From: an uncultured Halobacteria archaeon
Lineage (GTDB): Archaea > Halobacteriota > Halobacteria > Halobacteriales > Haloferacaceae
Direction of reading: 5' to 3'
NCBI GenBank assembly: GCA_937142015.1
Contig: CAKZQY010000289.1
Location: forward strand, 1-36,058
DNA: 36,058 bases
The notes under the pieces are model-generated. The model made no database searches. It saw only the letters and a program-made list of their open reading frames with translations, and was not told the origin of the DNA. The translations under genes and the position numbers were made by a program. Below are positions 1 to 36,058 of the stretch, piece after piece; within the stretch, counting starts at the first letter, position 1, and each line of letters begins with the position of its first letter.

Positions 1-180
1 ACGCCGGACGGCGAGACGGCGGACGACGAGACGCCGGACGGCGAGACGGCGGACAACGGGACGCCAGACGACGGGAAGCGAGTCGAGACGGACGACAGCG
101 ACGCGGTCGGTGGCGTAGAGACGGACGACAGCGACGCGGTCGGTGGCGTAGAGACGGACGACAGCGGCGCAGTCGGTGAC
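1..180. repeat. Two in-frame tandem repeat blocks (30 bp, then 33 bp)
   Basis: A 30-bp unit (1-30, 31-60, partial 61-75) encodes a TPDGETADDE-type decapeptide. It is followed by a 33-bp unit (91-123, 124-156, degenerate 157-180) encoding DDSDAVGGVET. Both periods are multiples of three, so copy-number change keeps the frame. They form an acidic linker inside the histidine kinase between modules. The first block may continue upstream of the window. Confidence 0.85.
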
Positions 181-2448
181 GGCGGGGGCAGCGCGACAGC
201 CTCGTCGACCGGCGACGCAGGGCCGTACGACAGAGACCTCCGAATCGGTGTCGAGGCGGCCGACGGTCACCGGAAGTTCGACGTGCGACTCACGCCGTTC
301 ACGACCGACGAGGAGCGACGCGCGCTGGTCGTCGCCCGCGACGTGACGGAGACCGCGGCGACACAGGCACAGCTCGAACGAGAGCGAGACGCGCTCCGTT
401 CCGTCCAACACGTCGTCGCCGACCCGGATCTCGGCACGGAGGACCGACTCCGCGAACTGCTCGCCGTCGGCTGTGACGCGCTCGACCTCGACATCGGAAT
501 CGTGTCCCGAATCGACGGCACGGAGTACGAAGTCCGTGCGGTGTTCGCTCCCGACGCCGACATCGCCGTCGGTGACACGTTCGAACTCGGAACGACCTAC
601 TGTGAGACGGTGTTCACTGACGCGAGGCAGGCTGCTGTGACCACGGACGCGGACGCGACGAGTAGCACGACGCAGAGTGACGACAGCACTGGCGCGACGC
701 GTGATGTCTCGGGAGCCGCCGTCGACGACGAGGGGGTGCAGTCGGCAGCCGACGTGGTGTCGTTCGCAGACGCCGTCGAGTCGGGTCACGACGCCCACCC
801 GGCGTACAGAGAGCAGGGGCTGCGAGCGTACGCCGGAGTGCCGCTGATCGTCGACGGGGAGGCGTACGGGACGGTGAACTTCTCCAGCCCGGAGGTCCGC
901 GACCGGCCGTTCGGCGAGGCGGACCACACGTTCCTCAGACTGCTCTCGGAGCTCGTCGCGACGGAGTTGGCCCGACAGCGCGAACGCGAGGCGTTGGAAC
1001 GCACCAACCGCCGGCTGGAGTCGCTGATCGACGCGGTCCCGTCGCCGGTGATCGAAGTGGACCTCGACGGCACGGTGCAGCTGTGGAACCGGGCCGCAGA
1101 GGAGGTGTTCGGCTGGTCGAGCGAGGAGGTGGTCGGCGGGCCGAACCCGACGCTGCCGACTGCCGAGCGCGGCGGGTTCACCGAGGACTTCCACCGCGTC
1201 AGCGACGGGGAACGAATTCGAGCCCGAGAGGTGCGCCGCCGGACGAAGGACGGAGATCTGCTCGACGTGCTCCTCTCGGGAACGCCGATTCTCGGACCGG
1301 ACGGCGAGGTCCAGAGCGTGCTCGCGGCCTTGGAGAACATCAGCGAACAGAAGCGACTGGAGGGGCGACTCCGCGCACTCCAAGAGACTGCCCGCGAACT
1401 CACAGTCGCGGCCTCCGTCGAGGAGGTCGCGTCGATCACGGTCGAGACCGCAGACACCGTACTCGACCGCGAGATGACCGCGCTGTGGCGCTACGACGAA
1501 CCGACGGAGACGTTGGAGCCGGTGACCGAGACGGAGACCGCACGGGAGGTGATCGGCGAGACGCCGCAGTTCGAGTCCGGTAACAGTCTCGCGTGGGACG
1601 CCTTCGAGAACGGCGACGTGCGCGTGTACGACGACCTCTCGGAGGTCCCGGACCTGTACAACCCGGACACCCCCGTTCAGAGTGAACTGCTCGTTCCGTT
1701 GGGTGAGGAGGGGCTGCTCGTCGCCGGCTCCACCGAGCGACAGGAGTTCACCGAGACGGATGTGGACCTGTTCCGAGTGCTCGGCGCGACGGTGGAGGCG
1801 GCGCTGTCCCGGACACAGCGGGAGGCGGAGCTCCGTCGGAAGAACGAACGGCTCGACGAGTTCGCCAGCGTCGTCGCCCACGACCTCCGGAACCCGCTCG
1901 CGGTCGCAGACGCGTTCCTCGAAGTCGCAATCGAGGCGGACCAGACGGAACACCTCCCGAAGGTTGCAGACGCCCACGACCGGATCGAGCGACTGATCGA
2001 CGACCTGCTCACGCTCGCCCGCGGGGACTCCACTGTCGAGGACGGCGACCGCGTCGAGGTGGCGTCCGTCGCACGCGAGGCGTGGGAGTACGTCGACACG
2101 CCACGGGCGACGCTCGACGTGACCGACGAGCTGGGTGTGGTGACCGCCGACACGAGCCGCCTCTCACAGCTGTTCGAGAATCTGTTCCGCAACGCCGTCG
2201 AACACGCGGGTGACGACGTGACGGTCACTGTCGGGGGACTGACGGAGACGGAGGGGTTCTACGTCGCCGACGACGGACCCGGAATCCCGCCGGACCGACG
2301 CGACGAGGTGTTCGACCACGGCGTGTCGTTCTCCGACGGCGGCACCGGCTTCGGACTCTCTATCGCCGACACGGCCCGTGCTCACGGCTGGTCCGTGCAT
2401 GCGACGGCAGCCGACGACGGCGGGGCGCGCTTCGAGTTCGAGACGTGA
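1..2448 (+). CDS. Multi-domain PAS/GAF sensor histidine kinase (5' end outside window)
   Basis: The reading frame is open from the first base, so the start lies upstream. Using codon 1 at base 1, the visible order is: an acidic repeat linker (1-70), the end of a PAS domain (about 76-117, ending in LVVARDVTE), a GAF domain (about 145-330) holding an acidic Ser/Thr/Asp-rich insertion, a second PAS (about 335-455), a second GAF (about 460-605), HisKA (about 612-675) with the phospho-acceptor His in VVAHDLRNPL (nt 1879-1881), and HATPase_c (about 705-815) with the N box (FENLFRNAVEH) and G boxes (DDGPGIP, GTGFGL). No transmembrane segment is visible, so it is probably a cytoplasmic signal sensor. 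This is the common haloarchaeal arrangement of stacked PAS/GAF modules before a kinase core. The ligand cannot be read, and no response regulator gene lies downstream. The stop is 4 bp from the convergent membrane-protein gene. Confidence 0.93.
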   Translation, partial: TPDGETADDETPDGETADNGTPDDGKRVETDDSDAVGGVETDDSDAVGGVETDDSGAVGDGGGSATASSTGDAGPYDRDLRIGVEAADGHRKFDVRLTPFTTDEERRALVVARDVTETAATQAQLERERDALRSVQHVVADPDLGTEDRLRELLAVGCDALDLDIGIVSRIDGTEYEVRAVFAPDADIAVGDTFELGTTYCETVFTDARQAAVTTDADATSSTTQSDDSTGATRDVSGAAVDDEGVQSAADVVSFADAVESGHDAHPAYREQGLRAYAGVPLIVDGEAYGTVNFSSPEVRDRPFGEADHTFLRLLSELVATELARQREREALERTNRRLESLIDAVPSPVIEVDLDGTVQLWNRAAEEVFGWSSEEVVGGPNPTLPTAERGGFTEDFHRVSDGERIRAREVRRRTKDGDLLDVLLSGTPILGPDGEVQSVLAALENISEQKRLEGRLRALQETARELTVAASVEEVASITVETADTVLDREMTALWRYDEPTETLEPVTETETAREVIGETPQFESGNSLAWDAFENGDVRVYDDLSEVPDLYNPDTPVQSELLVPLGEEGLLVAGSTERQEFTETDVDLFRVLGATVEAALSRTQREAELRRKNERLDEFASVVAHDLRNPLAVADAFLEVAIEADQTEHLPKVADAHDRIERLIDDLLTLARGDSTVEDGDRVEVASVAREAWEYVDTPRATLDVTDELGVVTADTSRLSQLFENLFRNAVEHAGDDVTVTVGGLTETEGFYVADDGPGIPPDRRDEVFDHGVSFSDGGTGFGLSIADTARAHGWSVHATAADDGGARFEFET

Positions 2449-2452
2449 CGTG

Positions 2453-2920
2453 TTACAGCACTGTCGGGACGACTGCGACGACCGGAACGAGCACGAGAAC
2501 GTACGCCGCCGCGGACACTGCCCACCCGCGAGCGATGTCGCCGCGGCGGTTCGGCGCGAGTCCGTCCGGACGCGGGAGCACCACGACGACGAAGAAGCCG
2601 ACCATCAGGAGGAACAACACCACGCCGGCAGCGACGACTCCCAGCGGAGAGGAGCCGACGACGAACTCCGAGAGGTACAACAGGTAGACGAACAGCGGAC
2701 CGGTGAGCAGTCCGGCGAGGTAGTGGACGACTGTCGCAAGCCGCTCAGGGGCGCGGTCCGGGTGTGTCTGGGTGAGAACACCCGCGGCGACGGTCGGCGG
2801 TGTCTCTCCCTCCCGAACGCGGGCCATCACACGGTCCATCACAAGCGTTGCGAGCAGTCCGCCGATCAGCCCGAGCGGGAACCTGACGACCGGCGTGACC
2901 AGCGGCGTCGAATCGAACAT
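2453..2920 (-). CDS. Small membrane protein, four predicted TM segments
   Basis: This 155-residue protein starts at an ATG and ends in TAA. It has hydrophobic segments at about residues 13-30, 66-83, 90-113 and 136-155, which suggests four membrane spans. A short charged loop (RVREGETPPT) and a second loop with a PRPDGLAPNRRGD stretch separate them. I do not recognise a family with certainty; it looks like a haloarchaeal conserved hypothetical membrane protein. Hydrophobic segments with clean charged boundaries make it a real gene rather than a shadow of an opposite frame. It converges on the histidine kinase, with 4 bp between stops. No catalytic motif is visible. Confidence 0.75.
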   Translation of the reverse strand: MFDSTPLVTPVVRFPLGLIGGLLATLVMDRVMARVREGETPPTVAAGVLTQTHPDRAPERLATVVHYLAGLLTGPLFVYLLYLSEFVVGSSPLGVVAAGVVLFLLMVGFFVVVVLPRPDGLAPNRRGDIARGWAVSAAAYVLVLVPVVAVVPTVL

Positions 2921-3115
2921 ACCTCTCCTGGTCGCTTCCCCGACAAGTCGTATTCGGAACGGCGTCGCCTCGATTCGTCCACTCTCCTTCGACCTTGGCG
3001 AGTTCCACCGCGTGATCGTTCGGCTCCGCGACGAGACGCGGCGACCACTGCTCGTCGAACGCGTCGAACCCTTCGGCGAGGCTGACTTTCTCTACTGCGA
3101 AAAGGTGATTTCAGT

Positions 3116-3133
3116 CCACCTGTAACGAGGTGG
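3116..3133 (+). promoter_or_regulatory. Hairpin covering the ribosome-binding site of the DUF3105 gene
   Basis: CCACCT (3116-3121) and AGGTGG (3128-3133) form a perfect 6-bp stem around a 6-nt loop. The right arm is the Shine-Dalgarno-like sequence just before the ATG at 3136, so the fold would hide it. The stem is seen in the sequence; a regulatory role is inference. Confidence 0.4.
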
Positions 3134-3135
3134 TG

Positions 3136-3861
3136 ATGCCGGACTGCGACTACTGTGGGGAGTCGTTCGACGACGAGGCGTCGTACGTCGACCACCTCGC
3201 AGACAGCCACGAGGGGGAACTCGGCGCTGTCGACCGACGACGCGTCGAGCAGTTCGCCGACGGGACAGCAGAGGAGGGGTACTCGCTGGCGACGTACGGT
3301 GGTGTCGCGGTCGCACTGCTGCTCGTCGTCGGACTCGGATTCGTCGGTGCGAACGCGCTGTTCGGCTCCGGCGGCGGGAGCGGAGAGACGGGGCCGCTCG
3401 GACTGCCCCAGTCCGGGTCGGATCCCGCCCTGTCGAACGTCGAACAGTTCGAGTCACAGGGTCGCAGCCACGTTGCCCCCGGGTCGGCGGTGAACTACGC
3501 GCAGTCGCCGCCGCTGTCTGGCCCCCACTACGCCAGCACGGTTCGCGCTGGGTTCTACGAGGAACCGCAGTCTGCGGGCGCGCTGGTTCACACGCTCGAA
3601 CACGGCGCTGTGGTCGTCTACTACCAGCCCGACGCGCTCCCAGAGGAGGCGGAACAACACCTCCGCTCGCTGGCGACCCAGTACACCGGCACGTGGGCGA
3701 GTGTCGTCGTCGTCCCGTACCCCGAGGAGACGGAAGCCGACGCGACGTTCACTGTCACCGCGTGGCGCACGCGGCTCACGCTCGACAGCTACGACCGCGG
3801 CGCTGTCGAGGCGTTCCTCGCCGAGTACCTCGGCCGTGGCCCCGAGAACTCGATCAGGTGA
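3136..3861 (+). CDS. C2H2 zinc-finger, single-TM, DUF3105 protein
   Basis: The 241-residue protein begins with one C2H2-type zinc finger (C4-x2-C7-x12-H20-x4-H25; DCDYCGESF). A single membrane span follows (about residues 50-75, LLLVVGLGFVGANALF), then a C-terminal domain with the DUF3105 signature: SGPHY, then VHTLEHGAVVVYY, then an EEAEQHLRSL helix. The finger would lie inside the cell and the DUF3105 domain probably outside. DUF3105 function is not established. GTG codons at 3130 and 3133 are alternative starts, but the ATG at 3136 sits after the AGGTGG ribosome-binding sequence and gives the finger directly at the N-terminus. Confidence 0.88.
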   Translation: MPDCDYCGESFDDEASYVDHLADSHEGELGAVDRRRVEQFADGTAEEGYSLATYGGVAVALLLVVGLGFVGANALFGSGGGSGETGPLGLPQSGSDPALSNVEQFESQGRSHVAPGSAVNYAQSPPLSGPHYASTVRAGFYEEPQSAGALVHTLEHGAVVVYYQPDALPEEAEQHLRSLATQYTGTWASVVVVPYPEETEADATFTVTAWRTRLTLDSYDRGAVEAFLAEYLGRGPENSIR

Positions 3862-3871
3862 CAATATCGTC

Positions 3872-3883
3872 GATAACGTTATC
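3872..3883. promoter_or_regulatory. 12-bp perfect palindrome in the presumed core promoter
   Basis: GATAACGTTATC is self-complementary over all 12 bases. It is AT-rich against its surroundings and lies 31-42 nt before the ATG at 3914, close to where a TATA box would be. It could be TATA box and operator at once. No regulator is identified. Confidence 0.4.
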
Positions 3884-3913
3884 CGCCTGCTCACAGAATC
3901 AACACGCGAGCGA

Positions 3914-4369
3914 ATGGACAGAGACAGCGACGACAACGACCACGGCGGCGACCGCAACGACAACGACCACGGCGGCGACCGCAACGACGACGACCACGAC
4001 AGCGACCGCACAGCGACACGACGAGACGACGACGACCGTTCGGGTCAGCGGACCCGACAGACGACCCAGAGAGCGGTGACGGCGACACTCGGCTCGGCCG
4101 CGGTCGTCGAGTTCGACACGGTCGACGTACCAGACGCGACGGCTCGGACACGGCCAGTGACGGCCGACGGCGAGGTCGTCGGCGTCGAGTTGACACTCTC
4201 GGTCGGTCCCGTCGAGACGGAGTGTGTGCTCGACCCGGACGCGGCTGCCGTGCTCGCGGCAGACCTCGAGACGGCGACCGACGGACCCACGGCAGACGCG
4301 ACGGATCGAGGAGACGAGGACGGGGGGTCCGTCGGCTCCGATGCCGTGGACAGTGCTCGTCCGCAGTGA
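3914..4369 (+). CDS. Acidic repeat protein of unknown function
   Basis: This 151-residue protein opens with a low-complexity Asp/His/Asn/Arg region. A 27-bp unit encoding DNDHGGDRN is repeated twice and followed by a degenerate third copy (DDDHDSDRT), at about residues 6-33. The rest has a more ordinary composition, with a beta-rich core (residues about 57-116: VVEFDTVDV, GVELTLSVG, CVLDPDAAAVLAADLE) and an acidic tail. I do not recognise the family. The ATG at 3914 is chosen because the long upstream extension of the frame is Arg/Ser-rich shadow sequence inside the DUF3105 gene. Histidine-aspartate repeats can bind metal; that is only a suggestion. Confidence 0.7.
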   Translation: MDRDSDDNDHGGDRNDNDHGGDRNDDDHDSDRTATRRDDDDRSGQRTRQTTQRAVTATLGSAAVVEFDTVDVPDATARTRPVTADGEVVGVELTLSVGPVETECVLDPDAAAVLAADLETATDGPTADATDRGDEDGGSVGSDAVDSARPQ

Positions 4370-4390
4370 GGATCGGGACTGGTGCTCGCA

Positions 4391-4501
4391 CTCAGGTTGC
4401 GGTGAGGAACTCCACCAGTGTCACACGCTCAGTTCGCGGTGAGGAACTCCACGAGTGTCACACGCTCAGCTCGCGGTGAGGAACTCCACAAGCGTCACAC
4501 G
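4391..4501. repeat. Three 37-bp direct repeats at the hydrolase 3' end
   Basis: Copies lie at 4391-4427, 4428-4464 and 4465-4501, each carrying GGTGAGGAACTCCAC and GTCACACG with a few differences. The third copy is the last eleven codons plus the stop of the minus-strand hydrolase gene; the other two lie downstream of its stop. The period is not a multiple of three, so the extra copies are not a continuation of the protein. Confidence 0.9.
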
Positions 4502-5341
4502 GAGCCCCGCGTGCGCCCGCTCGTACGAGACAGTTCCCGGGCGGTCACCACGCTGGCCACGGTAGGCTCCGAACTGGGTGTGGTTCACGCCGTCGAGTGA
4601 GACGGTCTGGGTCGTCGTCGGTGGCAGGCGGTCACGAGCCTCGCGGGACGCCGTTCGGTCGAGCACACCGTCGGCGGTCCCGGTCACGGAGAGCAGACGG
4701 AGACTCGTGTCACTCACGTCGCGGTCGCAGTAGGACGCGAACAGCACGACGCCAGCGACGCGGTTCGGGTGAGCGTCGGCGAAGCGACACGCAGCCACGC
4801 CACCGAGCGAGTGTCCGCCGACGTACCACCGCTCGACCGTCGACGGCGCAGCCAGCGGTCGCTCGGGGTCGAAGAGACCCGCGTCACCCGCGAACCGATC
4901 CGATTGACTCGCCTCGCTGGTTTCGATCACTCGTCCGGCGGCTCCGGTGTCGAGGAGCGCCAGATTCAGCGGCGGGTGTGGGATCACGACGGTGAGTCCC
5001 GAGGCGGCGACCAGCGGAGCGAGGACGGGAACGTACGCGTTCGGGTGGACACGTGCGCCGGGGTAGAGTACCAGACCTGTCGAGTCGAGTGCTCCGGCGG
5101 ACGCGTCACTTGTCGCCTCCGTCCCCGCGGTCTGTGTCGGTGCGAGCACGTAGCCAGCGTCAGTCGCGGTGACAGTCACGTCGGCGTCGGCGCGGACCGT
5201 CGAGAGAGAGTCGGACGGCGCGTGAAACGGTGTGGCGGCGTACCAGAGACCGACGCTCCCGGCGGCGAGGAGCACGGCGAGTGTCCACGCCGCGACTCGT
5301 TCGACGGTGATCCACCGGGACAGTCGCTGGAGTGAGGCCAT
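4466..5341 (-). CDS. Membrane-anchored alpha/beta hydrolase
   Basis: The 291-residue protein has an N-terminal membrane anchor (about residues 15-36, AAWTLAVLLAAGSVGLWYA) and then an alpha/beta-hydrolase fold. It carries a nucleophile elbow GGHSLGG with Ser178, an acid Asp224 in TGTADGVLD and His254 in GVNHTQFGAY, a complete catalytic triad. This matches the dienelactone hydrolase-like Abhydrolase_5 group. The active domain probably faces outward. The substrate is unknown. The ATG at 5341 is chosen over an upstream start at 5443 because the extra 34 residues are polar and would push the anchor inward. The last codons are triplicated downstream. Confidence 0.88.
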   Translation of the reverse strand: MASLQRLSRWITVERVAAWTLAVLLAAGSVGLWYAATPFHAPSDSLSTVRADADVTVTATDAGYVLAPTQTAGTEATSDASAGALDSTGLVLYPGARVHPNAYVPVLAPLVAASGLTVVIPHPPLNLALLDTGAAGRVIETSEASQSDRFAGDAGLFDPERPLAAPSTVERWYVGGHSLGGVAACRFADAHPNRVAGVVLFASYCDRDVSDTSLRLLSVTGTADGVLDRTASREARDRLPPTTTQTVSLDGVNHTQFGAYRGQRGDRPGTVSYERAHAGLRVTLVEFLTAS

Positions 5342-5683
5342 CGTGTCGGTGGAACAACCCGAACCGCATGTAGTTGACGGCTGTGACGCTGCGCGAGCAC
5401 GCACGGACCTATCGAACTGTGGGTAGTGACGTTCCTGTGACACGTTGTCGAGCAGGTGGGATCTATCTGGTGGTTTCGGGATGACACATCACAGATCACT
5501 GTCGGGACTCCTCGCGGATGGAACTCGGTGCGACAACTCGCCAAAATCACAAAACACTTATAACAGGCGATAGCAGTACCGTACACCCCTACCCATGGTG
5601 ACAGCACCGTCTGCCTCCGGCAGTGCCGTGCGGACGGAGCGGCAGCGGACGTGTCACCGCCCAACAACCCAACCAAGCAAACC
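5342..5683 (+). promoter_or_regulatory. Promoter and structured leader of the S-layer gene
   Basis: This gene-free stretch holds a clear TATA box (TTATAA at 5558-5563), implying transcription start near 5587 and a leader of about 95 nt. The leader contains an inner hairpin CTGCC-TCC-GGCAG (5611-5623). GGTGACA (5597-5603) pairs perfectly with TGTCACC (5652-5658) and closes the fold. The start region itself (CAACCCAACCAAGCAAACC before the ATG) has no Shine-Dalgarno sequence and should be unpaired. Haloarchaeal S-layer transcripts are known to carry long leaders. The first 190 bases hold the divergent hydrolase promoter region and nothing else recognised. Confidence 0.7.
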
Positions 5684-5687
5684 ATGA
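5595..5687 (+). other. 30-codon upstream ORF overlapping the S-layer start (ATGA)
   Basis: An ATG at 5595, shortly after the expected transcription start, opens a 30-codon frame ([16 protein letters not shown] then a Pro/Thr-rich tail). Its TGA at 5685-5687 overlaps the S-layer ATG (5684) by the ATGA arrangement used for translational coupling. It could be chance, because stop codons are rare at this GC content. No SD precedes it. Confidence 0.35.
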
Positions 5688-8600
5688 CAGAAGGTACACA
5701 CGACAAGATCCGCGCGCTGTTCCTGAGTGCGCTGATGGTCGTCTCCGTCTTCGGAGGCACCGTCGCGTTCGCAGGGACAGCGGCAGCGGTTGACGGCGTC
5801 AACAGGAGTTCCGTCACAGAAGTCGGGACTTCGCACAGCGAACTACCCAACGGCACAACAACAAGAATCAACATCAGTGCAAATTTCACCAATATCGGTA
5901 GCCAAGGTGACACTTCCTCTCCCCCGTCAAACTTCACCTACGTGCTTCCAGAAGAAGTTAACTTCACATCGCCCCCCAGTGTGGTCTTCACAGTCAACGG
6001 GACCGATGTTGACGCTAACAACGTCACGGTTGATGCAGCCAACCGGACAGCGAACTTCTCGTACAACACGTCGATAATCAGCGATGGTGCAGAAGCGAAC
6101 GTCACCTTGTTCGCAGAGGTTGAGACAAGTGGCGTGAGCGAAGGTAGCACTGAGAGCTTCGATATCACCGTCAATGTTGAGGAAGATGGCAGTGACGGAT
6201 TTGACAGCGATGAAACGCTCTCAGTGACAGTCGACAACGACGACCCGACCCTCCGCAAGGCCACTCACTACGACAACAGTAGTGATCCGACCGATGGTAA
6301 CCCGACCCCGATCGTCGAGCTGGCGTTCGACGATAACATCGACAGTGCGAACCTCGGCACGAGTAACGTGACCATCCTCCAGGAGGATGGAACGTCACTG
6401 ACCCCCACCAGTATTTCTGACGAAAATGATGAGGACGCACGAGTTGTCGTCGGACTCAGTCAAGTCTACACCGACCTGTCGAACATCAGTGTCAACGTCA
6501 ACGACACCGTGGGTAAATCCCTCACCATCGACAGCAGTCCGGACGGTGCCGACGACTTCGGTGTCACGTTCGCACCGGTGACAATCGACGCCACCAGTGG
6601 AGACATCGCACGTGACATCTTCACCGGAAGTAACATCGCGATCAGAAACGGCACCACGGATCAGGTCTACGGCATCAGCGGTCCCGACTTCGACCAGACG
6701 CGTGGGGCCGGTGTTGGCAGCCAGATCTACACCCTCAAGACCGGTGACCTCGAACTCGCAACCGGCGATTACACCATCGACAGCGGTAACAACGGGAACA
6801 TCACCTCAGGAAACGGTGCCAACTTCACGCTGTCGAACCTCGGTCTCGAAATAACCGACACGCCGGCAGACGACAACCCGACGACCGACTCGGACACGCT
6901 GTCAGTCACGGCAGAGTCCGACACCATCAACCGTGATGTCGATGTCGAGTTGCTGGACAGTGACGGCGATGTCGTCGACACGCTCAGCAACAGGAGAATT
7001 GACACCGACGGTCAGGTCACCGTCGAGTTCAACATCGCCAGCGATGGCCTCGACTTCACCGAGGACGACGCGGGCAACTACTCGGTTCGTGTCACTGACG
7101 TGAACACGCAGGTCGAGACGACCTCCGACGAGTTCGTCGTCAGCGAGCCGCGGGACTCCTCAGTCTCGTTCACTCAAGACGAGTTCGAGGAGCAGCGCGG
7201 TGACGTCCTCGAGTTCACGGTGAACATGACCAACACCCGCATCAACGGTGAAGACAACAGAGCGAACGTGACGTTCGGCTCCAACGAGTCCGGCTACAAC
7301 GTCACGTTCACCGTCGAGGACAACAGCGGTGACGGATCCGTCACGGTCCTGTTCAACACCTACAACAGCACGCTGAACGGCGCCAACGCCAGAAGTGGCA
7401 ACCTCGTCACCGCCGCTGGTGACAACGACGACGAAGTGCTCCAGAGCAGTGTCGAGGTCGTGAATGGCGTCCCGAGCGTCCTCGCAGACACGACGTACGA
7501 CCTCGAAGTCAACGCTCCGAACGCAGAGACGCGGCTGGCAGCAGCCGTGATCAACCCGCGCACGACGGGCGTCGTGAACACGTGGACCAAGTCGCAGGAC
7601 ATCAACATCGAGGACAAGGAGGACCTCCTCGGCTCCATCGGGACCACTGTCACCCAGCAGAACTACGTGGCAGAGAACGACCACATCGTCGTCCAGCTGA
7701 GTGGTGCTACCGGCCTCGAGGGACTGCTCGACGCGCAGAGTGAGTCCTCGTTCGCCGACGAGTTCACCAACGCGACGGATGAATCCAACAACATCACGCT
7801 GGAGCTCATCCAGCAGGATCCCGGTGCGAACAACGAGGCAGCCACGCTGAACATCACCGACAGCAGCCAACTGGTCAACGCCATCGGTGACGCAGACAAC
7901 GACACCTACTACCTCGTGGTCGACACGCAGCAGATCGCAACCGCCACCAGCGGTCGTAATGTCGGCGACCTGTCGGGGAGTACGTTCGATGTCAACTTCA
8001 GCGTCAACACCAACACTCGTGGCCTAGTCGAGGGCGACGAGGACGAAGTCATCTCTAACCAGATCGACCTCGAAGCACCCACGCTGGAGCTCACGAAGCA
8101 GAACGTCACAGCCGCGGAGAACACCACCGTCGAGGGCGAGACGAACTACGCCCCCGGGACGGAGTTCCGTGTCCGGCTCCGCACGACCGGTAACCCGGAC
8201 CAACGGTTCATCCGCTCGCAGAACGTCGACGTCCAGCCCGACGGAACGTTCACCGTCGAGGTCGACCTGCCGGACGCCTCACCCGGTGACGAGTACGAGA
8301 TCACCATCTCGCGGAGTGGAGCAAGCCTCCCGAGCGGCCTGACCACCAGCTACGACGGTGTGGTCCAAGGTGCTCAGGAGACGCCGACGGCAACGCCGAC
8401 GCCGACTGAGACGGCAACGCCGGAGACCGAGACGGCAACCGAGACGCCGGCTGCCAACGAGACGGAGACGACGGCGACCGGCACGCCGATGCCGAACATG
8501 ACGACGACGACGGCAACGCCGACGCCGACACCGTCGCCGACGCCGACACCGACGCCGACGCCCGAGCCGACGCCGACGCCGACGCCAGCGCCGACGCCGA

Positions 8601-8743
8601 CGCCCGAGCCGACGCCGACGCCGTCGCCGGAGCCGACGCCGACGCCGACTGAGACGAGCACAGGCACGCCCGGCTTCACGGCCGTCGTGGGTGTGGTCGC
8701 ACTGCTCGGCGCTGCGCTGGTCGCGCTCCGCCGTCGGAACTGA
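5684..8743 (+). CDS. csg: S-layer glycoprotein with PGF-CTERM anchor
   Basis: The 1019-residue protein is the likely cell-wall subunit. It has a Sec signal peptide (residues 1-35, ending GTAAA before VDG) of the kind seen in Haloferax and Halobacterium S-layer proteins. A long acidic beta-rich ectodomain follows with roughly thirty N-x-S/T sequons. Then comes a Thr/Pro stalk of TPTPTP repeats (about 900-990, a site for O-glycosylation) and a C-terminal PGF-CTERM unit: PGF motif, hydrophobic helix ([17 protein letters not shown]) and RRRN tail. The ATG at 5684 is preferred to a GTG at 5651 because the GTG lies inside the closing stem of the leader, and [20 protein letters not shown] matches known S-layer N-termini. 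The artA gene follows directly and should process the tail and attach lipid. Confidence 0.92.
8377..8660. repeat. Low-complexity CCGACG/ACGCCG repeats coding the Thr-Pro stalk
   Basis: Short 6-12 bp repeats built on ACGCCG and CCGACG encode the [10 protein letters not shown] stalk of the S-layer protein. All are in frame. The most regular part is 8515-8650. Confidence 0.85.
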
Positions 8744-8759
8744 ACTGACTGACGACGAC

Positions 8760-8778
8760 TGACCGGCGAAACCGGTCA
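8760..8778 (+). terminator. Hairpin 17 bp after the S-layer stop
   Basis: TGACCGG (8760-8766) and CCGGTCA (8772-8778) form a perfect 7-bp stem around CGAAA. It lies just after the S-layer stop codon. No T tract follows, so it may be a stabilising 3' structure or processing site rather than a terminator. Confidence 0.4.
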
Positions 8779-8951
8779 CACGCGGTTCGCGGTGCGGTTC
8801 CATTCTTTCGACGCGTCACCCCGACCAGCGACAGCACCGGCCGTCGACACCGACACGGTGCGCCTCGACGACAGCGCTCCCTCAACGGCGGACGCCCGCG
8901 ACAGTCGCCAGAGACGACAAGGGCTTTGGTGTCTGACAGGTACTGTCGAAC

Positions 8952-9938
8952 ATGCCGAGTCTCTGGACCGACCTGTTCGCGTGGGCTGTCGTCGCCATCT
9001 TCCTCGCGGGGGTCACAGCGGAGTGGGCCAACCGCCGTCGTGGGGCCGACGTGGCCGGGCTCGCACGTCGGATCACCGCCGCCGCGTGGATCGCCTTCGG
9101 CGGGTTCTGGCTCGTTCTGTTCCCGCACTTCGCGTTCACACAGAAGAGCTACGTCGAGGGGATTCTCTCACTCGCTGCCATCCCCGCGTGTGTCTACGCC
9201 GCGTGGCTGCTGTACGACGGCCGCGACTCGTTGTTCGTCCTCTCGCGGGCCGTCGCCGTGATGGGACTGGTGTACCTCCCGTTCGAGACGATCCCCGCCG
9301 TGACACTGTTCGGCGTCCACCTGCCCGCGCCACGTCGGATTCTCATCGAAGTCGTCACGACACAGACCGGCGCAGCGATGGCGTGGCTCGGGTACCACCC
9401 GGAGCTCCTGCGCGGACCGGACGGCTACTGGAGCACCTACCAGTTCGTCACCGCCAGCGGACACCGGCTCAAGTTCACGATCCTCCTCGCCTGTACCGGA
9501 CTCGGGAGTATGGCCATCTTCGTCGGCCTCGCGGCCGCCGTGCGCGCGCCGCTCCGCCGGAAGCTGCGTGCCGTCGCCATTGCCGTCCCGATCATCTGGG
9601 CGCTGAACATCGTCCGCACGACGTTCATCGGGATCGCGTTCGGCAAACAGTACCTCCACGTGTTCCCCGAGCAGGTGTTGCTGCTGTTCGGCGCGTCTGA
9701 CCCGTACAAAGTGTCCTTCTTCCTCTCGGACCGCGTGATCAGTCAGGTGTTGGCAGTCGTCGCGTTGATCGGCGTCACGTACCTCGTCTTGCGGGAGCTG
9801 CCGGAAGTGCTGACCGTGATCGAGGACGCGTTGTACATGCTCACCGACGAGGAGTACGACCTCCACAGCGAGCTGGACCTCCCGCGTGAACCGACCGAGA
9901 CTGGCCACCGAGGTCGGTCTGGCGGCGGTGGGGCCTGA
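8952..9938 (+). CDS. artA: Archaeosortase A
   Basis: This 328-residue integral membrane protein has about eight hydrophobic segments and the exosortase/archaeosortase catalytic residues: Cys181 in ILLACTGLGS, Arg222 in LNIVRTTFIG and Arg261 in FLSDRVIS. These correspond to the Cys/Arg/Arg set known for Haloferax ArtA. The enzyme recognises PGF-CTERM tails of secreted proteins, removes the C-terminal helix and allows lipid attachment. It lies 208 bp downstream of the S-layer gene, which encodes the most abundant expected substrate. The C-terminal 60 residues are cytoplasmic and acidic, ending in a Gly-rich tail. It converges on dph5. The ATG at 8952 gives the first membrane segment immediately. 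Confidence 0.95.
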   Translation: MPSLWTDLFAWAVVAIFLAGVTAEWANRRRGADVAGLARRITAAAWIAFGGFWLVLFPHFAFTQKSYVEGILSLAAIPACVYAAWLLYDGRDSLFVLSRAVAVMGLVYLPFETIPAVTLFGVHLPAPRRILIEVVTTQTGAAMAWLGYHPELLRGPDGYWSTYQFVTASGHRLKFTILLACTGLGSMAIFVGLAAAVRAPLRRKLRAVAIAVPIIWALNIVRTTFIGIAFGKQYLHVFPEQVLLLFGASDPYKVSFFLSDRVISQVLAVVALIGVTYLVLRELPEVLTVIEDALYMLTDEEYDLHSELDLPREPTETGHRGRSGGGGA

Positions 9939-9957
9939 CTGATCTGCAGCCTCGCTC

Positions 9958-10764
9958 TCAGCGTTCCCGTCGTGTGACAGCGTCGTCGGGAGCCTCGGCG
10001 AACACGCGGAGCGCGTCGGCTTCGACGGCGTGGAGCTCGCCCGGAATCACCAGCGCGTGCAGTGGTGGACCGAACATCGTCGCTGCGAGCGCGGACAGTC
10101 GGTCGGCACGGACGGTCGGGTCCGGGCTCCCGGCACGAGCGACGGCGACGGCCAGCGCGTCGGCGTCCCAGTCGTCCGCGAGCAGCGCCGCGGCCTGGTC
10201 CGCGGTCATGAACTGATCGCTGTCGGGACCGGCGGGCGAGGACCCCGCGGCCTTGATGTCGAGAAAAACGAGTGTGTGGAGGCCACGCTCGCGGTTCGCA
10301 CGGATGCCGTCACGAACACTGTCGGGCACTCCCGACCCGCCGTGGGCGTACGGGAACGGGAGCGTCACGGCGCGTCCGAAGCGGTAGTTCTGGAGCCCGG
10401 TGAGCGACGCGACTGCCGACTCCGCAGTGACACCGTGGACGACGCTCGTCTCGATCCCCCGCTCGGCCGCTCGGAGCCTGAGATCCGTGTGCGTCGTGGC
10501 GATCAGCGGATCACCCGGGGTACAGAAGACGACATCCCCGTCTGTTGCGGCAGCGAGTATCGGCTCCGGGTCGCGCTCGACCCCGGCTCTGTCGCGGACC
10601 TCGACCTCGACGCCGTGGGCGTCTGCGACCGCGTCGAGGTCCGCACCGACCAGTCGGCTGGTGTACGTCTCCGCGAACACGCGGTCCGCCTCGCGGAGTC
10701 GCTCGCGCCCGGCGACCGTGATCGAGTCCTCGTCGTACAGCCCGAGTCCGACGAACGTGAGCAC
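9958..10764 (-). CDS. dph5: Diphthine synthase
   Basis: The 268-residue protein is the archaeal S-adenosylmethionine-dependent methyltransferase that builds diphthamide on elongation factor 2. Recognised features are the N-terminal LTFVGLGLYDEDSITVAG, the SAM-binding GDPLIATTH loop (about residues 83-91), VVHGVTAESAV, LQNYRFG and the HTLVFLDIK strand. Length and order are typical of DphB/Dph5. The start is a GTG at 10764. It is convergent with artA (19 bp between stops). The upstream RDD gene points the same way across a 39-bp gap, so the two may be co-transcribed. Confidence 0.95.
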   Translation of the reverse strand: MLTFVGLGLYDEDSITVAGRERLREADRVFAETYTSRLVGADLDAVADAHGVEVEVRDRAGVERDPEPILAAATDGDVVFCTPGDPLIATTHTDLRLRAAERGIETSVVHGVTAESAVASLTGLQNYRFGRAVTLPFPYAHGGSGVPDSVRDGIRANRERGLHTLVFLDIKAAGSSPAGPDSDQFMTADQAAALLADDWDADALAVAVARAGSPDPTVRADRLSALAATMFGPPLHALVIPGELHAVEADALRVFAEAPDDAVTRRER

Positions 10765-10803
10765 GGTCGGCGTTCGCGGGGGTGCCGAATAGCGGTGTCG
10801 GTG

Positions 10804-11664
10804 TCACTCTGCGCGGTCGGTCTCGTCGGTCCCTCCGCTTCCAGCGCGTGCGACGACGGTGTCGGCCGCGCGGTCGCCGAAGCGCTGGCGACCGTCCCAG
10901 ACGTCGACGAGGACGAGGAGGTACAGTGTCGGCAGGTCGAGCAGTCGGAGGAACGTCCGAAAGCCGGCAGCGAACGGGGAGATCGGTCGTCCTTCCGTGT
11001 CGACGACGACCAGCCCGAACAGCTTCTTGCCGACCGTCTTCCCCCACCGAGCCTCTGGGAGCGCGTAGTACCCCGCGCCGACGGCGAGACCGGCGAGCAC
11101 ACAGCCGGCCAACAGCACGTCGGAGACGAGGGTCGATCCGAGGATCACCCAGCCGAACCCGGCAGTCAGGAACGGCACCGCGGCGGCCCACAGCAGTCGG
11201 TGAACCCGGACGAGGAGCGAGCCGACGAGCCACGCGCCGACGACAGCGACCGCGGCCAGCAGACTCCCGAGCGGATCGAACGCCGCCAGTCCGAGCGTCG
11301 CCAGCCAGTTCGGGACTGCGACACGGGGGCCGGCAGTCGCCAGCGTCGCAATCGGGTGATCGTCGACGGCGTGAACGTCGAGATCGTTGTCGGCGGCGTA
11401 CTCGCGGGCGGCGACAATCTCCGCAGGGAGCGGCGAGCGGACGAGCAGCGCGTACAACGGCCACTGGACGACGGAGACGAGCAGCATCCCGAGCGCGGCG
11501 AGCGGCGCGCGTGCAAGCGCACGGAACGCCCGCTCGAAGCCGAAGCCGTCGACCGGGTACTCCACGAACACCGCGTCGACACCGTCGGCGACGCGGGCGA
11601 ACTCGCTGGCAACCTTCCTGCGCCGGTCCGCGTGGATCGCCCCGAACAGCCGGAGACCGACCAT
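10804..11664 (-). CDS. TraB-like/RDD fusion membrane protein
   Basis: The 286-residue protein appears to join two parts. The N-terminal part (GLRLFGAIHADRRRKVASEF, ADGVDAVFVEYP) resembles the TraB/GumN group by its opening strand with a His and its VFVEYP segment; this assignment is tentative. Several hydrophobic segments follow in the middle, including AVAVVGAWLVGSLLV and WAAAVPFLTAGFGWVIL. The C-terminus is an RDD domain, with WGKTVGKKLFGLVVVD, FRTFLRLLDLPTLYLL and RQRFGDRAADTVV. RDD proteins are membrane proteins of mostly unknown role, some involved in ion transport. The ATG at 11664 is preferred to a GTG at 11679. The tail after residue 270 is acidic and disordered. Confidence 0.8.
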   Translation of the reverse strand: MVGLRLFGAIHADRRRKVASEFARVADGVDAVFVEYPVDGFGFERAFRALARAPLAALGMLLVSVVQWPLYALLVRSPLPAEIVAAREYAADNDLDVHAVDDHPIATLATAGPRVAVPNWLATLGLAAFDPLGSLLAAVAVVGAWLVGSLLVRVHRLLWAAAVPFLTAGFGWVILGSTLVSDVLLAGCVLAGLAVGAGYYALPEARWGKTVGKKLFGLVVVDTEGRPISPFAAGFRTFLRLLDLPTLYLLVLVDVWDGRQRFGDRAADTVVARAGSGGTDETDRAE

Positions 11665-11986
11665 ACCCACACCTCTCACGCGAGGAAGTTTCCGCTGTCG
11701 GTCTGTGACAGCCGTGGAGACGCGTACAGGAAGTATTTAAGTCGAGAGCCGAGACAGTCGAGCGATGTCCCAGCCCTCCACACACGGCGACAGCCGACCG
11801 TGAGGATTGGGCCGACACGACACCGACAGACGCAGGCGAGTCTCTGTTCGGGCCGATGGAAACGGACGAGTGACCGACAGCACGTTCGGCTCTCGTCCCC
11901 CCGACCCTGCGTCACAGGGTCTTTGTCGCTCCGCGCCCTACAGAGGGTAGTTCCGACGGGGAGCAGTGCTCCCGTCGCATCGAACC
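11665..11986. promoter_or_regulatory. Divergent promoter and structured leader before the photolyase gene
   Basis: A TATA-like AAGTATTTAAG (11731-11741) is AT-rich on both strands and can serve the RDD gene (minus) and the photolyase side (plus). On the plus strand an ATG (11765) lies 24 nt after it and opens a 12-codon ORF (MSQPSTHGDSRP) ending at 11803. A perfect 7-bp hairpin follows, GACCCTG-CGTCA-CAGGGTC (11903-11921), then TTT. A 9-bp hairpin with one bulge (11955-11976) ends 10 nt before the photolyase ATG. No TATA box is visible at the leaderless position for 11987. Confidence 0.5.
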
Positions 11987-13537
11987 ATGACCCTCTGGCT
12001 GCTCGGCAACCAACTTTCGAGAGACGCCGCACCGCTCGCCTCGGAGGACAGTGTCCTGTTGATCGAGGCCGACGAGTTCGGAGAGCGACTGCCGTACCAC
12101 CCGTACAAGCTCACACTCGTCTTCTCCGCGATGCGTCACTTCCGAGACGACCTCCGCGAGGCGGGGTACGACGTGACGTACGTGCAGGCGGAGACGTTCC
12201 GCGAAGGGCTCGAACAGTACTACTCGGCGGCACCGGACGACGACCTCGTCTTGATGCGTCCGGCTGCACACCGCGGCGGGGAGCGACTGCAGGCGCTCGT
12301 CGAGTCGGTCGGCGGACAGCTCACGCTCGTCGAGAACGACCTGTTCGTCACCACGCCCGACGAGTGGGAGGCGTGGGCCGACGGACGCGGCGACAGCTAC
12401 AGACAGGAACACTGGTACCGACACGTCCGTCGGGAGACCGGCGTGTTGATGGAGGACGGCGACCCGGTCGGCGGGGAGTGGAACTACGACGACCACAACC
12501 GCGAGACGCCGCCCGACGACTGGAGTCCACCGCCGACACCCACCTTCGAGCCGGACGAGATCACCCGTGAGGTCCACGATTTCGTGACCGAGCGGTACGA
12601 CCACCTCTGGGGGAACCACGATCTCGACGAGTTCTGCTGGCCGGTGACGCGCGCGGAGGCGCTCCAAGCGCTCGAACAGTTCGTCACGGTCCGTCTCCCC
12701 GCGTTCGGTCCCTACCAGGATGCGATGGCAGACGGGGAGTGGGCGCTGAGTCACTCACTCCTGTCGCCGGCGATCAACCTCGGGCTGCTCGACCCGCTGG
12801 CGGTCGTCGAGCGTGTCACCGACGCCTACGAGGAACGCGGGGTCGCAGCCGGCGCGCCAGCCGAAGAAGTCCACCGCGAGGGGACACTCCCGCTCAACAG
12901 CGTTGAGGGGTTCGTCCGACAGCTGATCGGCTGGCGGGAGTTCGTGCGACACGTCTACCGGGAGGCGATGCCGGAGCTGTCGGCGACGAACCAACTCGAC
13001 GCGACGCGCGAGCTCCCAGAGCTGTACTACACGGGGGAGACGGACATGCACTGCATGTCGGAGGCCGTCGGCCACGTGTGGGACCGCGGCTACGCACACC
13101 ACATCGAGCGACTGATGCTGTTGTCGAACTTCGCCACCCTGTACGGCGCTGACCCCCACGAACTCGACGAGTGGTTCCGGTTCGGCTTCGTCGACGCCTA
13201 CGACTGGGTGACGACACCGAACACCGTCGGCATGGGCTCGTTCGCCACCGACCTGCTCTCCTCGAAGCCGTACACCTCCTCGGCCAACTACGTCGACAAG
13301 ATGAGCGACCACTGCGCGTCGTGTCCGTACTACCACACGAAGACGACCGGCGAGCGCGCGTGTCCGTTCAACAGCCTCTACTGGGACTTCCTGAAGGAGA
13401 ACGAGGAGACGCTGCGGAACACCGGTCGAATGGGACTGATGTACTCACACGTCGACCGGAAGAGCGACGAGGAGTGGACGGAGATCCGCGAGCGTGCCGC
13501 GACTGTCCGTGAGATGGCCCGCCGCGGCGAACTGTGA
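11987..13537 (+). CDS. Iron-sulfur (6-4) photolyase / cryptochrome-like protein (PhrB family)
   Basis: The 516-residue flavoprotein matches the FeS-BCP group that includes Agrobacterium PhrB: an N-terminal antenna-binding Rossmann domain (TLWLLGNQL, residues 1-130) and a helical FAD domain. Four cysteines, Cys356 (DMHCMSEA), Cys443 and Cys446 (DHCASCPYY) and Cys459 (ERACPFNS), align in spacing with the PhrB 4Fe-4S ligands. The paired His371-His372 in GYAHHIERL corresponds to the His required for (6-4) photoproduct repair. Light-dependent DNA repair is therefore the likely role, though some relatives are sensory. The ATG at 11987 is preferred to a GTG at 11966 that lies inside a hairpin loop. 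Confidence 0.93.
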   Translation: MTLWLLGNQLSRDAAPLASEDSVLLIEADEFGERLPYHPYKLTLVFSAMRHFRDDLREAGYDVTYVQAETFREGLEQYYSAAPDDDLVLMRPAAHRGGERLQALVESVGGQLTLVENDLFVTTPDEWEAWADGRGDSYRQEHWYRHVRRETGVLMEDGDPVGGEWNYDDHNRETPPDDWSPPPTPTFEPDEITREVHDFVTERYDHLWGNHDLDEFCWPVTRAEALQALEQFVTVRLPAFGPYQDAMADGEWALSHSLLSPAINLGLLDPLAVVERVTDAYEERGVAAGAPAEEVHREGTLPLNSVEGFVRQLIGWREFVRHVYREAMPELSATNQLDATRELPELYYTGETDMHCMSEAVGHVWDRGYAHHIERLMLLSNFATLYGADPHELDEWFRFGFVDAYDWVTTPNTVGMGSFATDLLSSKPYTSSANYVDKMSDHCASCPYYHTKTTGERACPFNSLYWDFLKENEETLRNTGRMGLMYSHVDRKSDEEWTEIRERAATVREMARRGEL

Positions 13538-13618
13538 CGAACTGTAACGAGTTGTGGCGAGCCCGCGACAGCGAACTGTGACAGTGAGACGGGACCCAGC
13601 GACGACGGGAAGACCTAG

Positions 13619-14227
13619 CTACAGCCGTTCGTCCGCGACAGTCGTCGTGTCGCTCGCACCGGCGTGGACGACGGCGACACGCGTCGGCAGACTCTCCGCG
13701 AACTGGACTCGCGCGGTGTACGTCCGGTAGACGATCTGCTGGGTACACACCGCTTGGGTCTCGACCGTCTCGACGACGAGTTTCAGGCGACCGGTCGCGG
13801 GGTCGTACTCGGTCGACTGGATCGCCGCGTGTGAACAGCCCGTCGGCCCCTCGATACAGCCCTCGACGACTACCGTGTCACCCGTCGTCGACACGCTCGC
13901 TGTCCCGGCGGAGCTCGCCGCGCAGTCCCCCGTACGGTCCAAACTCGCTGCTGCGATTGCTTCCGACTCCGTCTGGGTCGCTGTCGGTGTCGCCGTCTTC
14001 CGTGGTGTCTCCGTCTCTCGTGGTGTCTTCCTCTCTTGCGGTGTCTCCGTGTCCGGTGACGTTTCGGTCACGGTCCCCTCTCCGACTGACGCGGGTGTGG
14101 CGGTGTCTGTCGGCGTCTTCGTCTCTTCACCGGTGGCTCGGTCTCCGCCACCGGCACCGCCACCACTGGTCGTACAGCCGGCGAGCCCCCCGATTCCGAT
14201 CAGGGCGAGTAGCTGCCTCCGTCTCAT
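13619..14227 (-). CDS. Tat-type lipoprotein with Thr/Glu-rich linker
   Basis: The 202-residue secreted protein begins MRRRQLLALIGIGGLAGC, a short twin-arginine signal ending in a lipobox, so Cys18 would carry the lipid. A Gly-rich stretch and a long Thr/Pro/Glu linker (about residues 30-90) lead to a compact C-terminal domain with four cysteines (GDCAASS, EGCIEGPTGC, AVCTQQ), which could form two disulfides. The family is not recognised. The ATG at 14227 is chosen over 14254 because a TATA box sits on the minus strand at 14253-14257, about 28 nt upstream of 14227; this fits a leaderless transcript and would place the other ATG inside the promoter. Confidence 0.85.
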   Translation of the reverse strand: MRRRQLLALIGIGGLAGCTTSGGGAGGGDRATGEETKTPTDTATPASVGEGTVTETSPDTETPQERKTPRETETPRKTATPTATQTESEAIAAASLDRTGDCAASSAGTASVSTTGDTVVVEGCIEGPTGCSHAAIQSTEYDPATGRLKLVVETVETQAVCTQQIVYRTYTARVQFAESLPTRVAVVHAGASDTTTVADERL

Positions 14228-14251
14228 ACCTCCCGGTAGGGTCTGTGCAGC

Positions 14252-14287
14252 CATATACCTCGCGGATGCACAAACAGATCTTTGTGC
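14252..14287 (-). promoter_or_regulatory. TATA box with adjacent inverted repeat upstream of the lipoprotein gene
   Basis: The minus-strand TATA (GGTATATGG, 14251-14259) is 28 nt upstream of the ATG at 14227. Ten bases further upstream lies GCACAAA (14268-14274), CAGATC, TTTGTGC (14281-14287), a perfect 7-bp inverted repeat. Its position just upstream of TATA/BRE fits a binding site for an activator or repressor. On the plus strand the repeat is followed by TTTT, so a terminator is an alternative. Confidence 0.5.
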
Positions 14288-14509
14288 TTTTCAGTTGAAC
14301 ACGGACGAGTGACGGGTGGAGAAACGGGCACATTCGAATTCGACGGGTTCCGCCGTGAGGTCGACTCGACGAGATCGAACGCACAGCACACGACACGGTC
14401 ATACGGTCGTGCGTAGTGATTTTCCGTGACTGTCGCGGTATCGGGCGGTATCACGTCGCTGCGGTGCTCTCTGTCGGTCGTCGGTGGTAACGATCTACGC
14501 ACGACCGCA

Positions 14510-15814
14510 TCAGTCCCCGGGGTCTGCGACACGCTCGACAGTCCGTTCCTCGGCCGCCGCCGCCCGCGTGAACACGACCCAGAACACGCCGGACGCGAAG
14601 ACGATGAACCCAGCAGCAGTGTAGAAGGCAGCCTCAACCGAGACGAAGTCTTTGATCAGACCGACACCGACGGGGCCAGTCACCTGTCCGACCTTCCACG
14701 AGATCGAGCGGAGACTCATGCTGGAGGCGACGGAGTCGAACTGTTCGCCCTCCTCGACGAACAGCGCCATACTCGCCGGGAGTCGGATGCTGTCGGCGAC
14801 ACCCAACACGGAGTAGGCCGCAAACAGCGCGAAGAACGCGCCGCCCAGCCGCTGAACCCCCCCGAACGCGCGGATTCGGATCGGCGTAATCGCCCCCTCG
14901 AAGAAGAACGACAGGGGGACGAGCGCAGTCCCCACTCCGTACAGCAGCGCGCCGACCACGACGAAGTACTGTTTCTTCCCAACCCGATCCGAGAGGTCGC
15001 CGACGTACCCCTGTGTGAGTGACTTGGTGAGCTTCCCGCCGGCGAGAATCCACCCGATGACGAGCGCGTTGATGCCGAACTCCGTCCGCGCGAGAATCGG
15101 GAGGAAGATGATCACCGCCATCTTGCCGACGGAGAAGGCGACCCGGAACGTGACGAGCGCCTTCACCATCGGCCGGGCCAACAGCGCTCGCAGCGTCTCC
15201 GTCCCGCCGCCGGCGTCGTTCTCCACGCCGCCACCGGGGTCGTCACGGAGGAACCCGAGCACGAGGAGGAACGCGGCGATCGTGATCACCGTCAACACGA
15301 GGTAGGTGAACGTGAAGTCGTACGTGTACAGCAAGTAGCCGCCGACCGCGTCACCCGCGAGCGAGGAGAACGCCGCGACCTGGTTGTACGACCCGAGCCA
15401 CCGGCCGTTCTCGTCGTCGGGCGAGATGTGACCGATCACGGTCGAACCGGTGATCCAGAGGATACTCGCGCCGACGCCTTGGAGAATCCGGATCAACACG
15501 ATGTCGACCGCAGAGTCGACGAGCACGAACCCGAAGAACACGACTACGTTGATCGCCAGCCCGGCGAGGAGCCACCGCTTGGCGTTCCCCGTGTCGACCT
15601 TCCGACCGAGCGGGAGCACGATCAACAGCTGGACGACGGCGAAGCCGGTGCCGAACAGCCCCTCGACGAAGCCGGTCGTGCCGAACTTGTCGGCGTACAG
15701 CGCCAGCGCGATCAGAATCGTCGAGTACGCCTGACTCCGAGCGAACGCCGTCCCGGCGAGCGCCGTGAACTCCCTGTCGCGCAACAGTGCGACCGAGTTG
15801 CCGAACTGAGCCAC
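14510..15814 (-). CDS. Major facilitator superfamily transporter
   Basis: The protein has about 434 residues and twelve predicted membrane helices in two halves separated by an acidic loop (FLRDDPGGGVENDAGGG, near residue 205). A loop 2-3 motif of the MFS type is visible (LPLGRKVDTGNAKRWLL), and the matching second-half loop reads GYVGDLSDRVGKKQYF. The substrate cannot be read. I chose the GTG at 15814: a consensus minus-strand TATA (TTTAAA, 15841-15846) lies 26 nt before it, fitting a leaderless transcript. The alternative GTG at 15832 would be only 8 nt from that box. Six extra residues are the only difference. Confidence 0.88.
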   Translation of the reverse strand: MAQFGNSVALLRDREFTALAGTAFARSQAYSTILIALALYADKFGTTGFVEGLFGTGFAVVQLLIVLPLGRKVDTGNAKRWLLAGLAINVVVFFGFVLVDSAVDIVLIRILQGVGASILWITGSTVIGHISPDDENGRWLGSYNQVAAFSSLAGDAVGGYLLYTYDFTFTYLVLTVITIAAFLLVLGFLRDDPGGGVENDAGGGTETLRALLARPMVKALVTFRVAFSVGKMAVIIFLPILARTEFGINALVIGWILAGGKLTKSLTQGYVGDLSDRVGKKQYFVVVGALLYGVGTALVPLSFFFEGAITPIRIRAFGGVQRLGGAFFALFAAYSVLGVADSIRLPASMALFVEEGEQFDSVASSMSLRSISWKVGQVTGPVGVGLIKDFVSVEAAFYTAAGFIVFASGVFWVVFTRAAAAEERTVERVADPGD

Positions 15815-15838
15815 TGTTTCGTATCGAAACACTCCGTA

Positions 15839-15846
15839 GATTTAAA
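15839..15846 (-). promoter_or_regulatory. TATA box of the MFS gene
   Basis: Minus-strand TTTAAATC is a consensus haloarchaeal TATA element. It places the transcription start at or within a few bases of the GTG at 15814. Confidence 0.65.
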
Positions 15847-15906
15847 CACGGCCATCCGGGCGACTGTGGCCGAAACCATCCGGGGAACCACACAGTCGCA
15901 CCGTAG

Positions 15907-15912
15907 TTTAAG
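15907..15912 (+). promoter_or_regulatory. Probable TATA box of the pseudokinase operon
   Basis: TTTAAG at 15907-15912, in an AT-rich GTAGTTTAAGTAG context, predicts transcription start near 15934 and a leader of about 57 nt before the ATG at 15991. Confidence 0.45.
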
Positions 15913-15990
15913 TAGTTCCACACAGTACGACCGAGTACAGTCGAACGCGGACCGGAGTCAGCGGGTGTTGGGGTCGACGGGGACCGACAG

Positions 15991-17724
15991 ATGGCAGCAC
16001 CGAACCGCACCACTGTAGGACGGATCGCCAGACAGGTAGCGACGGATATCGACGGCACGATCCAGAACCTCCCAGTGGTGGTGGACGCGCTCGATCACCC
16101 GGACAGGACGATCAGGCTGACCGCGATGTGGGCGCTCGTGGTCGTCGCCGACTTCCGCCCGAACACGCGGGACTCCATCGTCACGCAGGCGAAGTCACGC
16201 GCAGCCGTCGAGGCCCAGTTCGTCGTCGATATTCTCACCAACCAGTCCGAGCTCTCTCCCGAGGAAGCGGAGACGGTCGACGACGGTCCCGGGCTGCCGA
16301 GTTCGATCCAGCCCCCGGAGAGTGGGGGTGACGACGGCGACCAGTCGAGTAGTGGACTCTCGGGCCCGGACCCGTCGTCGAACGAGACAGCGAGCGACGG
16401 GGTCGGCACGGCCGGCGAATCGGCACACGGCGGCATCACCAACGCGGAGCCCGGTGCGGCACTCGATCCCGGCACTCCCACCGGCAGATCGGCGGGGCCC
16501 GATCAGGAGGGGCCGCTCAGAATCCACCCAGACGCACAGAAGGTGGTCCAGACAGTCGTCGAGGAGATGTGGAAAGCGCCACAGCGCACCCCGTCACTGT
16601 TGAGTCTGTTGGAACACGACAGCCACCACGTCAGACTGACAGCGATGTGGGGTGTCGCGCTGATGGCGGAACACCACCCGACGAACGTCAACCACCTCGC
16701 AGCCCGGATTCGACAACACGAGTCGAAGGAGTCGGACTTCCTCGTCGAGATGCTGGATCACTACCACGACGTACAGGTGAGTGCCGCCGGACAGGTGGAG
16801 GTGACACTCGCACCCCCCGAAGAACAGCTCGACGGGACACTCTGGGGGCCGTTCATCACCTACCCCAAAGTGGAAGACCGCGTCGTGGGCGAGCAGTCGA
16901 ACACGTTCACGCCGGAGTCGGACGTGCTCCAGGCGGTGAGTTCCATCGAGCTCGTCGGGCTGTCGCGCCACGAGCGGGTGTACGTCGCTGCCGGCACACT
17001 CGACAACGAGTACACGAAGTTCAACATCCACACGTACGTCCCGGACGGCCGGTACGCGATCAAGGAGTACCAGCGGAACTTCCAGCCCGCCATCGACGGG
17101 TGGATTGCCGTCGACGAGCTGGAGAACGTGGCGTCCGTCCACGACTACGGTCGCACGCCCCACCCGTGGGTCGCAACTGACTACCTCCCGCGGCCGTTGT
17201 GGCAGTCCGGCCGACTCCCACCCGGGACGGCCGTGCGGACCGGCATCGAGCTGTGTGACGCCGTCGGGACGATGCACCGCGGCGGCACTGCTCACGGCGC
17301 GATCTCGCCGTGGTCGATCGGGCTCGTCCGTACGGCGTCGGCGTACGTTCCGAAGCTGACACGCGTCGGCATGGCGGCCCACCTCGGCGACGAGCGAGCG
17401 CTCAGACACGACGAGCGGTTCGCGCCGCCGGAGGCGCTCAGCCAGGAGTACGGCTCGGTCGGCCGACTCGCAGACGTGTACGGACTCGGTGTGACCCTGT
17501 ACGCGATGCTCACCGGCGAGGCACCGCCGTACCCACGGAACCTCGACGGTGAGTTCGTCCCCGTAGACGTTCCGGACCCGACCACCACGGTCTCCTCGCT
17601 CCCCTCGAAGGTAGACACGATTGTCCAGACTGCGACGGCGACGGAGAAGCCGTGGCGCTACGAGTCGGTCAGCAGACTGGGACAGGACCTCAGAAGTGTG
17701 GTCTCGGAGGCCGACGAACAGTGA
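15991..17724 (+). CDS. Pseudokinase with duplicated HEAT-like N-terminal domain
   Basis: In this 577-residue protein, an alpha-helical unit occurs twice (about residues 10-88 and 177-260) with near-identical cores (IRLTAMWALVVVAD and VRLTAMWGVALMAE). An 85-residue acidic, disordered linker separates the copies. A protein-kinase fold follows (about 315-570): the ATP-lysine motif is present (YAIKEY, Lys358), as are APPEAL (478-483) and DVYGLG (Asp495). The catalytic loop reads HGAISPWS instead of HGDLKPEN, and the DFG position reads VGM. The catalytic Asp, the metal Asn and the DFG Asp are thus all missing, so it should be an inactive scaffold or ATP-sensing protein. Its stop overlaps the next gene by 4 bp. 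The kinase-fold call is confident; the HEAT-type name is by pattern only. Confidence 0.85.
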   Translation: MAAPNRTTVGRIARQVATDIDGTIQNLPVVVDALDHPDRTIRLTAMWALVVVADFRPNTRDSIVTQAKSRAAVEAQFVVDILTNQSELSPEEAETVDDGPGLPSSIQPPESGGDDGDQSSSGLSGPDPSSNETASDGVGTAGESAHGGITNAEPGAALDPGTPTGRSAGPDQEGPLRIHPDAQKVVQTVVEEMWKAPQRTPSLLSLLEHDSHHVRLTAMWGVALMAEHHPTNVNHLAARIRQHESKESDFLVEMLDHYHDVQVSAAGQVEVTLAPPEEQLDGTLWGPFITYPKVEDRVVGEQSNTFTPESDVLQAVSSIELVGLSRHERVYVAAGTLDNEYTKFNIHTYVPDGRYAIKEYQRNFQPAIDGWIAVDELENVASVHDYGRTPHPWVATDYLPRPLWQSGRLPPGTAVRTGIELCDAVGTMHRGGTAHGAISPWSIGLVRTASAYVPKLTRVGMAAHLGDERALRHDERFAPPEALSQEYGSVGRLADVYGLGVTLYAMLTGEAPPYPRNLDGEFVPVDVPDPTTTVSSLPSKVDTIVQTATATEKPWRYESVSRLGQDLRSVVSEADEQ

Positions 17725-18641
17725 TCACGCCGACAGCACTCCCCGGTACGGAGTTCGCCCCGACGGGTGTCGATTCGTCGTCGACAGTCGTCGATCCGTC
17801 GTCGACAGTCGTGGCTCCCGCCTCGCTCGTCGGCACGATACCCGACGCACTCGTCCCACTCGTCGGCACGACGCACGACGCACTCGTCCCACTCGTCGGC
17901 ACGACACCCGATGCGATGGTCCCACTGGTCGGCACGACGCCGGGGACGAACCTGATCTGGTTCGTCGGCTTCGTGTTGTTGGGTGCGCTGTCCGCGTGGA
18001 TGGCGACACTCGCCTACCGGATCTCCGGGGCCTCCCCGGAGTCACAGGGATCACTCTGGTGGTACTTCACCCTCGTCGGCATCGTCGGCACGCTCGTTGG
18101 GGGTGTCGGGGGGGCGCGTGTGACCCTCGCAGAGCCCCCGTTGGCGTTCCGGGCGCTCGTGCCGACGCTGTTGCTGGGCTACGTGTTCGTCTGTGCGCTC
18201 ACACTCCGCGAGGCGCAGTACAACGCCGTCTTCTCCAACACGGAACTCGACCGACTCGGGGAGTACCCCACGCGGCGCGGCGTCGAGGTTGGTATCGTCG
18301 TCGGTATCTTGGGTGTCGGGATTCCGCCGTTGTTCCTCGACGGCACCCTGTCTGCGGTGTTGTCGATTCTGCTGGTGCCGGCGGTGGTCGGCTACGGCGG
18401 CTACTACTTCCAGCAACACCTCCGTGGCAGCGCGACGCAGGGAACACTCATCGACACGCTGATGCGTCACCTCCTGTTGACGCTCGTGTTCCTCTCGCTG
18501 GTGGTCGTGGCGACGGCTGTCCTCCTCGTGTCTCCCGAAGAGGTGCTGTTCGACAGCCTCGGCGCGACGTTCCTGCTGATGGGGACCTCCTCGCTGGTCG
18601 CGGTCGTGATCAAGTTCCGTCAACACGCTGTCGCGGTGTGA
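17721..18641 (+). CDS. Seven-TM protein coupled to the pseudokinase
   Basis: The 306-residue protein starts at a GTG overlapping the pseudokinase stop (GTGA), so the two are probably translated together. The first 70 residues are low-complexity and lie outside the membrane. They comprise two VDSSSTVV-type repeats (24 bp) and then about four copies of an 11-residue unit DALVPLVGTTP. Seven hydrophobic segments follow at about residues 75-97, 113-133, 143-163, 187-208, 212-233, 250-272 and 280-302. No transporter or enzyme motif is visible. The pairing suggests a membrane partner for the soluble pseudokinase. The family is unrecognised. Confidence 0.82.
   Translation: MITPTALPGTEFAPTGVDSSSTVVDPSSTVVAPASLVGTIPDALVPLVGTTHDALVPLVGTTPDAMVPLVGTTPGTNLIWFVGFVLLGALSAWMATLAYRISGASPESQGSLWWYFTLVGIVGTLVGGVGGARVTLAEPPLAFRALVPTLLLGYVFVCALTLREAQYNAVFSNTELDRLGEYPTRRGVEVGIVVGILGVGIPPLFLDGTLSAVLSILLVPAVVGYGGYYFQQHLRGSATQGTLIDTLMRHLLLTLVFLSLVVVATAVLLVSPEEVLFDSLGATFLLMGTSSLVAVVIKFRQHAVAV
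17764..17943. repeat. In-frame 24-bp and 33-bp tandem repeats
   Basis: GTCGATTCGTCGTCGACA-type units of 24 bp (17768-17815) are followed by 33-bp units containing CACTCGTCGGCACGAC (about 17826-17943). They encode the N-terminal region of the 7-TM protein. Copies are imperfect, with several silent and conservative changes. Confidence 0.8.
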
Positions 18642-18706
18642 GCGGTGGCCGTTCCCTTCTCGTAAATTCACCGTTCGCTCGCTCTTACCGTGGCAAGGCG
18701 TGGGTA

Positions 18707-19246
18707 TCATCTGTCGGGGAGTGAGTCGTATTTGTCGTGGATGTGGCGCAGTCGCGTCGCAATTTCACACATGTCACCCGGTCCTACGCCTTCGAAAAAT
18801 TCTCTGGTAGCCATTAATTTTGATTTTTCTTCTCTGTTATCACCGAATTTACAGCAGTAGTCGGTATTCAGTTCGTACTCGTCGGCGTAACAGTGTCTGA
18901 ACACGACTGCCGCTCGTGGACAGTGGTAACACGACGTGACAACGGTCACTGTCGAAATAGTGTCTATGTTGTTGACAACTCGTCGAGTGAAAAACCCATT
19001 ACCGACCGTGTCGAGTGCGTGTGGATCTGTGTGGATTCGAGTGGGGTCGACGCCTTCGGACTTTGCGTAGTCGGCCATCACTTCACACTCTGCTGCCGGG
19101 ACAGAAGGGTTCGACTGTCCTCCGGAGAAGACGATGTGCTGTGACGCCGTTTCGCGGAACGCTGTAATCCCCATCTCGATACGCGCTCGAAGCTCCGGGT
19201 GAACAGTCTGTCCCACGAGCCGGTGACCGAGAACAACCACAACCAT
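18707..19246 (-). CDS. DUF218 (YdcF/SanA/ElyC-like) protein
   Basis: The 179-residue protein shows the DUF218 pattern: VVVVLGHRL at the N-terminus, then IVFSGGQ, then an acidic E-x-x-MADYA helix, then THTD-like IHTDPHALDTVGNG and the strand STVTVVTSCYHCPRAAVVF. The family is widespread; bacterial members affect envelope processes, and YdcF binds S-adenosylmethionine. No signal peptide or TM segment is present, unlike SanA/ElyC, so this form is cytosolic. A TATA box (minus-strand TTATATA, 19270-19276) lies 23 nt before the ATG and supports a leaderless transcript. Base composition is more AT-rich than the neighbours, a sign of transfer. Confidence 0.82.
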   Translation of the reverse strand: MVVVVLGHRLVGQTVHPELRARIEMGITAFRETASQHIVFSGGQSNPSVPAAECEVMADYAKSEGVDPTRIHTDPHALDTVGNGFFTRRVVNNIDTISTVTVVTSCYHCPRAAVVFRHCYADEYELNTDYCCKFGDNREEKSKLMATREFFEGVGPGDMCEIATRLRHIHDKYDSLPDR

Positions 19247-19269
19247 GGTCGTTTGAACTATTGAGGTTG

Positions 19270-19276
19270 TATATAA
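19270..19276 (-). promoter_or_regulatory. TATA box of the DUF218 gene
   Basis: Minus-strand TTATATA, 23 nt from the ATG at 19246, fits leaderless transcription. It lies in the divergent gap between the DUF218 gene and the AT-rich plus-strand pair. Confidence 0.65.
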
Positions 19277-19364
19277 GTGTTTCTGTATCGGAATTTTTTA
19301 TACGAAAGAAAAGGATATTTACTAGAAAGAGAGCTAGCAGACAGATGGGAACGAACAACAAATC

Positions 19365-19637
19365 ATGAAACACAACAAGTGCCACAACGAAGTCGAGTGG
19401 TCGAGTATAGACGAGGAGAGCGAGTTCGTGCGTCTGTGCCGAACTGAGAGCGGGTCGTGGGATATTATTCTCCCAGCGGCAGAACTCGCTGACCCGGTTC
19501 TGAGTGTAACAGAAGAGATCGGCCCGACCATTTTGCTGTTTTTGCTAGAAAGAATGGTGGAAGAAAAAGACAAAAAACATAAATCTGAAAAAATGAAAAA
19601 AGTCAAAATTATCGAGAGAATGTCAAAAAGGTGCTAG
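19365..19637 (+). CDS. Small unknown protein with Lys-rich tail
   Basis: This 90-residue protein starts at an ATG. Its first two thirds are acidic (EVEWSSIDEESEFVRLC, SWDIILPAAELADPVL), with a short hydrophobic stretch (GPTILLFLLERM). The last 27 residues are strongly Lys-rich, which is unusual for a haloarchaeal protein. The family is unrecognised. The stop overlaps the start of the next ORF, which is in the -1 frame. A run of five A residues just before the stop could allow a frameshift that would join the two proteins. Poly-A tracts here also make sequencing error possible. Confidence 0.6.
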   Translation: MKHNKCHNEVEWSSIDEESEFVRLCRTESGSWDIILPAAELADPVLSVTEEIGPTILLFLLERMVEEKDKKHKSEKMKKVKIIERMSKRC

Positions 19638-20578
19638 GCCAACTCAACGAGTCCGACATCTTCGTGGGACCACGCCGACCGTGGGTAGAACAGAAAACAA
19701 AGAGTCTTGAAAAGGAGTTCTTTCAGGGTTTGCTCCAGCACACGTCACTCGAGCGCAGCAGGGTGTCGCGTCTGTTGTCCCAGCTCCCGTCGTCTCTAGG
19801 ATCACCCCGGTCCGCAGCCAGCCTTGACGACTTGTCGGCAGAACTTTTCGAGGAAGGATCGGTGTATGAGATGGAAACTATTGGCACACTGTCTGCTAAC
19901 GAATTCTTCCAGACTCTAGACCTCGTCATTGAGGCAAATCTGGCGATGACGCAGACCGATCCGAGGGAGATCATTCTCGGTGACGACATGGACGTTGACT
20001 TCTCCGGCGATATCGTCTCCATCGGTGGTCCTATCCCGAACTTTTTCACTCGAAACGTGATGTACGGTCCTCTGCTCTCACTCCCATATGTTTTTAATCT
20101 TAATCCAAAAAATATTAATAAAAATCTAAGAGACTATACCCCGGAGAAACTGCGTCGCGTTGGTCTCAGCGATGACGAGGGGTTCGACTCTCGCCCGAAC
20201 TGGCACTTCGTAGACTCTAAAGGGGAGGTGCCGTGTATTGCGGGTAGCCCAGCGAAACCAGACAGTCGTGATGACAGGTGGTGGACAGACTACTTCACAG
20301 TTATAAAAGTCCCGAATATACACCCAGAGGCACCCGCCATCGAGAGCCACGAACGCCGGGACGCAATCGTACTCGCGGGATGCCACGGATTTGGGACGAG
20401 AGCGGCGATCCAAGCACTTAAGCACGGTGGTGTGCTCGAAACAATCGAATCAGAGGTTGAAGACGGGTACTTCCAGTTACTCGGGCGTGTCGAACGGAGC
20501 AGTGGTACTGCAATCTCCGAGGACGACATCATGATTTCTGAAAGACACCTCAAGCCGCTCTCTCCCGGGGGAGAATAA
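19631..20578 (+). CDS. Unknown protein with a Gly-rich nucleotide-binding-like C-terminal region
   Basis: The 315-residue frame starts at a GTG inside the last codons of the preceding gene. The N-terminal 110 residues are helical. Then come VSIGGPIPNFFTRN (about 133-146) and, after an insertion of about 95 residues, DAIVLAGCHGFGTRAA (about 246-261). These are two Gly-rich strand-turn segments spaced as in an alpha/beta fold that binds a small ligand. I do not recognise the family. Composition is AT-rich (an AATCTTAATCCAAAAAATAT stretch near 20097). It belongs with the upstream 90-aa gene, either as an overlapping operon partner or as the -1 frame half of a fused protein. Confidence 0.7.
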   Translation: MLGQLNESDIFVGPRRPWVEQKTKSLEKEFFQGLLQHTSLERSRVSRLLSQLPSSLGSPRSAASLDDLSAELFEEGSVYEMETIGTLSANEFFQTLDLVIEANLAMTQTDPREIILGDDMDVDFSGDIVSIGGPIPNFFTRNVMYGPLLSLPYVFNLNPKNINKNLRDYTPEKLRRVGLSDDEGFDSRPNWHFVDSKGEVPCIAGSPAKPDSRDDRWWTDYFTVIKVPNIHPEAPAIESHERRDAIVLAGCHGFGTRAAIQALKHGGVLETIESEVEDGYFQLLGRVERSSGTAISEDDIMISERHLKPLSPGGE

Positions 20579-20688
20579 AATAGTTAGAGCCCAATCGCAC
20601 GGTCAACACTCGGAGTGAGCTTGACCTCAGATAGGAGGAGTGCGACACGGACCAAGCAACTTGAGTGAGACCAGTCTTGTTATAGGGT

Positions 20689-21573
20689 GTGAAGGCCGAA
20701 ACAACGCTCGAATCACGAGTCCTCTCTCGTGTCGACGACGGTGGTAGTGTCTGTGAGGATCTTACAGGCGCTACAGCGGACACGGTCTGGGTGTTAGATG
20801 GGGCAAGTGGTGCAGTGAGAGAAAACCTAACAGACGCACCTAGCGATGGTCGGTGGTACGTCGAACAGTTCGACAATTATCTGACTGAGAGTGAGGGAGC
20901 CTCTGCACCGCTCCCAGAGGTAGTCCGGCGTGGCGTACGGCGTGTCGGCGGTCGACTGCGGACACTCACTGAGGACACAGAACTGACACGAGTGAGACAG
21001 CCACTCACTGCTGGCGCAGTACTCCGGGCGAGAGACGGCTGGCTCGAATACCTGCTGTCCGCAGACTGTAACCTTGCCCTACAGCGCCCCGACGGTCGAA
21101 CTGAAGTGATTCGTGGTGACGGACCACGATCCTTAGATGCCAGTGTACTCGAGTCGATTCAGCGACTGAAGCAGAACGGGGGGCTCTCACACGAGGTTGC
21201 ACGTCGCCGGACGAGAAACCAGATTGTCGAGAATCGTAGACAACTGAACACACCCGGCGGGTACTGGGCGCTGTCTGTGGACACACGAGCGGTTGACCAT
21301 GCACGGGGCTCGACCCTGAATCCGGCCAGTGTCGACAGGATAGCGCTGTACACTGACGGGTTCGAACGTCTCACCGAGTTGTACGAGGCAGTCGGCTACT
21401 CAACAATCTTCGAGAGAGCAGAGGAGGGGAGCCTCGCCCCACTTTTCGAGAAGCTCCGAAGTGTCGAGTCGTCGGATCCTAACTGTGAACAGTATCCGCG
21501 TACGAAGCCGAGTGACGACGCTGCGCTGTCTGTCGTTGATATCCCTGATAGACTCGGATCGTTGTCACGGTAA
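20689..21573 (+). CDS. PP2C-like protein phosphatase
   Basis: The 294-residue protein shows the scattered metal-binding pattern of PP2C/PPM phosphatases: VWVLDGASG (Asp37-Gly38), a LEYLLSADCN strand in place of the GDS motif (Asp126), GGYWALSVD, then IALYTDGFERL (Asp223-Gly224) and SDDAALSVVD (Asp276-Asp277). All key Asp positions are present, so activity on phosphoserine/threonine proteins is plausible, although the GDS site is degenerate. An in-frame TAG at 20683-20685 means the GTG at 20689 is the earliest possible start. No TM segment is seen. The nearest kinase-fold protein is the pseudokinase 3 kb upstream. It follows the AT-rich pair by 110 bp and runs the same way. Confidence 0.75.
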   Translation: MKAETTLESRVLSRVDDGGSVCEDLTGATADTVWVLDGASGAVRENLTDAPSDGRWYVEQFDNYLTESEGASAPLPEVVRRGVRRVGGRLRTLTEDTELTRVRQPLTAGAVLRARDGWLEYLLSADCNLALQRPDGRTEVIRGDGPRSLDASVLESIQRLKQNGGLSHEVARRRTRNQIVENRRQLNTPGGYWALSVDTRAVDHARGSTLNPASVDRIALYTDGFERLTELYEAVGYSTIFERAEEGSLAPLFEKLRSVESSDPNCEQYPRTKPSDDAALSVVDIPDRLGSLSR

Positions 21574-21580
21574 CGGAAAA

Positions 21581-21587
21581 TTTATTA
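21581..21587 (+). promoter_or_regulatory. TATA box of the SDR gene
   Basis: TTTATTA at 21581-21587 lies 22-29 nt before the ATG at 21610, which supports that start and a leaderless transcript. A TTG at 21591 that would lengthen the protein is too close to it. Confidence 0.6.
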
Positions 21588-21609
21588 GTTGAATAATATA
21601 ATTGGCATT

Positions 21610-22413
21610 ATGGACAGAGGCGAGGGCCGAATCGCGGTCGTGACAGGCGGTGGCGGGTCGAACATCGGGCGGTCGGTGTCTCGGCGGCTCGCAGCGGTGA
21701 ACGAACGGGTGGTCGTTGTCGACAAAGATACCACGGCTGGGACCGAGACCGTCGACCTGATCGAGTCGGAAGACGGCAACGATGCGGTGTTTCTGGAGTG
21801 TGACGTGACAGTCCCCGACGCCGTGTCGTCGGTGCTCGACAGCGTCGTCGCAGAGTTCGGCTCGCTCGACGTGCTCGTCAACAACGCTGGGGGTGCCTCC
21901 GGGCTCCGTCTCGAAGATATCGACGAGGCGACGTTCGACGACAATGTCGACGTGAATCTCAAGTCGGCGTTCTTCACGACGCGTGCGGCACTCCCACACC
22001 TGCGAGACGGTGACGGCGGGAACGTCGTGTTCGTATCGAGTATCAACGCGCTGTTGGGCGGGTTCAGTGAGGTGGCCTACTCGGTCTCGAAAGCCGGACT
22101 CCACGCGCTCGCGCGGTGTCTCACAGCAGACTACGCCGGGGACGGTGTTCGGTTCAACGTCGTCTGTCCCGGCTCGGTGATCGGCAACTCCGACACGTGG
22201 GAAGAACGTGAACGGAGGGACCCGGGAACGAAACGCCGAATCCACGAACTGTACCCCGTCGGTCGGTACGGTGACCCGGAGGACGTTGCCGCTGCTGTCG
22301 AGTTCCTGTCGTCGCCGCGTGCTTCGTGGATTTCGGGTGTCACACTCCCAGTCGATGGGGGATTGACAGCTACCGGCGGCCTGCCGGGGGGTCGGTGGTG
22401 GGAGAACATCTGA
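21610..22413 (+). CDS. Short-chain dehydrogenase/reductase (FabG-like)
   Basis: The 267-residue enzyme is an SDR of the classical type. It has the cofactor loop TGGGGSNIGRS (about residues 14-24), DVTVPD, VNNAGG, the catalytic Ser in VFVSSINAL and YSVSKAG with the catalytic Tyr-x-x-x-Lys, and the C-terminal VTLPVDGG. The acidic residue after the second strand (VVVVDKD) favours NAD. The substrate is unknown; sugar and keto-acid dehydrogenases have this layout. It is transcribed alone from its own TATA box, just after the PP2C gene. Composition is back to the GC-rich norm. Confidence 0.92.
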   Translation: MDRGEGRIAVVTGGGGSNIGRSVSRRLAAVNERVVVVDKDTTAGTETVDLIESEDGNDAVFLECDVTVPDAVSSVLDSVVAEFGSLDVLVNNAGGASGLRLEDIDEATFDDNVDVNLKSAFFTTRAALPHLRDGDGGNVVFVSSINALLGGFSEVAYSVSKAGLHALARCLTADYAGDGVRFNVVCPGSVIGNSDTWEERERRDPGTKRRIHELYPVGRYGDPEDVAAAVEFLSSPRASWISGVTLPVDGGLTATGGLPGGRWWENI

Positions 22414-22633
22414 ACACCCTGTGAGAGTGCGCTCGGACGTGTCACTGTTGTCCACAAACAGATGTCTCCCTGCCGAGAGCGCAGTGCCTACTTGACGGTC
22501 GGTTTCACCGCCCGACAGTATCGGCCGAATCGAGCGTATCCAGCCCACTCGATCCGGTTTCTGGCGTGAATTCGGAAAACTAACCAGAAGATACATAACG
22601 CACGGTCGGCCGACTCACACGCAGGACTGGACC

Positions 22634-22756
22634 ATGACCACGGAACAGCACCCGAGTGAGCACGCACCGCCGACGGTCCCCGCCGTCTCGAACGACGGTG
22701 AGACTGGTACTGCGACGGAGAGACGACAGCGTCACGGCGGAGGGCGACAGTGTTGA
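22634..22756 (+). CDS. Possible 40-aa leader peptide
   Basis: An ATG at 22634 opens a 40-codon frame (MTTEQHPSEHAPPTVPAVS, then an Arg/Gly-rich end) with a TATA-like ATACATAA (22591-22598) upstream. The composition is polar and shows no fold. Its main interest is that its TGA overlaps the GTG of the following small membrane ORF, so its translation could deliver ribosomes to that gene. Confidence 0.4.
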   Translation: MTTEQHPSEHAPPTVPAVSNDGETGTATERRQRHGGGRQC

Positions 22757-22851
22757 ACGACCTCACGGAGTCCGACATCCTCGTCGTGATGCTCCTGACC
22801 GTCTGGAGTCTCGTCTGTCTCGCTGCTGTCGGCTTCCGGTTCGGATTCTGA
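22750..22851 (+). CDS. 33-aa single-TM small protein
   Basis: A GTG at 22750 is preceded by GGAGGG (22739-22744) with a 5-nt spacer, an unusually good Shine-Dalgarno site for this window. The product is an acidic N-terminus (LNDLTESD), one hydrophobic helix (ILVVMLLTVWSLVCLAAVGF) and RFGF at the end. This looks like a genuine small membrane protein. It overlaps the preceding 40-codon ORF, so the two are probably coupled. The function is unknown. Confidence 0.6.
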   Translation: MLNDLTESDILVVMLLTVWSLVCLAAVGFRFGF

Positions 22852-22893
22852 GCTTCCACTCGCCCACTCGTCTGTCTCGTCTCTCGTCGGATC

Positions 22894-24150
22894 TCACACG
22901 CCGGTCTCGTACCGCAGGAGCCCAGCGATGCCGCCGAACGCGTCGAGCAGCTGTTCACCCTTCTCGAAGTCGGTCGAGACGAACTTGGTCTCCGTGCCGC
23001 GTTGTTCCGCGATACTCATCAGGTGTTCCACCACGTCCTCGCGGTCGACCGCCTCCGCAGGCTCGCCGCAGGTGGCACAGTCGTGGTCCGGCGTCTCGTG
23101 GCGGCGGTCGACCAGTTCGAACTCCTCGTGGCCGTTCGGACACTCGAAGGTGACCACGTCGTCGTGAACGTCCTCCGACAGCAGGAGTCGGTCGACTGCG
23201 CCCATCACGAGATTCTGTCTGGTCTGGTCGAACCCGTAGGTCGCCTCGCCGCCGGTGTGGAGGTTCTCGAAGAACTCCTCCATCACCCGCTTGTCTTCGA
23301 CGATCTCCTGATCCGCCAGCGCCTCCTGTCCGGCGTCGACGAGATCCTCCAGCCCGGACTCGTCAGTGTACGCCACGTCGAACTTCCCGAGCACCATGTC
23401 CTGGAGCTCGTGGTGGAGGTAGTCGCCGTCGAGGAACTCGTCTTTCGTCGGTGAGGGGCCGCCGACGAGGACACCGTCCATCTCGTGTCGCTTCGGCACG
23501 AACAGCTCGTTGGCCATCTCTGCGACCTCCTGGTAGAAGTTGTCGATGGCCTCCAGTCGGAGTCGGGCGAACCGCTGGGCGGACTGGCCGCCTTTCCGCT
23601 GTTTCCCCGGAACGAGCGAGGAGGCAGACTTGACCGGCTCGACACGCTTTCCCTTCAGCCAGCCGACGTTGGCCTCCCGACGGTCGAGGACGACGAGCCC
23701 GAACAGCCCCTTGTCGCCCATCATCTCCTCTAAGGGCCCGGTCAGGAAGTTGGAGTCACAGTGGTAGCGGAACGACTGGATCGGCTCCGGCGGCGACTCC
23801 AACACCTTCGTCACCATGTCCGTCTGGCCGCCGCCCGCGTCGACTGCCCCCGAGAACAACACCATCCCGTTCTCCGGCGGGGTGTTGCCGTAGTACTTCA
23901 ACCGGTCCTTGATCGACGTGAGCGCGTCCTGTACGTTCGTCCGGGTCTGTTTGCTCTTGATGTTCGACGCCTCACTGTGCTCCTGCGTGACGTGGGCGAC
24001 GATGTCCGAGATCTGGTGGTCCTCCGGGGCGTAGATCGTGACCAACTGCGTGCCGGAGCCCTCGTAGTCGTCGAGTTCCTCCAACACCTTCCGGAACTCG
24101 TACTCCCGGCGGTCGTCGCTCGGACTGCTCTCCTCGACGTCGCTGCTCAT
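22894..24150 (-). CDS. prf1: Peptide chain release factor aRF1
   Basis: The 418-residue archaeal/eukaryotic class 1 release factor recognises all stop codons and triggers peptide release on the ribosome. Diagnostic motifs are NIKS (residues 63-66) for stop-codon decoding and GGQ (187-189, in KGGQSAQRFARLR) for peptidyl-tRNA hydrolysis. The C-terminal domain includes a zinc-ribbon-like pair (FECPNGHEE and CATCGEP). Length and domain order are normal. The N-terminus has an acidic, haloarchaeal-type extension. It is an ordinary single-copy housekeeping gene. Confidence 0.98.
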   Translation of the reverse strand: MSSDVEESSPSDDRREYEFRKVLEELDDYEGSGTQLVTIYAPEDHQISDIVAHVTQEHSEASNIKSKQTRTNVQDALTSIKDRLKYYGNTPPENGMVLFSGAVDAGGGQTDMVTKVLESPPEPIQSFRYHCDSNFLTGPLEEMMGDKGLFGLVVLDRREANVGWLKGKRVEPVKSASSLVPGKQRKGGQSAQRFARLRLEAIDNFYQEVAEMANELFVPKRHEMDGVLVGGPSPTKDEFLDGDYLHHELQDMVLGKFDVAYTDESGLEDLVDAGQEALADQEIVEDKRVMEEFFENLHTGGEATYGFDQTRQNLVMGAVDRLLLSEDVHDDVVTFECPNGHEEFELVDRRHETPDHDCATCGEPAEAVDREDVVEHLMSIAEQRGTETKFVSTDFEKGEQLLDAFGGIAGLLRYETGV

Positions 24151-24494
24151 TACACCCGAATTGGCCGGCGTGGCTGTAAGTAGTTGTTGAATACTGTGGC
24201 CGTGTCACACGCGGACGCCGAACCGCAGACACGGGCAGTGTGACGTCGGAATCGTGCGCGGCTCCAACGTCGTCGAGGATACCGCCGAGAAACCGCTCCA
24301 CAGACAGCGGTCGAGCTGATCCCCTCGGCACGAACGCGGAGGACGACTGATCTACGTCGGGTGAGTTTACCGTGTGACCGGGCGAGCCACAGCGAGGACA
24401 CGACCGGCTCGTCCCCGCTGGCAACACCCGCTCGACACGCGGGAGTGATCCACTCGACTACACCCACCGTGCCGGAGCGATTCCTGGCGGAGGC
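24151..24494. other. Gene-free stretch between the PAP2 stop and the prf1 start
   Basis: The 344 bases lie between two minus-strand genes. They must hold the PAP2 3' end and the prf1 promoter; only weak TATA-like sequences (minus-strand CTTAC near 24176-24182) are visible. Open frames here are Arg-rich shadows. One contains a CPRCG motif, but it runs into prf1 and is not supported. No RNA gene was recognised. Confidence 0.4.
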
Positions 24495-25679
24495 TCACCC
24501 GCGACGCAGACGGGACGGACGAACGCGGTCGAGAACAGTCGGCCACGCGACGACGAGAGCGACGGCAGCCGCCGCGGCGAGACCAGCAGCAGCGACGCGG
24601 AGCGAGACGGTGTCGCGGAACAGCCCGAGCACGACCGGGACGCCGTCGGTGACCACAGTGCCGGCGTAGCCCAGCGAGCCAGCCGCGAGAACGAGTCCGA
24701 GGAGGACACCGCCGAGACCGACCGCGGCGTCTTCCGGTCCACGGAGTCGCCACACGAGGTAGCCCCCGACACCACCGCCGGCCGCGACGCCCGCTCCGAC
24801 GGCGGCCCGTGCCGTCTCTCTCCTCGTGACTGTTGGCTGTCCGGCACCGACTGTCGACTGTTCGACACCGACTACGGACTGGCCCATGGCGGCGACATCG
24901 GTGAGGAGACCGCTCCAGCGAGCGAGTCCGACCGCGACCGCGAGGAGACCGAGCGTGCCGGCGAGAAAGAACGCCCGGTCGGGAGCGGGGCGGAACCCGG
25001 GGCGGGTGACACGAACGAACAGCCACAGCGTCGCCGCGCCACAGACGACGCCGCCCGCTACGTCGGCGACGGTGTGGAGTCCCAACGCGATCCGACTGGC
25101 TCCGACGAGTGCCACGACACCACCGGCGGCGAGCAGCCGGCGGCGGCGAGTACCGGTGTCCAGAAAGGTGACGAACCCGCCGTAGACAGCCGTCGCCGCC
25201 AGCACGTGACCCGAGGGGAAGCCGTAGCCGTCGGCGGTCGCCGTCGTGCGGAGGACGTCTGCAGCCACCGACGGGAGCCAGTCGGGAACGGTCGCGGTCG
25301 TCGCTCCCGGCGGACGCGGGACGGCGAGGCCAGCTTTCAGTCCGAGTGAGGCGGCGAGCGCGGCGAACGCGACGGCGATCAGCGTCGCGCCGACCGCCCG
25401 CGGATTGGCCGTGACCCGCGGCGCGACCCAGTAGCCGAGACTCAACAGCACGAACAGGAACCACGTCTCCGCGAGCTGTGTGGCGACTGCCGCAGCGACG
25501 GTGGGCCACCCCGAGACACCGACGGTGGTGAGCCACCCCAAGACACCGACGGTGGTGAGCCACCCCAAGACACCGACGGTGGTGAACCACTTCGGGGCAC
25601 CGACGACGAGAGGGTCGGTCGTGGAGACCATCGCCAGTCCAGACGGCACGGCAGCAGTCGCGGTCGTCACACGGCTCAC
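24495..25679 (-). CDS. PAP2 superfamily membrane phosphatase
   Basis: The 394-residue membrane protein carries the complete PAP2 signature: K115-x6-R122-P (KAGLAVPRP), PSGH (155-158) and S195-R196-x5-H202-x3-D206 (SRIALGLHTVAD). Family members remove phosphate from lipids such as phosphatidic acid or isoprenyl diphosphates at the membrane; the substrate here is not readable. About eight hydrophobic helices are seen. A 27-bp tandem repeat near the N-terminus encodes TTVGVLGWL. The start is the GTG at 25679, overlapping the upstream stop as GTGA; the GTG at 25670 and ATG at 25631 are alternatives. The upstream frame is open for another 157 codons but is the antisense-like shadow of the preceding gene. 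Confidence 0.88.
   Translation of the reverse strand: MSRVTTATAAVPSGLAMVSTTDPLVVGAPKWFTTVGVLGWLTTVGVLGWLTTVGVSGWPTVAAAVATQLAETWFLFVLLSLGYWVAPRVTANPRAVGATLIAVAFAALAASLGLKAGLAVPRPPGATTATVPDWLPSVAADVLRTTATADGYGFPSGHVLAATAVYGGFVTFLDTGTRRRRLLAAGGVVALVGASRIALGLHTVADVAGGVVCGAATLWLFVRVTRPGFRPAPDRAFFLAGTLGLLAVAVGLARWSGLLTDVAAMGQSVVGVEQSTVGAGQPTVTRRETARAAVGAGVAAGGGVGGYLVWRLRGPEDAAVGLGGVLLGLVLAAGSLGYAGTVVTDGVPVVLGLFRDTVSLRVAAAGLAAAAAVALVVAWPTVLDRVRPSRLRRG
25501..25605. repeat. Four 27-bp tandem repeats in the PAP2 gene
   Basis: Copies lie at 25501-25524 (three bases shorter), 25525-25551, 25552-25578 and 25579-25605, with two identical middle copies of GTGGTGAGCCACCCCAAGAC followed by ACCGACG. They encode a hydrophobic nonapeptide repeat before the first catalytic helix. 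Confidence 0.9.
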
Positions 25680-26125
25680 CTCCGGCGACGGACGGCGTCG
25701 ACCGCGCGGCGTGGGACGGACAGCAGATTGAGACCGAGGCCGACCAGCACGAACAGCACGTACAGCCCGAGTGTCGACAGGAAGAGGATGATCATCGCCC
25801 CGATGGCGAACCAGCCGTCGAGAAAGCGGAACGCGGCGACGGTCATCACGGTGCCGTACAGCAAGACCAGGTACGGACCCCAGCCACGAGCGCGCCCACG
25901 ACGCATCCGGGCGCGAACGTACCGCTTCAGCTCCGCCTCCAACGCTGGCTTCTCCACTGTTCGGTCGTCGATATCGTCGATCTCCTCGCGCAACTCCGCG
26001 AGCTCTGTGGCGACTTCGGAGAGGTCCGGCGCTCCCTCGCCGCGCTCCGGCTCCGGGGAGGACACGGTGTCGCTCCCCGACTCTGTGCCGCCGCCCCGGC
26101 CGGCGGTCCCGTTCTCGTCGGTCAT
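25676..26125 (-). CDS. Coiled-coil, two-TM membrane protein
   Basis: The 149-residue protein has a Gly/Ser/Glu-rich acidic N-terminus (1-32). A predicted coiled coil follows (about 35-75, LSEVATELAELREEIDDI), then a basic patch (RARMRRGRARG) and two membrane spans (about 82-102 and 106-135). The basic patch before the membrane puts the coiled coil inside the cell. The family is not recognised, but this arrangement is common among conserved haloarchaeal proteins. It is the middle gene of a minus-strand cluster and overlaps the PAP2 start by 4 bp. Confidence 0.82.
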   Translation of the reverse strand: MTDENGTAGRGGGTESGSDTVSSPEPERGEGAPDLSEVATELAELREEIDDIDDRTVEKPALEAELKRYVRARMRRGRARGWGPYLVLLYGTVMTVAAFRFLDGWFAIGAMIILFLSTLGLYVLFVLVGLGLNLLSVPRRAVDAVRRRR

Positions 26126-26207
26126 TCGTCTCGGCGCAAGCGTGGCTCACCCTTCACGTTGCCGAAATCGTCTGTCTGTCGCCGGTGACCGACGACGGTC
26201 TGCGGTC

Positions 26208-26507
26208 TCACTCCGCAGTTGCGAGCCGGTAGGCCCGAACGGCGGTCAACAGCGTCGTCACCAGCAGCGCGGTCGTGACCGCTAGAACGAACCCTAACAC
26301 GAGGAACCAGCCGGCGGGGCCGACGACGGGGTAGGAGCGTCCACCGCCGACGGGACCCAGGAGCTCGAACACGCGGACGAGGTAGACGAGTACCGCGAGC
26401 ACGACTCCGGTCCCGACGCCGACGAGTGCGTTGCGCTTGACCGCCAGCGCCGTCACGAGTCCCCCGGACGGCGGCCGACCTGGTGCCTCCGACGTGTCGC
26501 TGCTCAC
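26208..26507 (-). CDS. Small two-TM membrane protein
   Basis: The 99-residue protein starts at a GTG (VSSDTSEAPGRPPSGG). It has membrane spans at about residues 27-48 (VGVGTGVVLAVLVYLVRVF) and 66-90 (FLVLGFVLAVTTALLVTTLL), with a Gly/Pro loop between them (GPVGGGRSYPVVGPAG). A longer frame reaching 26909 is Arg/Ser-rich and out of character, so it is rejected. It is the first gene of the cluster leading to the PAP2 phosphatase, with an 82-bp gap. The family is unrecognised. Confidence 0.75.
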   Translation of the reverse strand: MSSDTSEAPGRPPSGGLVTALAVKRNALVGVGTGVVLAVLVYLVRVFELLGPVGGGRSYPVVGPAGWFLVLGFVLAVTTALLVTTLLTAVRAYRLATAE

Positions 26508-26721
26508 AACTCTCGTTGGAGACCCGCGAACAAAGCGTCGTCGTCTTCTCAGCAGAGTGGCGTCTCCACGGCAGCGGGTACACCCTCGGTCTGGCAGTAC
26601 GCTTTGCTGTGATCTCTGCCCATCCGACTGCCGACATGTCTCGTGGTCATGTTCGCCGTCGCTAGAATGAGTTATGCACATGGGTAATCTTTTGAGGCAG
26701 AGAGACGTAGTCCGACACGTC

Positions 26722-26835
26722 ATGGCCACCACCGAGTCAGACCACCGACCCCTCGGCGTCGACCACCCGACCGTCGTTCCCACCAACTTCGAGCCACAGC
26801 GCGGTGCCGAGTCGACCGACACCGAGTCGGAGTGA
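26722..26835 (+). CDS. Possible 37-aa acidic small protein
   Basis: An ATG at 26722 opens a 37-codon frame, MATTESDHRPLGVDHPTVV, then PTNFEPQRG and an acidic TESE end. The acidic composition fits a haloarchaeal protein, and no other gene occupies the interval. There is a weak AT-rich element 20-30 nt upstream (TAATCTTTT). The family is unknown, and it may be a chance frame. Confidence 0.45.
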   Translation: MATTESDHRPLGVDHPTVVPTNFEPQRGAESTDTESE

Positions 26836-26960
26836 GTCGTGTCTGCGGTGACGGCGACGCGTCGGAGTGAGTTGAGTCTGCTGTAGCGAGTTGGATGCAA
26901 GATATTCACGGCTGCAATCGAGTAGTGGCGACCGATTCCCGATCAGTGGGGGGCGTTCGA

Positions 26961-27548
26961 TCACTCGTCGACGAGCTGTGGATACGCCAACTGGAGTTCG
27001 CCATCCAGCGTGTAGTCACTACTGAGGATACCACTACCCGAGAGTTCGATAGTTGTGTGGATGGTGAGGCGCGTCGCCGTTTCCGATGCCGGAACGACGA
27101 CGAGATCGAGGGTGCTGATCGTTTCATCTGCGAGATCGTCCAAGTCAGTGATCTCGACGATCGTTCCGAGAGCCTGATCCGGCGTGTAGAGTGCTACCGA
27201 CGGTGGTGGAGAGCTATCCCCCTCCACTGGCGAGACGACGGCGACCTCAGTGGTGGATTCCGTTGCCGTTTCGGGCATCCACACTCTCAGTTTGATCGAT
27301 TCCACGGTCGTCTCATCTCGGTGCCATATCTCGGTCGAGAGGTCGATACGGTCAGACACCACACTTCCGTCGACGCCTAAGTGGCCTACTTCCTCGTCGT
27401 TCTCTGTGAAAATGACAGCTTTCCTCCCGCTCGATTCCGTATTCACAGTCGGTTCTGAGAGTGTTTTGCCACCCGAAACGGTACTACACCCGGCTGTTGC
27501 GGCGACGCCAGCAGCACATACCGATGCGAGGTACGGCCGTCGGTTCAC
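26961..27548 (-). CDS. Tat-type lipoprotein
   Basis: The 195-residue secreted protein starts at a GTG: MNRRPYLASVCAAGVAATAGC, a short RR signal with lipobox Cys21. The mature part is acidic and beta-rich (AVIFTENDEEVGHLGVDG, TVESIKLRVWMPE, LDLVVVPASETATRLTIHTT) with no cysteines. The family is unrecognised. A minus-strand TATA-like AACTTTACG (27571-27579) sits about 25 nt before the GTG and supports that start over one at 27590. GC content is somewhat lower than that of neighbours. Confidence 0.8.
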   Translation of the reverse strand: MNRRPYLASVCAAGVAATAGCSTVSGGKTLSEPTVNTESSGRKAVIFTENDEEVGHLGVDGSVVSDRIDLSTEIWHRDETTVESIKLRVWMPETATESTTEVAVVSPVEGDSSPPPSVALYTPDQALGTIVEITDLDDLADETISTLDLVVVPASETATRLTIHTTIELSGSGILSSDYTLDGELQLAYPQLVDE

Positions 27549-27873
27549 GAGCGGAAGGAGATTTCGAGCTCGTAAAGTTCTGGGGAACACTCAAACCCGC
27601 ACTTGGGTCTCGATCGCTCTCACATCTGGATGCTCTGCACGCTGTACTATACTGCCGGTCACAAGCCATCGAACTCAGGGTCGACAGAGCCGGGACGAGA
27701 CGCGTTGGAACCCCGAGTGAAACGCAACACTGTCTCAACGCTTGTGACCGACGGTATACCTATCTCTGATACTGTCAAAATCCTCGACACGAGAGCGACC
27801 GCGTGAACCTCTTCTGCACGCGCTCGTCCCGGGAGCCGAAGGGCTATAACGCGCGGCCACCAACAGCCGTGCA
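27549..27873. promoter_or_regulatory. Divergent promoter region between lipoprotein and rhomboid
   Basis: The stretch holds the minus-strand TATA of the lipoprotein (27571-27579) at one end and the plus-strand TATA of the rhomboid gene (CTATAAC, 27844-27850, 27 nt before the ATG) at the other. Short open frames between them have no coding character. No RNA gene was recognised. Confidence 0.55.
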
Positions 27874-28839
27874 ATGGCTGAGTGTGACGAGTGCGGTGAG
27901 TACGAGAACTTGCCGTACCAGTGTCACCGTTGCGGACAGACGTTCTGTGCGGAGCACAGACTCCCGGAGAACCACGACTGTCCGGGGTTGAACGACGAGT
28001 GGAACGACCCGGAGGGGGTGTTCGACTCCGGCTTCGACGACTCGGTGAGCCAGTCGTCACAGCCCGGCAGTAGCGGCGTCGTCGACTCGGTGCGGTCGTC
28101 AGTGCGGGGGGCGACGTCGACGGGCGGGGTCCTCGGCTACTTCCGCGGCAACGTCACCTACACCGTTCTCGGGCTGATGTGGGTGACGTTCCTCTTCCAG
28201 TACCTGATCTACCCGGTGATCGGGTTCTCTGGACCGCCGCTGGCACACCCCGTCTGGGAGGCGTCGTTCGTCCTCTCCTCGGCGCACCCCGAGTACGTAT
28301 GGACGTGGATCACCTCCATCTTCTCACACGGCGGGTTCGGTCACATCGCCGTCAACAGCATCGCGCTGTACTTTTTCGGACCGGTCGTCGAGCGACGGCT
28401 CGGCTCGAAGCGCTTCCTCGCGCTGTTTCTCGTCGCGGGTGTCGTCGCCGGCCTCGCACAGGTCGGGGTGGGGATGTTCCGCGGAGTCACCTCCGGCGTG
28501 CTGGGAGCGTCGGGCGCAATCATGGCCGTGATGGGGCTGCTCACCGTGTTGCGCCCCAACCTGAAGGTGTACCTCTACTTCGTCATCCCGATGCCGCTGT
28601 GGGTGCTCACCTTCGGGTTCGCCGGCTTCTCCGTGATCGCGGGCTTCTCCAGTGCCGGCGGCGGCGGCAACGTCGCTCACCTCGCGCACCTCGCCGGGAT
28701 GGTGATCGGACTGGCGTACGGCGCTCGGGTGAAAGGTGAACGACAGGCCCCGGAGGAACTCCGACTCGGGAGCGGCGGCGGCCCGGGTGGCCCCGGCGGG
28801 CCTGGCGGTCCCGGCGGCCCGGGACGCGGACGGTTCTGA
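27874..28839 (+). CDS. AN1 zinc-finger rhomboid intramembrane protease
   Basis: The 321-residue protein begins with an AN1-type zinc finger (residues 4-36; Cys/His ligands in CDECGEY, QCHRCGQTFCAEHRLPENHDC). A rhomboid core of about six helices follows: HIAVNS (His157, Asn161), the serine motif GASG with Ser213, and AHLAGMVIG with the catalytic His272. It should cleave membrane proteins within the bilayer; the finger may select substrates. The tail is a Gly/Pro-rich GGPGGPG repeat. A TATA box 27 nt upstream supports the ATG. The endonuclease V start is 1 bp after the stop, so the two are probably one transcript. Confidence 0.95.
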   Translation: MAECDECGEYENLPYQCHRCGQTFCAEHRLPENHDCPGLNDEWNDPEGVFDSGFDDSVSQSSQPGSSGVVDSVRSSVRGATSTGGVLGYFRGNVTYTVLGLMWVTFLFQYLIYPVIGFSGPPLAHPVWEASFVLSSAHPEYVWTWITSIFSHGGFGHIAVNSIALYFFGPVVERRLGSKRFLALFLVAGVVAGLAQVGVGMFRGVTSGVLGASGAIMAVMGLLTVLRPNLKVYLYFVIPMPLWVLTFGFAGFSVIAGFSSAGGGGNVAHLAHLAGMVIGLAYGARVKGERQAPEELRLGSGGGPGGPGGPGGPGGPGRGRF

Positions 28840-28840
28840 C

Positions 28841-29662
28841 GTGCCGACGCCGACACACCCCGAACTGCTGCCGGACCCGGACGCCGACCGCGAGGCGATG
28901 GAACGACTCCAACACGAGATCGCCGAGCGTGCGGTCTTCGCCGATCAGTTCTCGTTCGACCCGACGGCTGTCGGCGACGAGGCGGCAGTCGAGAGAGACG
29001 ACGAAGTGGTGGTGGACGACGACGACCGACAGCCGCTCGTCGCGGGCGTCGACCAGGCGTTTCTCGACGAGTCGGCGGTGTCGGCGGTCGTCGTCTCTCG
29101 CGGCGGCGAGGTCGTCGAGCGGACCCACGCCGTGACGGAGCTGTCGATCCCGTACGTGCCAGGACTGCTCGCCTTCCGCGAGGGCGGGCCCATCGTCGAC
29201 GCGCTGGCGACACTCGACAGCGAGCCAGATCTGTACCTCTTCGACGGGAGCGGACGGATTCACTACCGACAGGCGGGACTGGCGACACACGTCGGGGTGT
29301 TGTACGACACGCCGGCGGTCGGGGTTGCGAAGCGTCTGCTGTGTGGTGACCTACGCGAGCACACCGACGAGCGGCCTGCTGGCTGGCGGACAGCGATCGT
29401 GGCAGACGAGTCGGTGACGGCCGAGCCGGGAACGACGCTCGGGTACGCCGTCCAAACGAGACAGTACGACAACAGTCCGGTGATCAATCCCGTCTACGTC
29501 AGTCCGGGCCACCGGGTGAGCGCCGGGACGAGCGCCGACCTCGTCGAACGGCTGTGTGCGGGGCACAAACTCCCGGAACCGACGCGGCGCGCGGACGCGT
29601 ACGCAGAGGAAGTACGTGACAAACAGACCGACGGCGAGACGAACTACGACGAGCCTACGTGA
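28841..29662 (+). CDS. nfi: Endonuclease V
   Basis: The 273-residue enzyme cuts DNA (or RNA) near inosine left by adenine deamination. Conserved residues are Asp71 (VAGVDQAFLD), YVPGLLAFRE with Glu114, and LYLFDGSGRIHYRQAG with Asp135, followed by THVGVLYDTPAVGVAKRLL. The 21-residue gap between the Glu and the last Asp is the same as in Thermotoga EndoV. The GTG at 28841 starts one base after the rhomboid stop. The N-terminus has about 60 extra acidic residues compared with bacterial forms, as is common in haloarchaea. Confidence 0.93.
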   Translation: MPTPTHPELLPDPDADREAMERLQHEIAERAVFADQFSFDPTAVGDEAAVERDDEVVVDDDDRQPLVAGVDQAFLDESAVSAVVVSRGGEVVERTHAVTELSIPYVPGLLAFREGGPIVDALATLDSEPDLYLFDGSGRIHYRQAGLATHVGVLYDTPAVGVAKRLLCGDLREHTDERPAGWRTAIVADESVTAEPGTTLGYAVQTRQYDNSPVINPVYVSPGHRVSAGTSADLVERLCAGHKLPEPTRRADAYAEEVRDKQTDGETNYDEPT

Positions 29663-29872
29663 CGAGCGGGCGGAGCGCGGGACGAACTGACGGACTACGA
29701 GACGAGCGGATGTACTGCGAGACGAACTGACACCGTCTGTCACGTGGTCTCGTGACACGACACCGCGCGTCGGGACTCCGAGCAGCCGCGAGGGATCACG
29801 GAGAGCTACGGCCACGGTGCCGTCGCGTTCCGTTCCGCCACGACTTATACGGTCGGTCACCACCGGCGAGGT

Positions 29873-30700
29873 ATGGAGCGGACGGTCATCGTGACGGGGA
29901 GTTCCTCGGGAATCGGTCGTGCGACTGTCGAGGCGTTCCTCGACGAGCAGTGGACGGTGTACGCCACGGCACGAGACACGGACGACCTCGACGAGTTCAG
30001 GGGCCGGGAGGGCTGTCGCGTCGACTCGCTGGACGTGACCGTCGACGACGACGTACAGCGAGTGGTCGAGCGTGTCACAGACGAGACGGACCGCGTCGAC
30101 TGTGTGGTGAACAACGCGGGGTACGGCCAACTCGGACCAGTCGAGGACGTGCCAGTCGAGCGCGTCCGGGAACAGTACGACGTGAACGTGCTCGGTCCAC
30201 ACCGACTCGTTCGGGCGGTGTTGCCGGAGATGCGGCGGCAGTCGGACGGCACTGTGATCAACGTCACGAGCACCGCGGCGCGGGTTCCGTTCCCGGGCGG
30301 CGGCGTCTACAGCGGGTCGAAGGCCGCGTTGCAGGCGACAACGGAGGCGCTGCGCGCGGAGGTGGCAGACGAGGGGATCGACGTGGTCGAAGTCGAGCCA
30401 GGGCCAGTAGAGACGGCGTTCCGTGAGCGAGCCACCGCGGAGATCGAGGGGATCGACCGCTCGGACGGGTACGAGCCGTTCTACGCGCTGTTCGAGGACT
30501 ACGCCGCCGTCGGCGGTGGTGGCCCGCTGGCAGTCGAGCCGGCGGCCGTCGCCGCGGAGATCGTCGACGCCGCGAGTTCGACCGACCCAGCGCCGCGGTA
30601 CCCCGTCGGTCCGGTCGCTCGTGCGGCGTCGCTCGCGCCGTTTCTCCCACAGTGGGTGCGACTGCTGGTGTGGAGCACGATTCGGAGGGTCGCGCAGTGA
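29873..30700 (+). CDS. Short-chain dehydrogenase/reductase
   Basis: The 275-residue SDR has TGSSSGIGRA (residues 8-17), ATARDTDDL after the second strand, NNAGYGQLG, the catalytic Ser in NVTSTAARV and YSGSKAAL with Tyr and Lys. The C-terminal 50 residues include a hydrophobic segment (RAASLAPFLPQWVRLLVW) that may lie on the membrane, as in retinol-dehydrogenase-like members. The substrate is unknown. A TATA box (CTTATAC, 29844-29850) sits 26 nt before the ATG. It overlaps the next small gene by GTGA. Confidence 0.93.
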   Translation: MERTVIVTGSSSGIGRATVEAFLDEQWTVYATARDTDDLDEFRGREGCRVDSLDVTVDDDVQRVVERVTDETDRVDCVVNNAGYGQLGPVEDVPVERVREQYDVNVLGPHRLVRAVLPEMRRQSDGTVINVTSTAARVPFPGGGVYSGSKAALQATTEALRAEVADEGIDVVEVEPGPVETAFRERATAEIEGIDRSDGYEPFYALFEDYAAVGGGGPLAVEPAAVAAEIVDAASSTDPAPRYPVGPVARAASLAPFLPQWVRLLVWSTIRRVAQ

Positions 30701-30990
30701 ACGACGAGTCGTCGGTCGACGAACTGCTGACCGCGCTGTACGAGGCGCTGGCGGCGACGGCCGAGCGTCCGGTCGCGCGCGAGGCGAGCGCCTACGTGGG
30801 TGAAGCCGAGGCAGTCGCGCGCGACCTCGCACAGCGTCCTGCCCCCGAGGCGGTGATCGCGGAGCGTGTGGGTCACGTCCGTGACCTGCTCGCGGAAGTC
30901 GACGAGACTGAAGACGACGCGGCCGACGAACACGTCGAACGCGCACGAGAGGTCACGGCGGCGATTCTCGACCGTGTCGAGGCGGACTGA
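30697..30990 (+). CDS. Small acidic helical protein
   Basis: The 97-residue protein starts at a GTG that overlaps the SDR stop (GTGA). GGAGGGT (30683-30689) 8 nt upstream is a good ribosome-binding site. Almost the whole chain is predicted to be alpha-helical, with high Glu/Asp/Ala (VDELLTALYEALAATAE, HVRDLLAEVDETEDD). The family is unrecognised. Translational coupling to the SDR suggests a related role. Confidence 0.78.
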   Translation: MNDESSVDELLTALYEALAATAERPVAREASAYVGEAEAVARDLAQRPAPEAVIAERVGHVRDLLAEVDETEDDAADEHVERAREVTAAILDRVEAD

Positions 30991-31131
30991 CACCGACTAC
31001 TGTGACGCTGGACCGGCGTCGAGCGAGACGTGTACAAGGTGTTTCGAGACGACCAGACAGTAATATCACTCGCATCTATTCGTACGTATCTGTGGAAAAT
31101 CATTTTGTACTCTCGGGTGTCAGTCTCACAC

Positions 31132-31347
31132 ATGCCAGCCGACCAGTACCAGCTCGTCACCGCCGTCGGGAACTTCACCGCGGGCGCAGTGCTCGACGTG
31201 ACCGCGAGGTTCGGCGACTGGCACGTCTACGACGTGCGTCTCGAACCGGTCCACCAGACCGCGACGGGCTCACTCGAACTGACAGCAGAACGTCTCGAAA
31301 CGGTCGCACGACCGGTGTCGGCCGAGACGGAGTCTGCCGAAGCGTAG
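31132..31347 (+). CDS. Small hypothetical protein
   Basis: The 71-residue protein starts at ATG 31132 (MPADQYQLVTAVGNFT). It has a beta-like core (AVLDVTARFGDWHVYDVRLE) followed by a helix and an acidic tail. An AT-rich element (AAATCATTTT, about 31097-31107) lies at the expected TATA distance. The longer frame from 31030 has a different composition and is rejected. The family is unknown. Confidence 0.65.
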   Translation: MPADQYQLVTAVGNFTAGAVLDVTARFGDWHVYDVRLEPVHQTATGSLELTAERLETVARPVSAETESAEA

Positions 31348-31571
31348 TCGACACACTCCGATTCTGACGCGCCTGTGTTCGGGACGTGGCGACCCGGCCT
31401 GCACCCGCTACACCCCACTACCTCGTCCCGCGGCCTCACACTATCTCGTCTCGTGATGCTCACCGATCTGCCGAACACCCTCCACGGCCGACTGAACATT
31501 CGTTCTATTTTCGGAAAGATACTCTAGTCTATGGTGAATATACTGTCTTCAGAGAGTAAGCTGCAGTAAAA

Positions 31572-31593
31572 GAAAGTAAAACTTTTTACTTTC
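31572..31593 (+). promoter_or_regulatory. 9-bp perfect inverted repeat over the halolysin core promoter
   Basis: GAAAGTAAA (31572-31580), ACTT, TTTACTTTC (31585-31593). The TTTTTA inside it (31583-31588) is centred 29 nt before the ATG at 31615 and could be the TATA box, so a factor bound here would block transcription. A second TATA-like ATATAT (31598-31603) is too close to the ATG to serve it. Confidence 0.6.
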
Positions 31594-31614
31594 AGGGATA
31601 TATCGTGAGGTGGC

Positions 31615-32796
31615 ATGGCAGACCATGACCTCACACGACGGGGCGCACTGAAGACGATCGGGGCAGCGACGGGGGCCGCCGGGGTTTCCGGTCTCGCGTC
31701 GGCCGATCCGGGAGAACAGGTCGAAGTCAACGTCGGATTCGCCAACGACGCGGGGGCGCGGGCGTTCCGACGGAAGGCAGACGACATCGAGCGAGAGTTC
31801 GCGTTCGACGCCGGGACGGCGACGATGCCGCGTGCGGCCGCAGACGCGCTGGAGAACAACCCGAACATCCGCTACGTCGAGGAGAACGGGACGATGCACG
31901 CCCTCGGCCAGACGCTGCCGTGGGGCATCGACCGCGTAGACGCGGAGGTCTCTCACAGCAGCGGCGAGACCGGCAGCGGCGCGGACATCGCCATCATCGA
32001 CACCGGGATCGACTCCGACCACCCGGACCTGCAGGCGAACGTCGGCTCCGGGAAGGCGTTCGTCTCCTGTAACACGAAGGGCGGCTGTCGGTTCGGTGCC
32101 AAGCCCGCCGACAACACCTGCAACTACGCGTGGGACGACGACAACAACCACGGGACGCACTGTGCCGGCATCGCGGACGGTGTGGACAACACGGAGGGTG
32201 TCCTCGGCGTCTCGACGGACGCGACGCTGCACGCGGTGAAAGTGCTGGACAAGTGTGGCTCCGGCTCCTTCTCGGACATCGCGGCCGGCATCGAGTACGT
32301 CGCAGATCAGGGCTGGGACGTGGGCTCGATGTCGCTCGGCGGGAGCTCCGGCTCCTCCGCGCTGAAAGACGCCGTCCAGTACGCCACCGACAAGGGCGTG
32401 TTCCTCGTCGCTGCGGCGGGGAACGACGGTCCCTGTTCGGGCTGTGTCGGCTACCCGGCCGCCTACTCCGAGGTGGTGGCCGTCGGCGCGACCACGTCGA
32501 GTGACGGCCTGGCGGGCTTCTCCTCGACTGGCTCCGAGGTGGAGATCGCCGCACCCGGGAAGGACGTCTACTCCACGGTCGTCGGCGGGTACGACACCTT
32601 CTCCGGCACCTCGATGGCCTGTCCACACGTCGCCGGCACTGCTGGCAAGCTGATGGCCAACGGTAACAGCAACTCACAGACGCGCAACCAGCTCAACTCG
32701 ACGGCGGAAGACATCGGGCTGGCGAGCAACGAGAGCGGCAACGGACTGCTCGACGACGCCGCCGCGCTCGGACTGGACTCCAGCGACAGTACCTGA
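31615..32796 (+). CDS. Secreted subtilisin-like serine protease (halolysin type)
   Basis: The 393-residue protein has a Tat signal (LTRRGALKTIGAATGAAGVSGLASA, about residues 6-30). An I9-type inhibitory propeptide follows (about 36-95, ending in NIRYVEENGTMHAL), then a subtilase domain with Asp129 (IIDTGID), His179 (NNHGTHCAG), oxyanion Asn270 (AAAGND) and Ser333 (GTSMACPH). Folded export by Tat followed by self-cleavage of the propeptide is expected. Unlike classical halolysins it ends soon after the catalytic domain, with no C-terminal extension. Several cysteines (152, 158, 169, 274, 277) may form stabilising disulfides. Confidence 0.95.
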   Translation: MADHDLTRRGALKTIGAATGAAGVSGLASADPGEQVEVNVGFANDAGARAFRRKADDIEREFAFDAGTATMPRAAADALENNPNIRYVEENGTMHALGQTLPWGIDRVDAEVSHSSGETGSGADIAIIDTGIDSDHPDLQANVGSGKAFVSCNTKGGCRFGAKPADNTCNYAWDDDNNHGTHCAGIADGVDNTEGVLGVSTDATLHAVKVLDKCGSGSFSDIAAGIEYVADQGWDVGSMSLGGSSGSSALKDAVQYATDKGVFLVAAAGNDGPCSGCVGYPAAYSEVVAVGATTSSDGLAGFSSTGSEVEIAAPGKDVYSTVVGGYDTFSGTSMACPHVAGTAGKLMANGNSNSQTRNQLNSTAEDIGLASNESGNGLLDDAAALGLDSSDST

Positions 32797-32800
32797 TCGG

Positions 32801-34225
32801 TCACTCCTCGACGGCAGCAGACGCCTCGCGGAACAGTCCGTCGAGAATCTCCGGTGTCGTCGGGTGGTACGCGCGGTCTGGCACGTTCCGCACGTCCGCG
32901 CCCTGCTCGACGAGGATCTGCATCGTCTTCGCCATCGCGTCGGCGTGGTAGTGGAACCCCTGATAGCCGAGCACGCTGCCGTCCGTGGCGTCGACAGTCA
33001 GCGTCGCCAGCCCTCGTGACGCGACTTTGGTCTTGAACACGCCGTCGTCTTCGGCGTATCGCCGGACGGTGACGGCGTCGTATCCCGCGTCTGCTGCAGA
33101 GTCGGCAGTGTGGCCCACCCGAGCGTACGGGTAGACGGCCGCGCCGGAGAACATGACGTGGTGCGATGTCGGATCGTACTCGGTTAGCGGCTCGCCTGCG
33201 ATGTCTGCGAGCACGTTCTCCGCGGCGGTGTACCCCTGCTCTTTGGCGACGTGGAGGATCGGCTCTCTGCCGTTAGCGTCCCCGACGACGTACGTCCGCC
33301 CCGTGTCGTCGTCTGTCGCGCGCATCGTCGCGTCGACCCAGCCCGGCCCGGGCTCCAGCGGTGTCGCGTCGAGATTCAACCCGTCGAGGTTCGGTCGACG
33401 CCCGGTGAACAGGAACAGCTGCTCTGCCTCGACGGTCGCGTGTTCGTCCTCACGGTCCGTGTGGAGCCGGACGCCGCCGTCGGCCGTCTCCTCCAGCCGT
33501 TGTTCGTACGTCTCGGTCAGGATCTCGATGTCGAACTCCTCGCGGTACAGCGACAGCAGCTCGTCACCGAACGCCGCGGGAGCGTCGTCTAACGGCCGCT
33601 CGTCGTGTTCGATCACCGTCAGGTCGACGCCCGCCTCCGCGAGGTACGGAGCCAGTTCCACGCCGACGTAACCGAACCCCATCACCACGCCGGAGTCCGG
33701 CAGACTCGTCGCGTCGAGCACGTCTGCGCTCGTCGCGTAGTCGATCTCGTCGATGCCCGGGAGGTCGGGAACGTTGACCACGGAGCCGGTTGCGACGGCG
33801 ACGTAGTCCGGTTCCAGTCGCTCGCCAGCGTCGACGAGCTCCAGTTGGTGTGGGCCGACGAACCGCGCGGTGTCGTGGCGGAACACCACACCCTCCTCGT
33901 CCGCGAGTCGTTCCGTCGCAGCGCGGCGGTGGGCCGCGAACGACGAGGTGTGTTCGTCCTTGCGTTCGACGACACGTTCCAAGTCGACCGACGGCAGGTC
34001 ACCGACGAGCCGGTCGTCGTGGCGCGCCTGAAATCGGTGTTGTGCGGCCGACAACACCTCCTTGGAAGGCATACAGCCACGGAGAATACACAGTCCGCCG
34101 CCCGGCTCCCCGTCGTCGATCATCGTGAGACGGTCTAGCGGCTCTCCCGCCCCCACGTGGTCCGCGAGTGTCTCCGCGACCGCGACTCCGGCGCTCCCGT
34201 ACGCGCCGACGACTGCTACGTGCAT
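32801..34225 (-). CDS. FAD-dependent disulfide oxidoreductase (lipoamide dehydrogenase/mercuric reductase type)
   Basis: The 474-residue enzyme has a redox-active CILRGC pair (Cys46 and Cys51) at the usual place. Further motifs are the FAD/NAD regions VAVATGSVVNVPDLPGI, VVMGFGYVGVELA and TYVVGDANG, and a C-terminal dimer domain with the partner-subunit His454 and Glu459 (HPTTPEI). All catalytic residues are present. The N-terminal Rossmann segment reads VVGAYGSAGVAVAETL, slightly altered from GxGxxG, with a longer following loop. The substrate cannot be set from sequence. A minus-strand TATA (ACTTAAAC, 34247-34254) 22 nt upstream supports the ATG and leaderless transcription. Confidence 0.92.
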   Translation of the reverse strand: MHVAVVGAYGSAGVAVAETLADHVGAGEPLDRLTMIDDGEPGGGLCILRGCMPSKEVLSAAQHRFQARHDDRLVGDLPSVDLERVVERKDEHTSSFAAHRRAATERLADEEGVVFRHDTARFVGPHQLELVDAGERLEPDYVAVATGSVVNVPDLPGIDEIDYATSADVLDATSLPDSGVVMGFGYVGVELAPYLAEAGVDLTVIEHDERPLDDAPAAFGDELLSLYREEFDIEILTETYEQRLEETADGGVRLHTDREDEHATVEAEQLFLFTGRRPNLDGLNLDATPLEPGPGWVDATMRATDDDTGRTYVVGDANGREPILHVAKEQGYTAAENVLADIAGEPLTEYDPTSHHVMFSGAAVYPYARVGHTADSAADAGYDAVTVRRYAEDDGVFKTKVASRGLATLTVDATDGSVLGYQGFHYHADAMAKTMQILVEQGADVRNVPDRAYHPTTPEILDGLFREASAAVEE

Positions 34226-34246
34226 GCGCTGGGATTTCGGTCCCGC

Positions 34247-34254
34247 GTTTAAGT
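34247..34254 (-). promoter_or_regulatory. TATA box of the oxidoreductase gene
   Basis: Minus-strand ACTTAAAC, ending 22 nt before the ATG at 34225. Confidence 0.6.
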
Positions 34255-34388
34255 AGCTACCTCCGTCTGTGCGCGTCGTCGACAGAACACCGAAACGAGA
34301 CGAGACGGCGCGGACACCGAAGCTGGACGGGAGAAGCGAACACCGAGACTGGACGGGGTCGACAGGAGAGGATCGTCAAAGTCGGCGA

Positions 34389-35168
34389 TCAGCGGTCGAC
34401 AGTCACGGAGAGGTGCCAGTCGAACGGCGGCGGAGCGCCAGTCCGCTTCTCGATACAGAAGCCAGTGACGACGACCGACTCGCTGTTCTTCCCCTTCCAC
34501 GCGAGACCGAACTGATCCTCCGCCTGTCCCGTCTTCTCCGGGTCTGCGCGAACCGGTCCCTGTGCGGTCTCCTCTGACGCGTCTGGACTGTACACCGTCA
34601 GCTCCGTCTCTCCGCCGAGTTCGACGTGGTTCAGCGTCCGCCGGACTGTCGCGTCGCTCGCCGTCGTCCTCACCGCAGTCCACATCCAGTACACACCGTA
34701 CCTGACACCGTCTTCTCGCGTCGTCGCAGTCTCGTACAGTGCGACGTAGTTGTCCGCAACTGCGAGCTGTCCTCCGCTTCGGTCGGTTTCTGTGAGCCGT
34801 TCGGTGGCGTCGCCAATCATCGCTGTCGGCTCCATCCCGGGCTGTCTGACCTGCGTCTCGGAGCTCCCACTCGGCGTGAGACGTGCCACGGCAGCGTCAC
34901 CGTACTCGCTTCTCACTCGGGTTCGGAACGTCGTCCGCTCGCCTCGTGACAACCCCCCGTCTGTCAGGTCGACTGTTCTGGTCGTGCTCGCTGGACGCTG
35001 TCCGGCGCTACCCAGACAGCCACCTGCCACACAGAGTATCCCCCCGGCGAACGCAGACAACAACGACCGACGGCTGTGAGCTTCCTGGAGAGGGCACTGC
35101 CTGTTTGAACTCGGGTCGCTGCTCGTCTGCGCAACCGCGTCCGTCTTGTGATCAGTCTGTTGCCTCAT
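34389..35168 (-). CDS. Tat-type lipoprotein with long N-region
   Basis: The 259-residue protein has twin arginines at 33-34 (HSRRSLLSAFAGG) and a lipobox ending at Cys51 (CVAGGC). The 32 residues ahead of the RR are polar and unusually long for a Tat signal, so the true start may be internal, but no better start codon is seen. An AT-rich minus-strand TATA (TTATTAAATATC, about 35197-35208) fits the ATG at 35168. The mature domain (about 65-259) has repeated strands (RYGVYWMWTAVRTT, LNHVELGGETELTVYS, SVVVTGFCIEK). The family is unrecognised. Confidence 0.78.
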   Translation of the reverse strand: MRQQTDHKTDAVAQTSSDPSSNRQCPLQEAHSRRSLLSAFAGGILCVAGGCLGSAGQRPASTTRTVDLTDGGLSRGERTTFRTRVRSEYGDAAVARLTPSGSSETQVRQPGMEPTAMIGDATERLTETDRSGGQLAVADNYVALYETATTREDGVRYGVYWMWTAVRTTASDATVRRTLNHVELGGETELTVYSPDASEETAQGPVRADPEKTGQAEDQFGLAWKGKNSESVVVTGFCIEKRTGAPPPFDWHLSVTVDR

Positions 35169-35284
35169 TTCTATACTCGCTAGAGTCTACAAGTGTGATA
35201 TTTAATAAAATTTCTTCAACAATCTGGATGCGGCGTAATGCGTCAGATGGCGCTGCCGTCCAACACTTTCTCGGTGTTTTTGAT

Positions 35285-35294
35285 ACAGCAGCAG
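35285..35294. repeat. Left copy of the 10-bp target duplication
   Basis: ACAGCAGCAG directly precedes the left inverted repeat of the MITE-like element. The same ten bases follow its right end at 35470-35479. Confidence 0.75.
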
Positions 35295-35469
35295 GGCGGT
35301 GGTGCAGAAGGGTTCTCACGCCCTCACTCGGGAGATCTCGGTCACAGGTGATTCATAAACCCACTCTGATATTCAGGGTTCAAAGTGGTCCGTAGCGAGG
35401 TGTGGCCCGGTCCACTCAAAAATCGAGATCGGGCAGTTCAGGGTGTGTGAAGGCTTCTGCACCACCGCC
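35295..35469. mobile_element. 175-bp MITE-like element
   Basis: The ends are perfect 16-bp inverted repeats: GGCGGTGGTGCAGAAG (35295-35310) and its complement (35454-35469). Beyond these, 19 of the next 30 positions (35312-35341 against 35423-35452) also pair without gaps, so the full imperfect repeat is about 47 bp. A 10-bp direct repeat flanks the element on both sides. It has no ORF of its own. This is the structure of a non-autonomous element moved by a transposase elsewhere. It has landed between the lipoprotein promoter and the phosphoesterase start. Confidence 0.8.
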
Positions 35470-35479
35470 ACAGCAGCAG
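35470..35479. repeat. Right copy of the 10-bp target duplication
   Basis: ACAGCAGCAG follows the right inverted repeat immediately. It is also followed by G, as on the left side, where that G is the first base of the element. Confidence 0.75.
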
Positions 35480-35502
35480 GTTCGGTCGATTCGACCCCCT
35501 GC
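35476..35502 (+). promoter_or_regulatory. Bulged hairpin upstream of the phosphoesterase gene
   Basis: GCAGG/CCTGC and GGTCG/CGACC stems (35476-35480 with 35498-35502, 35484-35488 with 35492-35496) form a bulged hairpin. It superficially resembles a tRNA T-arm, but no other tRNA parts are present. Its role is unknown. Confidence 0.3.
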
Positions 35503-35549
35503 AAGACACAGCCGACAGCCACAAGCGACGCTGCCCCCGAACAGAGGGC

Positions 35550-36058
35550 GTGAGAGACGCCGTCTTCAGCGATCGGGCCTTGTACGTGGAGCGTGGAGAC
35601 ACACTCGTGCTCGCCGACCTCCACGTCGGTCGCGCCGAGGGGTCCAACGTCGAGTTCCCGCTCGGGGAAGCGTCGGACCTCACAGAGCGGATCGAGCGTC
35701 TGCTGGCGAGGTTCGACCCGGCGGAGGTCGTGTTCGCGGGCGACGTGCTCCACCAGTACGGCCGCCTTTCCGACCGCGTCGCTCGTTCGTTCGCAGACGT
35801 ACGCGACTGCTGTCGGACAGCCGGCGCGCGCCCGGTGTTCGTCCGCGGCAACCACGACGCGATGCTGTCGTCCGTGTGGGACGGCGACATCGTCGACGCC
35901 TACGAGATTCCGCTGTTCGACGACGACGCCGAAGAGGACGCGGAAGAGGAGTTCCTCCCAGCGGAGCTCGCGGGACCAGTCGTCGTCAGACACGGTCACG
36001 AGGTTCCACCCGAGTCGGAGGCGGAGCGAGCCGGAACGTACCTGATCGGTCACGATCA
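35550..36058 (+). CDS. ICC-like metallophosphoesterase (3' end outside window)
   Basis: The frame is open from the GTG at 35550 to the end of the window (169 codons shown). The calcineurin-like motifs appear in order: LVLADLHVG, VFAGDVLHQYG, VRGNHDAM and VVRHGHE. The group (COG1407) includes phosphoesterases often found beside DNA ligase or Lhr-type helicase genes. Between the last two motifs there is an acidic insertion (DDDAEEDAEEE). The MITE insertion ends 81 bp before the start, so the original promoter may have been moved or changed. Confidence 0.9.
   Translation, partial: MRDAVFSDRALYVERGDTLVLADLHVGRAEGSNVEFPLGEASDLTERIERLLARFDPAEVVFAGDVLHQYGRLSDRVARSFADVRDCCRTAGARPVFVRGNHDAMLSSVWDGDIVDAYEIPLFDDDAEEDAEEEFLPAELAGPVVVRHGHEVPPESEAERAGTYLIGHD

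Follow-up and report, generated by a model that had tools for sequence, protein, structure and literature searches.

A haloarchaeal contig carries a gene for a HEAT-pseudokinase protein that overlaps the gene of a seven-transmembrane (7-TM) protein, and the question raised by this locus is whether the two constitute a functional unit and, if so, what role a kinase fold without its catalytic residues would have in it. We analysed the whole stretch of 36,058 nucleotides (contig G000:C289, hereafter the window); its close relatives include a MAG that bears the label Haloferacaceae.

The gene pair and the kinase fold in the window

Both genes lie on the forward strand and share the predicted 4-bp overlap, GTGA (Table 1). 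Comparison of the window with three genomes of the same genus gave dN/dS values of 0.25-0.41 for the pseudokinase gene and 0.25-0.41 for the 7-TM gene; purifying selection therefore acts on both (dN/dS about 0.25-0.4), and neither is decaying in the genus of the window. Further along the window, a 294-aa ORF (20689-21573) resembles PP2C_2 very weakly, at E 0.035, which does not reach the cut-off of the family.

Table 1. Coordinates of the features identified in the window.
Feature	Position	Strand	Basis
HEAT-HEAT-pseudokinase gene, 577 aa	15991..17724	+	ORF translation, Pfam, AlphaFold
Helical (HEAT-like) copy 1, aa 8-85	16012..16245	+	AlphaFold helices; E 9e-12 to copy 2
Linker, aa 86-179, disordered and of low conservation	16246..16527	+	pLDDT < 50 for aa 91-172; 22% identity to G002
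Helical (HEAT-like) copy 2, aa 180-259	16528..16767	+	Pfam HEAT aa 201-229; AlphaFold
Pseudokinase domain, aa 311-577	16921..17721	+	Foldseek to PknB/PknI E 1e-10; within-genus identity 65-78%
His347, at the beta3 (VAIK) lysine position	17029..17031	+	Alignments, AlphaFold
Lys358 of YAIKEY, in helix C (originally taken for the ATP-lysine)	17062..17064	+	AlphaFold
Catalytic-loop equivalent HGAISPWSI, without Asp and Asn	17293..17319	+	Alignments
DFG equivalent R458-V459-G460 (RVG)	17362..17370	+	Alignments
P479-P480-E481 at the APE position; 63/63 paired copies have the Pro and the Glu	17425..17433	+	Alignment
Subdomain IX Asp495, invariant in 63/63 paired copies	17473..17475	+	Alignment
4-bp start/stop overlap GTGA of the two genes	17721..17724	+	Sequence
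7-TM membrane protein gene, 306 aa, GTG start	17721..18641	+	ORF translation, AlphaFold; no Pfam family
Tandem repeat with a 33-bp unit (3.4 copies), translated as (VPLVGTTPDAL)n; lies in the N-terminal tail, which is unstructured	17826..17938	+	
Seven-helix core, aa 73-305	17937..18635	+	AlphaFold

The helical domain of the first protein had been proposed to be duplicated, and the similarity between its two copies, together with their AlphaFold helices, bears this out; the linker that separates them is disordered and fast-evolving. The protein qualifies as a HEAT-repeat protein, defined by tandem antiparallel helix pairs that match HEAT profiles: Pfam HEAT scores 26.0 bits, above its cut-off of 23.5, and the AlphaFold model has the helices. 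The kinase fold was likewise recovered by several means: the Pfam Pkinase match of the window protein (26.3 bits, E 6e-6) lies just below the Pfam cut-off, PknB is matched with E 8e-8 by sequence and E 7e-11 by AlphaFold/Foldseek, and the nearest solved structures are PknB and PknI. The domain thus belongs to the protein kinase superfamily by its fold, which is bilobal and Hanks-type, with the APE and subdomain IX Asp kept.

Where a catalytically active Ser/Thr kinase has the Lys of VAIK, the Asp of HRD, the Asn of the catalytic loop, and the Asp of DFG, this domain carries H347, A437, S442, and R458, which makes it a pseudokinase by sequence: a kinase fold without the catalytic motif residues. 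The original prediction had correctly recognised the loss of the catalytic Asp, the metal Asn, and the DFG Asp, as well as the retention of the APE (P480-E481) and subdomain IX (D495) residues, but it erred in considering the ATP-lysine conserved. Multiple alignments and the AlphaFold model reject K358 for this role: it belongs to Y355-AIKEY, within helix C (356-374), while strand beta3 (340-349) carries H347. The alpha-C Glu is replaced as well, by Ala, and the copy in the window thus retains none of the five: Lys, Glu, catalytic Asp, Asn, and DFG Asp.

Catalytic loss across the paired kinase domains

We counted these residues in an alignment of 63 kinase domains paired with a 7-TM gene. The catalytic Asp is present in none of the 63, which supports the pseudokinase assignment and widens it to the clade. 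The beta3 Lys is found in 6/63, the alpha-C Glu in 3/63, the Asn in 8/63, and the DFG Asp in 31/63; the catalytic-loop His, the Pro and the Glu of APE, and the subdomain IX Asp each occur in 63/63. In kinases generally, the last three of these residues hold the C-lobe together.

To place these copies among other haloarchaeal kinases, we built a tree from which the motif columns were left out; it was obtained by a quick search, and its support is moderate. One group (SH-aLRT 91) includes all 49 paired rows plus 10 rows entered as unpaired, all of them without the Asp: one of the 10 was later found to be paired (G059), another is a case of separated genes (G075), and the other eight are paralogues from family f4 that are nested inside the paired clade and located elsewhere in their genomes. 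This clade contains no Asp-bearing kinase and is separate from the catalytic HxDLKPxN haloarchaeal kinases, and few changes (3 in all) are needed to explain the loss of the Asp on the tree. This grouping of all paired copies, away from the catalytic kinases, makes a single loss of the catalytic Asp probable. PknB-type Ser/Thr kinases and the haloarchaeal kinases with HLDLKPxN/DWG motifs, related kinases of the same order, share the fold of the paired clade but keep the catalytic residues that it lacks.

Other degenerate or clustered kinase genes were also observed. Of the second, unpaired pseudokinases of the f4 genomes (L160-L163, L166, L167, L171, L179), several lie close to a gene for an Lrp-type regulator, glutamine synthetase, or a thermosome. 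In the same genome as the window, contig G000:C425 (L063) carries two divergent large genes, 9517-12267 (-) and 12381-16739 (+), each encoding a degenerate kinase domain (catalytic loops HHNIDPTT and HRAITPDR) followed by PQQ/BamB-type beta-propellers, with no 7-TM partner within the contig examined. Another haloarchaeal genome has about ten kinase-like genes within 47 kb (G049:C5, 427-474 kb; L064-L066), most of them with intact HLDLKPxN/DWG motifs.

The retention of the DFG Asp in 31/63 and of the beta3 Lys in 6/63 means that nucleotide binding may survive in some lineages. These residues, together with the catalytic-loop His in every paired copy and an intact predicted fold, would favor a domain that still binds nucleotide or carries out unusual chemistry instead of being a pure scaffold; SelO is a case in which a rewired kinase fold performs unusual chemistry. 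We consider this explanation unlikely, given that the lineage of the window has lost the Lys, Glu, Asp, Asn, and DFG Asp.

Linkage and joint decay of the two genes

A profile of the 7-TM protein was searched against 394 haloarchaeal genomes of one order, yielding matches in 104 of them. The strong matches (E < 1e-18) number 89, one per genome except for two truncated copies in G233, and a kinase-profile search of the same 394 genomes showed that at 85 of these 89 loci the 7-TM gene is directly preceded, in the same orientation, by a kinase-like gene; reciprocally, a 7-TM gene accompanies 77 of the 79 best full-length matches to the kinase profile. The pairing exceeds chance, although the genomes are related and, consequently, the counts are not independent events. 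The original prediction had named unlinked genes in relatives as the result that would speak against it, and our study found the opposite. The four exceptions are G075, with the genes 92 kb apart; G194, with about 3.5 kb between them and opposite strands; G209, where the contig ends; and G224, which has no linked kinase. The arrangement in G194 (L108, 7-TM gene and HEAT-pseudokinase at 5167-5904 and 9319-10884) is a natural uncoupling of the pair.

Overlaps of 1-13 bp occur in 31 gene-called paired loci, 19 of which overlap by 4 bp; in family f17 (Haladaptataceae), most pairs have hundreds of bases between the two genes, a gap that often holds a small gene on the opposite strand. The kinase-like and 7-TM genes are the only neighbours common to all nine lineage groups, and the genes on either side of many pairs run on the opposite strand. 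A larger operon was rejected because no third gene family is common to the lineages: DUF7504, HalX, DUF3179, and GH15 neighbours are lineage-specific. The DUF7504 genes lie near the pair in f17 and f10 (L101 8386-8919, L051 13232-13876) and are not a shared neighbour elsewhere. The proteins of the pair are only 20-35% identical between lineages, which indicates that the linkage is old. In a phylum-wide draw of 295 genomes, matches were confined to the same order, and a scan of genome contigs with the full protein matched only the known close relative. The weaker 7-TM matches, which come from families f7 and f4, constitute a group of their own, and the six neighbourhoods checked (L152-L157; about 60-70 bits to the profile, 57-84% identity among themselves) all lack a kinase.

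The two genes also degrade together. In the Haladaptatus genus g53, which includes Haladaptatus salinisoli (G198), both genes are broken in G230 and both truncated in G233, while G088 and G214 retain a 7-TM remnant alone, with no kinase; among the g53 loci examined, there was no case of one gene intact with its partner lost. Short overlaps are common in compact genomes and three of the separations are real (G075, G194, and G224), so that two functionally unrelated genes might merely share one transcript; linkage at 85/89 loci across 20-35% inter-lineage identity while all other neighbours differ, together with the joint decay in g53, renders this very improbable. That the two genes travel and decay together suggests a previously undescribed module for sensing or regulation at the membrane.

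Kinase models of PADLOC (PD-T4-6, MAD6, PglW) resemble the kinase domains of the pair, which could point to a component of anti-virus defence. However, the matches are partial and limited to the kinase domain, the 7-TM protein is unmatched, there is normally one copy per genome, and no third neighbour is shared; we regard such a role as having hardly any likelihood. A known anti-phage defence system was rejected, as no full-length PADLOC match was obtained and the kinase-domain matches are generic.

The 7-TM protein and the proposed module

The AlphaFold model of the 7-TM partner (pTM 0.75) contains seven transmembrane helices, mostly with pLDDT > 90, preceded by an N-terminal tail of 72 residues predicted to be disordered; the 33-bp tandem repeat that expands this tail is absent from three relatives of the same genus. 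The predicted topology is N-out/C-in, with positive charges inside. The most conserved segments of the family are the cytoplasmic loops and the C-terminus (mean relative entropy of 1.95-2.50 for cytoplasmic segments vs 1.07-1.32 for outer loops, the least conserved), and the best conserved polar residues (R163, E164, R186, E189, T242, D245, and Q301) are cytoplasmic by the positive-inside rule. This conserved side fits a docking face, for which the pseudokinase is the obvious candidate partner.

With GPCRs and microbial rhodopsins, the 7-TM model shares its seven helices, the N-out/C-in orientation by charge, and a weak Foldseek resemblance: they are its top matches, with E 0.014 at best and a TM-score of about 0.5. 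It differs from them in having no family match by sequence, and the weak resemblance is no evidence of homology. A microbial rhodopsin was ruled out, since the Schiff-base Lys of mid-TM7 is missing and the only TM7 lysine, K298, lies at the cytoplasmic end. Against Pfam and NCBIfam profiles, the 7-TM protein matched no Pfam family and no transporter family, and, generic kinase and HEAT entries apart, neither protein of the pair reached a curated family in Pfam or NCBIfam. In the plasmid records found, the 7-TM family is named only 'hypothetical protein', and for a Halorussus pair the NCBI annotations read 'HEAT repeat domain-containing protein' and 'hypothetical protein'.

Given the conserved cytoplasmic face, we propose, with a probability of roughly 0.55, that the HEAT-pseudokinase is a non-catalytic adaptor docked on the cytoplasmic side of a receptor- or transporter-like protein. 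The bicistronic haloarchaeal module would place the 7-TM protein in the membrane as sensor or effector, its N-terminus outside and its C-terminus inside, while the pseudokinase would bind it physically from the cytoplasm and thereby be recruited to the membrane; the kinase fold, deprived of ATP/Mg chemistry, would act as a docking and switch domain, and the HEAT repeats would bind a downstream protein that turns a putative signal into an output. The topology, the cytoplasmic conservation, and the co-decay agree with the original reading of a membrane receptor and its scaffold or regulator, in which binding, ligand, and output are putative. The separations in G075, G194, and G224, the unpaired f4 paralogues, and the distant 7-TM homologues without a kinase count against a module.

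One may also, though only tentatively, read the 7-TM protein as a transporter or channel and the pseudokinase as its cytoplasmic regulatory subunit, in which case the module would regulate flux and not function as a receptor. The 7-TM protein has no outside ligand-binding domain, its family conserves an R-E at the end of TM3, a Y-G in TM5, and a G-T-x-x-D loop, and no conserved downstream signalling gene lies beside the pair, all of which would agree with transport; nevertheless, no transporter family is matched, and the top Foldseek matches, none significant, are GPCRs and microbial rhodopsins.

The adaptor that we propose has counterparts in bacteria. The pseudokinase of mycobacterial MviN (MurJ) cannot bind ATP and recruits FhaA, and in EssB/YukC of type VII secretion a degenerate kinase fold serves as a membrane scaffold (PMC12599244). 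MviN, of the ActPs3 family, likewise combines a membrane protein with a degenerate PknB-type kinase fold, but it is a single actinobacterial polypeptide of peptidoglycan synthesis without HEAT repeats, whereas the haloarchaeal pair is archaeal, with two genes and 7 TM; EssB/YukC, in turn, is monotopic and part of a secretion machine, with neither a 7-TM partner nor HEAT repeats. In place of the single-chain kinase-TM fusion of MviN and EssB, we found separate genes, and the pseudokinase chain has its helices in the HEAT and kinase parts. By analogy, the pair may work like these membrane pseudokinase scaffolds, which does not imply family membership.

Conserved pseudokinase families have been described in eukaryotes and bacteria, and the sole mention of archaea in the review consulted is in its reference list. 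As originally stated, no description of an archaeal pseudokinase/7-TM pair was found, in our case among the open-access papers searched. Should the 7-TM protein be a seven-helix receptor without a rhodopsin sequence match that signals via a dedicated HEAT-pseudokinase adaptor, a doubtful prospect at present, it would represent a new form of archaeal transmembrane signalling based on a non-catalytic receptor/transducer pair. Our study describes a clade-wide, probably single-origin, catalytic loss in a selected domain that is tied to one membrane family across haloarchaeal families. The paired clade offers a clean system in which to ask what a kinase fold does without catalysis, and an unnamed 7-TM family of hypothetical proteins gains an assigned partner.
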